Both the position numbers and the translations under genes were made by a program. The notes beneath the pieces are model-generated. The model searched no databases and was not told the DNA's origin. It saw only the letters and a list, made by a program, of their open reading frames with translations. Shown piece after piece: positions 1 through 64,000 of a DNA stretch of 64,000 bases (position 1 is its first letter; the number at the start of each line of letters is the position of its first letter). The stretch is from Methanobacteriota archaeon (lineage in GTDB: Archaea; Thermoplasmatota; Thermoplasmata; RBG-16-68-12; JAJISG01). The stretch lies in assembly GCA_030594205.1 (NCBI GenBank), contig JAUVFR010000006.1, positions 1 to 64,000 on the forward strand, in the 5' to 3' direction.

Positions 1-230
1 GTACGGTGAGAGAGCTGACGACGACCAAGGATACCAGAAGAAAGCTCGCCGTCCAAGCCAGGTGTCTCCAAAGCGACAAAGCCGTTTGATAACGCTCAAT
101 GAGTGATAAATCTCGTGGCAGAGCGCGGCATATGGAGGTCTTCAATCCAGGAAGCGCTCAAAGAAGGAACTTCGAATGCGGGGACCGCTCCGGAGACATT
201 ACACGGCTAATGCTACCCTCAGAGGGCGCG

Positions 231-1820
231 TCAATCGCCGCCAAAGAAGTTGCGCAGAATAGGATGCATCTCCATCATCTGCTCTTTGCCTATGGCCTCG
301 TAGAACTGAATCAAGATGCCTACGGCTAACAAGACCCCCGTCCCGCTTGCATTCCCCACGGTCCCGAAGAGGTCGCCCCCCACGGCTAACATGCCGACGA
401 TGGCTCCCCCGATGATCGTGACGACCGGTATGTACCGGGCCAGAATCCGCTGCAATACGCGGGGATCGCGCCGGAACCCCGGGATCTGCATACCTCCCGA
501 CTCGATCTGGCGGGCCACGCCTTCGGGTCCCATGCCCGTTGTCTCGATCCAGAAGATGGCGAAGACGATGGACCCGACGATGAAGATGGACACGTAGACG
601 ATGACGTGAATGAAGATCTGGAAGGACGACTTGCCAAAGGTCGCGAAGACGGAACCATAGGAACCCGGCGCGATGAGTGGGAGGAGCCAGTCCTGAAGGC
701 CGGCGATGGTGGAGGTATAGAAGGCGATGCCCCCGATCGGGGTGGTGGGTTGGATGGTACCACTTAGCACGAGTGGATCATTCGGGCTGGGGTAGGCCCC
801 CAACCAGTACTGACCGCCTAAAAGCGGCCACTCGGGGTGTTGCCAGAAGAGGAGGGAAAACATGCTGATGTTGGCCAGGATGGCCGCCACGAAGATGACG
901 GGCAAGACGGAAGCGTAGATCAGCTTGATGGGATAGCGCCCTCGGGCCCCGCGGGCCCCTCCATGGGCCAGGGGGAGCTCTATGCGTGTGGATTCGAAGA
1001 AGGCCACGAAGAGGAAGATGACCACCGTCGCCACGAGGGCGATGAGGGGGTTCGGTTCCTGGAGCAGGATGACCTCGTAGCCTCCGCCCATGATCTCTTG
1101 GGCGCTCATGGTGTTCAGGAAGTACACGGTCTTCGGCACGGTGCCCACGGGGACGGCGCTGCCGGCCTGGGAGGGCATCCAGTTGAACGTCCCGGTGAAG
1201 ACGGCCTGGGCCACCCCGGCGGCGATGAAGAGGGAAATCCCACTCCCGATTCCCCACTTAGAGACCACTTCGTCCATCAAGAAGATGAGGTAGCTCCCGA
1301 CGAAGAGCTGGGCGATGATGAGGATGTTCGCCAAGAGGAGGCCGTTCCCGGCGACGAAGCCGTCCAACGCCATCACGAAGCCGGCCGAAGGTCGCAGGAA
1401 GCCGAACACCTGGGGAACGGACTCGACCACGATCATGACGAGGACGAGGAGCTTCTGGGTCCCCTGGTAGATGGCCTTGTCTTCCTCATTCCGGAGATCG
1501 AGGCGGATGATCTTTGCGCCTACGAAGAGTTGCAGAATGATGGACGCCGTAACGATGGGTCCGATCCCTAAGTGGACAAGAGAACCCTGGGCCCCCGCCA
1601 AGATGGCGCGCAGGCTCGCGAAGAAGTCCAGGACCTGGGTTCGATCCAGGCCGTAGATGAAGGTGTTAGTGAGAACGAAATAGATGACCAGGATCAGCAG
1701 GACCCAGAGCATCTTCGTCCGAAAATGGACGTGTCCCTCCGGTCGCGTCACGGCCGGCAGGCGGTCCGTGATGGGCTGTAGCTTGTAGAGGAAGCTCTTC
1801 CCTTCCGACCTGCCGAACAC
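231..1820 (-). CDS. secY: Preprotein translocase subunit SecY
   Basis: 529 aa multi-TM protein at the end of the ribosomal operon; SecY-like N-terminus and TM pattern. Confidence 0.97.
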   Translation of the reverse strand: MFGRSEGKSFLYKLQPITDRLPAVTRPEGHVHFRTKMLWVLLILVIYFVLTNTFIYGLDRTQVLDFFASLRAILAGAQGSLVHLGIGPIVTASIILQLFVGAKIIRLDLRNEEDKAIYQGTQKLLVLVMIVVESVPQVFGFLRPSAGFVMALDGFVAGNGLLLANILIIAQLFVGSYLIFLMDEVVSKWGIGSGISLFIAAGVAQAVFTGTFNWMPSQAGSAVPVGTVPKTVYFLNTMSAQEIMGGGYEVILLQEPNPLIALVATVVIFLFVAFFESTRIELPLAHGGARGARGRYPIKLIYASVLPVIFVAAILANISMFSLLFWQHPEWPLLGGQYWLGAYPSPNDPLVLSGTIQPTTPIGGIAFYTSTIAGLQDWLLPLIAPGSYGSVFATFGKSSFQIFIHVIVYVSIFIVGSIVFAIFWIETTGMGPEGVARQIESGGMQIPGFRRDPRVLQRILARYIPVVTIIGGAIVGMLAVGGDLFGTVGNASGTGVLLAVGILIQFYEAIGKEQMMEMHPILRNFFGGD

Positions 1821-1823
1821 GGC

Positions 1824-2258
1824 CTATTCCTCTTCTTCTTGGGGGACGACCTGGCCCCCCGCCGCCTCGACCTTCTGGACCGCCTTGGGCGTGGCGGCGG
1901 AAACCGCCACCGTGAGGGGGATGCCGACGGTGCCTCGACCCAAAAGCTTGGCGTAGCCGGCAGCCTGCAGGTCGACGCGGTAGCCCTTTCCTACCTTCTT
2001 GGCCACGCCCCGTTCGACGAACCCATCCAAGGCGTTTTCGAGGGCCTCCAGGTTGATCGTCCTTATGGTGCCGGGGGAAGCCGCGTGCCTCTTAAAGCCA
2101 TATGGCCCAAAGTGCCCCGGATCGTACTTCACAACCCACTTCCACTTGTGTTTCAGCAGCCCGGCCTGGCCGTGGCCGCCCCGCTTCCCCTTGCCCCGAC
2201 CGGCCTTCTGCCCGCGGCCGTGAGTCCGATGACCCCGCTTCTTCCGCGTGCGCCCCAT
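1824..2258 (-). CDS. rpl15: Ribosomal protein uL15
   Basis: MGRTRKKRGHRTHGRGQKAGRGKGKRGGHGQAG N-terminus; operon position. Confidence 0.97.
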   Translation of the reverse strand: MGRTRKKRGHRTHGRGQKAGRGKGKRGGHGQAGLLKHKWKWVVKYDPGHFGPYGFKRHAASPGTIRTINLEALENALDGFVERGVAKKVGKGYRVDLQAAGYAKLLGRGTVGIPLTVAVSAATPKAVQKVEAAGGQVVPQEEEE

Positions 2259-2262
2259 TCAG

Positions 2263-2727
2263 TCACCCCATCATGCGTAAGAGGAGCTCGTTGATGGCCG
2301 GGCCTCGGTTCCCCAGCGCGCCGCCCTCCCGATAGGATCGCTTCACGCCGCCATAGCCTTTCCGCGGGGGACTCAAGCGAAAGACCGGCTTCACGTCGTC
2401 CAGGCGTTGCAGGTCCGCCTGCCCCTGCAGGACGGCCTCCGCCAAGGCGGCGATGGAATCGTACCCCATCTCCCGGACGTGGGTCTCCGTCAGTGGGGCG
2501 CCACCCACCCGTCGTCCGCGAGCCGCGAGGAGTTGGGCGAGGACTTCCCCATCCACCTCGCCCCAGGTGATGTAGTCCTTCGCCTTCACGAGCATCCCCA
2601 TGTAGGTGTCCCGCGGGGGGAGAACCACGCAGTGGTTGGGGCGGTGGAGACGCAACATCCCCAGGGTGTCTGCGATGTCGCCTCGGACCCGAATGCCCCC
2701 GCGTACCCGGACCGCGGCAACGCTCAC
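2263..2727 (-). CDS. rpl30: Ribosomal protein uL30
   Basis: Archaeal L30 pattern (AAVRVRGGIRVRGDIADTLGMLRLHRPNHCVV); between uS5 and uL15. Confidence 0.96.
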   Translation of the reverse strand: MSVAAVRVRGGIRVRGDIADTLGMLRLHRPNHCVVLPPRDTYMGMLVKAKDYITWGEVDGEVLAQLLAARGRRVGGAPLTETHVREMGYDSIAALAEAVLQGQADLQRLDDVKPVFRLSPPRKGYGGVKRSYREGGALGNRGPAINELLLRMMG

Positions 2728-3590
2728 TCCGCCTTCCCTCCTTCCTTCTCGGAGGGCTTCGACGCGTCTGCGGGGGAGCCTTCGCCCTCAACGGTCGCCT
2801 CCGCTTCGGACTTCCCCTCCGCCTTGGGCAGCGCCGCCGCCGCCGCGGTAGCCGCGGCTTGGGCCTTCAGCTCGGCAAGATTGATCTCGAAAGCGGCCAC
2901 GGGTCCCGAGAGGATGTGGAGGCGGGCCGCTTGTTCCGGGGTCACCTTGTACTCCATGGTCTGCCGCAGGGCGTCGGCGGCGGCGAAGGCGTAGTTCACC
3001 GTCGTCTTCGTGTGACCCCGAGCGAACCCCCATGCGTCTTTGATGCCCGAGAGGCGCACGATGCTCTTTACTACGCCCGCCAGGGCCAGTCCGATGCCCT
3101 GAGGCGCGGGCTTCAGCGTCAGCTCGACCGACCCGCTGCGGCCGACGACCTTGAAGGGGAGGGTGTGGGGGGTGAAGCAGCCGCACTCCCAGGAGCCGCA
3201 ACCGCGCTTGACCTCAATCATGTTCAACTTGGCGTGATCGATGGTCTTGCGGATTGCGGGCCCGACCTCGCGGCCGCGAAGTCTGCCCACGCCCACGTAC
3301 CCGTCGTTGTTGCCCACCACGACCGTGATGACGAAGCCGATGCGCCGCCCCGAGTCGGTCATCCGTTGGACCATGTTGACATCAAGGACTTCGTCGGCGA
3401 GCTCCGGCAGCAGGAAGTCTACAATCTCGTGTTCCCGGAGTGGAAGGCCGGAGCGAAGTGCCTGGCCCATCGTGGTGATTTCGCCTCGAAGCACGCGTTT
3501 TCCAAGTCCCGTCTTGGGCAACCATTCGTCGAGTCGGTCCCATGGACCCGCCCGACTTCTTGGAGGCGGTCCTCTTCTCCGTCGTCTCAC
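2724..3590 (-). CDS. rps5: Ribosomal protein uS5 with charged C-terminal tail
   Basis: S5 core (FVITVVVGNNDGYVGVGRLRGREVGPAIRKTIDHAKLN); Ala/Glu/Lys-rich tail. Confidence 0.97.
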   Translation of the reverse strand: MRRRRRGPPPRSRAGPWDRLDEWLPKTGLGKRVLRGEITTMGQALRSGLPLREHEIVDFLLPELADEVLDVNMVQRMTDSGRRIGFVITVVVGNNDGYVGVGRLRGREVGPAIRKTIDHAKLNMIEVKRGCGSWECGCFTPHTLPFKVVGRSGSVELTLKPAPQGIGLALAGVVKSIVRLSGIKDAWGFARGHTKTTVNYAFAAADALRQTMEYKVTPEQAARLHILSGPVAAFEINLAELKAQAAATAAAAALPKAEGKSEAEATVEGEGSPADASKPSEKEGGKAE

Positions 3591-4087
3591 GTCGCTTCCA
3601 CCTTTGCCTTGATTTCGTCCACCGACGGCGCGGGCACCGTTCCCAGGTGTTCTCCACGACGGCGGGCCTCATCCGGGACGACCTTGTCGTCACCGGGGAC
3701 CTCGACCCCCGCGTCTCGTACCCCCTGGAGGGCGGCGAAGACACGGCTTCCCCGGGTCGGAGGATGAAGGCCAATGTCCGCCACGGCCTCCTTGACCTTC
3801 GCCGCCTTAGCGCGTCGACCTGCGAGGTAGCCCGTCAGATAGGCCGCGGATACGTTTCCGGTGTGGCCCTTCCATTCGAACTTGCGGAGCTCCCGGGCCG
3901 TCGCCGAGGCCAGGACCTGATCCCCGGTCAATCGAAACTGGATGAATTGGACGATGGTTTCGGACAGCGTCTTGCGAATGACAAGGCGTGGCTTCTCTGA
4001 CTTGAGAAGGGCGAGGCGCCGCCGATAATTGGTTTGCCCCTGGCGCCGACGTCGGAAGGGCACGTGCTGACGGGGACCCCGGGTCAT
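3587..4087 (-). CDS. rpl18: Ribosomal protein uL18
   Basis: MTRGPRQHVPFRRRRQGQTNYRRRLALLKSEKPRLVIRKT; start placed at ATG 4087, inside a longer ORF. Confidence 0.95.
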   Translation of the reverse strand: MTRGPRQHVPFRRRRQGQTNYRRRLALLKSEKPRLVIRKTLSETIVQFIQFRLTGDQVLASATARELRKFEWKGHTGNVSAAYLTGYLAGRRAKAAKVKEAVADIGLHPPTRGSRVFAALQGVRDAGVEVPGDDKVVPDEARRRGEHLGTVPAPSVDEIKAKVEAT

Positions 4088-4542
4088 TTGCCCTCCTGCC
4101 GCAGGACGTCTTCGGCCTGCAACTGCTGCTCCAAGTGACTTCGGCTGCGATACATTCCTCCCTTCGCACGGAGGTAGAATCGGCGGTAGTCTCTCGGCGC
4201 CAGTCGCCCATTGACACGATGCCGCTTCAGCGTGTCCCGCTGGGCTCGAATCGTGCGCATCCATCGGCGCTTCTTGGGGTCTCGCGCGCCGTGAGCCCCC
4301 TTTCGACGACCTGGGCCCCGCCGCCGTCCTTTCCGGCGCTGGCGCGCATTGTAGCGTGTCCGCCCCCGGGACTGGCCGGCGACGGGCAACCTCCGGACGA
4401 GGCCAGCTGAAATGACGGCACGGACGTCGTCGCGGGTGATGGCATCGGCGACATCCTCCATGCGATTGGGGTCGATCCAGACCCGATGGGCCCCGCACTT
4501 GAGGATACTCGCGGCCATGCGGCGCTGGTTGCTCAGGTTCAC
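4084..4542 (-). CDS. rpl19e: Ribosomal protein eL19
   Basis: GTG start, VNLSNQRRMAASILKCGAHRVWIDPNRMEDVADAITRDD; L19e signature. Confidence 0.94.
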   Translation of the reverse strand: MNLSNQRRMAASILKCGAHRVWIDPNRMEDVADAITRDDVRAVISAGLVRRLPVAGQSRGRTRYNARQRRKGRRRGPGRRKGAHGARDPKKRRWMRTIRAQRDTLKRHRVNGRLAPRDYRRFYLRAKGGMYRSRSHLEQQLQAEDVLRQEGK

Positions 4543-5165
4543 TCGACCACCCGATTGAGAATCCGAACGCCCAGCTCGTCGGCCCGCTCCTGGATGGAGA
4601 CCCGCTTCCGAGTGCCGACGGAATGGGCAATCCGCGCGGCCTGTCTCTCCGGGTTGAGGCCCTCTAAGTCGGCAGGTCGATGGATGAGGACCTCTTGGAA
4701 CCCGGATGGGTGGAGGCCTCGCACCCCACGGGGGCCGCGGTGACCCGACGAGGGCATGGCGGGTCGATAGCCCAGGTGTCTCCGAAGCTTGGAGTGGTGT
4801 CCGCGGGGACGCCTCCATGCGCGTCCGAGCCGTTTGTATCGGAACCACTCCTGTCGGCGAAAGGCAGGGCGATGCGCGCGCCGGGTGGCCCGCTCCACCA
4901 AGAGGGCCTTGGTCCCCTCGGAAAGCACGGGCTTGGCCCGGGCCACGTAGACTCTCTCCTCCAAGATTTCCATGTCTTCTTCGAGCTCCTCGATGGGCTC
5001 CTCGGCGGCCTCTCCCTCGGCCTCGATGTGAGCGAGGAGCCGCTCCCGGAGATCTGCCACCAGCCCTTCGTCATCCAAGTCATACTTCCGGGCCCACGCC
5101 TGGAGCTCGGCCTTGCGCGCCTTGTGGATCTCGGTCCGCGTCGGGAAGTCCTGGTCTCTGGCCAT
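4539..5165 (-). CDS. rpl32e: Ribosomal protein eL32 with N-terminal SAP-like extension
   Basis: eL32 core (FRRQEWFRYKRLGRAWRRPRGHHSKLRRHLGYRP); extra N-terminal helical domain. Confidence 0.95.
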   Translation of the reverse strand: MARDQDFPTRTEIHKARKAELQAWARKYDLDDEGLVADLRERLLAHIEAEGEAAEEPIEELEEDMEILEERVYVARAKPVLSEGTKALLVERATRRAHRPAFRRQEWFRYKRLGRAWRRPRGHHSKLRRHLGYRPAMPSSGHRGPRGVRGLHPSGFQEVLIHRPADLEGLNPERQAARIAHSVGTRKRVSIQERADELGVRILNRVVE

Positions 5166-5708
5166 CTAGGCCTCCCCCTTGCTCACGAGATAAATCCCGT
5201 CCTGGAAGACCCGGGGATCCTTACGACGAATCCGGGTCGCCTGCTCCACATTGGCCGCCGTCTGGCCTACCGCCTCGATATCGGGCCCCTGGATGGTGAC
5301 GGTGTCTCCCTTCACATCCACACGTGTCGTCCCCCGGATTTGCGCATGACGGGGATGACGCTCCCCGAGGAAGTTTTCGATGACCACCGCATCTCCCTGG
5401 ACGGAGACCTTGACCGGGAAGTGGGCATAGACCACCCGCATGGTGTAGGTGAAGCCCTCCGTCACTCCACGCACCATGTTCTGGATGTGGGAGGCGAACG
5501 TCCCCGCGAGGGCCTTCTCCCGTTTGCGGGGAAGGGGACTTTCCACCAAGACCTCGGCGCGCTCCCGGCGCAGCCGGACCCGAGAATCGTCGAGGGAACG
5601 CGAGAGGCGGACGTCGCCCTTCTGGACGGTCACCGTCCCACCCTCAATTTCCACATGGACGCCCTCGGGAATGGGGACTCGCTTCTCCACGATGCCCGTC
5701 CGTGTCAT
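5166..5708 (-). CDS. rpl6: Ribosomal protein uL6
   Basis: L6-like protein in conserved operon order. Confidence 0.96.
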   Translation of the reverse strand: MTRTGIVEKRVPIPEGVHVEIEGGTVTVQKGDVRLSRSLDDSRVRLRRERAEVLVESPLPRKREKALAGTFASHIQNMVRGVTEGFTYTMRVVYAHFPVKVSVQGDAVVIENFLGERHPRHAQIRGTTRVDVKGDTVTIQGPDIEAVGQTAANVEQATRIRRKDPRVFQDGIYLVSKGEA

Positions 5709-5715
5709 GTTCTCC

Positions 5716-6105
5716 TCAGTAGCAATACGCCAATAGGCGCCCGCCGATCCCCGCCACCTTGGCCTGGGAGTGGGTCAGGACGCCCTGCGTGGTGGTCAAG
5801 ATCAAGACTCCGAAGTCCTGGGCGGGCAGGAATCGGGACTCGTACTTCTGCAGGTCCGTCCGCTTGACGGCGAACCGTGGCTTGATGACCCCGCAGTCGT
5901 TCACGTTGCCGGACAGCCGGACTTCGTAGGCGCCGCCTCGCCCGTCCTCTTGGTAGGTGAAGTCCCCCACATAGCCGTTCTCCTGCATGACCCGCAGCAC
6001 GCGTGCCACGAGCTTGGAAGCGGGTCGAAGGGTGACCATCGGCTTCCCGCTCCCTTCGGCGTTCTTGATGGTCGCCAGCGCGTCGTTCAGGAGGTCGTGT
6101 CGCAT
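5716..6105 (-). CDS. rps8: Ribosomal protein uS8
   Basis: MRHDLLNDALATIKNAEGSGKPMVTLRPASKLVARVLRVMQENGYVGDF; start placed at 6105. Confidence 0.95.
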   Translation of the reverse strand: MRHDLLNDALATIKNAEGSGKPMVTLRPASKLVARVLRVMQENGYVGDFTYQEDGRGGAYEVRLSGNVNDCGVIKPRFAVKRTDLQKYESRFLPAQDFGVLILTTTQGVLTHSQAKVAGIGGRLLAYCY

Positions 6106-6113
6106 GGGTTCAC

Positions 6114-6263
6114 CTAGGAGTACTTCCGGAAGCCCAGCTCGAAGGCGATCTCCCGGAAACACTGGCGGCAGAGGTGGATCCCGTAGCGTCGGACAATCCC
6201 GCGCTTCCGACCGCATCGCTTGCACCCCTGTTTGTGCCCGAAGGCACCTCGAGGGCCAGTCAT
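6114..6263 (-). CDS. rps14: Ribosomal protein uS14 (zinc-binding, 49 aa)
   Basis: Translated by hand: [49 protein letters not shown]; CxxC...CxxC; between uS8 and uL5. Absent from the ORF track. Confidence 0.96.
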
Positions 6264-6264
6264 G

Positions 6265-6774
6265 TTAGCCCTTCACCTCCACCTCGTAGCGCCCGGTCAC
6301 GTAGTCTACCGCCTCCTGCGGGGTCGTCCGGTGCCGGTGCGGGATACGCCGCCGCCGGACCCGACGCCGGGCCACCCGGTACCCGGGCCGACGGAGCGTC
6401 ACGCTGACGTCCATGCCGAAGAGTCCGATGTCGGGGTCGTACCTCACCCCCTTGAAGTCGGTGTAGTCGGCAACGCCGAACGAGAAGTTGCCTTGGCGGT
6501 CGAAGGTGTAGCGGAACAGGATGTTGTTGCGGGCGTAGAAGGCCTCCCTAAGGAAACGGTCGGCCCGCTCGCCCCGCAGGGTGACCTTCGCCCCGATGGG
6601 CATGCCCTGCCGGATACCGAAGTCGCGGTTGGTGCTCTTGGAGAGGGTCTGGATCGCTTTCTGACCCGTCAGGCTCTCCAACACCTTCTGGGCGCGTAGA
6701 AGCTTGTCGCCGGCCTCCCCCACGCCGATGTTGATAACGACCTTGTCGATCTGCACCTCCCGCATCGGGTTCAT
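6265..6774 (-). CDS. rpl5: Ribosomal protein uL5
   Basis: [26 protein letters not shown]5 signature. Confidence 0.97.
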
Positions 6775-6781
6775 GAGTACC

Positions 6782-7486
6782 TCACGCCTCCATGCTCTCC
6801 GGGAGGGCGATCACGGGCTTCTGCTTCCCCACCACGAACGCGTAGTCCACGATGCTGGAGAAGCCCTCTTTGAAGCGGACCTGATTGGGACGGGAGCTCC
6901 GTTGGACGACGATGTCCTCCACATGCCCCGTCTGTCCGACGTGCTTGCCCCCGATGAGGAGGGCCACGCCGCCCTTCTTGAGGGGCAACACTTCCTGGAT
7001 CTCCTGCGAAGGCACCGCGATCTTGAGGGTGTCCCGCGTCTTGTGGCCGTTCTCCGCGAGGAGGTTGCGGCCGTCGGAGAGGTTATACTGGATGCGGCCC
7101 CCCCGGACGACCGTCTTGTTCTCGATCCGGGCGAGCTTCCAGCCGGCCTCCGCCTCCTGGATGGGCACCAACGCAAAGCGGCCGCGGGTGTCCAGGAGGA
7201 CCCGGTAATGCTCCCCCACGTCGGGGAGGGACAGTGTGTCCATAAGCCCCAAGGGGAAGCTGGGATCCCGGACCGCGCGGTTGTCCACGTGGGCCTTTCG
7301 GGCCCGGATGACGGCCTTCGCCTCCCGGGCGTTGTCGGTATACCCGAGCATGTCCCGGAGGACAATGGTGAGGGGGATGCACCGGTGCAGGGGATGGGGC
7401 CCTGGTGAGGGGCGGACCGCCCACGTGCCCGTCTTTCGGGGGATGCTCCACGCTCGCGGAGCTGCGAGGCGTTTGAGCCGGGTCAT
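6782..7486 (-). CDS. rps4e: Ribosomal protein eS4
   Basis: S4e signature (LKRLAAPRAWSIPRKTGTWAVRPSPGPHPL). Confidence 0.97.
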   Translation of the reverse strand: MTRLKRLAAPRAWSIPRKTGTWAVRPSPGPHPLHRCIPLTIVLRDMLGYTDNAREAKAVIRARKAHVDNRAVRDPSFPLGLMDTLSLPDVGEHYRVLLDTRGRFALVPIQEAEAGWKLARIENKTVVRGGRIQYNLSDGRNLLAENGHKTRDTLKIAVPSQEIQEVLPLKKGGVALLIGGKHVGQTGHVEDIVVQRSSRPNQVRFKEGFSSIVDYAFVVGKQKPVIALPESMEA

Positions 7487-7857
7487 GGGCGTCCTCCGGA
7501 CCGCTCCACGAGGCGTCGCCGCCAGGGGTCGGTCATGTCGAGGCGGGTAATCCGAAGGTTCGAGGGATGCACGGGGCGCCCCACCTCGGTACCGTCCGCC
7601 TTGGCGACTGTGATCCCGTCCACGTAGACACGGAAGTGGCGCCGGTCCACGCGAGTCACCTTCCCATCATGGCCTCGCTGCGTTCCTCGCATGATCTGGA
7701 CTGTGTCTCCCTGGCGTACGGGGAGCGACCGCGGGTAGCTCACCTTCGTGTCCTCGAGGTACTTGGGGCTCAGGTGGACGCGGACGAGACGACCGCGGCG
7801 GTGGAGGGGGCTCCGGTGCATCCGGCGTCGCTGCTTTCGGGGCTGTCGGCTTGACAT
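7483..7857 (-). CDS. rpl24: Ribosomal protein uL24
   Basis: KOW motif (GDTVQIMRGTQRGHDGKVTRVD). Confidence 0.96.
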   Translation of the reverse strand: MSSRQPRKQRRRMHRSPLHRRGRLVRVHLSPKYLEDTKVSYPRSLPVRQGDTVQIMRGTQRGHDGKVTRVDRRHFRVYVDGITVAKADGTEVGRPVHPSNLRITRLDMTDPWRRRLVERSGGRP

Positions 7858-7865
7858 GCTTCCTC

Positions 7866-8264
7866 CTAGACGATCATGGAGGCCGTGGCCGCGATCCGGG
7901 GCCAGCGTTCGGCGGCCTCCCGGGCCACAGGGCCCTTGATATCGGACCCCCGGGTCTCCCCGGTCTCCGTCGTGATGACGCAGGCGTTGTCTTCGAACTG
8001 TACCATGAGACCGTCCGGCCGGCGGAAGGGACGTCGCTGGCGGACGACCACGGCGTTCACGACCTGCTTGCGCATCTCGGGGCTTCCTTTCTTTACGCTG
8101 CCCACGAAAATGTCCCCCAAGGCGGCGGCCGGATAGCGGCGGGCGACCCCCTTGTAGTGCAGGACAGAGATGAGTTCCACCTGCTTCGCCCCGGTGTTGT
8201 CGATGCAGTCCAGCCGCGCGCCGCGCGGTAGGCCGCGGGTCTGTCGTCCTGGCAGTCCTTTCAC
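7866..8264 (-). CDS. rpl14: Ribosomal protein uL14
   Basis: L14 signature ([16 protein letters not shown]); GTG start at 8264 preceded by GGAGGT. Confidence 0.95.
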
Positions 8265-8266
8265 CG

Positions 8267-8602
8267 TCAGACCTCCTGTCGGCTCAAGACGACGAAGGCC
8301 ACCGTCTTTCCAAGGGGGCGGCACTCTCCGAGGAGAACCCGATCCCCCACGTGGATATCCAAGCAGCCCGGTACGTGGGCCTTGTATCGTGAGCTCCGCT
8401 TCTCGAGGCGGTCGTACTTGAGAATTTTCCGGACGTACTCCCGGCGGACGGTAACGGTGCGGGCCATCTTGTCGGAAACCACCCGGCCCTCGAGGAGCGA
8501 GCCTCGGACCTTCAGGTGACCGTGGAAGGGGCAGCTGGGGTCGTCGCAGGCCCGTTCGGGGGCCGGGACGTCGTATCCGATGTCTTTCGCCCGTTGCGCC
8601 AT
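8267..8602 (-). CDS. rps17: Ribosomal protein uS17
   Basis: S17 motif ([38 protein letters not shown]). Confidence 0.97.
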
Positions 8603-8606
8603 TTGG

Positions 8607-8876
8607 TCACCTCGCCTTCTTTACCCGGTCCTCAGGTCGGTACCGCAACCGATCCCCGCGCACGATGATGCCCTCGCCCACGGCGAAACGGAAAGTGTTG
8701 CCTGCCTTGGGGACCCGCACCTCCATCCCGTCCGACTCCACGAGAAGGGTGTTCCTCGTTTCATCCACCACCCGACCCCCTACCTCGCGTTGGTTCGGGT
8801 CGGTGGCCTCCACCACCTCCACATCAAGGCCGATGAGCTCGTGCTTGACCAAGTCCTTCCTTCTCGAATCGTTCAC
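8607..8876 (-). CDS. rnp1: Ribonuclease P protein component 1 (Rpp29)
   Basis: RHELIGLDVEVVEA...VDETRNTLLVE-type sequence; usual position next to uS17. Confidence 0.94.
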   Translation of the reverse strand: MNDSRRKDLVKHELIGLDVEVVEATDPNQREVGGRVVDETRNTLLVESDGMEVRVPKAGNTFRFAVGEGIIVRGDRLRYRPEDRVKKAR

Positions 8877-8877
8877 C

Positions 8878-9174
8878 TCACGTAATCTCCACGTGGTACC
8901 CCAGATCTTGGAGTGTCTGTTCGACCTTCTTACGGTGTTCGCCCTGCAGTTCGATGCGGCCCTTCTTGACGGTACCGCCTGCCGCCACCTTCGTCTTCAG
9001 GGTCCGTGCCAGTTCGTCCAAGTCGACATCCCCGGCATCGAGCCCCTCGACGATGGTCACGACCTTGCCGTACCGCCGCCGGTCGCTCGTAATGCGTATC
9101 CGTTGGGTCTCCTTGGCGATCTCCTCACAGATGCAGATCTCATCAGGGAGCCCGCATGTTGCGCAGATCGCCAT
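8878..9174 (-). CDS. Translation initiation factor SUI1/eIF1
   Basis: N-terminal CATCGLPDEICIC and SUI1 core (GKVVTIVEGLDAGDVDLDELARTLKTKVAAGGTVK). Confidence 0.95.
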   Translation of the reverse strand: MAICATCGLPDEICICEEIAKETQRIRITSDRRRYGKVVTIVEGLDAGDVDLDELARTLKTKVAAGGTVKKGRIELQGEHRKKVEQTLQDLGYHVEIT

Positions 9175-9426
9175 CTAGGCCCTTTCCTCCTCGTTGGTTT
9201 CCGTCACGGTTTCCTTCACTCCTTTCGATCCTGCCTGTTCAGTAAGGACAGTAAGTACGCGGGAGATGTTCTTCCGAAGGGCCCGGATCTTGCCGGGGCT
9301 GGGCGGGGCACCGCCCATGGCGGCCACCCCCCGCTCGTGCATGAGCTCGTCCCGGAGGTCCTTCAACCGGGACTTCCGTTCTTCGAGAGTCATCTCCCGG
9401 ATTTCCCGCGTCCTCAGGAGGGCCAT
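9175..9426 (-). CDS. rpl29: Ribosomal protein uL29
   Basis: L29 helical pattern (TREIREMTLEERKSRLKDLRDELMHERG). Confidence 0.95.
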   Translation of the reverse strand: MALLRTREIREMTLEERKSRLKDLRDELMHERGVAAMGGAPPSPGKIRALRKNISRVLTVLTEQAGSKGVKETVTETNEEERA

Positions 9427-10431
9427 CTAGTCCGCCTCCTTTCCCTTCTTGGCCGCAACCGTCTTCTTCTTGCTTGCGGAGGCCTTCTTCTTCGGGGCCT
9501 CCCCCCCGGCGGGTTTCTTCTCGGAGGCCTTCTTGGCGGCGACCTTCTTAGGGGCAGCCTTGGCCTGCTTCGTCTCAGGCGACGGCTTGGTGGGCATCTC
9601 CCCCGGTTCCGCCTTCGAGGGCGCCTCGGGACCGTCCTCCGAGGCCACCTCGGTGGAGTCCAACGCGGGCTCGGGGACCGCCGGTCCCTCGGGCGTGACG
9701 GCGGGCTCTCCTTCGACGGTCGGATCCGCGGCCTTTGGTTCCGCCTCGGGCCCCTCGGGCGTGGCCTCTGTGGGCTCCGCCGGGGCCTCTTCCGTCGGGG
9801 GCGCCTCCTCAGGACCCGAAGGCTCGGCAGGCACCTCAACCGCCACGACCCCGATCTCGTCGGGAAACTTGGCGTTGGGGTCCGTAATCCATACGGTGAC
9901 CCCGATGGTCCCTCGCTTCAATTTGGCCGTGGAGAAGCCCTGGTCGACCCAGAGGTTCTTGGGCTCTCCGTTGTACTTGATATGGCCCGCGTTGAATTTC
10001 TGTGTGCGGTGCCGCTGGCTCGTGAGCTTGCCCGAGAGGCGAATAAGGGCTCCTCTGGCTCCGGACCCCATGATTCGGCGAAGGGTGGAGTGGCCCGCCC
10101 GGCGGAAGTGCCATCCTCGCTCGAGAGCGCTGGCGAGCTTCTCGGCCATGATCTGCGCGTTGATGGCGGGATTGGCTACCTCTTCGACCTCGATCTGGGG
10201 GTTGTCCAGGTCGAAGCCCCGATCCACGTTGTACGTCAGCGCTTTGATGCTCGCGCCCCGACGCCCGATGACGATTCCGGGCCTCTCGGCGAAGAGGGTG
10301 ATTCGGGTTCCCATTGGCGTCCGCTGGATGTCCAGCCCGCCGAAGCCGGCTCGTGCCGTCTCCTGCATGACGTACTCCTTCAGGAGTACTCGCTTGAGGT
10401 TATCCGCCACAATCTTTCGCTCCGATGCCAC
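9427..10431 (-). CDS. rps3: Ribosomal protein uS3 with long low-complexity C-terminal tail
   Basis: KH-domain core (VIGRRGASIKALTYNVD...); GTG start at 10431 overlapping the uL22 stop; Pro/Ala/Glu then Lys-rich tail. Confidence 0.95.
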   Translation of the reverse strand: MASERKIVADNLKRVLLKEYVMQETARAGFGGLDIQRTPMGTRITLFAERPGIVIGRRGASIKALTYNVDRGFDLDNPQIEVEEVANPAINAQIMAEKLASALERGWHFRRAGHSTLRRIMGSGARGALIRLSGKLTSQRHRTQKFNAGHIKYNGEPKNLWVDQGFSTAKLKRGTIGVTVWITDPNAKFPDEIGVVAVEVPAEPSGPEEAPPTEEAPAEPTEATPEGPEAEPKAADPTVEGEPAVTPEGPAVPEPALDSTEVASEDGPEAPSKAEPGEMPTKPSPETKQAKAAPKKVAAKKASEKKPAGGEAPKKKASASKKKTVAAKKGKEAD

Positions 10432-10874
10432 TACTCCACCTCCCTCAGGATGACCTCGACATTCGTCATCTCCTTCATCCACGGGCTGCTCCGCCCGAAC
10501 GCCCGGGCCCGGTAGGACTTCACGGGGCGACCGCTATAGGCAGAGATGTGTTGGATGACCATGTTCTCCGTGTCCAGCCCCTTGTACTCGGCGTTCTCCT
10601 CCGCGCTCTCGAGGAGGCGGAGGATGTGCTGGGCCACCTTCACGGGATAGCCGCCGGGACCTACGCCTACCTGATGGGCGACCTCCTTGTTGTGGCGGCC
10701 ATAGGGAATGGCGCGGCGCTTCGCCATCACCTCTTCGAGAAGTCCCTTCGCCACATCCAGGGGTTGTCTGCGCAGGGCGCGACAGACCTCTCGCGCCTTC
10801 TTGGGCGAGATGGGCAGTTCCCGGCCGTAGGCCTTCGCCGTCGTATCCTCGTCTACGTCCTGGGAATAACCCAT
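10431..10874 (-). CDS. rpl22: Ribosomal protein uL22
   Basis: L22 signature (ELPISPKKAREVCRALRRQPLDVAKGLLEEV). Confidence 0.97.
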   Translation of the reverse strand: MGYSQDVDEDTTAKAYGRELPISPKKAREVCRALRRQPLDVAKGLLEEVMAKRRAIPYGRHNKEVAHQVGVGPGGYPVKVAQHILRLLESAEENAEYKGLDTENMVIQHISAYSGRPVKSYRARAFGRSSPWMKEMTNVEVILREVE

Positions 10875-10883
10875 CGCTCACCC

Positions 10884-11345
10884 CTATTTCAGCGGGAGGA
10901 ACTTGGAGGAACGCGTCGCGCCGACGCCGGGGCCCGAGTGCTTCACCGGCTTCCGCGTCATCGCGAACTCTCCGAGGTAGTGTCCAATCATCTGGGCCCG
11001 AATTTCGAAGGAAACGAACTCCTTCCCGTTGTGAACTGCGACTTTGCGTCCAACGAAGGCGGGGAGAATGGGAATGTCCCGGCGGTGCGTGCGGACCAGC
11101 TCGCCGTCCCCGTCCTGCAGCTTTCGCACGACGACCTGATGCTCCGCGGACAGCTCCCGGCCGTAGGTCCGGCGGACCCGGGCCGGGAGAAGGGGAAGCA
11201 ACTCCCTCAGGCTCATGGCCTGCAGCTCCTCTAGGCTGTGCCCACGGTACGTGAACTCCCGCTTCCGTCGCGCGTCGGCCGCTCCCGCGCGCTTGCGCGC
11301 CCTCCGTCTAGCCGCCTTGGCGGATCCGCTTCCACGCTTCGGCAT
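10884..11345 (-). CDS. rps19: Ribosomal protein uS19
   Basis: FTYRGHSLEELQAMSLRELLPLLPARVRRTYGR...VHNGKEFVSFEI; start placed at 11345. Confidence 0.96.
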   Translation of the reverse strand: MPKRGSGSAKAARRRARKRAGAADARRKREFTYRGHSLEELQAMSLRELLPLLPARVRRTYGRELSAEHQVVVRKLQDGDGELVRTHRRDIPILPAFVGRKVAVHNGKEFVSFEIRAQMIGHYLGEFAMTRKPVKHSGPGVGATRSSKFLPLK

Positions 11346-11347
11346 GG

Positions 11348-12061
11348 CTATACCCTCCTTCCTCTCGCCTTCTTCTTCCGCTTCTGCGGAGAGAGGCGAC
11401 CGACCTTCCGCCCGGGGGGCGCGTTCCGCGAGACCGTGCTCGGCCTCCCCACGTGCTGATGGCTCCCGCCACCATGGGGGTGCGCGACGGCATTCATGGC
11501 CACGCCTCGGACCTTGAAGGCCGCTTTGGCCGTGCTCCGGAACGCATTCACCTTCTTCCCCGCCTTCGCGAAGGGCTTCTCTCGCTGGCCGGACCCGGCT
11601 ACCACGCCGACCTGGGCTCGGCATGCGGGGTCGAGATCCTTGAACTCCCCCGAAGGAAGCTGAATCACGGTCTGGGTGCCGCGAGAGACGACGGCGGCTG
11701 CGGTACCCGCGGCGCGACAGAGTTTCCCGCCATCTCCGGGCTTGAGCTCGATGTTGCAGACGAGGGTGCCCTCAGGGAGGCCGCCAATCTCCACGATATG
11801 CCCCCGCTCGATCTCGCCCGCACCCACGAGTACTTCCTGACCCTCGGCGAGCCCTTCGGGCGCGAGAAGAAGAAACTCGCCCTCCTTGAATCGAACACGG
11901 GCCAAGGGAGCGCTTCGCCCGGGGGCGTGGAGGATCTTGGTCACGAGGCCCGAGCCTTCTCGCAGTGAGGGCAACGAAACGGCACCGGCATGCCGATGGC
12001 TGGGGGATCGGAACGTAGGCGATCCGCGCCCTCTGCGCTGAGCGATGATCTTCTTTCCCAT
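11348..12061 (-). CDS. rpl2: Ribosomal protein uL2
   Basis: MGKKIIAQRRGRGSPTFRSPSHRH...VAMNAVAHPHGGGSHQHVGRP. Confidence 0.98.
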   Translation of the reverse strand: MGKKIIAQRRGRGSPTFRSPSHRHAGAVSLPSLREGSGLVTKILHAPGRSAPLARVRFKEGEFLLLAPEGLAEGQEVLVGAGEIERGHIVEIGGLPEGTLVCNIELKPGDGGKLCRAAGTAAAVVSRGTQTVIQLPSGEFKDLDPACRAQVGVVAGSGQREKPFAKAGKKVNAFRSTAKAAFKVRGVAMNAVAHPHGGGSHQHVGRPSTVSRNAPPGRKVGRLSPQKRKKKARGRRV

Positions 12062-12070
12062 GAAACACCT

Positions 12071-12358
12071 TCAAAACACGCCTATCCGCATGCCGATCTC
12101 CTCTGCCGAGGAGGCGGCTTGCAGCTTGATAATGGCATGTTTTCCGTCTTTCTTCGTATGGGTATTCACCTTTTCTACTTTGGCCTCAAAGAGGGACTCA
12201 AAGGCCTGCCGAATCTCCGTCTTCGTGGCGTCTCGCCGTACCACGAATTCCAGCCGGTTGCCATCCTTGAAGTCCTGGGACGCCGTGCCGGAGAGGTAGT
12301 TGAGGGACTTCTCCGTCACGATGGGATAGAGCAACACGCCGTGGGGGTCTTCGATCAT
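12071..12358 (-). CDS. rpl23: Ribosomal protein uL23
   Basis: L23 signature (YPIVTEKSLNYL...NRLEFVVRRDATKTEIRQAFE). Confidence 0.96.
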   Translation of the reverse strand: MIEDPHGVLLYPIVTEKSLNYLSGTASQDFKDGNRLEFVVRRDATKTEIRQAFESLFEAKVEKVNTHTKKDGKHAIIKLQAASSAEEIGMRIGVF

Positions 12359-13368
12359 GGCCAGTCTCCGAGTTCATCAAGGGCATTCTTGCTGAAGAGG
12401 GTGAGCCTCCCCGGCATGCCGCCGGGGGCGAGGACTTCCGCGTTGATCCCCTGCGGTTCCTGGATTTCCACGCCCGGGAGGTTGGCGAAGGCGCGGCGGC
12501 CCACGGCCTCTCGCGTAAGCACGACCAACGGCCCCTTCGGCCTGCGATAACGCCGCCCCCGCATGGTCCCCCGCCCCGCCCGGACCTTGCGTCCGGACGC
12601 CCGGGCCAGGTCCTCGTCGACCCCGAGCCGTTGGAATAGCTCCAGGGCCTGCGCGGTGTCGGTGAGCTCTTCCACCTTCTCCTCAAGGATGATGGGGAGC
12701 GAGAGATCCTCCGGGAAGAGGTGCCCCCTCCGCCGTACCCAGGCGGGATCTGCCGTGGCGGCGAGAGCGGATGCTCGGGCAAGGCGTCGCTCCTTCTTGT
12801 TCAGTTTCTTCTTCCAGTCTCGATCCGGACGGGGGGGGTGGGCGCGCCGTCCGCCGACGGTGCCCGGGGACTGCGCTCCTCGACCGCCGCGTCCCTTCAA
12901 GCGGGGAACGCGCGACACGCCCCGCCCCTTGCCCCACCCCTCCACGGCGTGGCGGAGGCCAGCCCTAGGCGCCGGTCCGTAAGGCTGCCGACGGTTGGCC
13001 TGGAACGCGCTCACCGCACGCCGAATCGCGTCCGGTCGCACCTCGTGCCCAAAGACGGGTGGCAAGTCGATCGCTTTCACCGGCTTGCCCTTCACGGAGT
13101 AGAGGTATACCTGTCCCCTCCCTCGCTTCGGGCGTCGGGTGGGCTTCTCCTCTCCCTCCTCTCCCTCCTCTCCCTCCTCTTCGAGGACAAGGTACTCCTC
13201 CCCCTTCAACGCCTCGAGGATACGCTTTCGCAGCTCGGGAACCGTGCCGGAGGCGTCCAGATTCAAGGCCTCTGCCCACTCCTGGAGCCGGGCCTTGCGG
13301 GCACGTCGCACATCCTTCGGCTCGATGTCGGGGCGGGCGCGCTCCTCGTCGCTGGCCTTCTTCGCCAC
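12355..13368 (-). CDS. rpl4: Ribosomal protein uL4 with N-terminal SAP-like extension
   Basis: uL4 core (VYLYSVKGKPVKAIDLPPVFGHEVRPDAIRRAVSAFQANRRQPYG); GTG start at 13368; about 80 extra N-terminal residues. Confidence 0.94.
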   Translation of the reverse strand: MAKKASDEERARPDIEPKDVRRARKARLQEWAEALNLDASGTVPELRKRILEALKGEEYLVLEEEGEEGEEGEEKPTRRPKRGRGQVYLYSVKGKPVKAIDLPPVFGHEVRPDAIRRAVSAFQANRRQPYGPAPRAGLRHAVEGWGKGRGVSRVPRLKGRGGRGAQSPGTVGGRRAHPPRPDRDWKKKLNKKERRLARASALAATADPAWVRRRGHLFPEDLSLPIILEEKVEELTDTAQALELFQRLGVDEDLARASGRKVRAGRGTMRGRRYRRPKGPLVVLTREAVGRRAFANLPGVEIQEPQGINAEVLAPGGMPGRLTLFSKNALDELGDWP

Positions 13369-13369
13369 G

Positions 13370-14368
13370 CTAAGCCCCCTGTTTCGACGTGAGGGAGACG
13401 TACGCAAACTCGGGCTCTTCGACGACCTTCGGCTTGCGGGCCCGCATGGGGTCCCGCAGGCGCACGAGACGCTTGGTCGGTCCGGGAACGGAGCCCTTCA
13501 CGATAAGGAAGGCGTTCCGGAGCTCCCCATACCGGAGGAAACCCCCAGCGGGATTGATCTCCGTGGGGTCGTCTCCGATCTTCAGAACGAGCTTGTTGTA
13601 CTCCGTTCGCTGGTGGTACCCCATCTGTCCTGCCTGGGGGACGGTGGGACGGGTGTAGCCCGGTTTGAAGGTTCCCAGGGTCCCGACCCGACGCCGAATC
13701 TTGCTGTCCTTGTGACTTAGGATCTTGATGCCCCAGCGCTGCACGGCCCCCTGGAACCCCTTCGCCTTGGTAACCGCCGCCACGTCCACGAGCCGTCCGT
13801 CCTCGGCGAAGTCGTGGACGGTCACCTCCTTTCCCAATTGCTCCCGAGCGTATGCGAGGCGCTCGGCCACCGTCCCCCCTCCGACCCGGGTCTCCATGAT
13901 GTCGGGAGCCTTCTTCGGAACGCCCGACACCAGGCGCGGTTGGGTGTACGTGAGAACCCGGATCTCGTCGAGGGACTCGGGGTCGAAGCGATCCCAGTCG
14001 GCGGTCGCCTTCCTCTTCGCCACCGGGCGGCGGCGGCCGAGTTCGCGATCGAGGTCGGAGCTCCACACCTCGCCGCGAGCCTGCAACCCCGAGGGACCGT
14101 CCTCGTAGAGGCGGACCGCCCCGACCTTCATCGGCGGCGTCTCCACGACGGTGACGGGGACCTGAATCTCCTGGCCGCTACTGGGGCTGTTGGGATTGAA
14201 GTCGACGAGGAGGACATGGGTCATGCCGGCCTTGTAGCCGGCGAAGGATTGGATGCGAGGGCTTCCGCTGACTTCGGGCCATGAGGCGAAATGGGGGACC
14301 TCCTTGCGGGCCCGTTTCCGCGGCGAATAGGCCATGGACCCGCGGCGGGGCCGGTGGACTTTCGGCAT
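13370..14368 (-). CDS. rpl3: Ribosomal protein uL3
   Basis: MPKVHRPRRGSMAYSPRKRARKEVPHFASWPE; start placed at 14368. Confidence 0.97.
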   Translation of the reverse strand: MPKVHRPRRGSMAYSPRKRARKEVPHFASWPEVSGSPRIQSFAGYKAGMTHVLLVDFNPNSPSSGQEIQVPVTVVETPPMKVGAVRLYEDGPSGLQARGEVWSSDLDRELGRRRPVAKRKATADWDRFDPESLDEIRVLTYTQPRLVSGVPKKAPDIMETRVGGGTVAERLAYAREQLGKEVTVHDFAEDGRLVDVAAVTKAKGFQGAVQRWGIKILSHKDSKIRRRVGTLGTFKPGYTRPTVPQAGQMGYHQRTEYNKLVLKIGDDPTEINPAGGFLRYGELRNAFLIVKGSVPGPTKRLVRLRDPMRARKPKVVEEPEFAYVSLTSKQGA

Positions 14369-14590
14369 GCTTCCTCTGCGCGGGGAGCAGGGCTCCCCGG
14401 CCGGGTCGTGACGCTTCTCGCGGTCCAGAACCCTCGGGCCGCGGTGTTGGGGCGTTCCCTTTCCCAGGGCGTCTGACCCGGCTCGCCCCCGTTTCATGAG
14501 TGGGGTCTATTTAATCGTTGGCGTGTGGGGAGAAGGAGCCCCCGAACCCGGGCGCCAGCGGTTTTCGGCCCTGATAACACTAGCCGAACG

Positions 14591-14598
14591 TTTATATG
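14591..14598 (+). promoter_or_regulatory. Putative archaeal TATA box (TTTATATG)
   Basis: AT-rich box 37 bp upstream of the ATG of the first small GTPase in otherwise GC-rich DNA. Confidence 0.55.
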
Positions 14599-14627
14599 TG
14601 CACCCCTTGGAGGGGGGAACGAGGGTC

Positions 14628-15191
14628 ATGCCGGGCAAGAGGATGAAGATGAAGGTGTGCCTCGTAGGGGAGGCCGCCGTGGGGAAGACCAGCCTCATCC
14701 GCCGGTTCGTTCACGACGACTTCGACGACAAGTACATTCAAACCTTGGGGACCAAGGTCTCCAAGAAAGAGATCGCCCTCGACGTCCCGAAGCACGGGGA
14801 GTTCACCGTGGACATGACCGTCTGGGACATCATGGGACAGAAGGGCTTCCGCGAGCTCCTCAAAGATGCCTACTTTTACGGGGCCAAGGGCATCATCGCA
14901 GGGTGTGACCTCACCCGGAAGGCCACCCTCGACGACCTCGACGACTGGATCGAGGGGGTCTACAGCGTCACCGGTCGGGTGCCCATCGAAATCTTCGCCA
15001 ACAAGGCGGACCTCAAGGAGAAGTGGGAGCTCACCGAGAAGGAGGTGGAGCAGTTCTCCAAGGCCTACGACTCCCCCTACCACTTCACCAGCGCGAAGAC
15101 GGGGGACAGCGTGGAGGAGGCCTTCCGCAACCTTGCCGCGCGGATCGCCTCGGAGCGCCTCGCCGATCGCCCGGCCACGGTCAAGGCCTGA
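14628..15191 (+). CDS. Rab/Ras-like small GTPase (paralogue 1)
   Basis: G1 GEAAVGKTS, switch I TLG, G3 WDIMGQKGFRELL, G4 NKADL, G5 TSAKTG. Confidence 0.93.
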   Translation: MPGKRMKMKVCLVGEAAVGKTSLIRRFVHDDFDDKYIQTLGTKVSKKEIALDVPKHGEFTVDMTVWDIMGQKGFRELLKDAYFYGAKGIIAGCDLTRKATLDDLDDWIEGVYSVTGRVPIEIFANKADLKEKWELTEKEVEQFSKAYDSPYHFTSAKTGDSVEEAFRNLAARIASERLADRPATVKA

Positions 15192-15269
15192 CGGACCCCC
15201 AGAATCTAAAATCACGGGTGATAGGCTCGTGGTGGCTTTTATCTGCTAAGGGACCCAAGCGCAACTGGG

Positions 15270-15806
15270 ATGCCGGTCCTCCTCCCTCCCAAGGAACAGG
15301 TCCTGAAGCTGAAGGTCTGCTTCGTCGGGGAGTTCGCCGTGGGGAAGACCAGCTTGGTCAACCGGTTCGCTCACGACACCTTTCAGGGCCGCTACATGGC
15401 CACCATCGGGGCCAAGATACAGAAGGTGGACCTGAAGGTCGACCAATCCAGGGTCATCATGACGCTCTGGGACATCATGGGAGAAAAGGGCTTCCGCGAG
15501 CTGCTGCGGGAGGCCTATTTCGAGGGGGCGAACGGCCTCGTTGCGGTCTGCGACCTGACGCGTCCGGCCAGCTTGTTGGACTTGGAGGAATGGATCGCCG
15601 CGGTCTATCGCATCGCGGGACGAATCCCCCTCGTCATTGTGGCCAACAAGGCCGACCTAACCGAGCATGCCGTCGTCACAGAGGAGGAGGTCCAGGCGTT
15701 TGCTCGGCGACACGACTGCGAGTCTTACATCACCAGCGCGAAGACCGGAGAGGGCGTCGGTGAGACCTTCCTGGCCATCGGGCGTGGAATGGCCCGACTG
15801 GCGTGA
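15270..15806 (+). CDS. Rab/Ras-like small GTPase (paralogue 2)
   Basis: G1 GEFAVGKTS, G3 WDIMGEKGFRELL, G4 NKADL, G5 TSAKTG; upstream TTTTATC box. Confidence 0.93.
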   Translation: MPVLLPPKEQVLKLKVCFVGEFAVGKTSLVNRFAHDTFQGRYMATIGAKIQKVDLKVDQSRVIMTLWDIMGEKGFRELLREAYFEGANGLVAVCDLTRPASLLDLEEWIAAVYRIAGRIPLVIVANKADLTEHAVVTEEEVQAFARRHDCESYITSAKTGEGVGETFLAIGRGMARLA

Positions 15807-15910
15807 CCCGCGGGGCAACTTGGGGCCCCAGATATCGGGCATGATAACGGAGTCTATAGGGTTTTATAACTCGACCCAAAGTAGCTCAGACTGCGCGTGG
15901 GGCGTGTTCG

Positions 15911-16456
15911 ATGGTCGAGCAAGAGAAGATGAAGGTCAAGATCTGCCTCGTCGGCGAAGGAGCCGTGGGGAAGACCTGTCTCATCCGGCGTTTCGTCCAT
16001 GACGAGTTCGAAGACCGGTACATTTCCACCTTGGGGGCCAAGGTCTCCAAGAGGGAGATTATCGTCGACGGCGCGAACGGCGGTGAGGTGGCCGTGGACA
16101 TGACGATCTGGGACATCATGGGCGAGAAGGGGTTCCGGGAACTGCTCAAGGAAGCCTACTTCCACGGGGCACAAGGCGTCCTGGCCGTCTGCGACCTGAC
16201 ACGCCGGGACACCCTCTATGACCTGCACGATTGGGTCAAGGCGGTCAACAAGGTGACCGGTGACATCCCGGTCCAGTTCCTCGCGAACAAGAAGGACCTC
16301 GCAGACCAGAGAAGCTTCGAGGACAAGGAGATGGAGAGCGTGGCCGCGAAATACAACTCCGCGTTCCTCTCCACCAGCGCCAAGACCGGGGACAATGTGA
16401 GTGAAGCCTTTGAGAAGCTGGCCCGGATGATCGCGAAGCGGCTCGTGCCGCAGTAG
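15911..16456 (+). CDS. Rab/Ras-like small GTPase (paralogue 3)
   Basis: G1 GEGAVGKTC, G3 WDIMGEKGFRELL, G4 NKKDL, G5 TSAKTG; upstream TTTTATAA box. Confidence 0.93.
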   Translation: MVEQEKMKVKICLVGEGAVGKTCLIRRFVHDEFEDRYISTLGAKVSKREIIVDGANGGEVAVDMTIWDIMGEKGFRELLKEAYFHGAQGVLAVCDLTRRDTLYDLHDWVKAVNKVTGDIPVQFLANKKDLADQRSFEDKEMESVAAKYNSAFLSTSAKTGDNVSEAFEKLARMIAKRLVPQ

Positions 16457-16531
16457 CCGCTGGCTGTGATTCCTCCCCCGGCCGAGCCCTCGGCGCTCGC
16501 CTTCAAGTAGCATCTTCCTGATTGAGCGCCC

Positions 16532-16783
16532 GTGCCGACAGGAACGGACAAGGGCCGTCCTACTCTGTCTTCCTCGTTCGGCTTGCTCTCAATCGCCCTC
16601 ATAACATACGGCGCCTCAGCCTTCGTCCTGGCTGCCTCGGCGGGCTCGTTCGCGGCAGTAATCGCGATTGGCGGGGGACCGACCGGAGTCGTCCTTGACC
16701 GACTGGCAAATTCTCTAGGCATTGTTGGCATCGGTCCTCTCGGTGGGGCAGTGGTCCTTCTTGTCCTCTCCTTTCGCGCATGA
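16532..16783 (+). CDS. Small hydrophobic membrane protein
   Basis: 83 aa with hydrophobic segments; its stop overlaps the next start. Confidence 0.5.
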   Translation: MPTGTDKGRPTLSSSFGLLSIALITYGASAFVLAASAGSFAAVIAIGGGPTGVVLDRLANSLGIVGIGPLGGAVVLLVLSFRA

Positions 16784-17301
16784 AGGTGGTCGCGGAGGAT
16801 GCCCCCGGGCACTTTGGGCAAGCCTGGCCCCTCATCCAAGGGGGCTGGATCCTGTCTTGGGTACTAGTCGGAATCGCTTTGGTTCTCGGTGTTCTCCTTA
16901 TCTTCGCAAGAGGTACTCGCTTCGAAGGGGCCCGCGCATCGTTCGGGCTTGCCAGCGGCTTCGCAGCCCTGTCCTTCCTCGCGGCCATCTCAATCCCTGC
17001 TCTCATCAGGACCAAGGCCCGGCAGGACACGGTCTTCTGGGTCCTGATGGTGGCAGTTGCTCTCGGGGCCGTGGGGGTGAGCGGCGAAATGGCCCTCATG
17101 CTCCCACCATTGATCCGGATTCCTTCGTGGATCACCCTAGGAGGTTTCCCGTTGCTGAATTGGAACCTCCCCTTCGGGGCACTCGTTGGGACGAGTGCCC
17201 TTCTCATCAGCCTTTCTTATCGGGTGTTGGCCAGGAAGCAAGAAACCGTTGAACGACGCGGACCGAACGCGACCCACCTATCGGCACCACGACGACCCTA
17301 G
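16780..17301 (+). CDS. Multi-pass membrane protein of unknown function
   Basis: 173 aa with several predicted TM segments; coupled to the upstream ORF. Confidence 0.65.
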   Translation: MKVVAEDAPGHFGQAWPLIQGGWILSWVLVGIALVLGVLLIFARGTRFEGARASFGLASGFAALSFLAAISIPALIRTKARQDTVFWVLMVAVALGAVGVSGEMALMLPPLIRIPSWITLGGFPLLNWNLPFGALVGTSALLISLSYRVLARKQETVERRGPNATHLSAPRRP

Positions 17302-17421
17302 AGGCGTGGTGCGCTGAATCTCGTCCCCCGTGGACGAACCCAGCGGCCCTCCCGATTCTCTGGGAGAAGGTTTAATATGAAAGCGGAAGTATTTTCCACT
17401 GTTCAGACGGGATGACGCTCG

Positions 17422-19398
17422 ATGAGTGTTAGGGACAAAGAGGCGACCACTGAAGGCGGCATGCCATCCCTCGAAGGGTGGATTGCCACCCAAGACTTTG
17501 AGACCACGGCGGACATCCGCGTGCCCGAGGGGCTGGTTGAACAGGTCATCGGACAGGAGGAAGGCGTCAGGGTCGCACGCAAGGCGGCGGACCAGAAGCG
17601 TCATGTGATGCTTATCGGCGACCCCGGAACGGGCAAGTCCATGATGGCCCGGGCCATGTCGGAGCTCCTCCCGCGGGAAGAGCTCCAGGATACGATTGTC
17701 TACCACAACCCAGAAGACCCCAACGAGCCCAAGATTCGAATCGTTCCCGCAGGCAAGGGCAAGGAAATCGTTCAGGCTCACAAGGCGGACGCGATGCGGC
17801 GCAAGGAGCAGCGAGCCTCGATGATGACGACCATCATCGTTGTGATTGTCCTCATGTCCGCTATCCTGGCCTTCATTACCACTCCACCTCAGCCCATGAT
17901 CCTCCTCTTCGGCATTCTGATCGCCGTCATCATCTTCTGGGCCACCCGGACCATGGGGAACCGTCAGGATATGTTGGTCGTCCCCAAGCTCCTGGCCGGT
18001 CACGATCCGGACGACATGCCCGCTTTCATCGACGCCACGGGCTCCCACGCGGGGGCCCTCCTGGGAGATGTCCGCCACGACCCCTTCCAGTCTGGCGGCC
18101 TCGAGACCCCTGCGCATGAACGGGTCGAGGCCGGCTCCATCCACAAGGCTCACAAGGGCATCCTTTTCATCGACGAAATCAACACGCTCCGATTGGAGAG
18201 TCAGCAGAGTCTGTTGACCGCCCTGCAGGAGAAGCAGTTCAGCATCGTCGGCCAGAGCGAGCGAAGTGCCGGGGCGATGGTCAAGACAGAGCCGGTCCCG
18301 TGCGACTTCATTCTCGTGGCTGCCGGAAACTTGGATGCCCTCGGTAACATGCATCCCGCTCTTCGGTCCCGCATCCGCGGGTACGGTTATGAGGTGTACG
18401 TCAAGAGCGTCATGCCCGACACCTTGGACAGCCGAGAGAAGATGGTTCGGTTCGTCGCCCAGGAAGTCGTCAAGGACGGGAAGATCCCCCACTTCGACAG
18501 GGAAGGGGTCCGGGAGGTCATCCATGAAGCGCAGCGGCGGGCCGGCCGCCGGGGTCAGCTGACCCTGCGACTCCGCGAGCTGGGCGGCCTCATCCGGGTG
18601 GCCGGGGACATCGCCCGCGAAGAAGGCGACGCCGTCACTGGGGCGGACCACGTCATCGCCGCGAAAGGGATGGCGCGCAGCCTGGAGCAGCAGGTGGCCG
18701 ACCGGTACATCGAGCACCGCAAGGAGTACAAGACCTTCGTAACCGAGGGGTCGATGGTGGGCGTCGTGAACGGCATGGCTGTCCTGAACGCCGACCCCAG
18801 CATGTCTGAGTTCTCCGGGATCGTCATGCCGATTGTCGCCGAAGTGACGCCGGCCCAGAGCCGGAATGATGGGAAGATCATCGCCACGGGCCGCCTCGGT
18901 GAGATCGCCCGCGAGGCAGTCCAGAATGTCTCCGCTCTCATCAAGAAGTATACGGGCGAGGACATCAGCAACCACGACATCCACGTCCAGTTCGTGGGGA
19001 CCTACGAAGGGGTGGAGGGGGACAGTGCCTCCATTTCCGTGGCCACGGCAGTCATTTCCGCTCTCGAAGAGGTGGAAGTAGACCAGCGGTGTGCCATGAC
19101 AGGTTCCCTGAGCATCCGAGGCCAGGTCCTGCCCGTCGGCGGCATCACCGCAAAGATCGAGGCGGCGGCCGAGATGGGCTTCAAGAAGGTCATTATTCCC
19201 AAAGCCAACGTCAACGACGTTCTCATCGAGAGCCGATACCGAGGTGAGATTGAAATCATCTCGGTAGAGACGCTCAAGGAAGTCCTGGACCACGCCCTGG
19301 TCGGCCCGAAGAAGAACGGCCTCGTGAGCAAGCTGGCCGACATGGTCTCGACTCGACGCGAGCCCGTCGTCCCCCCGGACCGGGCCGTCCCCCAGTAG
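17422..19398 (+). CDS. lonB: Archaeal Lon protease (LonB), membrane-anchored
   Basis: Walker [11 protein letters not shown] pair about 130-180 aa, Walker B ILFIDEI, C-terminal Lon protease domain ([18 protein letters not shown]...[37 protein letters not shown]). Confidence 0.97.
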
Positions 19399-19408
19399 GG
19401 GCCCTACG

Positions 19409-19930
19409 TTGGCGGGAGGCACTCCCTCTCGTGTTCTGTTCGTGGGCCGCTTCCAGCCGTTCCACCTGGGCCACCTGCACATGGTGAAGTCGCTGGTGCG
19501 CGAGTTTGACGAAGTGGTTCTGATCCTCGGGAGCAGCCAGGCCTCTCACACGTCCAAGAATCCGTTCAGCCTGGAGGAACGCACGAGGATGATTCGAGAG
19601 AGTCTCCAGGCCGAGGCGGTGGAGGCGGTCCGGATTGTCCCCATGCGTGACGTAGGGGATCACGCCGCCTGGCTAAGCGAACTTCGCATCCTCGCTCCGG
19701 CCTTTGGGGCCGTGGCGACGCACGACGGCGTGACGAGACACATCTTCAAGGAGGCCGGGTACAGGGTCCTGAACCGGCCTCTCCTCGACCGGGAAGTCCT
19801 CTCAGGCACGGAGGTCCGGAAACGCATCCGTGCAGGACAGGATTGGGAGCAACTAGTCCCCGGCGCGGTTCGTTCGATCATCCGCGAGCTTGATGCGGTC
19901 GAGCGAATCCGGGCCCTGGATGATCAATAG
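19409..19930 (+). CDS. nadM: Nicotinamide-nucleotide adenylyltransferase
   Basis: RVLFVGRFQPFHLGHLHMVKSL nucleotidyltransferase motif. Confidence 0.93.
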   Translation: MAGGTPSRVLFVGRFQPFHLGHLHMVKSLVREFDEVVLILGSSQASHTSKNPFSLEERTRMIRESLQAEAVEAVRIVPMRDVGDHAAWLSELRILAPAFGAVATHDGVTRHIFKEAGYRVLNRPLLDREVLSGTEVRKRIRAGQDWEQLVPGAVRSIIRELDAVERIRALDDQ

Positions 19931-20391
19931 AGAACCAACAGCGTCAGGATTGTTCCGACCGAGAACCCGGAGACCGTGAGGTTGAGGGCAGGAGCCCAGC
20001 GGCGGCTCATGCCGGCCACGCGACCCCACTTCTGCCCTCGGCGTGGCCAGGTATGGATTCCCGGTTCCGCTAGGCTGTCCAGCAAGAGATGCGAGGCCAG
20101 CCCTGTCAGACAGGCGCCCGCGAGAGTTGAAAGAGAGTCAAGCGACAAGAGTCCCGCAAAGCCGGCGAGGCTCAACGCGGCGAGGACGAGCAGGGCCCAG
20201 ACCAGGCCGTAGGCCAGGGAATGGCCGTACGGCGTCCTGGGACCCGATCTGCGATCCAACTCCAGATCCGGCAGGAGGGCCGTCAGGGCGGCATAGAACC
20301 CGTACGCCGTCAACGGCACGCCCTGGGAAAGGGATGTGAAGACGGAGGATAGGGCAAGCGCGAACAACGCATGGGCCAAGAGATTCGCCAT
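19924..20391 (-). CDS. Membrane-bound metal-dependent hydrolase-like protein (YdjM/DUF457-like)
   Basis: MANLLAHALFALAL...ALLPDLEL...GHSLAYG...HLLLDSLAEPGIHTWPRRG pattern. Confidence 0.75.
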   Translation of the reverse strand: MANLLAHALFALALSSVFTSLSQGVPLTAYGFYAALTALLPDLELDRRSGPRTPYGHSLAYGLVWALLVLAALSLAGFAGLLSLDSLSTLAGACLTGLASHLLLDSLAEPGIHTWPRRGQKWGRVAGMSRRWAPALNLTVSGFSVGTILTLLVLY

Positions 20392-20543
20392 GTGCCAGGC
20401 GGGGGGTTGGGGACCTTCACGGTCGCGCCTACCTGCAGACTGCACGACACGACCGAGGCCTTGCAGAGCGACCTGGCTCGGACCCCTTCGCCTGCACCGA
20501 GGAGAAAGAAGGCTTATTGGCCGAGCCCCATTGCATTTCCGGA

Positions 20544-21281
20544 ATGTGCACCCTAATCCTCCTTCGCGACCAGGTTCCCGGATACCCCCTCTTCCTCCTG
20601 ATGAACCGGGACGAGCTATACGGCCGTCCTTCCGAAGAGCCCACCCTGACCCGCGAGGCGACCTCCATCCTGGCGCCCCGCGACGTGCAGGCGGGAGGGA
20701 CCTGGATCGGCGTGAACGAAGTGGGCGTCGTCGCGGCGATCTCTAACCGAGAAGAGGGGACCTACGACTCGGCCCGTCGGTCCCGAGGCCTCCTCTGCCT
20801 CGAGGCGCTGCGGCACACGTCGGCGTTGGAGGTGAAAGACTTCGTGGAGGAGGAGGTGGCCGAGGAGAGGTACAATCCCTTCAATCTGCTCTACGGCGAC
20901 CGGGGTCACGCCTTCGTTACCCACTACGCGGAGAACCCGCGGACCGTCGATCTTGGGTCGGGGCTCCACGTTCTCGCGAACATGGACGTGGACGATGGAG
21001 GACAGCCCCGTATCCACCTCGTCCAGGAGGCCTTGCGGGACCGGCGACTTGGCGACCTCGCCGCGGCCATCGAAGCCGTGCAGACGGTCGCCGGGGACCA
21101 CACCCTCTATCAGGGGGAGTCCGTCTGCCGGCATGGGGACCGGGCCGGGAGCGTGTCGAGTTCTCTCATCGCGATCTCGGAGAACTTTCCTCGAGACAGC
21201 CTCTTCCTGTACAGCGCCGGTCGGCCTCACGACGCCCGGTACGAGGATTACTCGGCCCTTCTCGAGGGATTCATGCACTGA
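20544..21281 (+). CDS. NRDE (TANGO2-like) family protein
   Basis: MCTLILL...FLLMNRDELYGRPSEEP...GGTWIGVNEVGVVAAISNR. Confidence 0.9.
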   Translation: MCTLILLRDQVPGYPLFLLMNRDELYGRPSEEPTLTREATSILAPRDVQAGGTWIGVNEVGVVAAISNREEGTYDSARRSRGLLCLEALRHTSALEVKDFVEEEVAEERYNPFNLLYGDRGHAFVTHYAENPRTVDLGSGLHVLANMDVDDGGQPRIHLVQEALRDRRLGDLAAAIEAVQTVAGDHTLYQGESVCRHGDRAGSVSSSLIAISENFPRDSLFLYSAGRPHDARYEDYSALLEGFMH

Positions 21282-22452
21282 CCCGAGCCCGGGACCCGGG
21301 CCGGAGAAGAAAGGCCGCCGCCCCGCTGGCCGCCATGAATACTGCCAGCAGCGGGAAAATCAGCGCGAGGTCGGCCACGCTCCCAATGTAGCCCCCCAAG
21401 GCCGCGCCTGCCGCGCCGATCCCGAACACGGCGAGAAAAACGAGGCCGTAGGCAAGGCCTCGCAGGTTCGGAGGCGCCCGACGGGAGACGAGGAGGTTTT
21501 GGAGGGGCTCGAGGGCGAAGAGAAGGAAGCCGAAGGCGAAGGCGATGACGACCACGGCGCCCGCGCTGGGAATCGCCAGGAGGATCAGGAGGCCGGCCAC
21601 CAGGACCGAGGCCATCGCCAGCGTCGTTTCGACCCGCGGCCGGTCGGCGAGATACCCCCCTGCCACCTGCCCGGCTGCGCCGAGGGCGAGAATGACGGGG
21701 AAGAGGTACAGGCCCGCCGTCAGGGGGCGTGCCCCGACGCCAAGAGAGGGCAAGCCGAGGCTGTCCAGGTAGGCGGGGAGGAAGGTGAGGGCGCCCCAAT
21801 ACGCCACGCCGGCGAAAACGTAGACCAAAAGCACGAGGAAGAATCCCCTCGTCAGGAAGACCCCCTTCATCTGCGCCAGGTTCGCGGGCTCACGGCGTGC
21901 CTCCTCAGAGGGGGCACCAAAGACCATTCCGACGAGGACGACGAGGGCGGGGATGGCGAAGAGGGCGAGAATGGTCCGCCACTCCAAGGAGAGCAGCAAG
22001 AGGGCGGCGATGAGGGGTCCCAACGCGACGCCGAGGCTCCCGCCCATGCCGTGGTACCCGAATCCGCGTCCCTGTTGGCGAACCTCGCGAGTGATCAAGG
22101 CGGTCCCGGCGGGATGATACGGACTCAGGAAGAGACCGAGGAAGGCGAGGGCGAGGGCGAGTTGGACGAGGGTCTGCGAGAGGGCAACAAAGAAGAGGGC
22201 AGCCACGGCCCCCAGGAGATACAGGTTGATGAGGGCCTTGGAACCAATCCGGTCGGCCAAGTACCCAAAGGGGACACTTCCGGCCCCATAGAGCGCGTAG
22301 GCGGCGGCGGCGATGAGGCCCAGTACGTACAGATCCGCGTCAAACTCCTCGATCCAGATCGTCAGGAAGAGAGGGATAATGAGGATGTAAGCGTGGTTCA
22401 AGGCGTGGGCCGCAGTCACGTAGCCGACCAACATCCGCTCCCGGCGGTCCAC
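21271..22452 (-). CDS. MFS transporter
   Basis: About 12 TM segments, MFS-like loop (GSVPFGYLADRIGSKALI). Confidence 0.88.
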   Translation of the reverse strand: MDRRERMLVGYVTAAHALNHAYILIIPLFLTIWIEEFDADLYVLGLIAAAAYALYGAGSVPFGYLADRIGSKALINLYLLGAVAALFFVALSQTLVQLALALAFLGLFLSPYHPAGTALITREVRQQGRGFGYHGMGGSLGVALGPLIAALLLLSLEWRTILALFAIPALVVLVGMVFGAPSEEARREPANLAQMKGVFLTRGFFLVLLVYVFAGVAYWGALTFLPAYLDSLGLPSLGVGARPLTAGLYLFPVILALGAAGQVAGGYLADRPRVETTLAMASVLVAGLLILLAIPSAGAVVVIAFAFGFLLFALEPLQNLLVSRRAPPNLRGLAYGLVFLAVFGIGAAGAALGGYIGSVADLALIFPLLAVFMAASGAAAFLLRPGSRARVSA

Positions 22453-22542
22453 GCCGTTGGAAGTTCCCGTCCCCTTAAGGGCTTGCAGGCAGCAATGCCT
22501 CCCAGCGGGGCGCTCGCATCGAGGGGCGACCAGGGTCGCCCC

Positions 22543-24192
22543 CTAGGCGAGGAGGAGGATCAGGGGCACGATGAGACTCCCCATCAGGTGCACCCGACGC
22601 ACACCCACGAGAGGAGGGAGGAGGCCGATGAGGGTGGCGAAGAGGGCGATGGCGAGTCCCATAACACCCGCGAAGAGGAAGGTGATACCCAAGAGAAAGG
22701 ACAGGACACCGACCATGACCTTCCGGTAAGGGAAAGCCCCGGCAAGGCGCGCGAAGAGGGCCCCAAACCCCCGGGTAAGGAAGAACGAGGTCATCGATGC
22801 CACGGCGGAGGCCAAGAGGAACCAGGCCAGTGCCTGGGGGAAGTTGAGGAGAGGATCCCACGCAGCCACCAGGTCTCCCGAGAGGGTCTGGAGGGCTGCG
22901 GCCCCCCCGCTGCGAGGGCGGAGGATGACAAAGAGAGCCACGATTGTGAAGAGCGCCGTGGCCGTGTTCACGCAGGACAGCGAGAGGATGAACGCCTCGT
23001 CGTTGGTCCGCTTTCCCCCTCCCTCCCCTGAGAGAAGCTGGGAGAAAATCGTAGCCGTGGCGGCGGTCACGCCCGGAATCCATGCAACGAAGGCGCCGAC
23101 CAGGGTCCCCCCAACCGTGGCGCGAACCCGTTCTCGCCAGGCCAGCGTCGTACCCCCGGGGCGGATCTCTTGACGCGGAATGTGGGGCGTATGGGCTAGG
23201 CTGATGAGCAGGATTGGGAGGGCAAAGAGGCCCGTGAAGAGGGGAAGGAACCCCAAGCTGCGGAGATCGGCCTGGAACGCGGGAATCGGGAACCAGTTCC
23301 CGGCCAGGAGAGGCGAAAGGAGGACCAGTCCGCCAAGGTAGCCCGAGAGGAGGAACACCAGCGTCGCCCATCCCTTTTGGACGAGAGGTGCGAAGGCAGA
23401 GAGGCGGGGAGAGGGCGCGACGAAGAGGGCGACATCTCCGGCCAATGAAGCCGGAACCTGGCCTGCCAGCCGGACCTGGACGCTTCCGTAGCGGTCCGTG
23501 ACGATCAGCCGATTTCCGACAAGGCCCGCGACCTCTCCTCGAAGGAGAAAGGCCTCGTCAGCGTCGGACGCCTTCGATGACGGGAGCCGGAGGATCTCTG
23601 GAGGAGCCTCTTCCGGACCTAGGATCCCCTCCGGCACGGTGCACACCAGCTCCTCTCGCGCTCGCCGTGGTTTCCCCGCCTCCGAAACAATGAGGATGCC
23701 AGCGACTAGAATCAGGCCAAAGGGGACGACGGGGCGAAGATCGCCATAGCCGTCCACCGGCGTCCCCATGACCAGGCGGAAGGGGAGAATCAGGGCCAAC
23801 CCCAGGAAGGCGGCCACGAGGCTCCCCCAGGCGGAGAGGTGGATGGCCTCAAGGCCCCGGCCCTTCAGGAGCATCCGATGTCCCGGCAGGACGGAGAGCG
23901 CGGTCTCCGCCTCGGGGGCTCCCAGGAAGATGGCGGGAACGTAATCGAGGAAAGTGTGGGCGACCACGTTTCCCACGACGAGGGCGCCGGCGAGAAGCAC
24001 GAGGTCCTGCGGAGCCGGTGAGGCCCACGAGAAGAGTGACCCGGCCAGGAGGAGAAGAGGAGTCTGGAACGCTAGGACGAGGGCGGCCACCGTGTTGACA
24101 TGGAGGCCCGGGGTGAGCCCGGTTGCCACACCGGCGGCCGTCCCCAACAGGGCGAAAGAGACCACTCCGAGAGCCAAGACGAGGGGGTCCAC
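22543..24192 (-). CDS. TctA/DUF112-like transporter permease
   Basis: GVATGLTPGLHVNTVAAL and VPAIFLGAPEAETALSVLPGHRMLLKGRG motifs; start uncertain (GTG 24192 or GTG 24252). Confidence 0.75.
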   Translation of the reverse strand: MDPLVLALGVVSFALLGTAAGVATGLTPGLHVNTVAALVLAFQTPLLLLAGSLFSWASPAPQDLVLLAGALVVGNVVAHTFLDYVPAIFLGAPEAETALSVLPGHRMLLKGRGLEAIHLSAWGSLVAAFLGLALILPFRLVMGTPVDGYGDLRPVVPFGLILVAGILIVSEAGKPRRAREELVCTVPEGILGPEEAPPEILRLPSSKASDADEAFLLRGEVAGLVGNRLIVTDRYGSVQVRLAGQVPASLAGDVALFVAPSPRLSAFAPLVQKGWATLVFLLSGYLGGLVLLSPLLAGNWFPIPAFQADLRSLGFLPLFTGLFALPILLISLAHTPHIPRQEIRPGGTTLAWRERVRATVGGTLVGAFVAWIPGVTAATATIFSQLLSGEGGGKRTNDEAFILSLSCVNTATALFTIVALFVILRPRSGGAAALQTLSGDLVAAWDPLLNFPQALAWFLLASAVASMTSFFLTRGFGALFARLAGAFPYRKVMVGVLSFLLGITFLFAGVMGLAIALFATLIGLLPPLVGVRRVHLMGSLIVPLILLLA

Positions 24193-24252
24193 GGTTCGGG
24201 ACGAAGGGGGGGAACAAAACGCCTGGAGCCTACATGCAGGCTGCCTGGTCAC

Positions 24253-25839
24253 TCAATCCGGGGAACCCCAGCCGCCCCCACCCGGGGTCTCCACGACGAT
24301 GACGTCGTCCTTTCGGATGCCCATCGTGGTCTTGGAGGGCAGAGGGAGAAGGGTCCCGCCCCGGAGGAGGGAATTTCGACCTGGGGTCCCATCCGAACCC
24401 CCTCGAATCCCCCTCGGAGGAAACCGTCGGCGGTCGGAGATGAGAGAGACCGTTCCGCGCTCTCCCAGGAAGCGGACGGAACGAACGATGCCCATCCCCC
24501 CGCGAAATCGGCCGTCCCCCCCAGATCCGGGACGCAGGCGATACGCTTCCACCCGAAGGGGGTACGAGGTTTCGAGGGCCTCCACCGGCGTGTTCAGGGT
24601 GTTCGTCATGTGCGTCTGTACCCCGCTCATGCCATCCCGGAAGGGGAGTGCCCCCTCGCCGCCCCCAATCGTCTCGTAGTATGCGAACTCCCCGTCCCCC
24701 CTCCGTCCGCCAAGAAGCAGGTTGTTCATAGTTCCCTGCGACTGGGCAGGCACGACCTCGGGGAAGGCCTCCGCAAACGCCTTCAGCAGAACATCCACGA
24801 TCCGCTGGGAGGTCTCCACGTTCCCTGCGGCCACCGCCGCGGGCTTCCGGGGGTTCAACAGCGAATCTTCGGGTGCCACGATCCGGAGGGGCCGATAGCA
24901 CCCCTGGTTCGGGGGTGCGGTCGGGTCTGTGAGGGTCCGCAGGACATAGTACGCGCTGGCCAAGGTGACCGCATACGGCGCATTCACGTTCCCCGCCGAC
25001 ATTTCGGCCGTTCCCGTGAAGTCGACGGTCACGGCATCCCCCACCAGCTTGACTCGGACCCGCAGGGGAAGGGGTTCATCCATGACCCCGTCATCGTCGA
25101 GCTGGTCCTCCGCATCGTAGGTCCCGTCAGGCGCGGTCCTCAGGGCCCTGCGGACCCGGCGTTCGCTGTAGGCCAGGATCTCGTCGGCGAACTCCTCGAA
25201 GGCCGGTCGGCCGTACTTCGTTAGGTACGCACGGAAGCGGCGATCGCCCGTGTTGTTGGCGGCCACCTGAGCGCGCAAATCCCCCATCCGCTCTCGGGGA
25301 TCTCGCATTCCCTTGCGAACGCGCTCCTGCACGAGGGGATCCATGCGTCCTCGAAGAAGGAACTTCTGAGGCGAGAGAACGACGCCCTCTTCGAAGAGCG
25401 TGCGGCTGCCCGTCGGCATGGAACCGGGCGCGATCCCCCCAACGTCGGCGTGATGGGCCTTGTTGGCGGTGTACCCGACCAGATCGTCCTTCCAGAAGAC
25501 GGGTTTGATCAGGGTGATGTCGTTCAGGTGCGAACCCCCCCTGTAGGGGTCGTTCAGGATGACCTGATCCCCCTCTTCTAGAGGCTCCCGAAGGAAGTCC
25601 CGGATGGCCCGGATGGCGAGGGGCATGGAACCGAGATGGACGGGGATGTGCTCTGCCTGGGCCACCATCCGGCCGTGGGCGTCGAAGATGGCGCAACTCG
25701 CGTCCATCCGTTCCTTGATGTTGGGGGAGTAGGAGGTCCTCCGGAGGACCTGTCCCATCTCCTCAGGAACAAAGGTGAATGCATTTTTCATGACCTCGAG
25801 GGAAACCGGGTCCATCAGCTCACCCGGATGCGGAGGCAT
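24253..25839 (-). CDS. Hydantoinase B/oxoprolinase family protein
   Basis: MDPVSLEVMKNAFTFVPEEMGQVLRRTSYSPNIKERMDASCAIFD; HyuB family pattern. Confidence 0.94.
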   Translation of the reverse strand: MPPHPGELMDPVSLEVMKNAFTFVPEEMGQVLRRTSYSPNIKERMDASCAIFDAHGRMVAQAEHIPVHLGSMPLAIRAIRDFLREPLEEGDQVILNDPYRGGSHLNDITLIKPVFWKDDLVGYTANKAHHADVGGIAPGSMPTGSRTLFEEGVVLSPQKFLLRGRMDPLVQERVRKGMRDPRERMGDLRAQVAANNTGDRRFRAYLTKYGRPAFEEFADEILAYSERRVRRALRTAPDGTYDAEDQLDDDGVMDEPLPLRVRVKLVGDAVTVDFTGTAEMSAGNVNAPYAVTLASAYYVLRTLTDPTAPPNQGCYRPLRIVAPEDSLLNPRKPAAVAAGNVETSQRIVDVLLKAFAEAFPEVVPAQSQGTMNNLLLGGRRGDGEFAYYETIGGGEGALPFRDGMSGVQTHMTNTLNTPVEALETSYPLRVEAYRLRPGSGGDGRFRGGMGIVRSVRFLGERGTVSLISDRRRFPPRGIRGGSDGTPGRNSLLRGGTLLPLPSKTTMGIRKDDVIVVETPGGGGWGSPD

Positions 25840-27743
25840 CCCTGCTCGTCTACCGAAACGGAGGTCCCGGGATCGACGACGGTCGTGGCCGTCTCTTCCT
25901 CCACGATCAATGGCCCTTTCCGTTTCGTGCCCGGGGGGGGGCGTCCGGTGAGAACGGGCGTCGGCGTCCGACTCCCGGCGAAGAGGACCTCCCGACTCCC
26001 TTCGGATCCCCCCTTGCCGCCCGGTAGCTTCGGACTGGGCCGATCCCGCCGGACCACGGCGGCAAGGCGGACATTCACGACCTCGAGGGACTCGTCCCTG
26101 CTCGCATAGCCAAATCGCGCCTCGTGGCTCCGATGAAACCGGGCCCTCAGGTTCTCCCCGTGGGGCACGTTGATCTCGTAACTCTGGCCCAAATAGCGAA
26201 GGTCCAGAGACCGGAGCATGAGCGCCGTTTCGGGAATTCCGGAGGCAGACAGCTCCTCCTCGGCCTTTCGCTTTAGCTCCGCGAAGGCCGCCTCCACCGC
26301 CTCCTCGGACCCCTCCAGCGGCCGAAGGACCGATCGCCCGTAGTCGAGGCGGAAGTCCGAGAGGAGGATGCCATAGGCGGAGAAGGCGCCCGGGAGAGGA
26401 GGAACGACGACCTCGGGAATCTCCATCTCCCGCGCCACCTCGACCGCATGCATCGGTCCCGCCCCGCCGTAGGCGATCAGGACGAAGTCCCGAGGATCGA
26501 ACCCTCGCCGTGCGAGGGCCACCGCGGCCGCTCGGACCATGGTGGAGACGACGACCCTCTGGACACCGGCTAATCCCTCCTCGAACCCCAAGTCCAAGGA
26601 CTCGAAGAGCCGGCCCAAGCCCCGTCTTGCCCGCGCGGTGTCGAGAGCCATCTGGCCCCCAATCAGCGTCGGACCCAAGAAGCCGGCGAGGAGGTCCGCA
26701 TCCGTCAGGGTCGGGATCGTTCCCCCTCGATTGTAGCAGAGGGGGCCGGGCTCCGCTCCGGCGCTCTGAGGCCCAACGCGCAAGGCACCGCCCTCGTCCT
26801 TCCAGGCCTCCGATCCCCCGCCCGCACCGATGGTCGTGATGTCAAGGACCGGTAAGGCGAGGGGGTACCCACCGATCGTAGCCTCGGTTGTCCAGGTGGG
26901 TTCTCCTTCTTGGATGGGTGAAATGTCCGTGCTGGTCCCGCCCATATCGAGGGTGAGCACGTTGGGGAGGCCGAGGGAGTCAGCCAGATACTTCGCTCCG
27001 GCGACCCCGCCGGCAGGCCCCGAAAGGAGGGCCTCCACGGGCCGTGTCAGGAGGCTCTCGGCCAATCGGAGCCCCCCATTGGAGCGCATGACCCAGAGGG
27101 GGCGAGAGAGGCGTGTCGTAAGGTCGTCAAGGTAGGACCGGACGATCGGGCCAATCAACGCGTCGAGGGCGGTCGTCGAGGTCCTCTCGAACTCCCGAAA
27201 CTCCGGAAGCACATCCGAGGAGAGGGAGACGGAGAAGTGGGACGCGAGGACGCGCCGGACCAAGGATTCGTGCTCTGGGTTGAGGAAGGAGAACAGCAGG
27301 CTAACGGCCACGGACTCGATGCCCCTTGCCTGCAACTGCGGCACCAGCGCCTCCACATCGTTCTCCGTCAGCGTTTTGAGAACGGTGCCCGCCGCGTCCA
27401 CCCGCTCCGGCAGTCCGAAAGTCGCGGCACGGGGCACAAGGGGTACCGGTCTGATGGCGCGGAAGTCGTAGAGACGGGGCCGGTTCTGCCGCCCGATGAT
27501 CAGGAGGTCCTCAAATCCCTCCGTGGTCACGAGGGCCGTCGGACTCCCCTTCCCCTCGAGGACAGCATTGGTGGCGATGGTCGTCCCGTGCCCCAGGACA
27601 CCCACATCGAGGGGACGGAGGCCCTCCAGAAGCACGTCCTGCGGTCGATCTGGAGACGACGGGAGTTTGAAGGCCTCTAGCTTCCCCGCCTTCATGACGA
27701 CGAAGTCAGTGAAGGTACCCCCTACGTCGACGGCGGCGTCCAC
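25815..27743 (-). CDS. Hydantoinase A/oxoprolinase family protein
   Basis: AVDVGGTFTDFVV, GHGTTIATNAVLE, TLDMGGTSTDIS motifs of HyuA. Confidence 0.95.
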   Translation of the reverse strand: MDAAVDVGGTFTDFVVMKAGKLEAFKLPSSPDRPQDVLLEGLRPLDVGVLGHGTTIATNAVLEGKGSPTALVTTEGFEDLLIIGRQNRPRLYDFRAIRPVPLVPRAATFGLPERVDAAGTVLKTLTENDVEALVPQLQARGIESVAVSLLFSFLNPEHESLVRRVLASHFSVSLSSDVLPEFREFERTSTTALDALIGPIVRSYLDDLTTRLSRPLWVMRSNGGLRLAESLLTRPVEALLSGPAGGVAGAKYLADSLGLPNVLTLDMGGTSTDISPIQEGEPTWTTEATIGGYPLALPVLDITTIGAGGGSEAWKDEGGALRVGPQSAGAEPGPLCYNRGGTIPTLTDADLLAGFLGPTLIGGQMALDTARARRGLGRLFESLDLGFEEGLAGVQRVVVSTMVRAAAVALARRGFDPRDFVLIAYGGAGPMHAVEVAREMEIPEVVVPPLPGAFSAYGILLSDFRLDYGRSVLRPLEGSEEAVEAAFAELKRKAEEELSASGIPETALMLRSLDLRYLGQSYEINVPHGENLRARFHRSHEARFGYASRDESLEVVNVRLAAVVRRDRPSPKLPGGKGGSEGSREVLFAGSRTPTPVLTGRPPPGTKRKGPLIVEEETATTVVDPGTSVSVDEQGCLRIRVS

Positions 27744-27803
27744 CCTCGATGGAAGGTCGCCGCGCTAAAAACCCCTAGGGAAACGGACGCCGAGCGGAGA
27801 TCA

Positions 27804-28114
27804 GGCCACCTCCAGCCGCTGCGCGCGGTGGAGGGGAGGGGGGCGTCCCAGACGAACGTAGGCCTCCCGGACCTCGCCTGGGATGTCGATTTGGCAATCA
27901 AGGAGACCTCTTGCTGGATGAGCTCTCCCGGGAAGAGGGGAGTCAGCGCCTCGGGACCGATGGGCTCCTTCGTCGCTGGGTCCACGGGAGGGGGCAAAGG
28001 CTCGGGAAGGTCAGCGACGATGTTGTACCAACGACGCGGGACGTCGTCGACCGTGAGCAGGACCTTACAATGGCCGTTCTCCAGGACCGCCATATGTAGC
28101 AAGATACGATACAC
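27804..28114 (-). pseudogene. trpB2: Truncated, frameshifted N-terminal remnant of TrpB2 (tryptophan synthase beta-like)
   Basis: VLLTVDDVPRRWYNIVADLPEPLPPPVDPATKEPIGPEALTPLFPGELIQQEVS, then after a 1-nt shift near 27890 IDIPGEVREAYVRLGRPPPLHRAQRLEVA*; the remaining ~300 codons are missing. Confidence 0.8.
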
Positions 28115-28230
28115 TGTATAACATTAATGAACACTGACGCTCGTGAATATACATTTAGAGAGGGTCAGGCGCATCACCTAGGAACGGCGGGGTTATCTAG
28201 TCATGTACGACTTGGTTCATTGGTGTTTCC

Positions 28231-28731
28231 ATGTGGGGCAAGATTCGACGCTACTTCGAGAAGTTTCCGGCCCAGGCCCGCGTGGCGCAACGGATGCTCT
28301 CGTACGGTTTCCGAGTGAAGGGAGACCGCGTCTACTGCGGGGACGTGGCCGTGGCCGAGACGGCCCTCGGGCGCGCGGTCGGGGTGGATCGTCGTGTCGT
28401 ATCGGCCACCATCCGGACGATCCGGAAGTATCCGGAACTCTCTCGCATCTTTCGTCGTCTCCGGCCGGTGGCCCACCTCCGAGAAGTCGCACCCGTGATG
28501 GGGTGGGGGGCCATCGAGATTGTTCCGAACGACGCGCTGGTGCCAGGCATCCTCGCCGGGGTCTCCTCCATCATTGCGCGGGCCTCGATTAGCATTCGCC
28601 AGGTCATCGTCGATGATCCGGAGGTGGTGGACGAGCCGCGGGGTTTCATCATCACGGATGCCCCCGTCCCGAGCGAGCTTCTACCGGCCATGAAGGCGGT
28701 CGAGGGCGTGCAGGGCGTCGTCCTGTACTGA
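28231..28731 (+). CDS. Predicted regulator of amino acid metabolism, ACT domain-containing (COG2150-like)
   Basis: 166 aa; N-terminal HTH-like region (ETALGRAVGVDRRVVSATIRTI) and C-terminal ACT-like region. Confidence 0.75.
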   Translation: MWGKIRRYFEKFPAQARVAQRMLSYGFRVKGDRVYCGDVAVAETALGRAVGVDRRVVSATIRTIRKYPELSRIFRRLRPVAHLREVAPVMGWGAIEIVPNDALVPGILAGVSSIIARASISIRQVIVDDPEVVDEPRGFIITDAPVPSELLPAMKAVEGVQGVVLY

Positions 28732-28775
28732 GACTGAGCGGCCGTTTAGAGCGGGAGAGGATGTCCACGCATGGC

Positions 28776-29198
28776 TCAGCGAGGTCGCTGCGCCCCGCGA
28801 AGGACCACCTCCGTGCGCATGCACCGATCTTGAATGACCTTCAGCCCGGCCCGGCGGGCCTTCGCGGCGGCCTCCTCGTGCCGGATGCCAGACTGCATCC
28901 AGATGACGCGGGCCTCCGTCTCCAGCGCCTCGTCCACGATGCGGGGAACGTCGTCCGAGGGACGGAAGATCTCCACGATGTCGATGGGAAAGGGGATCTC
29001 CTCCAGCCGGGGGTACGCCTTCTCCCCCAAGACTTCGTCTGCAAAGGGATTCACGGGAACGATCCGGTAACCGTTCTCCTTAAGGAAACGAGGCACCGAG
29101 TGGGCGTCCTTCATCGGGTTCCGAGAGAGGCCAACGACGGCCACGATCTTGTATGTCCCCAGGATTTCCCCGATTTCGTCCACCTGGGAGGAGGTCAC
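28776..29198 (-). CDS. CoA-binding domain protein (YccU-like)
   Basis: VVGLSRNPMKDAHSVPRFLKENGYRIVPVNPFADEVLG...VIWMQSGIRHEEA. Confidence 0.92.
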   Translation of the reverse strand: MTSSQVDEIGEILGTYKIVAVVGLSRNPMKDAHSVPRFLKENGYRIVPVNPFADEVLGEKAYPRLEEIPFPIDIVEIFRPSDDVPRIVDEALETEARVIWMQSGIRHEEAAAKARRAGLKVIQDRCMRTEVVLRGAQRPR

Positions 29199-29262
29199 CG
29201 GTCATCAGACCGCCCTGCGGCTTCATATGCCTTACAGGTCCCGGCCTCACCTCGAGCCGGAG

Positions 29263-32200
29263 CTACCGGCGCCGCCACAGGAGGATTCCTACGACCAAGG
29301 CAACGATTACGACGCCTCCCAAGATGGCGGCGAGGATCAGGGGCGGGATCCCAAAGAGCCCAGGCGGCAACACAACGGTCACCGTGACCGTGTCCGTTCC
29401 TTCGTTCCCGGCCCCGTCCACGACCGTCAGAGTGACGGTGTACTCGCCAGGCGTACTGAATGCGTAAGTCGGGTTCACCGCGTAGAGCGTCACGCTGCCT
29501 CCGTCCTGGAAGGTCCAGGTGTAGTTGGTGACGCCGACGTTGTCGGAGGAGCCGGAACCGTCGAAGGTGACAACAGCTTCGACCTCGACGGTCTGGTCGG
29601 GGCCTGCATCGGCGGCCGGGGACGTTGTATCGAGTACGGTGACAGTCAGCGCATCGGTGGCTGTGTTGCCCGCCGCATCCACGATCGTCAGCGTGACGGT
29701 GTACGAACCGGGGTCACTGAAGGCATAGGTCGGGTCCACCGCGTAGAGCGTCACGCTGCCTCCGTCCTGGAAGGTCCAGGTGTAGTTGGTGACGCCGATG
29801 TTGTCGGAGGAGCCGGAACCGTCGAAGGTGACGAGCGTGTCCTCATTCACTGTCTGGTCGGGGCCTGCATCGGCGATGGGATCGGTAGCATCGCTGACCG
29901 TGATCGTCACGGTGTCGGCATCGGTGTTGGAATCAAAGTCCGTGACTGTCAGGGTCACGACGAAGACTCCCGGAGTCGCGAACATATACGATGGGGTTTC
30001 CCCGGTGAGCGTCTGGGCAGTGCCATCGGTGAAGGTCCACGTATGGTTGACAATCCCGACGTTGTCCGACGAGCTCGATCCATCGAACTGGACCAACGTA
30101 CCTTCATCCACCGTCTGATCCGGGCCTGCGTTGGCTACTGGGGGCTCGGTGTCGAGGGTGACGTTGACCCACATGGTATCCGAGTCGGTGTTCAGGGCGC
30201 CGTCGGCCACCTCAAGAGTCACCAAGTAATCCCCGCCTACGTTGAACGTGTAGGAGGGCATTTCCCCGTAGAGGGTCTCCGTACCGCTCGCCTGGAAGGT
30301 CCACGTGTAGTTGGTGATGCCGACGTTGTCGGAGGAGCCGGAGCCGTCGAAGGTGACCAACGTGCCTGGAGGCACGGGTTGATCCGGCCCTGCGTTTGCG
30401 CTGGGAGGCGCGTTATCGACGTCCAGGAACGTCCAGTTCTGCCCGTAGTTGTCCCCGTAGTCCCAGGCCTGAAGCCAGAGTCCGTGTGTCCCGCTCGGAA
30501 TCATATCGTCTCGGATGAAAGTCAGATTGACGATGGAGAACCAGCTCCCATACACCACGCTCATGCCGATGACGTTGTCGAAGTCGTCCAAGGTGTACAC
30601 CATAAAGCCGGTCCGGAATTCCCCGGTCGGATCTGCGGGAACGGGCTCCGGGGAACCGCCGAGTCCCATGAGCTCAAGGGCGCCCGTCGTCTGAGAGAAG
30701 AGGACCTGCGCCCCGACGGGAATCGGGCTGGAGGCGTTCCGGTACTCTCCAGACACGATATGCCATGGGAGCTGCATGCCGAAGAAGGACAGTGTGACCC
30801 ACTCCCGCCCGGAGGTGTTCCCCATTCTACCGGCAGCGACCTGCGCGTCCCAGGAGAGGGCAACATCCCATAGCCCGGGCGAGGTCTCGACGACTTGATA
30901 GTCCGTCTCGGGGAAGGTTGACAGGAGGGTGAAGTTCCGTTCGCCAGCAGTGGCATTGCGAAGGGCGAGCACCGACAGCGCGACGCGCTCTAGCCATGTT
31001 TCGTTGATGGTCGCGGTCACCAGGGCCGGGTTGTTCACACTCACATTCACGGCAGGGGCCGCACCGAAGGCCGTGACGTTCGGACTCGTAGTGTCGATAT
31101 CCAGGACCAAGTCGATCGAGAGGGTCTCCCCGCCCCCGATGGTGAAATTCGTGGAGTTGGTCCCATGGCCCATCGCGCGGGCGAAGAGAGTTAGGCTCGC
31201 CGGTACCACGTTCATGGCGTAGAACCCTGTCCCGTCCGTGAAGGTCTCGTTGAACCAAGCCCCGAAACCACTCGCCCGCACGCTCGCGCCAACGATCACG
31301 CCGATGGTGTCGTTCACATACCCCTGAACCGTGGCATTCTCGGGGAGATCCGGGTACATGGTGAAGTTGAACCAGTTCACACCGACCGCGAGAGTGAGAT
31401 CGGTCTCAAACAACTGGTAGCCGCCGACGGAGGCATCCATCTCGGTGGGACCGGAGCCGAAGTCGATCTCGTAGTACCCTGTGGCGTTGGAGTTGGATTG
31501 GGCGCTGAGGGGTTCCTGGCCCAGCTGGATGAAGACCCCACCCAGAGGCGCGCTTGTGATGACGTCCGTTACGAATCCCTTGAGGACGGCGTCCTCTGGG
31601 GCCAAGGTGAGGTTGACCCACAAGGTCTCGCCGTCGGCGATGGTGATGAACGTCATATTCAGCAGGTAACCCGACGCCTGGGCCCCCACGAACAAGGTAC
31701 CGACGATGGTCCGCATCTCGTAGTAACCGGACGCGTTGGTGGACGTGAAGTTGGAGGGACCCTCATCGAGATCGCCGACGAACACCTGTGCCCCGTCAAT
31801 GCCCAACGCCGTAGCTTCGTCGGTGATGTATCCCTTCACGGTCGCGGTTGTCGGCCTGAGCGTGAAGTTCTCCCAGCGGGTCTCGTTGACGCCAATGGAC
31901 ACCGATCGGCTGGCGGTGCCAAAGCCGTTGGCCGAAACACCCAACTCCCAGGAGCCTTGGAAGACGTTGATTGTGTAGTAGCCAGTCGCATTCGTGTTGG
32001 TGCTGTTGCCGAACCCCTGGACGCTGGCGAAGACGGTTGCGTTGTCGATGGGCGCCCCTGTGCCATTCACCGTGACGTAACCCTGGATCGTCGAGGTCTC
32101 CGGCGGGAACGGGTCCAGGGCCATGTCGACCCACACCGTCTCCCCGCTACCCACCGTGAATGTCGTCTGGTTTGGCAGGTAGCCCGCCGCTTCCGACTGC

Positions 32201-32769
32201 AGCATGTAATCGCCCGGGATGATCGCCATATCGTAGGCGCCCGATCCATCGATCTCGCTGAAGTTCACGTAGTCTGGCTCCATCGCCGGCGGAGTGAGCG
32301 CGAGCATCATGCCGTCGATGACCGGGTTTGAGGTCGTGCTGTCGGTCACGTTTCCACGGACTCGAGCGGTCTGAGCGGGAGCGGAGTCAAGGGAAACGTC
32401 CTTCACGGTATCCCCGGTGATCAGCAAAGACACTTCGAGGAAGAGGTAGTATTGGCCGTGGGCCACGGCGAAGAGGAAATCGCCGGCGGGCAGGGTCATG
32501 GTATAATTCCCGTTGGCGTCCGTGAGGGTCTCATTCAGATAGGCGACGGAATTACCCTCGACGTGGATGAGCGCGTCGGCGATGGGCCCCGAGGTGCTGT
32601 TGTCCGTCACCTGACCCGAGATGACAGGGTCTCCTGGGTCCGCAAGAACCGTCGGGGACGTGACGACGGCAAAGGCCGCCATGAACACGGCTCCGAAGAG
32701 AACGATCACGAGAAAGTGTACGCTTAGTCTACGAGTCTCAGCCGAGGATCCCATCCTGACTTCCTCCAA
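29263..32769 (-). CDS. Large cell-surface protein with carboxypeptidase-regulatory-like and PKD repeats, C-terminal TM anchor
   Basis: 1168 aa; N-terminal hydrophobic segment, repeated ATVKGYITDEATALGIDGA-type units, at least four PKD units (ANAGPDQ...FDGSGSSDNVGVTNYTWTF), C-terminal TM followed by WRRR. Confidence 0.9.
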   Translation of the reverse strand: MEEVRMGSSAETRRLSVHFLVIVLFGAVFMAAFAVVTSPTVLADPGDPVISGQVTDNSTSGPIADALIHVEGNSVAYLNETLTDANGNYTMTLPAGDFLFAVAHGQYYLFLEVSLLITGDTVKDVSLDSAPAQTARVRGNVTDSTTSNPVIDGMMLALTPPAMEPDYVNFSEIDGSGAYDMAIIPGDYMLQSEAAGYLPNQTTFTVGSGETVWVDMALDPFPPETSTIQGYVTVNGTGAPIDNATVFASVQGFGNSTNTNATGYYTINVFQGSWELGVSANGFGTASRSVSIGVNETRWENFTLRPTTATVKGYITDEATALGIDGAQVFVGDLDEGPSNFTSTNASGYYEMRTIVGTLFVGAQASGYLLNMTFITIADGETLWVNLTLAPEDAVLKGFVTDVITSAPLGGVFIQLGQEPLSAQSNSNATGYYEIDFGSGPTEMDASVGGYQLFETDLTLAVGVNWFNFTMYPDLPENATVQGYVNDTIGVIVGASVRASGFGAWFNETFTDGTGFYAMNVVPASLTLFARAMGHGTNSTNFTIGGGETLSIDLVLDIDTTSPNVTAFGAAPAVNVSVNNPALVTATINETWLERVALSVLALRNATAGERNFTLLSTFPETDYQVVETSPGLWDVALSWDAQVAAGRMGNTSGREWVTLSFFGMQLPWHIVSGEYRNASSPIPVGAQVLFSQTTGALELMGLGGSPEPVPADPTGEFRTGFMVYTLDDFDNVIGMSVVYGSWFSIVNLTFIRDDMIPSGTHGLWLQAWDYGDNYGQNWTFLDVDNAPPSANAGPDQPVPPGTLVTFDGSGSSDNVGITNYTWTFQASGTETLYGEMPSYTFNVGGDYLVTLEVADGALNTDSDTMWVNVTLDTEPPVANAGPDQTVDEGTLVQFDGSSSSDNVGIVNHTWTFTDGTAQTLTGETPSYMFATPGVFVVTLTVTDFDSNTDADTVTITVSDATDPIADAGPDQTVNEDTLVTFDGSGSSDNIGVTNYTWTFQDGGSVTLYAVDPTYAFSDPGSYTVTLTIVDAAGNTATDALTVTVLDTTSPAADAGPDQTVEVEAVVTFDGSGSSDNVGVTNYTWTFQDGGSVTLYAVNPTYAFSTPGEYTVTLTVVDGAGNEGTDTVTVTVVLPPGLFGIPPLILAAILGGVVIVALVVGILLWRRR
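29457..29850 (-). repeat. Near-identical tandem PKD-coding repeats
   Basis: The block GCGTAGAGCGTCACGCTGCCTCCGTCCTGGAAGGTCCAGGTGTAGTTGGTGACGCCGA...TGTCGGAGGAGCCGGAACCGTCGAAGGTGAC recurs about 260 bp apart. Confidence 0.85.
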
Positions 32770-32895
32770 GAATTACTCAGCCGCCCCTCAACGTCATCGG
32801 CTATTAAAGGTAGGCTATATACTCAGGCACAGGCAGGCTCCCCGGCCCCTCCCCTCGTTGGTGGATTTATGTACGCCGATAGCCCATAGTCCACC

Positions 32896-34308
32896 GTGAA
32901 GAGGCTCGCGACCCAGGCTGCCGAACGCGTGAAGCGGGCAGGCCATGTCGACGTCTTCAGCCACATCGATCCCGACGGGATCACGTCAGGAACCATCGCT
33001 TCCCAGGCCCTGGAGCGCCTGGGGATCGACCATGAGATGCACTTCCTGAAGAAGTTGGACTCCAGGGCTGTGGAGGAGATCAAGGACCGCAACCCGGAGG
33101 CGGTGTGGTTCACGGACTTGGGGAGCGGCCTTTTCCATCGCCTCGCCGACCTGAGTGGCGTGATCACGGACCACCACCTCCCCTCCGAGGTCGTCGTGCC
33201 CGGGGGAGATCGGGACGACCTCCGTGACTACATGACCCCTGACATGGTTCACGTCAACCCCCACTTGGTGGGCATCGACGGAACCAGCGAGCTCAGCAGC
33301 TCGGGAACCGCGTACCTGGTGGCCCGGGCGCTGAGTCGGGAGAACCAGGACCTGGCCGCCCTCGGGGCGGTCGGAGCGGTCGGCGACTTGCAGGATCGGG
33401 CCCAGGGCCGCCTGGTGGGGGCCAATCGGGAGGTGGTGGGTGACGGCGAGCGATCCGGCGTCCTCCAGGTCATCCGCGACCTGCGCCTCTTCGGACGGGA
33501 GACGCGTCCCGTGTTCCGGCTCCTCCAGTATGCGCACGATCCCCCGCTCCCCCATCTGACGGAGGACGCGGAGGCCTGCATCGTGTTCTTCCTCGAACTG
33601 GGCATCGACCTCAAAGGCGAGGGCGGATGGCGTAGGTGGATCGACCTGGAGGCGGAGGAGAAGCGTACGGTCGTCTCCGAGCTGGTCATGTCCCTCCTCC
33701 AGAAGGGGTACGGCCACGCCCAGGCCCGCCGGCTCACCGGGGAGGTCTACCTCCTCCCGCGCGAAGAAGAGGGAACTCCCCTTCACGACGCGAAGGAGTT
33801 CGCCACACTCCTTAACGCGTGTGGCCGGTACGAGGCGGGGGAGGTAGGCTACCTCGTCTGCCGAGGCGACCGCGGGGAAGCGTACAAGCAGGCCCTCGGC
33901 CTCCTGAAGGGGCACCGGCGGCACATCGTGACCTCCTTGGACGTCGTGGACGATGTGGGCGTGGAGAGCCTGGACCACATCCAATGGTTCCACGGCGGGG
34001 ACCGAATCAAGGACACGGTGGTGGGGATTGCCGCCGGGATGGTGCTCGGCTCGGGTTCCGTCAAGCAGGACATGCCCCTCTTCGCGTTCGCCCAAGCAGA
34101 GGATGGGGTCAAGGTCAGTGCCCGCGCATCTCAGCGTCTGTTGCAGCGAGGGCTCAACCTCGCGGTGGTGGTGCGTGAGGCGGCGGCGAAGGTCGGAGGA
34201 GAGGGAGGGGGCCATGCCGTGGCCGCGGGCGCGACCATCCCGCCAGGCACGGAAGACGAGTTCCTGCGGATCGCGGACGGAATGGTCGGCGTCCAGCTGC
34301 AGGCCTGA
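32896..34308 (+). CDS. DHH-family RecJ-like exonuclease
   Basis: VDVFSHIDPDGITSG, VWFTDLGSG, ITDHHLP and C-terminal GGHAVAAGATIP motifs. Confidence 0.88.
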   Translation: MKRLATQAAERVKRAGHVDVFSHIDPDGITSGTIASQALERLGIDHEMHFLKKLDSRAVEEIKDRNPEAVWFTDLGSGLFHRLADLSGVITDHHLPSEVVVPGGDRDDLRDYMTPDMVHVNPHLVGIDGTSELSSSGTAYLVARALSRENQDLAALGAVGAVGDLQDRAQGRLVGANREVVGDGERSGVLQVIRDLRLFGRETRPVFRLLQYAHDPPLPHLTEDAEACIVFFLELGIDLKGEGGWRRWIDLEAEEKRTVVSELVMSLLQKGYGHAQARRLTGEVYLLPREEEGTPLHDAKEFATLLNACGRYEAGEVGYLVCRGDRGEAYKQALGLLKGHRRHIVTSLDVVDDVGVESLDHIQWFHGGDRIKDTVVGIAAGMVLGSGSVKQDMPLFAFAQAEDGVKVSARASQRLLQRGLNLAVVVREAAAKVGGEGGGHAVAAGATIPPGTEDEFLRIADGMVGVQLQA

Positions 34309-34402
34309 GGCCCGTGCCCTTGGTCCCTCAGATGCCCCCCTAGGATCCCGACGCCTCTGCCCCCTGAGAGATGATTAATAAAGCTGCCCCTTAGTCGAAG
34401 GG

Positions 34403-37081
34403 ATGCCCAGCGAGTATGAGCTCGCCTTCTTCGGGGAGAATGGCTTCACCCGCGAGGTCTGCCCAAGCTGCGGGCGGCCCTATTGGTCTCAAGGTGCTCA
34501 CTCGACGTGCGGCGAGACGCCGTGCCAAGAATACGAGTTCATCGGGCACTCCCCCATGAAGAGGGAGCTCGAGCTCCCGGCGATGCGAGAGACGTTTCTC
34601 CGCTTTTTCGAGAACGAGGGCCACCCGCGGATCAGACGCTACCCCGTGGTGGCCCGTTGGCGCAACGACGTCTTCTACACCCAGGCCTCCATTTACCCCT
34701 TCCAACCCTGGGTCATCGAAGGCCTGGCGGAGCCGCCTGCGAACCCCCTCGGCATCTCTCAGCCGTGCGTCCGTTTCAACGACCTGGATAACGTCGGCAA
34801 GACGGGTCAGCACTTCTCGCTCTTCGAGATGATGGCCCACCACGCCTTCAACGCCCCCAAGCGTGTCTACTTTAAGGAGCGAACCACAGAACTTTGCCAT
34901 CGGTTCCTCACCGAGGAGCTGGGCATCGAGGCTCCAAGCCTCCGATACGCGGAGTCTTGGTGGGCGGGAGGGGGGTACAGCGGCCCGTCCTTTGAGGTGA
35001 CCGTAAGCGGGGCCGAGGTGGCCACCCTGGTCTTTATGATGTTCCGGGGGGAAGAGAAGGGTGGCGAGCCCCTCAAGGGCCCCGTGGTGGACACGGGCTA
35101 CGGGCTGGAGCGATTGACCTGGGTGTCCAAAGGATCCCCGAGCGCCTACGAAGCGGTCTTCGGGGACGTGCTTGAGACCCTCAAAGGGGACGCGGGCATC
35201 CAAACCGACGAACGGGTCCTGGCGGAGTACAGCAAGGTAGCAGGGGGAATGAGCATTGAGACCCACGGTGACGTGCGTCGCCTTCGGTCGGATGTCGCGA
35301 ATCGGCTGGGCCTCGGGGTGGAAGAACTGACGGCCTACACCCTGCCGCTGGAGTACGTGTACGCCCTCACCGATCACGCGCGAGCGCTGGCCTTCGTGTT
35401 GGGAGACGGCGTCGTTCCCTCGAACATGAAAGAGGGGTATTTCGCGCGACTCCTCGTGCGGCGTTCGCTCCGCGCGCTGGATCGGCTCGAAATCGATCGA
35501 GACTTGTCCGACATCCTCTCCCTCCAGATTGGCCATTTCGCGAAGGACTTCCCCGAACTCCGGGAGTGGGAGGAGGAGATCCTCAAGCTGGCGGAGGTGG
35601 AGGCCGCCAAGTACGTCCAGACGCTGAAGCGGGGCCGACGGATCGTCCGGGATCGTGAAGCTGGCCTCTCGAAGGGGAAGAGTCTCTCGACGGAGGACCT
35701 GGTGGAGTTGTATGACTCCCACGGCCTGGTCCCCGAGGTCGTCCAGGAGTTCGCCAAAGGGAAGGTCGAGGTCCCGGATGACTTCTTTACCCAAGTTGCC
35801 GATCGCCATCTCGAAGTCGCGGAGGAGCGGCGGGAAGGAGCGACCTCCCCGCCCGACTTCCCCCCCACACGCCTTCGTTATTACGAGGATCCAAAACGCT
35901 TCGTCTTTGAGGCCACCTTCCTGGGAACCTCCGAGGGCGGCGTGGTCCTCGATGAGACCTACTTCTATCCCGAAGGGGGGGGGCAGGAGCCGGACCATGG
36001 GACCATCGGGGAGGTCCCCGTGAACGACGTCCAACTCGTGGGGGGCGTGGCCGTCCATATGGTGCCGGGGAAGGTCTCGTGGAAGAAGGGGGACCGAGTG
36101 GAAGGTCACATCGACGAGGGGCGTCGCATGCGCCTTCTGCGACACCACACCGCCACCCACCTCGTCAACGGGGCCGCACGTCAGGTCCTCGGGCGTCACG
36201 TGTGGCAGACGGGAGCGCACAAGTCGGAGGATCGCGCGACCCTGGACATCACCCACTATCAGGGCCTCACGAGGCGGGAAGTCCAGGCTATCGAGACGCT
36301 GGCGAACCGGATCGTCCTCGAGGACCGTCCGGTCCATCAGCACTTCGTCCCGCGGGAGGAGGCCGAGGCTCACCATGGATTCATCCTCTACCAGGGGGGT
36401 TCCATCCCCGGGAGGGACATCCGGGTCGTGGACGTGGAGGACTTCGACGTCGAAGGGTGTGGCGGGACTCACGCCCTTCATACCGGCGAGGTGGGGCTAA
36501 TCAAGATCTACCGAAGCCGACGGATTCAGGATGGTGTCGTCCGGCTGGAGTTCGTTGCCGGGGAGGCGGCGTTGGACCGCTTCCGGCAGCGGGAGCGAAC
36601 GCTCGAAGAGGCCAGCGAGATCCTCCGCACAAAGCCCGACGAGCTTCCCACCGCGGCAGACCGACTGGTGACCGCAAACAGGGAGCTCTCCGCGAAGGTC
36701 GAGCGTGCCGAAAGGCAGGCTTTCGCCCAGGAAGTGGAGGAGCTTCTCGCGGGGGCGGAGGACGTGGGAGGAACCCGGCTCGTGATCCACCTACGGATGG
36801 GGAGCAGTAAGGATCTCGTTGCCCTGGCCCAGGGGCTTCTGCGGGGACCCGGGGTCGTCGGGATCCTGGGTTCGCGAGATGGGACGGCCAGCATCCTCAT
36901 CGGCCGGAGCGACGACGTATCTCTGGACGCCCGAGAGGCCATCGAGACGGCTGCCGAACTTCTAGGAGGGAGGGGCGGCGGGAAACCTGATCTCGCCCAG
37001 GGGGGAGGCCCGCAGGCGGACCGTTTGGAGGAAGCCCTTGCCGAAGCAGAAGCCCGGGTTCGGGCGCTCCTGAGAGGTTGA
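34403..37081 (+). CDS. alaS: Alanyl-tRNA synthetase
   Basis: 892 aa archaeal AlaRS; editing-domain motifs HHTATHLVNGAARQVLG and VEGCGGTH. Confidence 0.97.
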   Translation: MPSEYELAFFGENGFTREVCPSCGRPYWSQGAHSTCGETPCQEYEFIGHSPMKRELELPAMRETFLRFFENEGHPRIRRYPVVARWRNDVFYTQASIYPFQPWVIEGLAEPPANPLGISQPCVRFNDLDNVGKTGQHFSLFEMMAHHAFNAPKRVYFKERTTELCHRFLTEELGIEAPSLRYAESWWAGGGYSGPSFEVTVSGAEVATLVFMMFRGEEKGGEPLKGPVVDTGYGLERLTWVSKGSPSAYEAVFGDVLETLKGDAGIQTDERVLAEYSKVAGGMSIETHGDVRRLRSDVANRLGLGVEELTAYTLPLEYVYALTDHARALAFVLGDGVVPSNMKEGYFARLLVRRSLRALDRLEIDRDLSDILSLQIGHFAKDFPELREWEEEILKLAEVEAAKYVQTLKRGRRIVRDREAGLSKGKSLSTEDLVELYDSHGLVPEVVQEFAKGKVEVPDDFFTQVADRHLEVAEERREGATSPPDFPPTRLRYYEDPKRFVFEATFLGTSEGGVVLDETYFYPEGGGQEPDHGTIGEVPVNDVQLVGGVAVHMVPGKVSWKKGDRVEGHIDEGRRMRLLRHHTATHLVNGAARQVLGRHVWQTGAHKSEDRATLDITHYQGLTRREVQAIETLANRIVLEDRPVHQHFVPREEAEAHHGFILYQGGSIPGRDIRVVDVEDFDVEGCGGTHALHTGEVGLIKIYRSRRIQDGVVRLEFVAGEAALDRFRQRERTLEEASEILRTKPDELPTAADRLVTANRELSAKVERAERQAFAQEVEELLAGAEDVGGTRLVIHLRMGSSKDLVALAQGLLRGPGVVGILGSRDGTASILIGRSDDVSLDAREAIETAAELLGGRGGGKPDLAQGGGPQADRLEEALAEAEARVRALLRG

Positions 37082-37157
37082 GGGTTCGCCCGTGAATCTC
37101 GGCCCTGAAAGTCTCCGCCATGCCTTTTAATACGGGCCTTTCCGTAGAGCGGCCAGG

Positions 37158-38642
37158 ATGGAGTCCCTGGCTGACGAGGTCGAAGAAGTCAGGGCCCTCG
37201 TAGGTCGCCATTTCGCCATTTACGACATCCGGGTTCGGCCTGAGGCCATCGCCGTTTTCGTCCGCGCGGAAGCCCCGCAGCTCGACGAGCGGTTCGAGGC
37301 CTTGCGCCTCGAGATGCGAGGGGGGAAGTACCTCCCCTTGCTCCGCCTCGAAGGCGGCGAACACATCCTCTACGTTCAGCGGAGTCCCCCCCGCCGGTTT
37401 CGTGGAATCTGGCTGAACGTCGTCTTGTTGGCGGCGACTCTGGCAACGACCCTCATCGCCGGGATGATCCACTGGGCGGGTTACAACAGGTCGGAGGACA
37501 TTCTCACGCTCTCTAACGCCCTCTTCGGCGGCCTATTCTTCACGCTCCCCCTCATGGCAATCCTCGGAACGCATGAGATGGGGCATTTCATTATGGCACG
37601 CCGACACAAGGTCGCCGCCTCCCTGCCCTTCTTCATCCCCGCCCCGCCCCCGGTTATCTTCGGAACCTTTGGTGCCCTTATCAGCATGCGGGAGCCCATC
37701 CCGAACAAGAAGGCCCTCATGGACATCGGGATGTCGGGTCCCCTCCTCGGACTGGCCGTGGCGCTGCCCGTCACCCTCCTGGGTCTCTACCTCAACGCTC
37801 TCGATCCACCACTGGCAGGGACGAACGTTGGCGGCCAGGCTGTCGTCAACCTCCCGATCCTCTACCAGGCCATGCTCTTCGCCATCCCGATCCCGGACAA
37901 CGCCCTCCTTCACCCCACGGCCTTCGCAGGATGGGTCGGCTTTCTGGTCACGGGACTCAACCTTCTCCCCGCGGGCCAGCTCGATGGGGGCCACGTCGCG
38001 AGGGCTCTCCTTGGGGACAAAGCCAAGTATCTGAGCTACGCGGCCTTCGCCATCCTGCTCGCCCTCGGCTTCGTGTTCTTCTTCTCCTGGATCATCCTGG
38101 CTTTTCTGGTCCTCTTCCTCGGCCTCCGCCACCCCCCGCCCCTGAACGACATCACGCGCCTGGACGTCGGCCGCAAACTCGCGGGCGTTGGGGTATTTGT
38201 CCTCCTGATTTTGTCCCTCCACTGGATACCCCTCCAGGAGATTCCCGTCGACGTGGCGGCGCAGTTCCGCGACCCCGCCGACCCCCTGGTAGCCATCGAG
38301 GAGGACAACGTGACGCTGACAAACTTCACCGCGAACTACACCTTCATCCTGACCATCACGGGGAACGTCCGCACCGTGGTCGAGCTGAGCTTCGGCAGCT
38401 CCATCGAGAATCTGCCTGACTGGGAGATTCTTTTCACCAGCGTGGATAACATGGAGATACGCGGGGAGAACGCCACCGTGATCCTGGATGCGTCGCGTTC
38501 CGCGGTGGGAACGATACTCATCCGTGCACCCATCTTTGTTCCCCCCGGGGCCACCCGGTTCCTCGAGATCGTGGGGGACCTCCGGTCGGAGGCCTTCGGC
38601 GGTCGGGCGCAGGCCACGTTGTCCCTCAGGATCGATCTCTAG
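37158..38642 (+). CDS. Site-2 protease (M50) family membrane metalloprotease
   Basis: GTHEMGHFIMARRHKV (HExxH) and LNLLPAGQLDGGHVARALLG (LDG) motifs; multi-TM. Confidence 0.94.
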   Translation: MESLADEVEEVRALVGRHFAIYDIRVRPEAIAVFVRAEAPQLDERFEALRLEMRGGKYLPLLRLEGGEHILYVQRSPPRRFRGIWLNVVLLAATLATTLIAGMIHWAGYNRSEDILTLSNALFGGLFFTLPLMAILGTHEMGHFIMARRHKVAASLPFFIPAPPPVIFGTFGALISMREPIPNKKALMDIGMSGPLLGLAVALPVTLLGLYLNALDPPLAGTNVGGQAVVNLPILYQAMLFAIPIPDNALLHPTAFAGWVGFLVTGLNLLPAGQLDGGHVARALLGDKAKYLSYAAFAILLALGFVFFFSWIILAFLVLFLGLRHPPPLNDITRLDVGRKLAGVGVFVLLILSLHWIPLQEIPVDVAAQFRDPADPLVAIEEDNVTLTNFTANYTFILTITGNVRTVVELSFGSSIENLPDWEILFTSVDNMEIRGENATVILDASRSAVGTILIRAPIFVPPGATRFLEIVGDLRSEAFGGRAQATLSLRIDL

Positions 38643-39634
38643 CTGCGCTCGAAGAGGCAGAAGTACCGGTCCAGGGAGCGGTGCACTCGGACCTTGTGCC
38701 ATTCGAGCATCGCAAAGTGACGTCGGCCCAGTTCGATGAGCTCCGGGTCGGGGAGGGCAATGGCCAAGCGCCCGCCTTTGCGGAGAACGCCATGAAACGC
38801 GCGGAACGCGCGCCGCAAGAGGTCCGGCAGGTCCTCCCCCCGCGTCGTGGCACCTCGACCGTAGGGTGGATCCGTGGCGATGGCGTCCGCTTGGTTCATC
38901 GTCGCGGAGACCTCCCCCACGTCGGTGGCATAGAGCTCCGCCTCCATTCTAAAGTGTCGCAGGTTCCGTCTGCACCCTTCGATGACATCCTGCCGCAGGT
39001 CTCCTCCGACGGGACGCGCTCCCACCAGGAAGGCCTCCATGAGAATCCCCCCCGTGCCGCAGAAGGGATCGAGGAGAATCTCCCCCGGGGCAACGCCCGT
39101 GAGGTTCACGAGGGCGCGGGCGAAACGCGGGTGCATGACCACGGGGCGGGCGAACGGTCGGTGTCGGGCGGTGCGAGTCTCAAATTCACCCCGATTCACC
39201 TCCGCGGAGACAGGGTAGAGAAAGGCCTGCCGCCCTCGGACCAGCCGCAGGTCCACCTCGGGAGTTTCCAGGTCGACGACGCCCGTGGTCGCGAGCAGCT
39301 CGCCGAGCCGGGACTCCAGGCTGCTCGGTGCGCCATCAAGATAATCGGCCACACGCAGCCGGAACCGCCTTCCCTGCAGGTCGAGGGACGGGAGTCGAGT
39401 CTGGATCTCCTCCAGCTCGCCCCACAACCAGGTCTTCCCCGCGGCCCGAGCGAAGGCGAGACGGGCAAGGAGCTTAGGGAGATCCACCTCCGATGGAAAG
39501 GCGGCGACCCGCGGCTCCACCCAGACCCCCCTCGGGCTGTGGCCCATGCCCCGGAGGACGGCAAGCACCTCGGCAATCGGGAGGTTGGGGTGCTCTCCCG
39601 AGAGCTCGACTACTGAGAGGCTCGTCTCAGGCAT
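38639..39634 (-). CDS. tRNA (guanine-N2) methyltransferase, THUMP/Trm-G10 type
   Basis: LLDPFCGTGGILMEAFLVGARPVGGDLR and ATDPPYGRGATTRGE motifs. Confidence 0.9.
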   Translation of the reverse strand: MPETSLSVVELSGEHPNLPIAEVLAVLRGMGHSPRGVWVEPRVAAFPSEVDLPKLLARLAFARAAGKTWLWGELEEIQTRLPSLDLQGRRFRLRVADYLDGAPSSLESRLGELLATTGVVDLETPEVDLRLVRGRQAFLYPVSAEVNRGEFETRTARHRPFARPVVMHPRFARALVNLTGVAPGEILLDPFCGTGGILMEAFLVGARPVGGDLRQDVIEGCRRNLRHFRMEAELYATDVGEVSATMNQADAIATDPPYGRGATTRGEDLPDLLRRAFRAFHGVLRKGGRLAIALPDPELIELGRRHFAMLEWHKVRVHRSLDRYFCLFERS

Positions 39635-39769
39635 CCCGTTCCCTCACGCCCACCGACTCAACGAATCCAACGGCCAGAGGTGGATGCGAGTATTAAGGAG
39701 AAGGGACCGGCAAGGGCCGGACCCACACCGAAAAGCCCTTAGGGGGCCCAGATTCATGGATCGGACGGC

Positions 39770-40258
39770 ATGTCTTCGGCTAAGCGGGAGGGCACCTTCG
39801 AAGAATTTCCCGCGTACGTCGTCCGCGACTTCCAGCCCGAGGACGTAGCGGAACTCAAGGCTCTGACCCACACGGCCCTGGGAGAGGACTACCCCCGGTC
39901 CCTCTTCCTTGACATCCACGGCTGGTGGCCCGAGGGCTTCATTGTGACGTCCTGGCGAGACGAAGTCATTGCCTTCATAGCCGGCCTCGTCTCGTCTCCC
40001 GGCAAAGCCCGGATACTCATGCTTGCGGTCCGGGAGGACCTTCGGAGTCGAGGCATCGGCACGGCCCTCATGAAGGAGTTCACCCGTCGGTGCCGCCTCC
40101 GAGGACTGCGTTCGATCGAACTCGAGGTCCGGAACAGCAACCCGCGGGCCATGGAGTTCTACAAGCGGCTGGGCTACACCGTGCGGTACCTCCTCCCGCG
40201 CTTCTACACCGACGGGGAGGACGGGTACAAGTTGTGGAGACCCCTCCCCAAGGAGTAG
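39770..40258 (+). CDS. GNAT family N-acetyltransferase (RimI-like)
   Basis: LAVREDLRSRGIGTALMKEFTRRCRLRGLRSIELEVRNSNPRAMEFYKRLGYTVRYLLPRFYTDGEDGYKLWRPL. Confidence 0.92.
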   Translation: MSSAKREGTFEEFPAYVVRDFQPEDVAELKALTHTALGEDYPRSLFLDIHGWWPEGFIVTSWRDEVIAFIAGLVSSPGKARILMLAVREDLRSRGIGTALMKEFTRRCRLRGLRSIELEVRNSNPRAMEFYKRLGYTVRYLLPRFYTDGEDGYKLWRPLPKE

Positions 40259-40306
40259 GACACGCCTCGTATCCTTGTAGGGCCCGCTCCTTCTCCCCAC
40301 CGTCCG

Positions 40307-40748
40307 ATGGACGCGATCAGCGCTGAGGAAGTGATGCGTCACGCGCCCGACGCCTCCCGGGACTTGGATTCTCATCTCCGGGTCGGCGTGCTGAGCCTTC
40401 CCGGGGTGGAGGAGGCGTGCTTCGGGGACGGAGGGGGGAACCTACTTCGTGGCCTTCTCCTTCGACGACGACCTCGTCCTTCGAGCCCATATGGAGAATC
40501 CGCTGCGTGTTGCGCTCGAGATGTCGGAGGGGGTAGCGCAGACGTTCCTAAACCGCCCCGACCTGGCGCGCACCGAGTTTCGACCCCCGGGCGAGAGCGA
40601 CCCGCGCCCCCTCGGAGAAATCATTGAGGCAGCCCGAGAAGCGACGGGCGGTTCGATCGCCATCGATCTCGTCGTCACTTCCCAAGAAGACCTCCGGGCT
40701 GCGGTTCGACTAGGTCACGCCAGGTACGACGTCTTGATGGCCGGCTGA
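40307..40748 (+). pseudogene. Hypothetical protein gene with apparent +1 frameshift at a G6 tract
   Basis: MDAISAEEVMRHAPDASRDLDSHLRVGVLSLPGVEEACFGDGG in one frame is continued by GTYFVAFSFDDDLVLRAHMENPLRVALEM... in another; switch at GAGGGGGGAACC (about 40431-40441). Confidence 0.65.
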
Positions 40749-40765
40749 GGACACCCAGCCTCCCC

Positions 40766-42241
40766 CTACCCGATGTACCGCTCGTCGTCTGACTCGTGGT
40801 AGTTCCAGTACTGGTAGGGCGCAGTCGCCCGCTGGGCCTCGGTAAGGTCCCTGGATAGGCCCCCCTCGTAGGAGCCGTACCGCTCCTTGATCTGCTCCTC
40901 CACGGTGCGGGCAATCTTCACGGCCCGGGCGATGTGGGACGCCTCGATACGATCCCCGCTCTCGTTCACGACCAGGTCCCCGGCGGACCGGATTAGGCCG
41001 CCCATCTCCCGAAGCCGTAGAGTCAGGGAGCCGCTCTTCCCCTCCTGCTCCTTCGCCCGGCGGCGCGACTCTTTGATGATCGCCTCCACGGCCTCCTTGG
41101 AGGCGTGAGGGATCCGTCGGTCCATCGCGATCTCCTGGGCCACGAACTGGGCCATCTTCGCCCGATTTGTCTCGTTGTCGGGCATGGTGGTCTCCACGAG
41201 GACCTCGTAGCCGGATCCGACGATCCGGGAGCGGAGCGGGGAGAGGACGTAAGGGAGATCTTGGATGTTGCAGGCCGCGACGAAAATGAAGTCACACGGA
41301 ACCGCATCCACACGTACGCTTGCCCCCGCGCTCTGCGGGTTCCGGCCGCTAATGGGGAACCGCTTCTCCTGCATGGCCGTGAGGATGTAACGCTGCAGAG
41401 GGCCGAGTTGCTGCAGCTCGTCGATGAACAGGACCCCTTCGTGGGATTCATGAATCGCTCCGGCGACAACACGCACGTAGGGCTCGGTCCCTAGCTGCGG
41501 ATGTCCGCCGTAGGGGTCGTGTTTCACGTCCCCTAGGAGTTCCGTCTCGCTGGCCCCCGTGGCCAGGAGGAACGGGTGGCGCTCCAGGGGGACCAACACC
41601 TTGTGGGGGCTCTCCTTCTCAATCTTCCGCCGCTTCTCCAGTGCCTTCTGGTCGAGGACCTTGACGAGTTCGCCCGCCCGCTCGTAGACCACGACCTCCT
41701 CCTTCCCGAACTGCTTCCGGGTCGTGGTGACGCGGTCCTTCTGGCTCATCTGTCCCAGGGTCACCTCCATAATCCCGCTGAGCAGGTCTCCGAAGGGGTT
41801 CCCCATGTTCTGCACGGCCGCCTTGGGCCGGGAACACCCGGGGCACACCGCGTCGGAGGGGGGGGAGTAGTGACCGCAATGGACGCACCGATACCGGAGG
41901 CGCTCCGCCACGCTGATGGGGACCTCCTCCGGGTCAATGAGTTCGCCCTCCGCCCCCTTGAGAGCCGACACCTCCCTGAGGGCCTCCTCGCGCCCCTTGA
42001 CTTCCACAAGGGGCCTCTCGGGGCTCTCCGGATTGTGGACGACCCGTATCTCCTCGTTGGGTGGAGAAAGGTGAAGCGCGAGTGCCTGGGCGATCATGGA
42101 CTTGCCCGTGCCAGGCGGCCCCACGAGGAGGAGGTGACGACGCTGTTTGGCCGCGATGCGCGCGAGACCGACCGCTTCGTCCTGCCCAACCACCCGATTC
42201 AGGGGGTCGGGAGGAATCAGGACGTCCTCGGTGGTCTCCAT
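40766..42241 (-). CDS. Lon-like AAA+ ATPase lacking the Lon protease domain, with zinc-ribbon insertion
   Basis: Co-linear with LonB across the AAA+ module (GPPGTGKS; VLFIDEL; VPCDFIFVAACN; LTLRLREMGGLIRSAGD) but ends before the protease domain; CVHC-x10-CPGC where LonB has its TM pair. Confidence 0.9.
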   Translation of the reverse strand: METTEDVLIPPDPLNRVVGQDEAVGLARIAAKQRRHLLLVGPPGTGKSMIAQALALHLSPPNEEIRVVHNPESPERPLVEVKGREEALREVSALKGAEGELIDPEEVPISVAERLRYRCVHCGHYSPPSDAVCPGCSRPKAAVQNMGNPFGDLLSGIMEVTLGQMSQKDRVTTTRKQFGKEEVVVYERAGELVKVLDQKALEKRRKIEKESPHKVLVPLERHPFLLATGASETELLGDVKHDPYGGHPQLGTEPYVRVVAGAIHESHEGVLFIDELQQLGPLQRYILTAMQEKRFPISGRNPQSAGASVRVDAVPCDFIFVAACNIQDLPYVLSPLRSRIVGSGYEVLVETTMPDNETNRAKMAQFVAQEIAMDRRIPHASKEAVEAIIKESRRRAKEQEGKSGSLTLRLREMGGLIRSAGDLVVNESGDRIEASHIARAVKIARTVEEQIKERYGSYEGGLSRDLTEAQRATAPYQYWNYHESDDERYIG

Positions 42242-42301
42242 CTCCTCCCAGGAGAAGCCCTTTTGGGCGTCCAGGATGCCCTTGGAGACGATAGGAGCAC
42301 C

Positions 42302-43603
42302 TCACTTCACGGCGAGATCGTCCGCGGTATAGACGCGAACGCCCTCTGGCCGCTGTTCGATGCTGCCTTCCTTGACCCCTATAACCATCTCCATGCCGTT
42401 ATCGCTCGCGATATCGAGGATGCGCTGGGTGATGATGCCGTCGAAGACGAGAACCTTGACGCCCTTCCCCTCCTTCTTCATGAGGTTCACGAGGTCGCGG
42501 ACGGCGACCTCTTTGGGTTTCGCCTTCCCACCCTTGATGATCTGCGCCTTTGTGGTTCCTCGGAGGGATCGGAGAATCTCCTGGTACTCCTGAAGATCCT
42601 CAGGAACGCTGACCTCGGGCTCCGGAGCGCGAACCTTCTTGGGCGGAACCTTCTTGGGCGGAACCCTCTTGGGCGGAGCCCTCTCGGCGGGGCGCCCCGT
42701 CACCCGCGCTTCCTTCGCTGGTCTCGCCGGCCTCTGAGCCGACTTCGCCTTGCGAGGCCCTCGGCTGGGTCCAAGGCCAAACATATCGACGAACTGCTCT
42801 GCGGGCATCTTGTTCCGTAAGGCCTTCATGATCTGCTTCTGGGTCAGCTCCTCGACCTCCCGGCCGCGAGGAGCCTTTGCGACGAAGTCCACCTCCGCCA
42901 CCTGGAGGAGTTCCTTGAGGATGAGGTCCCCGCCCCGGTCGCCGTCGACGAAGGCGGTCACGACCTTCTCCTTGGACAGGTTCGTGATGGCGGAGGGAAT
43001 GTGGGTGCCTTCTGCCGCGATGGCGTTCTTGATGCCGACCTTGAGGAGGTTCAACACGTCCGACCGGCCCTCGACCACGATGATGGCGTCGGTGTCCTCC
43101 ACGTTCGGACCCGCAGGCAGCTTGTCAGGCCCATGGCTGACGATCTCCGCTACCTGGACGGCCTGGCGGACCTCCTCCTTCAGGTCGACGCTGGTCGCCT
43201 TGGAGCCCGCGAGCATCTCCGAGAGAATCTCCTTCGCCCGATCGACGACCTGGGTCCGCTTCGTGATGCGGACGTCATCCACGCCTTCCACGCTCACTGT
43301 CGCCCGACAAGGGCCGATGCGCTCGATGGTCTCCAAGCCCGCGGCCAGGATGGAGGTCTCCACCTGGTCCAAGCTGGAAGGGATGAGAATCGATCCATCC
43401 GTCATTCCCTTCTTCGAGACGACATCCACTTCGATTCGGCCGATGCGGCCGCTCTTCTGTAAGTCCCGGAGATCCAGCTCCTCGCCGAGGAGCCCTTCCG
43501 TTTGTCCGAATACTGCGCCGATGACGTCGGGTTTTTCCACGACCCCCTCGGCCTCCAACTTTGCGCGAATCTGATACTTTGTCGTACTAGGATCTACTGC
43601 CAT
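42302..43603 (-). CDS. dnaG: Archaeal DnaG-type primase
   Basis: Archaeal DnaG N-terminus and Toprim motifs (AIIVVEGRSDVLNLLKVGIKNAIAAEGT; VTAFVDGDRGGDLILKEL). Confidence 0.95.
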   Translation of the reverse strand: MAVDPSTTKYQIRAKLEAEGVVEKPDVIGAVFGQTEGLLGEELDLRDLQKSGRIGRIEVDVVSKKGMTDGSILIPSSLDQVETSILAAGLETIERIGPCRATVSVEGVDDVRITKRTQVVDRAKEILSEMLAGSKATSVDLKEEVRQAVQVAEIVSHGPDKLPAGPNVEDTDAIIVVEGRSDVLNLLKVGIKNAIAAEGTHIPSAITNLSKEKVVTAFVDGDRGGDLILKELLQVAEVDFVAKAPRGREVEELTQKQIMKALRNKMPAEQFVDMFGLGPSRGPRKAKSAQRPARPAKEARVTGRPAERAPPKRVPPKKVPPKKVRAPEPEVSVPEDLQEYQEILRSLRGTTKAQIIKGGKAKPKEVAVRDLVNLMKKEGKGVKVLVFDGIITQRILDIASDNGMEMVIGVKEGSIEQRPEGVRVYTADDLAVK

Positions 43604-43791
43604 GCTGTCACCTCTTTGGCAGCATTACGCCTCTGATTACCTTGCTCCCAGGCTCGCCGACACTTTCGGCGGGGAAGGGGGATAGGGTGATATTGAGGGT
43701 GATGCCCTGTGCAAATTCAACTCGATCCCGGTGTATTTATATTTTCCGGAATGAAAATCTGGGCGGACCTGACAGGACGGCGCCTCGCGCT

Positions 43792-44182
43792 TTAGCTCGG
43801 TCGGATCCGAGCGACCAGTCGGCGGAGGCCCTCCACGTCCTTGACTTCCTTCCTGCAGAGACGCGCCAGACGCGCCCGGATCTCTGTGTTCGCCCGGACG
43901 TCGTTGGCCGCGAGGCCCTCGCGGAGAAGGCGAGAGAGCTGTCCGCCGCGACGGTCCCAGTCCGTGAGGATGATGACATGGTCATGCTCCTCCGCCAGGG
44001 TTTCGCAGAGACGGAAGACCGTCGTCCCCCCGTGGACGCGCACCAGGATTCCCTGAACGCCCAGTCTACGTAGCGCCTCGCGGTCCTTCTTCCCCTCGAC
44101 GATGACGGGCATTTCCAGGCTAAGCTCGCAGAGCTCGCCCAGCGTTTCGAGAATCTCACGGTCCCTCTCCTCGAGATTCATG
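43792..44182 (-). CDS. Toprim-domain protein
   Basis: MPVIVEGKKDREALRRLGVQG...VIILTDWDRRGGQLSRLLREGL; start uncertain. Confidence 0.85.
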
Positions 44183-44290
44183 TCCAACTCCGGATGGAGC
44201 GAGGTCGCCCCGCAGGGTTCCAGTTCCCGACACGGCTTAACCTTCACCCTTCATCATCACCCTCAAATAAGGACCGTCGGATGTTCCACC

Positions 44291-44923
44291 GTGGCGGGGG
44301 ACGAAATCGGCCTGGAACAGGTACTCCAGGTCTACCGCGGAGAGAGCCGGCGCAAGGGTCTCACGACCCTGGAGCCCGACTTCTGGGAGCGGGTCCAGGC
44401 CTACGTTGCGGGCCTCGAGGCCGACCTGGCCCAGGAAACCGCCCGAGACCCCAACTCCGCGAAGGCGGCCCTCTTACGGGACGAGCTCAAGAAGGTCCTC
44501 AAACGCCGTGAACAGATCTGGCAGTATCGGGGCCGGAAGATGGCCCTCATGGCCTGGAGCGCCGCGGCGGGGGCGACCACCGACACCGGCGTGCTTACCC
44601 CTTTGGAAGCAGAGAGCTTCGAGGAACTCATGGTCGTCCTGGACGCCAGCCGGAGGAGGGTCTTCGGGAAAGGGGAAGTGGGGCCCGCTAAGGCGCCTCC
44701 TCAGCCCGCGAAGGCCAAGGCCGACAACCCCGCGCCGAAGCAAGCCCCCACGCACCCGGCCAAGGATCAGGTCCTCCTCCGAATCCTCGAAGACGTCCCA
44801 CCCTTCGTCGGCCTCGACGTGACCTACCGCCTTCGGAAGCAGGACGTGGTGAGCCTGCCCCCCGACCTGGCCCAGGTCCTGACGGAGAAGGGCACGGCGG
44901 AGGAAATCCACCCCAAGATCTAG
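44291..44923 (+). CDS. GINS complex subunit Gins51-like
   Basis: N-terminal helical A-domain, Pro/Ala linker and C-terminal B-domain (DVPPFVGLDVTYRLRKQDVVSLPPDLAQVLTEKGTAEEI); GTG start at 44291. Confidence 0.85.
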   Translation: MAGDEIGLEQVLQVYRGESRRKGLTTLEPDFWERVQAYVAGLEADLAQETARDPNSAKAALLRDELKKVLKRREQIWQYRGRKMALMAWSAAAGATTDTGVLTPLEAESFEELMVVLDASRRRVFGKGEVGPAKAPPQPAKAKADNPAPKQAPTHPAKDQVLLRILEDVPPFVGLDVTYRLRKQDVVSLPPDLAQVLTEKGTAEEIHPKI

Positions 44924-44942
44924 CCTCGGAGCCGCGGGACAA

Positions 44943-44951
44943 CCCTTATAA
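44943..44951 (+). promoter_or_regulatory. Putative rRNA promoter TATA box (CCTTATAAAG)
   Basis: TATA-like element upstream of the 23S precursor, after the Gins51 stop. Confidence 0.5.
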
Positions 44952-45115
44952 AGACGCCATCCCATTGTAGATGGACTCTTCAACGGGGGGCTCTGCCCGC
45001 GACTTGGCATCCCTGAGTTGATGTTGAGGAGCGCGGGTGCACTCGATGAGGACGCCTCATCGGGGAAGGGTCGAGACGCTGGAGGGGCTTCGCCTCGCTT
45101 GCACAGCGGTCCGTG

Positions 45116-45156
45116 AGGCGGTCATACGCAACCTGGACGTTAGTCAGGCCAGTAAG
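45116..45156 (+). other. 5' strand of 23S pre-rRNA processing stem
   Basis: AGGCGGTCATACGCAACCTGGACGTTAGTCAGGCCAGTAAG pairs with 48350-48390 over about 30 bp, with a bulged internal section. Confidence 0.85.
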
Positions 45157-48349
<3,193 letters not shown>

Positions 48350-48390
48350 CTTGCTGGTCTGGCCGTTCATCAGGTCGCGTATGGTCGTCT
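48350..48390 (+). other. 3' strand of 23S pre-rRNA processing stem
   Basis: CTTGCTGGTCTGGCCGTTCATCAGGTCGCGTATGGTCGTCT complements 45116-45156. Confidence 0.85.
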
Positions 48391-48456
48391 CTGCACCTCC
48401 CACTTCGTTTTCGATCGGCCCGAAGCTTCAAGCCGCTCACCCGGCTTCTTCCGTCC

Positions 48457-49728
48457 GTGAGAGGGGCTCGGAATCTCGCCCCCGGAGGCCGCGAGCGGCG
48501 GGTCGAAGTGGATTGCCCCGTGTGCGTCGGGGACTGGAAGCGATGTCGCTTCGCCACCTGCCCGAAGTTACGGGGGGTCCGGGAGTGGACCCGGGAGGCC
48601 CAACGACACCAGGGCACGAGCCTCTATGGGGCCACGCCCCCCGCTGCTTTCGTGGGGCAGTGGGGCTACCCCCGCGTCCTGGTCGGACCTCTCCTTCCTC
48701 CGACGGATGTCGATGTCTCCCTCATGGACGCCGAGGAACGGTGGTTGGGACTGCCGCTGCAGGAGATCCTTCGACTGCGGATGTCCATGGTCCGGGGGAA
48801 GCGCCCGCAACGAGTCGAGGTCGCCGCCCCGGACGACAGGCCACTGGAGGCACTCCAAGAGGTCGCCATGGCCTCGGATCCGGTGTACGCAGAGATGGAA
48901 TTAACGAAGCGGCCGAACCTGGACATCTACTTCTCACCCCGCGGGAAGCCCATGGGGCCTTCGGCCCCCTTCGAGTCCTTCGAACTTGCAGAGAACCCCA
49001 CGGTTCCGCGCAGGGTCGACTACATCGTCTCCGACGGCGACCTGCGAGCGGGGCCCGGGACGTGGGACCTGTACGAGCACGGCATTGGGCAACGGCACTT
49101 GACCCGCCTCCTGAGCGTCGGTCTCCTTGGACAGACACGGCATCGACGACTTGTGCCAACGGAGTGGAGCATCACCGCCATCGATGACATCGTCGGGAAG
49201 CACCTCCGGGACCGGGTCCGGTACCATCCCGAGCTGGGGGAGGTTCACCTGTACGGCGCGGGAGCGGTGGCGAACAACGTTCAGATTCTCCTACTCCCCG
49301 GACCCTGGATGTTCGAGGCGCTGGAAGGTTGGGAGGGACATCCGGCGGGCCCCGCGTCCGACTTTGAGCGGGCTTGGGGACGAAAGGACTACCCCACGAA
49401 CTTGGTCGGAGCGTACCACGCCTCTCGCCTTCCGGTCCTCGAGCACCTGGATACCATTCGGAGACAGGCCATCGCCCTGGTCTTCCTGGAGGTCTACCGG
49501 GAGTGGATCCCGCTTGGAGTGTGGCGGTTCCGGGAGGTGGCCCGGGAAGCCTTTCGACGGCGGGGGCGGCGGTTTTCGAGCCTGGATGAGGCCCTGGAGG
49601 TCCTCCGAGGCCGTCTCCGGATTCCCCTGGACCGGTGGCTTCAGAAGAGCACTCTCTACTCCTTCTACCGGAACCAGCGCCGGCTGGAGGACTTCGTGGA
49701 ACCGTCGTCGGCGAGAAGCCATTATTAG
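48457..49728 (+). CDS. nreA: NreA-like archaeal DNA repair protein
   Basis: 423 aa; N-terminal Cys cluster (CPVCVGDWKRCRFATCPKL), GTSLYGATPPAAFVGQWGYPRVLVGPLLPP, PTEWSITAIDDIVGKHL. Confidence 0.9.
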   Translation: MRGARNLAPGGRERRVEVDCPVCVGDWKRCRFATCPKLRGVREWTREAQRHQGTSLYGATPPAAFVGQWGYPRVLVGPLLPPTDVDVSLMDAEERWLGLPLQEILRLRMSMVRGKRPQRVEVAAPDDRPLEALQEVAMASDPVYAEMELTKRPNLDIYFSPRGKPMGPSAPFESFELAENPTVPRRVDYIVSDGDLRAGPGTWDLYEHGIGQRHLTRLLSVGLLGQTRHRRLVPTEWSITAIDDIVGKHLRDRVRYHPELGEVHLYGAGAVANNVQILLLPGPWMFEALEGWEGHPAGPASDFERAWGRKDYPTNLVGAYHASRLPVLEHLDTIRRQAIALVFLEVYREWIPLGVWRFREVAREAFRRRGRRFSSLDEALEVLRGRLRIPLDRWLQKSTLYSFYRNQRRLEDFVEPSSARSHY

Positions 49729-49756
49729 CCGTCCCCTTTCTGCCTCGGGGAGTGGT

Positions 49757-49870
49757 ATGGACTTCGAGGCCTATCGCGATGAGTTTCCCATCTTTGAGAC
49801 GAAGGACTACCTGAACACGTGCTCTCTGGGACGAGGCGAATGCGGATCCGCCCGACCACCCTCGGCTTAG
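49757..49870 (+). pseudogene. N-terminal remnant of a class V aminotransferase-like gene
   Basis: MDFEAYRDEFPIFETKDYLNTCSLG resembles the start of a class V aminotransferase; then GECGSARPPSA* with no further homology. Confidence 0.5.
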
Positions 49871-50438
49871 TGGTCGTCCTCTTCGCCTTCATTTTCACCG
49901 TAGCCATCTCCGGCTTCCTCTTCTGGTTCCTGGGCGGCCTCCTGTTCCGGCCCGAAGGCGGAATCGCTCTCGTGGAGGCGGTTCGACCCTCGGCATTCCC
50001 GTCTGCCCATCATCAAGGGGGGCTTGTCCTCGATGGCCTCCTCGGGGGCCCCGGTGTTCCCGATGCGGCCGCCCTCGGCCCTACAGTCCTTGTGCTGGCC
50101 CCTGACGATCTGGGCCACGCGACGTCTCTATCCGGACGTCCTTGAACGGGATAGGGGAACTGGCATCGCGTCGGCCAGCGATATGCCTCTTGTGCCGTCC
50201 CTGAATAGGGAGTTAGGGCAACGTGAGATTGACACCCACCAGATCGCGGTCCTTCCGGGTGGGCACGCCTTCGTGGTGACGAACGACCAAGAGCTCTGCG
50301 AGTCCACCGATGGGGGCGCGACCTGGACACAAGTCGGGGCGGACTTCCCTCCGCATCTGGTGCCTCCTCGCGCTCTCGAAGGATTGAGGAATTTCCGGAG
50401 CGGCTTTACCCTAAATAGCGAGAGCCAGATGAGCTATC

Positions 50439-51101
50439 ATGGCACTGCCTCTGACGCTCTTCGTGGACATCCACGAGCCGGAGGAAATTCAGGCTCACAT
50501 AGAGGAGGCCGGGGTTCCCGTCGAGCGCAAGACCCTCGCTCCCGGAGACTACATCGTGGGAGAGGTGGGCGTGGAGCGCAAGACCATCCAGGATTTCTTC
50601 TCCTCCATCGTCAACAAACGGCTCTGGGAACAGGTTTCCCGCCTTCGCGAGACCTATCCTCGGCCCCTCGTGGTGGTCGAAGGGGATCTGGCTCTCGTGG
50701 ACGAGTATAGCAATCCCAAGGTGTTCTGGGGCGCGTTCCTGGCCCTCCACTTCGAGGAAGGGGTGCCCGTTCTCTTCGCGCCGAACTACCGCCACACGGC
50801 CCTCCTGCTGGAAACCCTCTACCAGCAGCAACTAAAGGCGCCCATAACCTTCAGCCTCCGCCACAAGCCCAAGCTTCTCAGTCTCCCCCAGCAACAGGAG
50901 TTCGCGGTCCAGGGCCTCCCGAACATCGGGGACACCCTGTCGAAAGCCCTCCTGGAACGCTGCGGGTCCGTGCGAGGGGTCATGACCGCCTCCGAGGGGG
51001 ACCTCTTGAAAGTGCCAATGATCGGCCCGAAGAAGGCCCTCCGCGTTGCGGAGCTGCTGGACGCCCCCTACGAGGGAGAGCAGCGGAAGATCGAAGATTA
51101 G
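50439..51101 (+). CDS. XPF/ERCC4-type structure-specific nuclease (short form)
   Basis: FVDIHEPEEI...GDYIVGEVGVERKTIQDFFSSI nuclease motif plus C-terminal HhH (LPNIGDTLSKALLERCGSVRGV...VPMIGPKKALRVAELLD). Confidence 0.92.
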   Translation: MALPLTLFVDIHEPEEIQAHIEEAGVPVERKTLAPGDYIVGEVGVERKTIQDFFSSIVNKRLWEQVSRLRETYPRPLVVVEGDLALVDEYSNPKVFWGAFLALHFEEGVPVLFAPNYRHTALLLETLYQQQLKAPITFSLRHKPKLLSLPQQQEFAVQGLPNIGDTLSKALLERCGSVRGVMTASEGDLLKVPMIGPKKALRVAELLDAPYEGEQRKIED

Positions 51102-51171
51102 GGGAAGAGTCTAGATAGGTGAGCTTGGAGCCTCGGTCTCCCGCCTTGTCCTTGCGGGGCTGGCGGGGCCA

Positions 51172-51807
51172 TTACCGCCCGTTGCGGCGTACCGGCAGGG
51201 GGATGAGACGCCGGAGCTGGGCGCCCACCTTCTCTCCCTTCTCCGCCGGTTTGGATCCCTTCTCCTCGTACTCCCCCTCCAGGAGCCGGCTGAGGTAGTC
51301 GTCGACGAACGGGACTTCCTCCACGATCCCGCTCCAGTCCCGGAGCTCGTCCCCATGGTTCCGCTCGAGATCGTCGAGGGCCCTCTGCATCTGGGCGATG
51401 ATGTCCTCGGGAGGATCGCCCCGGATCATTGTCGCCAGGACCGCGTGCTGGCCGGACACGATGGAGATCTTCAGTTCGCCAAAGGACATCTCGTTGAGCT
51501 CCCCCGATTCCCCCTTGAAGGCGTCCCGAATGAACTCTTGGACGGCCCGAAGCATGCCGGAGAGGATGTCGCTGTCCGCGTAGGGCTTCAGACGTCGCGT
51601 GAGGTGGCGGAGGAGGGTGCCGCTGCGCTGGAGGAGGAAGACCTCCTCCACGTACGTCTCCCGGGTCTCCGTGCCTTCCGTCTTTCTCCTGCGCCTCCGG
51701 AGGTTTCTGAGCATTTGATACGTGATGAGCGAGAGCCAGACACCCTGAATCGCGATGACACCAACGACCAGAATGATGATTGCATCCGCGACCCCTTGGG
51801 TGACCAT
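51172..51807 (-). CDS. Membrane-anchored protein with putative roadblock/longin-like sensor domain
   Basis: N-terminal TM (ADAIIILVVGVIAIQGVWLSLI), then YVEEVFLLQRSGTLLRHLTRRLKPYADSDILSGMLRAVQEFIRDAFKG...MSFGELKISIVSGQHAVLATMIRGDPP alpha/beta domain. Confidence 0.65.
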   Translation of the reverse strand: MVTQGVADAIIILVVGVIAIQGVWLSLITYQMLRNLRRRRRKTEGTETRETYVEEVFLLQRSGTLLRHLTRRLKPYADSDILSGMLRAVQEFIRDAFKGESGELNEMSFGELKISIVSGQHAVLATMIRGDPPEDIIAQMQRALDDLERNHGDELRDWSGIVEEVPFVDDYLSRLLEGEYEEKGSKPAEKGEKVGAQLRRLIPLPVRRNGR

Positions 51808-52291
51808 GATGTGCCTCGCAGAGGTGCCCCGAAATCGCTGGCGCCCGAATCAGAGTGCACCGAATCCCGGGGAGAGAGGCCTCTTCGGGTCGGAGCATAA
51901 ACCTTGGCTCCTGACTATCAGCAAGGGATGTTGCCTCCGCGTCCGCCCCGCTGCCCGCTATCGCTTGGGCAGCTGGGCCACGGCGGCATCCTGGGTCTCC
52001 TCACTCGGAATCGCCCGGACCCGGCTCCTGCGTTTCACCCCTTCGGGGCCAGAGCCCGCGGAGCCGCCCCAGGAGCCCTCCGAAGCCGCTCAGGGAGAAG
52101 CCCTCATCGGCCCATAGATGTTGGAGGAGGTGTCGAATTCCAATGACCGCCGACAAGCGGATCGGGACCTGCGGGCATCCCGAGATTCTGAAAGGAGATG
52201 GGCCTCACTCTGAAGGGAGCACAGGATACTGTCGCTCTCGATAACGGCCGCGTTAGGTTTATAACGAAATAGGCACGAGTTCCCTCGTCCG

Positions 52292-52552
52292 ATGCCAACC
52301 GCATCCCCCCTTTTTGAGCTGCAACCGACATCCCAGAAGGAAGCGGACGAGTGGATTCTCGTCCTGATCGGCGCCCTCCGGAAGAAATCGGGCAAGGGAG
52401 AGTGGAGCCTCCGGATCGTGCATGACGACGGGCAGGAACTGGTCTTCGAGTGCGACCCTCCGCTCTCGAACGAGGACGTGTCGGAAGTCTTTGTCCGCTA
52501 CCACATTCGGTCGATGACCGCGAATGAAGAAGACCTGAGGGAGGGAGAATGA
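52292..52552 (+). CDS. Small protein (86 aa) translationally coupled to a small GTPase
   Basis: ORF stop overlaps the GTPase ATG (ATGA); TATA-like GGTTTATAACG about 36 bp upstream. Confidence 0.7.
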   Translation: MPTASPLFELQPTSQKEADEWILVLIGALRKKSGKGEWSLRIVHDDGQELVFECDPPLSNEDVSEVFVRYHIRSMTANEEDLREGE

Positions 52553-53109
52553 CGTCGCTGGAGGAGCCTCGGATCAAGCTGAAGATCTGTCTGGTGGGTG
52601 AGCCGGCCGTCGGCAAGACGTCTCTCATCCGGCGCTTCGTGCGCAACGAGTTCACCGACGACTACACGGTGACCCTGGGGACTCGCATCTCCAAGAAGGA
52701 ACTCCGCCTCCCGGTCTCCGACGGAGGGGAACCAGAGGGGGTGACCCTCGTGATCTGGGACATCATGGGTCAGGAGGGCATTCGGGAGCTCCTAAAGGAG
52801 GCGTTCTTCCTAGGCGCTCAGGGAATCCTTATGGTCTGCGACGTGACCCGGCCCGAGACCCTCCCCAGACTAGAGGGCTGGCGGGAGTCGGTCCAAGAGA
52901 TCGCCGGACCGCTGCCTTCCTACCTCCTCGCCAGCAAGGCCGATCTGACCGACCAGGCGTCGTTGCCTGAGACAGACCTGGCCGCGACATGTCAAGGATG
53001 GAATTGCTCCTGGCAGTTCAGCAGCGCAAAGACCGGTCAGGGCGTCGAAGAAGCCTTCGAGATTCTCACTCGCACGGTCCTCAATGGACAGCGCGCACCC
53101 GCGCAGTAG
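52549..53109 (+). CDS. Rab/Ras-like small GTPase (paralogue 4)
   Basis: G1 GEPAVGKTS, G3 WDIMGQEGIRELL, G4 SKADL, G5 SSAKTG. Confidence 0.93.
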   Translation: MTSLEEPRIKLKICLVGEPAVGKTSLIRRFVRNEFTDDYTVTLGTRISKKELRLPVSDGGEPEGVTLVIWDIMGQEGIRELLKEAFFLGAQGILMVCDVTRPETLPRLEGWRESVQEIAGPLPSYLLASKADLTDQASLPETDLAATCQGWNCSWQFSSAKTGQGVEEAFEILTRTVLNGQRAPAQ

Positions 53110-53157
53110 TTCGTCCTATGCCCGAGGATCCGCCTCCACTGTGCAGAATCCTCAATC

Positions 53158-53736
53158 TCACAGCACGGCTGGCGCGACACCCTGCTCTGCGAGAATATTC
53201 TCGAGGACCTTCTCCCCCAGGGTGTGGAACACGGGTTCCACGTTCTCCCCCATCTGTGCGCTCGTGAAATAATAGGGGGAATCAAACGCGGAGGCGTACC
53301 CGTCCACCTCGCGCTTGCCCACGAGCATTACCGCCTCGTCCCTGAGATCGGACTTGTTGATGGCGTAGACGACCGGGACAGGGCCCGCTACCTGGAAGAC
53401 CGACTCGACCCACTCGTCGAGAGCCCGAAGGGTGGAGTGGCGGATGATGTCACACACGGCGATGATGCCCTGGGTCCCGAGGAAGAAGGCCTCCCGAAGG
53501 AGGTCACGAACCTGCTTCTCACCCATAATGTCCCAGATGAGCATATCCATGTTGACGACGCCCTCCGTGCCCGGCATCCGCATCCGGAGCTCCTTTTTCG
53601 AGATCTTGGCACCCAGCGTGGTGATGTACCCTTCGTCGAACTCGTCCAAGACGTATCGCCGAATCAGACTGGACTTGCCGACGGCGGCCTCGCCGATAAT
53701 ACAGATCTTGACCTTGATGCGTTCACCGGGTTCCAC
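53158..53736 (-). CDS. Rab/Ras-like small GTPase (paralogue 5)
   Basis: G1 GEAAVGKSS, G3 WDIMGEKQVRDLL, G4 NKSDL, G5 position TSAQMG. Confidence 0.92.
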   Translation of the reverse strand: MEPGERIKVKICIIGEAAVGKSSLIRRYVLDEFDEGYITTLGAKISKKELRMRMPGTEGVVNMDMLIWDIMGEKQVRDLLREAFFLGTQGIIAVCDIIRHSTLRALDEWVESVFQVAGPVPVVYAINKSDLRDEAVMLVGKREVDGYASAFDSPYYFTSAQMGENVEPVFHTLGEKVLENILAEQGVAPAVL

Positions 53737-53885
53737 GAGGATCCCCCGCGTCCTTCTGTCCCGGCACCCTCGTTATTAACCTGCCGAACCAATTCTCAGA
53801 TCGTGTCCAGAATCGACGAGCGCGGTTCGCAGTCGTACGAAGGGCGGAGGAACGCTCTTAAGCGGGACATGCCACTCCGCCACAC

Positions 53886-54701
53886 ATGGGACGCATCGGC
53901 CGTGGCTGGGAAATGAGCAAGATCAGCTTCGGCATTCTGCGTCGAGACAAAGAGCTCGTTCTGTTCCCCTTCCTCTCCCTCCTCGTCTCGGGTCTCGCGT
54001 GGGGTCTCCTCCTGGCGAGCATCTTTTTCCTCGACATCCCCTTCTTCAACCAATTCACCGGGAACCCGCCTCTCTTCTATGGTTTCCTGCTTCTCTTCTA
54101 CTTCCTCACCGCTTTCGTGGCGGTGTACTTCCAGGCGGCCGTGGTGGGCTCGGCGATGATCCGATTGGGGGGCGGAAAACCCACCGTGGGGGATGCGCTC
54201 CGCCAAGCCAACAGGCACATTGGGAAGCTTCTCCTGTGGGCCCTCCTCACGGCCACCGTGGGTCTCATCCTGCGGGCCATCCGGAGGCAGGCCGGCTTTC
54301 TGGGTAGACTCATTGCGGGCGCGCTTGGCGTGACCTGGGCCCTGGCCACTTCCATGGCGATCCCCGTCATTGTGACTGAAGGGCTCGGACCCTGGGCGGC
54401 CTTGAAGCGCTCCGCTCACCTCTTCAGGCAGGCCTGGGGAGAGACCATCGTAGGCGGCTTCGGCGTCGGCCTCGTCCTGGTCCTACTGGCCCTCGTCGGG
54501 CTGCTCCCGCTGGTGATTGGGTTCCTCCTGGGATCAGGCACCGCACTCCTCGTGGGGGGCGGGATCGCCCTGGCCTACTGGTTCGTCCTCGCTCTCGTCT
54601 GGGGCGCCGCTCTGCCGGCCTTATCGGCCGTCCTTTACCGGTACGCGGTCGAAGGCCGTCGGATGCCGGGAATCCCGGAGAACGTTCTGCCTCCCGTCTA
54701 A
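53886..54701 (+). CDS. Multi-pass membrane protein (DUF6159-like)
   Basis: About 6 TM segments; SFGILRRDKELVLFPFLSLLVSG N-terminus. Confidence 0.75.
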   Translation: MGRIGRGWEMSKISFGILRRDKELVLFPFLSLLVSGLAWGLLLASIFFLDIPFFNQFTGNPPLFYGFLLLFYFLTAFVAVYFQAAVVGSAMIRLGGGKPTVGDALRQANRHIGKLLLWALLTATVGLILRAIRRQAGFLGRLIAGALGVTWALATSMAIPVIVTEGLGPWAALKRSAHLFRQAWGETIVGGFGVGLVLVLLALVGLLPLVIGFLLGSGTALLVGGGIALAYWFVLALVWGAALPALSAVLYRYAVEGRRMPGIPENVLPPV

Positions 54702-54712
54702 GTCTAGGGGCA

Positions 54713-55810
54713 TCAAGCGGGGCGGAGGAGACGGACCACATCCTCCCAGCCGGCATTCGTTTTGAAGCCTTTCGGGTGAAAGGAGGTGCGCGTGGACACG
54801 AATCCGGCCTCCGCCAGCCTTCGGTGCGTTTCCACCATGGAAGGAGGCGAGATGCGAAGGTGATGTGCGACCTCATCGGTCGTGTAAAAGAGGGCGGGCG
54901 CGGTTGCCTCTGCCCGCCACGTCTCAAGGAGGCGGTCGAGGAAGGCCGGCATGTGCTCGCGCACACGCATCGCACCCAGGAGGTTCTGATCGTGGAGAGG
55001 GCCTGCCCAGAGGGGTCCGGCATCGCCCTCCGACCCCATGACGCGGTCCTTTCCCTCCGGGAAGCTGACGTGACCGAGTTGAGCGAGGGCCGCGTCGGCC
55101 CGGCGGGCCCCGGATCGCACGTGGAAGAAGAGCTTGTAATAGTGCTCCCGCCAAACGGAGAGTAGTGGCCGAACGGCCAGTTCGAGGCGTGCCGCGGTGC
55201 GGAGAACGAAACCTGCGAGGATGCGGACACCCATCTCATGTCGGAACGGGCCACGGATCGGGACGGAGTCGTATCGGCGCCGGCATGTCTTTGGATAGGT
55301 ACCTGCGAGGGGGGCGGTATCCGTCGCCGTGACAGCGAGATAGCCCGGCGGCCGAAGAGCGCGCAGCGCGTTCTCGGTAAAAGGCGCGGGGCTCCCGAAC
55401 GGGTCCACGTCCACGTAATCGAACCGCTCAGTGGCGAGGAGGGCGTTGAGGTCTTGACAGTGGACACGGACGTCCGCGAGGCCGTTGCGCACGACGTTGT
55501 TCCGAATCAGATCGTACGACTCCCGGCGACGATCGTTCAAGGTTAACTCGAAGGGGGCGGCCACCTCGAGGCCGAACCGAATGCCCTGTATGCCCGTCGA
55601 TGCGAGGCCGTCCAGAACTCGGCGCACGCCCGCGGCGACCACGGTCAGGACGAGGACGGAGATGTGACGGGGGGTCGCCATGGCGGCATTGTAGAAGGGT
55701 CCACCCCTGACCTTCCCCGGTCCCCGCCGGGTATGGTCTGCCGGGACGAGAACCTCCGCGAGGCCCTCCTGAACCGGTATCAGTTCCTCGACGTGGGTTA
55801 CCGTGCCCAT
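54713..55810 (-). CDS. trm1: tRNA (guanine26-N2)-dimethyltransferase Trm1
   Basis: FYNAAMATPRHISVLVL, DYVDVDPFGSPAPFTENALRAL, LAVTATDTAPLAGTYPKTCRRRY, WREHYYKLFFHV. Confidence 0.95.
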   Translation of the reverse strand: MGTVTHVEELIPVQEGLAEVLVPADHTRRGPGKVRGGPFYNAAMATPRHISVLVLTVVAAGVRRVLDGLASTGIQGIRFGLEVAAPFELTLNDRRRESYDLIRNNVVRNGLADVRVHCQDLNALLATERFDYVDVDPFGSPAPFTENALRALRPPGYLAVTATDTAPLAGTYPKTCRRRYDSVPIRGPFRHEMGVRILAGFVLRTAARLELAVRPLLSVWREHYYKLFFHVRSGARRADAALAQLGHVSFPEGKDRVMGSEGDAGPLWAGPLHDQNLLGAMRVREHMPAFLDRLLETWRAEATAPALFYTTDEVAHHLRISPPSMVETHRRLAEAGFVSTRTSFHPKGFKTNAGWEDVVRLLRPA

Positions 55811-56346
55811 TCGCCCTTGAGCAACCCCACGATCTTGTACGGAAGGAGATTTCGGTTCACGGGCGTCACCTCCAGAATGCGAACGTCGTCCCGCCGTCGA
55901 ATGTCCTGGAGGAGGGGGTTCCTCGACTTCTTGTGCAGAGTCAAGATGACGGGCTTCTCCGAGTCTAGAGCGTCCTTCACCGCCTCCACGAACTCTTCGC
56001 TCTCCATCTCCATCTTGCCCACTTCATCGACGACGACGATGTTGGCCTCCTCTGTCGCCTGGCGTATGGCATTCACCCCAACGCCGTTCAGCGCTTCGAT
56101 GTCCACGCCGTGCCGCCCCACTTTGACATTGGACTCGATCTCTGGCGAAGCCAACAGCTCCCGCTTCTTGGTGGACCAGTCCGTGACCCAGAATCCACGT
56201 CGCCGTCCGTCTTTGATAATCGGCTCGGTCACCATGCCTCCGACCCGGCCGCCTGCCTCTTCTAGCATCTCGATGACTTTCAGGAGGGCGTAGGTCTTTC
56301 CTGCATTGGGAAGCCCCGTGATGCCAATCTTGAGGCTCGTGACCAT
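55798..56346 (-). CDS. THEP1-family nucleoside-triphosphatase
   Basis: IGITGLPNAGKTYALLKVIEMLEE...VVDEVGKMEMESEEF...VILTLHKKSRNPLLQDI. Confidence 0.93.
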   Translation of the reverse strand: MVTSLKIGITGLPNAGKTYALLKVIEMLEEAGGRVGGMVTEPIIKDGRRRGFWVTDWSTKKRELLASPEIESNVKVGRHGVDIEALNGVGVNAIRQATEEANIVVVDEVGKMEMESEEFVEAVKDALDSEKPVILTLHKKSRNPLLQDIRRRDDVRILEVTPVNRNLLPYKIVGLLKGEWAR

Positions 56347-56415
56347 GAATCCCCGTGCCCGGAAAGGCGGTCAGGCCTATTAAACACGTACGCGTTGGCC
56401 AGTTCGGCCCGCCGC

Positions 56416-56799
56416 CTATCCTCTCGGCGCCGTTCGACGCATCTCTCGGATGCGCATCAGGGGATAACGGAGCTCCCGTTCGTAGCGTAGCGCCGCCAGG
56501 GCTGCTGCCTCGCCGTAGTGTATGCGAACCTCGACGTCCAGCATCTCGCCGGTCAGGGGCCGATAGGGGAAGGACCCTTCCGTCCCGCCTCTCGTCGGAT
56601 CGATGCGAACGCGCACGTTCTCGACGAATGGCTGAAGGCGGGTCCCCTCCTCGATCGTGTGGGCGAGCGACTCAGCGTTCTCCGGGGAGACCGGGGCTCC
56701 CACGTATTGGTGAAATAAGGATCCCAGCTTGATGCCAGCCTCGAAGGCGGCCCGCTCTGCGTCCGTACACTCGAAGTAGTCGGCCGTCGGGTCCTCCAT
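56416..56799 (-). CDS. Archaeal dihydroneopterin aldolase-like protein (MptD family)
   Basis: AAFEAGIKLGSLFHQYVGAPVSPENAESLAHTIEEG. Confidence 0.75.
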   Translation of the reverse strand: MEDPTADYFECTDAERAAFEAGIKLGSLFHQYVGAPVSPENAESLAHTIEEGTRLQPFVENVRVRIDPTRGGTEGSFPYRPLTGEMLDVEVRIHYGEAAALAALRYERELRYPLMRIREMRRTAPRG

Positions 56800-56851
56800 G
56801 CGACCCCCTCATGTGCAAGGGGCGAGGCGTCTAAGAGTCTTTGCGACGACC

Positions 56852-57586
56852 TCACCCTTCGAGGTGATCTAGAGTCTCACCGAGGCTCCGAAGCACGATG
56901 ACGTCTGACACGCTATGCCTCCCCCTCCGATCGATGAGCATCGGGGTCAGCCCGACTTCGGCGGCCCCCCGAACATCGGCCTCGAGGTTGTCGCCGATGT
57001 GGACCGCCTCGTGAGGCTCGACGTTCATTGCGGTCAGGGCGGCACGAAAGATCTTCGGGTCGGGCTTTTCGACTCCCACCGCATAGGAGTAGGTGACAGA
57101 CTCAAACCGCCAAGCGAGCCCGAGGTCCTCAAGCCCTGCGGGCAACTTGTGGGATGCGTTGGAGATGATCCCCAATCGGTATCCCTCCTCCTGCAGCCGC
57201 CCAAGCGTCGGTTGGACGTCCTCGAAGAGATGGCTTTCCACGCCGTCAAAGAGGGTTTGAACCCGATCGAGAATCGCCTCTTCGGGCGGCAAGCCGAGGC
57301 GCCGTAGAACGGCCGCATCATGGCGGCGTAAGAACTCCTCCTCTTGCTCCGGAGGGGGAAAGGCAGACTCCAAGTCATCCTCGGTCCGTCCGCGGAGAGC
57401 CCGGATGATGTCGCCTCGGCTGAACTCGGGTCCTCGCGTCCCCAATCCCTCGACCATCTCCTCCGAGGTCACCTCATAACCGCTGTCTTGGAGGGCTTGA
57501 ACCCAAATCACATCGGCGCGGGGTTCCGCCCATGCGAGGGTTCCGCCGAAGTCGAAGAACAGGACCGTGTACCGGCGTGACGCCAT
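56852..57586 (-). CDS. HAD family hydrolase
   Basis: VLFFDFGGTLAW, LGIISNAS, GVEKPDPKIFRAAL, VHIGDNLEADVRGAAEVGL. Confidence 0.94.
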   Translation of the reverse strand: MASRRYTVLFFDFGGTLAWAEPRADVIWVQALQDSGYEVTSEEMVEGLGTRGPEFSRGDIIRALRGRTEDDLESAFPPPEQEEEFLRRHDAAVLRRLGLPPEEAILDRVQTLFDGVESHLFEDVQPTLGRLQEEGYRLGIISNASHKLPAGLEDLGLAWRFESVTYSYAVGVEKPDPKIFRAALTAMNVEPHEAVHIGDNLEADVRGAAEVGLTPMLIDRRGRHSVSDVIVLRSLGETLDHLEG

Positions 57587-57691
57587 GACCGCTGGCGCAC
57601 GCGGATGTTTCCTATAACCCTTTTCGCGAGTGGAATTGAGGCCAGACGGGGATCCCAGAAACTTATCAGCCGTTCGAAGCTAGCCCGGGTC

Positions 57692-58270
57692 ATGCGACAC
57701 AAGTTCGACCCCGAAAATCTCGCAATGCTAACCGATCCGGAGCGGGTCGAATGGCAGAATCCCTTCGCGATTCTCCAGGCGTTCGGTCTCCGATCCGGGA
57801 TGTCCATGGCCGATGTGGGCTGTGGATCGGGCTTCTTCTCCCTACCGGCCGCCGAGCTTGTCGGGGACAAAGGGGGCGTCTACGCCATCGACGTGCAGGA
57901 AGCGATGCTTTGGGCCCTCCAGGATCGACTCCTGGAGCACCGCGTAGCCCGGGTCCTTCCGGTCCTTTCACGCGAGGACCTCATCCCTCTCGCCTCCGAC
58001 TCGGTGGACTTCGCATTGCTGGTCAACGCCCTACACGAACTCGACGGGAATGCGACGATTCAAGAGGTGCGCCGGCTCCTGCGGGAAGACGGCCGGTTCG
58101 GGGTGGTGGACTGGAAGAAGGAGCCGATGGAACGCGGGCCGCCCGTGGAACATCGCATCGCGGTGGACGACGCCCGCGTCTGGATGGTGGAGAACGGATT
58201 CGAAGGGGAGGGCGTGGAGGTCGGCCCCTACCACTACGGACTCCTCCTCTCGGTGGTCGAAAAGGGTTAA
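57692..58270 (+). CDS. Class I SAM-dependent methyltransferase
   Basis: MSMADVGCGSGFFSLPAAELVGDKGGVYAIDVQ. Confidence 0.93.
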   Translation: MRHKFDPENLAMLTDPERVEWQNPFAILQAFGLRSGMSMADVGCGSGFFSLPAAELVGDKGGVYAIDVQEAMLWALQDRLLEHRVARVLPVLSREDLIPLASDSVDFALLVNALHELDGNATIQEVRRLLREDGRFGVVDWKKEPMERGPPVEHRIAVDDARVWMVENGFEGEGVEVGPYHYGLLLSVVEKG

Positions 58271-58295
58271 TCGAACCCGGCAGTCCGTAGCCTCG

Positions 58296-58826
58296 ATGAA
58301 GCTCATCGGTGTCCTCGGTGGTCAAGAGCCGGAGGAGAAGTTCCTGACGGTGGCCGAAGAGGTAGGGTACCGGATCGCCCAGGGCGGCGCCGCCGTCATC
58401 TGCGGGGGCCTGTCCGGGGTTATGGAGGCCGCATGCAAGGGGGCGAAGCGAGGGGGTGGACTCAGCATTGGGGTGCTGCCCTCCATTCGGAAGAGCGACG
58501 CCAATCCCTACGTCGACATCGTCATCGCCTCGGGCATGAGCACCGCCCGCAACGTGATCATCGTCCGTTCGGCCGACGCTCTCATCGCCATCGACGGCAG
58601 CTACGGGACCCTTTCGGAGATCTCTCACGCTTTTGAGCAGCGCAAGCCCGTGGTCGCCCTGGGGAGCTGGGACATGGGGAACCTGGGCGTCCCGCTCGAA
58701 CTCTACCGGGAGGCCGAGGATCCCCAGGAAGCGGTGGGCCTGGCCCTCGCGTTGGCAGAGGAGGCGGAAGACTCTCCCATCCCCTTCCGCGGGTCCAGGT
58801 CCCTTCCTCGCGGCACCCGGGGCTAG
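58296..58826 (+). CDS. TIGR00725/LOG-like family protein
   Basis: GVLGGQEPEEKF...ICGGLSGVMEAACKGAKRGGG...AIDGSYGTLSEI. Confidence 0.88.
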   Translation: MKLIGVLGGQEPEEKFLTVAEEVGYRIAQGGAAVICGGLSGVMEAACKGAKRGGGLSIGVLPSIRKSDANPYVDIVIASGMSTARNVIIVRSADALIAIDGSYGTLSEISHAFEQRKPVVALGSWDMGNLGVPLELYREAEDPQEAVGLALALAEEAEDSPIPFRGSRSLPRGTRG

Positions 58827-59596
58827 CGTTTCTCCAGGTCCTCCCCGCCAGCGAAGACCGCCTGGATTCCACTGTACAGGTCCTCGATGCCGTAGGGAAT
58901 CTCTGACGAGACGGGGGTCAGCCGCCGGTATACACCGATCGTCTCGAGGGCCTTGAGAAACTCGATGTCAAGGAGCTGTTTCGGACTCCCGCCCTCCTCG
59001 ACGAGGGCGTCGTACAGGGCGTAGGGGTCGGAGGACCATCTGAGGACCGCCCGGAGGTCCTCTTCAGAGAGGACGTCGGCCTTGGAGAGGATGTTGAGGA
59101 AGGGGAGCGAGTGACGGAACTGGGCGGTCGCGCTTAGGAGGAGGGAGCTCACGAGGCCCGAGGGGCTTCGCACGAGGATGGGATCGGAGAGGTAGGCGAG
59201 GAAGCCGTCGTTGTGACCGAACGCATCAATCACCACACGGCTCGACTCTCGGAAGGTGAACAGCTCCATCTGTCCGGGCGTATCCACGAGCAGAAAGTCC
59301 GTCTCGAAGCTCTCCAAGACCTTTCCCACTTCGTTGACGTGGGCTGCGATCAGGTCGGCCGCGACGATCTGGGCGCCATTGGGACCCAGCTCGTACTCGT
59401 CCATGATCTCGGAGAGGCGGATCCAGTCGCGTATGTCCACGTCCGGCTCGTAAGGCACCGTCTCGGCCCCGGGGTCGAGATTGAGGGTGACCGCATCGTA
59501 CCCTTGCAGCACCGCCCAGGCGCGGTAGGCTTCCACGAGGGTACTCTTGCCGCTGCCTGCCGTCCCGACGAAGTACACGATGGGCGTAGGGGCCAC
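58823..59596 (-). CDS. GPN-loop GTPase
   Basis: GTAGSGKSTLVEAYRAW, NLDPGAE, LGPNGAQ (GPN), LVDTPGQMELFTFRESSR. Confidence 0.95.
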   Translation of the reverse strand: MAPTPIVYFVGTAGSGKSTLVEAYRAWAVLQGYDAVTLNLDPGAETVPYEPDVDIRDWIRLSEIMDEYELGPNGAQIVAADLIAAHVNEVGKVLESFETDFLLVDTPGQMELFTFRESSRVVIDAFGHNDGFLAYLSDPILVRSPSGLVSSLLLSATAQFRHSLPFLNILSKADVLSEEDLRAVLRWSSDPYALYDALVEEGGSPKQLLDIEFLKALETIGVYRRLTPVSSEIPYGIEDLYSGIQAVFAGGEDLEKR

Positions 59597-59635
59597 GCGC
59601 CACGAGAGGTCGGGGGCTAATTAAAGCGTGGGGGA

Positions 59636-59746
59636 CGGGCCTGAAGGGACTTTCGGGGCCACGGGGGCCCTTTCGAACCCTTGACCAATCGGTATCTCCG
59701 GAGTGGCCTAAGAGCCGATCGCTCTACCTAGCTGAGCTACAGGCCC
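59636..59746 (-). tRNA. tRNA-Lys (CUU) with two introns
   Basis: Reverse complement after intron removal: GGGCCTG TA GCTC AGCTAGGTA GAGC G ATCGG CTCTTAA CCGAT TGGTC AAGGG TTCGAAT CCCTT CAGGCCC G (74 nt). Introns: 59694-59708 (15 nt, position 37/38) and 59650-59671 (22 nt, position 59/60). Confidence 0.96.
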
Positions 59747-59894
59747 GTCAGGGGACCATGAGCGGCGGGTGGGCTTAAAGATATTGAGAGGGAGGTGCGG
59801 GGCGAGTCTTTATAGAATCCGAAGGGTGGGAACACCCGTGGACCTCCGGGACCTGGGGGAGCCTCGACTCGAGTACCGTCCCCTCCTCGCAGGC

Positions 59895-60368
59895 CTAGGT
59901 GTCCCAATCGTACAACCCGACCCCCCAGGGGCCCGGGTCCTCCAACAGGGTGATGAGGAGCGCGTAATGGCGGCCCGTTTCGACCTGCACTCGGAAGTAG
60001 TCTCCGACGTTCAGTGTGAGGTCTCCATCGGCGTCGATATAGGACACGGGTCCGAAGGGGTCGCTCGCGTTGAGGGCCGCCTCGTGTCGGAGGGAACCAT
60101 TGATCAGGCGGAAACCAAGCTCCTTGAAGGGCCGGGGGAAGGAGGCCGCCTCGACGGTCACGGTCGTCACAGCATCTGTGGTCTCCCCGACCAACGTGTA
60201 GAAGGGATCCCTGGGCTGGCCCTCAAATTGCAGGAGGATCGGCAGGAACACGATCCCAAGAACGACGGCGAGGCCGATGGAGGCGCCAGCCGATATGAGC
60301 ATCACGCGTTTGCCCTGGGGCGAGAGGGGTCGTCGACGACCCTTGTGTCCACCCTCCGCTTCAGTCAT
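59895..60368 (-). CDS. Single-TM protein of unknown function
   Basis: Basic cytoplasmic N-terminus, one TM (LISAGASIGLAVVLGIVFLPILL), extracytoplasmic beta-rich region. Confidence 0.65.
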   Translation of the reverse strand: MTEAEGGHKGRRRPLSPQGKRVMLISAGASIGLAVVLGIVFLPILLQFEGQPRDPFYTLVGETTDAVTTVTVEAASFPRPFKELGFRLINGSLRHEAALNASDPFGPVSYIDADGDLTLNVGDYFRVQVETGRHYALLITLLEDPGPWGVGLYDWDT

Positions 60369-60373
60369 CCCGC

Positions 60374-63262
60374 CTACTCCACGTATATGGCCGGTCTCCC
60401 GGGGAATGCCTGACTGGCCTTCGAGAGGGGGTCGTCGATGTCCAGGTCCCCCTCCTCATATACCATGACCTCGGCGCCCAGCTCGGACTGGGTGAAGGGA
60501 ATCGCCCTCCGCAGCAAGCTCTCCTCGTCCATGGTCCAATCGTAGGACTCCAGCCGCTTTGGACCGCGCTTCTCCTGACTCGAAACCAGCTGCTTGGCGA
60601 AGTAAGGAAGGGCGGCCCCGTGGTCAGCCACTTCCGATTCCTTCCTCGCTTCCTTGATGAGGTTGCCCGCGTCAAGCCTCCCTTCGCCATGAAGCCGGGC
60701 CGCTACTCTATGGACGGTCCGCTTCCAAGGCGGCGCTGTGTAGAAGATAATCCGCTTAGCGACAATGTGGGTGGCCTTGAGGATCTGTCGCACATCGTCC
60801 AAGACGTCTTTCAGATACTCCTCCATGGCCTCCGCTTTAGGATCGACCGCATCGTCGGAGGCCTCTGGGTACGGCGCGTGCTGGATCAGTCCCTCCTTGC
60901 CCAGGGCTACCCAGATCTCCTCCGCGACGTGCGGGGCATACGGGGCGAGAAGCTTGGCCTGGACCTCTTGAAATTCATCCCAAAGTGTCCCGTTTGGCAC
61001 TCCGCCAACTCGTCGGAGGTACCAACTCCATTCCCGTTGCAGATCGAAATAGGCGTGTTTCAGGGCGGTGCGATGGCTCAGGCTCTCCATAGCCTCGGTG
61101 GTCTCTTGGATGGCTCGATGTAGGACAGATCGGAACCAGCGATCCACGGGTCGGCCCTCCTCGGTCGGCTCGGGTTTCGTGGCGGCCGCCTCGTAGAGCC
61201 CCGCGAGGCGCCTTCCCACCGACTCCGCGAACTCCGTGTCGAAACTGGCGTCATCGAGGCCTTCTCCCCCCTGGGCCAGGCCCAGCCGAGTGGCGTCCGC
61301 GCCCCATTCCCGGATGGCATCACGTAGGAAAAGGGCCCCCGCGCGGGACTTCGACATGCGCCGACCGGGGACAGAGATCCAGCCGTTGACACCGAGCGCC
61401 CGCGGCCAGAGATCTGGGGGGAAGATCGCGACGTGGTTGAACAGCAGGAATGCGAAGTGGTTGGAGACCAGGTCCTTCCCCGAGTTGCGGAGATCAAAGG
61501 GATACCAGTAGGCAAACTCCCGCTGCATATCCTCCACGAGGTCCAGGGAAATCCCCGTGACGTCAGCGACCTCCTTCGCATCCCCTTCACCCAGGAAGAC
61601 ATAGTTGAAGAGCTCGTCCCGGAGCTGCTGGGGATCCACCTTCCCGCTCTGGAGGATGTGGGCAATCGTGTAGTAGGCCATGTAGATGGTGGAGTCCGAG
61701 AGGGACTCGATGACCCAACTCTCGTCCCAGGGGAGCCGCGTACCGAGCCCCTGGTGGTGCGTGCAGGCCCAATCCCGGAGCCAGTCGATGACGTGATGGA
61801 GTTGTTTCCGAATGGCCTCGGGGTAGAGGGTCAAGTCCTCCAAGACCTCGTGAACCTTGGCCTTCCACGTCGGTTCGCCGTAGACTAGGAACCACTGGTC
61901 CTCCACTACCTTCACGACGGCCGGGGTGAGGCACCGACACACCACGGGCCCGCTGGGCTCAAAGAGGATGTCCGCGTCTCCGTCGGCCAGCATCTGGGCC
62001 TTCACCTTCTCCTTGGCCTCCTCCACCTTCAGGCCGGCGAAGGCTCCGGCACGGTTGTTCATGACACCATTGTAGAACTCGGCCCGGTACACCTCCTCCT
62101 TCGCTCGTTGGAGACGATCCGTCTCGTCAGAGCTCTTGATGCCCATCCGTTCGACGACCTCCAGAGCGGGCGTGGGACCGAACCCCTCTAGGTCGATGAT
62201 GGGGATGGGCTCCAACGATTGGACAAAGGGCACATCCATGTGGTACTTCTCCAGGGTCTCCTCGTCCTCCTGGAGCTCCCGGAGGGCCACCCAATCGTCC
62301 GGAGCGTCGGCCGGTACGCTGCTCACGATGCCCGTCCCGATGCTGTGGTCGATGAAGCGCGTCGGCAGGATCGGAATGGGGTCGCCCACGAGGGGGGAGA
62401 CGGCGCTCTGGCCCAGGAGGTGGTGACCCTCCACCGTCCCAAGGACCTGGATGTCCTTCCCTTGCTCTCGGAGCTTCCTGACCGCCCCCTCGTTCACGAT
62501 CCATCGTTCGTCGCCGACCTGGGCGTCCACATACTCGGCGTCCGGATCCACCCAGACGTTTGTCGTACCAAAGATGGTCTCGGGGCGTAGGGTGGCAGCC
62601 AGGAGGAATCGCTGCATGAGGCGGAACTTCATGAGTACGAACTCCTGGGGGACCTCCCCCTCCCCTTCGAACCGATCATGGTCCCCGATGGGAATCTCGT
62701 CGCGGGGACACCAGATTACGGGATGTTTCCCCAACCGTATGTAGTCCCCCTTACGAAGCCGGCGGAACTGCCACCGAACGAATGCGTCGTAGGGCGGGTT
62801 CTGGTCCGTCGTGATGAAGCTCCGGGACCAATCAAGCCCGGCTCCAAAGGCGACGAGGTCCTTCTTCGTCTCCTCCGGAAAGACCTGGATCCAATGGAGG
62901 GGATCGGCGAAGGCCGGAATCTCCTCCTCGGCAATCCCGTTGCTGCGGAGAATCTCGATCTGCTCCTCGTCTCCGTCGGCGACCCGCTTCGCGGCCCCCA
63001 GGATGGGGAGACCCGTGACGTGGAACGCCTGCGGGAACAGGACGTTGTAGCCCCGCATCCGCTTGTAGCGGGCCATGATGTCGGCGTGGAGAAAGGTGTA
63101 GCCGAACCCGAGGTGCTGGAGGCTGTTGGTGTAGGGGTACGGGACATTCACGAAGTACTTTGGTCGCGTCTCATCGGCCCGGGCTTCGAAGACCTTGGCC
63201 TTCGCCCATCGTTCCTGCCAGCGCGCCTCTGCCGTGCGCCTGTCATACCCCTGGCCAGGCAT
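60374..63262 (-). CDS. leuS: Leucyl-tRNA synthetase (HIGH-motif variant HLGF)
   Basis: 962 aa archaeal-type LeuRS; MARYKRMRGYNVLFPQAFHVTGLPI, CP1 LRPETIFGTTNVWVDP, RRMSKS, C-terminal GRPAIYVE. Confidence 0.95.
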   Translation of the reverse strand: MPGQGYDRRTAEARWQERWAKAKVFEARADETRPKYFVNVPYPYTNSLQHLGFGYTFLHADIMARYKRMRGYNVLFPQAFHVTGLPILGAAKRVADGDEEQIEILRSNGIAEEEIPAFADPLHWIQVFPEETKKDLVAFGAGLDWSRSFITTDQNPPYDAFVRWQFRRLRKGDYIRLGKHPVIWCPRDEIPIGDHDRFEGEGEVPQEFVLMKFRLMQRFLLAATLRPETIFGTTNVWVDPDAEYVDAQVGDERWIVNEGAVRKLREQGKDIQVLGTVEGHHLLGQSAVSPLVGDPIPILPTRFIDHSIGTGIVSSVPADAPDDWVALRELQEDEETLEKYHMDVPFVQSLEPIPIIDLEGFGPTPALEVVERMGIKSSDETDRLQRAKEEVYRAEFYNGVMNNRAGAFAGLKVEEAKEKVKAQMLADGDADILFEPSGPVVCRCLTPAVVKVVEDQWFLVYGEPTWKAKVHEVLEDLTLYPEAIRKQLHHVIDWLRDWACTHHQGLGTRLPWDESWVIESLSDSTIYMAYYTIAHILQSGKVDPQQLRDELFNYVFLGEGDAKEVADVTGISLDLVEDMQREFAYWYPFDLRNSGKDLVSNHFAFLLFNHVAIFPPDLWPRALGVNGWISVPGRRMSKSRAGALFLRDAIREWGADATRLGLAQGGEGLDDASFDTEFAESVGRRLAGLYEAAATKPEPTEEGRPVDRWFRSVLHRAIQETTEAMESLSHRTALKHAYFDLQREWSWYLRRVGGVPNGTLWDEFQEVQAKLLAPYAPHVAEEIWVALGKEGLIQHAPYPEASDDAVDPKAEAMEEYLKDVLDDVRQILKATHIVAKRIIFYTAPPWKRTVHRVAARLHGEGRLDAGNLIKEARKESEVADHGAALPYFAKQLVSSQEKRGPKRLESYDWTMDEESLLRRAIPFTQSELGAEVMVYEEGDLDIDDPLSKASQAFPGRPAIYVE

Positions 63263-63338
63263 CCGCGCTGCCTAGGCGCAAGGTTTCTTAAACCCTTTTC
63301 CGCAGGCCCCTCCAGAGGAAATCAATGTCCGACTGAAT

Positions 63339-63352
63339 ATGACATCTGTCAT
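63339..63352. promoter_or_regulatory. Palindromic operator candidate ATGACATCTGTCAT
   Basis: Perfect inverted repeat just upstream of the TATA-like GTTATATAGG (63357-63366). Confidence 0.65.
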
Positions 63353-63400
63353 AATCGTTATATAGGGACCTCCGAATGCCTGGCGGACTAGCGTCCCGGA

Positions 63401-63416
63401 TATGACCTGTGTCATA
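63401..63416. promoter_or_regulatory. Second palindromic operator candidate TATGACCTGTGTCATA
   Basis: Inverted repeat sharing TATGAC...GTCATA with the upstream copy; between TATA box and start codon. Confidence 0.65.
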
Positions 63417-63439
63417 CCGGAAACCGAGGTCTGTGCGCC

Positions 63440-63805
63440 ATGGAGACAAGCGAGCGAATTACGATCCGCCTCGACCGGGAGATCCTGGCCCGCATGGATG
63501 CACTCCTGAGAACCAGGACCGGGTATGCGAGCCGCTCCCAGTTATGCCGCGCCGCCATGCGACAACTCCTAGAATCCCTCGAAGGGCGTAGCACGCGTGT
63601 GACGGCCGAGATTCCCTCTTCCTACCTCGACTTCTTGGACGCCCTCATCCAAAACGGTTACTTTCTGAGCCGGGAGCACGCGGCCCAGCGGCTCATTGAG
63701 GAGGGACTCTCCCGGGAACGGGTGAAGGGCATCCTCGCACACCAGGAATCCATGGGACGCGCCTCCGGGAAGATCTTTCCCGTGGAGCTGAAGAAAGACG
63801 GGTAG
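63440..63805 (+). CDS. Ribbon-helix-helix (CopG-like) transcriptional regulator with two RHH-like units
   Basis: ERITIRLDREILARMDALLRTRTGYASRSQLCRAAMRQLLE and RVTAEIPSSYLDFLDALIQNGYFLSREHAAQRLIEEGL. Confidence 0.85.
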   Translation: METSERITIRLDREILARMDALLRTRTGYASRSQLCRAAMRQLLESLEGRSTRVTAEIPSSYLDFLDALIQNGYFLSREHAAQRLIEEGLSRERVKGILAHQESMGRASGKIFPVELKKDG

Positions 63806-64000
63806 GGGTTTACACTGCAGGACGTGTGGGCGAACAGGGGAGGCCTGTCGGCGGCAAGCGAAGAGGGCCGTGCCGTAGGCACTGTCAGAAGGGATGGGAT
63901 GCACCACAGCACCCTCCCCTGTCCCCACCGACCCTAGGAATCCGCCATGCTCGATCGAGAGACGGCTCAGGAAATCCTGAACCAGCTCCCGGGCGACCTG

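Follow-up and report, generated by a model that had tools for sequence, protein, structure and literature searches.

The T-loop is a normally invariant part of the tRNA. Published work locates most of the non-canonical introns of archaeal tRNA genes in Crenarchaeota, Nanoarchaeota, and Thaumarchaeota (PMC4090602, PMC8450103), and position 59/60 is one of their catalogued sites, with Crenarchaeota and Nanoarchaeota as rich sources (PMC4090602). According to reviews, few tRNAs of Euryarchaeota with alpha4 or alpha2 enzymes carry introns, and those that do have a single one, at 37/38 (PMC4090602); euryarchaeal tRNAs with multiple introns are listed only for Methanopyrus kandleri and Methanothermobacter (PMC4033280). 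The non-canonical intron models of tRNAscan-SE 2.0 derive largely from introns of Crenarchaeota and Thaumarchaeota (PMC8450103); some T-loop introns of Thermoplasmata may be among the 673 non-canonical introns in the table for this program. In the main texts of the open-licence papers that we searched, no report of T-loop introns in Thermoplasmata was found. Here, we describe a tRNA-Lys(CUU) gene with such an intron. We consider it highly probable (roughly 93%) that this single-copy gene is functional, that two protein-spliced introns of the bulge-helix-bulge (BHB) type are removed from its transcript, and that T-loop introns are old and widespread in Thermoplasmata.

The gene is located on the minus strand of the window, i.e., the whole stretch of 64,000 nt that was analyzed, and its pre-tRNA is 111 nt long (59746 down to 59636; Table 1). 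Read along the minus strand, it consists of GGGCCTGTAGCTCAGCTAGGTAGAGCGATCGGCTCTTA (ggccactccggagat) ACCGATTGGTCAAGGGTTCGAA (agggcccccgtggccccgaaag) TCCCTTCAGGCCCG, in which the bracketed segments are the introns and the others the exons. When both introns were taken out, a standard tRNA of 74 nt was obtained, and ARAGORN called it as tRNA-Lys(ctt). The same program called no tRNA in the unspliced pre-tRNA, in the form with the anticodon intron alone removed, or across the window, and the Rfam tRNA model scored 26.5 bits on the unspliced gene, which is under its cut-off. The sequence-only reading had proposed two introns with exact boundaries in this gene, and the dissection and the ARAGORN call on the spliced form agree with it to the base.

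Table 1. Features of the tRNA-Lys(CUU) gene and its surroundings, in window positions.
Feature	Positions	Strand	Basis
tRNA-Lys(CUU) gene, two introns	59636..59746	-	sequence dissection
Exon 1, 38 nt, positions 1-37, ends A37; anticodon CTT at 59710-59712	59709..59746	-	sequence dissection
Intron 1 GGCCACTCCGGAGAT, 15 nt, canonical 37/38, relaxed bulge-helix-loop type	59694..59708	-	
Exon 2, 22 nt, A38 to A59, contains T-stem 5' strand (59678-59682) and TTCGAA	59672..59693	-	
Intron 2 AGGGCCCCCGTGGCCCCGAAAG, 22 nt, T-loop position 59/60	59650..59671	-	
BHB central helix 5' strand TTCG (T54-G57), partner CGAA at 59652-59655	59674..59677	-	fold and covariation
5' bulge AA^A, predicted cut between 59672 and 59671	59671..59673	-	cut inferred from BHB rule
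Outer helix GGGCC/GGCCC, loop CCCGT	59656..59670	-	fold and covariation
3' bulge AG^T, predicted cut between 59650 and 59649	59649..59651	-	cut inferred from BHB rule
Exon 3, T60 to discriminator G73 (positions 60-73)	59636..59649	-	
TATA-like box TCTTTAAG, candidate promoter ~28-35 nt ahead of exon 1	59774..59781	-	seen in sequence; putative function

The unconstrained minimum-energy fold of the pre-tRNA gave the BHB of the T-arm exactly (5-bp T-stem + 4 bp, 3-nt bulge, 5 bp, loop, 5 + 4 bp, 3-nt bulge). Two 3-nt bulges, separated by a helix of 4 bp, are thus located at the exon–intron junctions, and the T-loop intron is a strict BHB. The folding z-score of the whole gene was only −2.1, so the folding energy by itself is weak support. 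When the 22-nt intron was shuffled, the 4-bp central helix and the 5-bp outer helix were both present in 0.018% of the shuffles. We also compared 13 T-loop introns from this genome and related genomes. In this set, which was picked for its T-loop-intron appearance, so that the central helix is partly pre-selected, while the outer helix was no criterion for most of the members, 94.5% of the pair cells were paired (75.2% when shuffled), two-sided pair changes numbered 31 (8.0 when shuffled), and the covariation score was 0.556 (0.198 when shuffled), a value that none of 500 shuffles reached. The signal was lost when the partner columns were slid. The fold and the covariation therefore confirmed the strict T-loop BHB that had been claimed from the letters. 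In random sequence rich in GC, the bare helix criteria have about 0.27 chance matches per 64 kb, and tRNA identity was therefore always demanded. In the 37/38 intron, C32-U33-C34-U35 can pair with GGAG without a real outer helix, and the minimum-energy fold favours a pairing shifted by one nucleotide; this intron is of the relaxed bulge-helix-loop (BHL) form, unlike the strict T-loop intron.

A survey of tRNA-Lys(CUU) in related genomes, as the sequence-only reading had suggested, was run on 60 relatives, and the same 59/60 intron was found in this gene in six of them. The sequences of these introns differ, and their BHB structure is conserved. Five of the six have names in a public collection: Euryarchaeota archaeon RBG_19FT_COMBO_69_17, Thermoplasmata DBS2-1.bin2, Thermoplasmata UBA8695, Ca. 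Thermoplasmatota bin292, and Euryarchaeota bin_16. The host is therefore an uncultured archaeon of the Thermoplasmata type, and the lineage proposed from the letters was correct. In other genomes of the order, tRNA-Lys(CUU) has a 37/38 intron only or is intronless, and the 37/38 intron is longer in some genomes.

In the source genome, a covariance model of the T-arm BHB identified seven tRNA genes with T-loop introns: Lys(CUU), Lys(UUU), Ser(UGA), His(GUG), Leu(UAA), Met(CAU), and Arg(CCG). The Lys(UUU) gene (G000:C57:23305-23351 and upstream) has three introns, at 20/21 in the D-loop, 37/38, and 59/60. Its D-loop intron is a near-BHB with the central helix CTAG/CTAG and recurs in several families, and the same triple or double layout was seen again in other families. 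Because the central helix of the Arg(CCG) T-loop intron has a C-A mismatch, the T-loop introns are not all strict BHBs; this gene, at C60:11662, was assigned to Arg(CCG) from its anticodon stem-loop, GGGGC-CTCCGGA-GCCCC. By an approximate hand count, about 29 introns are distributed over the 42 tRNA genes of the source genome, or 0.69 per gene, and the reported means are 0.21 for archaea and 0.84 for Thermoproteales (PMC8450103). The tRNAs were gathered by model searches, which did not find Cys, Ser(CGA), Thr(GGU), or a third CAU tRNA in the source genome; these may be in assembly gaps or may have further introns. Additionally, tRNA-Val(UAC) (G000:C64:283162-283267) has an apparent D-loop intron and a 37/38 intron. 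The tRNA-Trp gene (G000:C29:94700-95000) has a long 37/38 intron; in other archaea, the tRNA-Trp intron houses a C/D box guide RNA (PMC4090602).

With the same model, matches at E ≤ 0.01 were detected in 144 of 200 Thermoplasmata genomes, and the best match was strong (E ≤ 1e-5) in 130. Independent tRNA criteria (a 5-bp T-stem, a 4-bp central helix, and a matching acceptor stem) confirmed 36 of 38 sampled matches, from about 20 families, as full tRNA genes; the strict scanner left the other two unconfirmed. Many isotypes, among them Arg, Gly, Asp, Asn, and Lys, are represented in the confirmed genes, and the inserts range from 18 to 43 nt across genes and genomes. Matches were also detected in 18 genomes that belong to the phylum but not to the class, and 15 of the 20 sampled were confirmed. 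These results indicate that T-loop introns of the 59/60 type are old and widespread in Thermoplasmata. The expectation that such an intron would be unusual in a Thermoplasmata-like genome thus fails for the lineage, given the seven tRNAs here and the matches in most of the surveyed genomes, and it holds only against the published picture. In some out-of-class genomes (five loci noted), tRNAs of different isotypes share near-identical T-loop introns, e.g., tgcaacttgc...gcaagttg.

The gene could be a decayed pseudogene with insertions, its function being provided by an intact tRNA-Lys(CUU) gene elsewhere, and the assembly is only 94% complete. The sequence-only reading had named a second intact gene beside a silent present copy as the case against it; we looked for such a gene and found none in the genome at this completeness. 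The exon stems are all perfect and the exons nearly identical to those of relatives, the pairing of the insert has been kept by compensatory changes, and six other tRNAs of the genome carry the same kind of insert, all of which makes a pseudogene very improbable. We give even less credence to the idea that the T-loop insert is retained, in a tRNA with an expanded T-loop for a special purpose: the T-loop is required for the tRNA elbow, the insert varies in length over the range given above while the structure of the cut sites is conserved, and many isotypes are affected.

The 23S rRNA gene of the window is interrupted by a group I intron (intron at 47094-47337, within 45154-48349, plus strand; Rfam RF00028, 68.7 bits, E 2.5e-15), which lies near the E. 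coli 1923/1931 site, as judged from the flanking sequence, and is of a known kind (PMC6125680). The presence of this intron might favour a self-splicing group I or II intron in the tRNA as well, but 22 nt is far below the size of a catalytic core and there is no Rfam match at tRNA-Lys(CUU), so this candidate was refuted by its length and its probability is negligible. Another explanation concerns the origin of the inserts, which might be scars of mobile elements at the T-arm, a common attachment site for integrating elements, that later became introns or a protection against integration. Both integration and protection models have been published for archaeal tRNA introns (PMC3293823, PMC4090602), and the near-identical introns in tRNAs of different isotypes in some out-of-class genomes suggest that introns have moved from one tRNA gene to another, which is also known from Thermoproteales. 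We regard such an origin as rather unlikely, and it bears on how the introns arose, not on their present function.

For a functional gene with two protein-spliced introns, the enzymes are present in the genome. An RtcB ligase was found (2e-180), and EndA is encoded by a single gene, whose product of 354 aa is one chain with two PF01974 domains. Its N-terminal repeat is without the catalytic Tyr and His, and the C-terminal repeat retains Tyr, His, and Lys. One chain, two repeats, and a triad in the C-terminal repeat only are the hallmark of alpha'2, to which the enzyme would belong as judged from its sequence. Its best matches are M. kandleri (5X89) and A. pernix alpha. An alpha'2 form with shortened repeats was rejected on account of the length, compared with 289-305 aa in T. 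acidophilum and A. fulgidus, and of the complete N-domain of the second repeat. The (alpha-beta)2 form was rejected as well, because there is a single gene and the alignment showed no insertion at the site of the Crenarchaea-specific loop (CSL) of A. pernix. In the epsilon2 form of ARMAN, each chain comprises three units (about 390 aa) and an ASL loop. The EndA here has two PF01974 matches in 354 aa and no insertion at the CSL position, the position of the ASL being a presumed one.

Every form of EndA cuts a strict BHB, and relaxed motifs need a more permissive enzyme (PMC6379350, PMC8707768). This published rule fits the anatomy of the gene, because the T-loop intron is strict and the 37/38 intron relaxed. 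Homodimeric EndA also cleaves BHL motifs (PMC8707768), and the alpha'2 enzyme of A. fulgidus removes 37/38 BHL introns in full-length pre-tRNA (PMC6379350, PMC8707768); for related alpha'2 enzymes, a narrow specificity has been reported (PMC6379350). Since the EndA here has no CSL and its alpha'2 relatives are narrow, we are less sure that the relaxed 37/38 intron is removed than that the T-loop intron is. We propose that, in a transcript of the gene, the exon TTCG would pair with CGAA at the 3' end of the T-loop intron to form the strict BHB. The single-chain EndA would cut the T-arm BHB at AA^A and AG^T, and RtcB would join A59 to T60, so that TTCGAAT is restored. The same EndA may cut the relaxed 37/38 intron, which is probably the second to leave, because relaxed sites require a tRNA body in its mature form and the elbow between the D-loop and the T-loop is disrupted as long as the T-loop intron is present. 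The motif TTCRA is present in the T-loop of almost every tRNA. It supplies half of a BHB, and position 59/60 may therefore be a ready-made, portable landing site.

Short EndA forms were found in families f22 (26 genomes) and f19 (four genomes), with open frames of about 286–311 aa where listed; one f22 EndA matches that of T. acidophilum (2OHC) over its whole length (3e-49). Family f27 (two genomes) has a single domain match, in open frames of 318 and 248 aa. T-loop-intron matches were present in 0 of the 32 genomes of these three families and in 144 of the 168 other Thermoplasmata genomes, a contrast that is confounded by shared ancestry and may reflect just one or two events in ancestors, given a possible relationship among f19, f22, and f27; a link between the EndA form and T-loop introns is thus a hypothesis and not a finding. 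Family f9 also has a single domain match, but its frame is 334–400 aa, and it has confirmed T-loop introns. Out-of-class genomes that encode a long two-domain EndA but lack any T-loop match are common (e.g., G400, G403, and G405), so the long EndA is permissive at best and was ruled out as the full explanation of T-loop introns. It is conceivable, although somewhat doubtful, that the long EndA of Thermoplasmata, with two full repeats, no CSL, and apparently no ASL, tolerates near-strict BHBs in the D- and T-loops and was lost together with the T-loop introns in the Thermoplasma branch. If true, this would contradict the proposed need for a loop-bearing heterotetrameric or epsilon2 enzyme for non-canonical introns. 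Long-EndA families with T-loop introns, beside short-EndA families without them, offer a natural test of the co-evolution of intron position and enzyme. Should T-loop introns be common in Thermoplasmata, annotation may overlook or mislabel many tRNA genes of this class, and the tRNA gene counts behind genome-quality estimates may be wrong.

Because the 59/60 site was already known from Crenarchaeota, the T-loop intron is of a known kind, newly seen as lineage-wide in Thermoplasmata. The non-canonical introns of Crenarchaeota (Thermoproteales; Sugahara et al. 2008, as summarized in PMC4090602) resemble those described here in their BHB junctions, in the use of the 59/60 site, in the occurrence of several introns per gene, and in the additional D-loop introns at 20/21. 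The difference is that Crenarchaeota have an (alpha-beta)2 EndA with the CSL, whereas the present host belongs to Thermoplasmata and has a single-chain EndA encoded by a single gene, and most of the T-loop introns here are strict. The three introns of tRNA-Ile(UAU) in Cyanidioschyzon merolae, in the D-, anticodon, and T-arms (PMC9602550), have the same layout as those of Lys(UUU) here, but this red alga is a eukaryote with another splicing enzyme. The EndA of Thermoplasma acidophilum (2OHC) and that of Ferroplasma (288 aa, PMC8707768) are likewise single two-repeat chains with Tyr, His, and Lys in the C-terminal repeat; they are the short form, which occurs in families without T-loop introns, in contrast to the 354 aa and fuller repeats here. 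M. kandleri and Methanothermobacter also have euryarchaeal tRNAs with more than one intron, and these are listed as rare exceptions (PMC4033280), whereas in Thermoplasmata the trait is class-wide.
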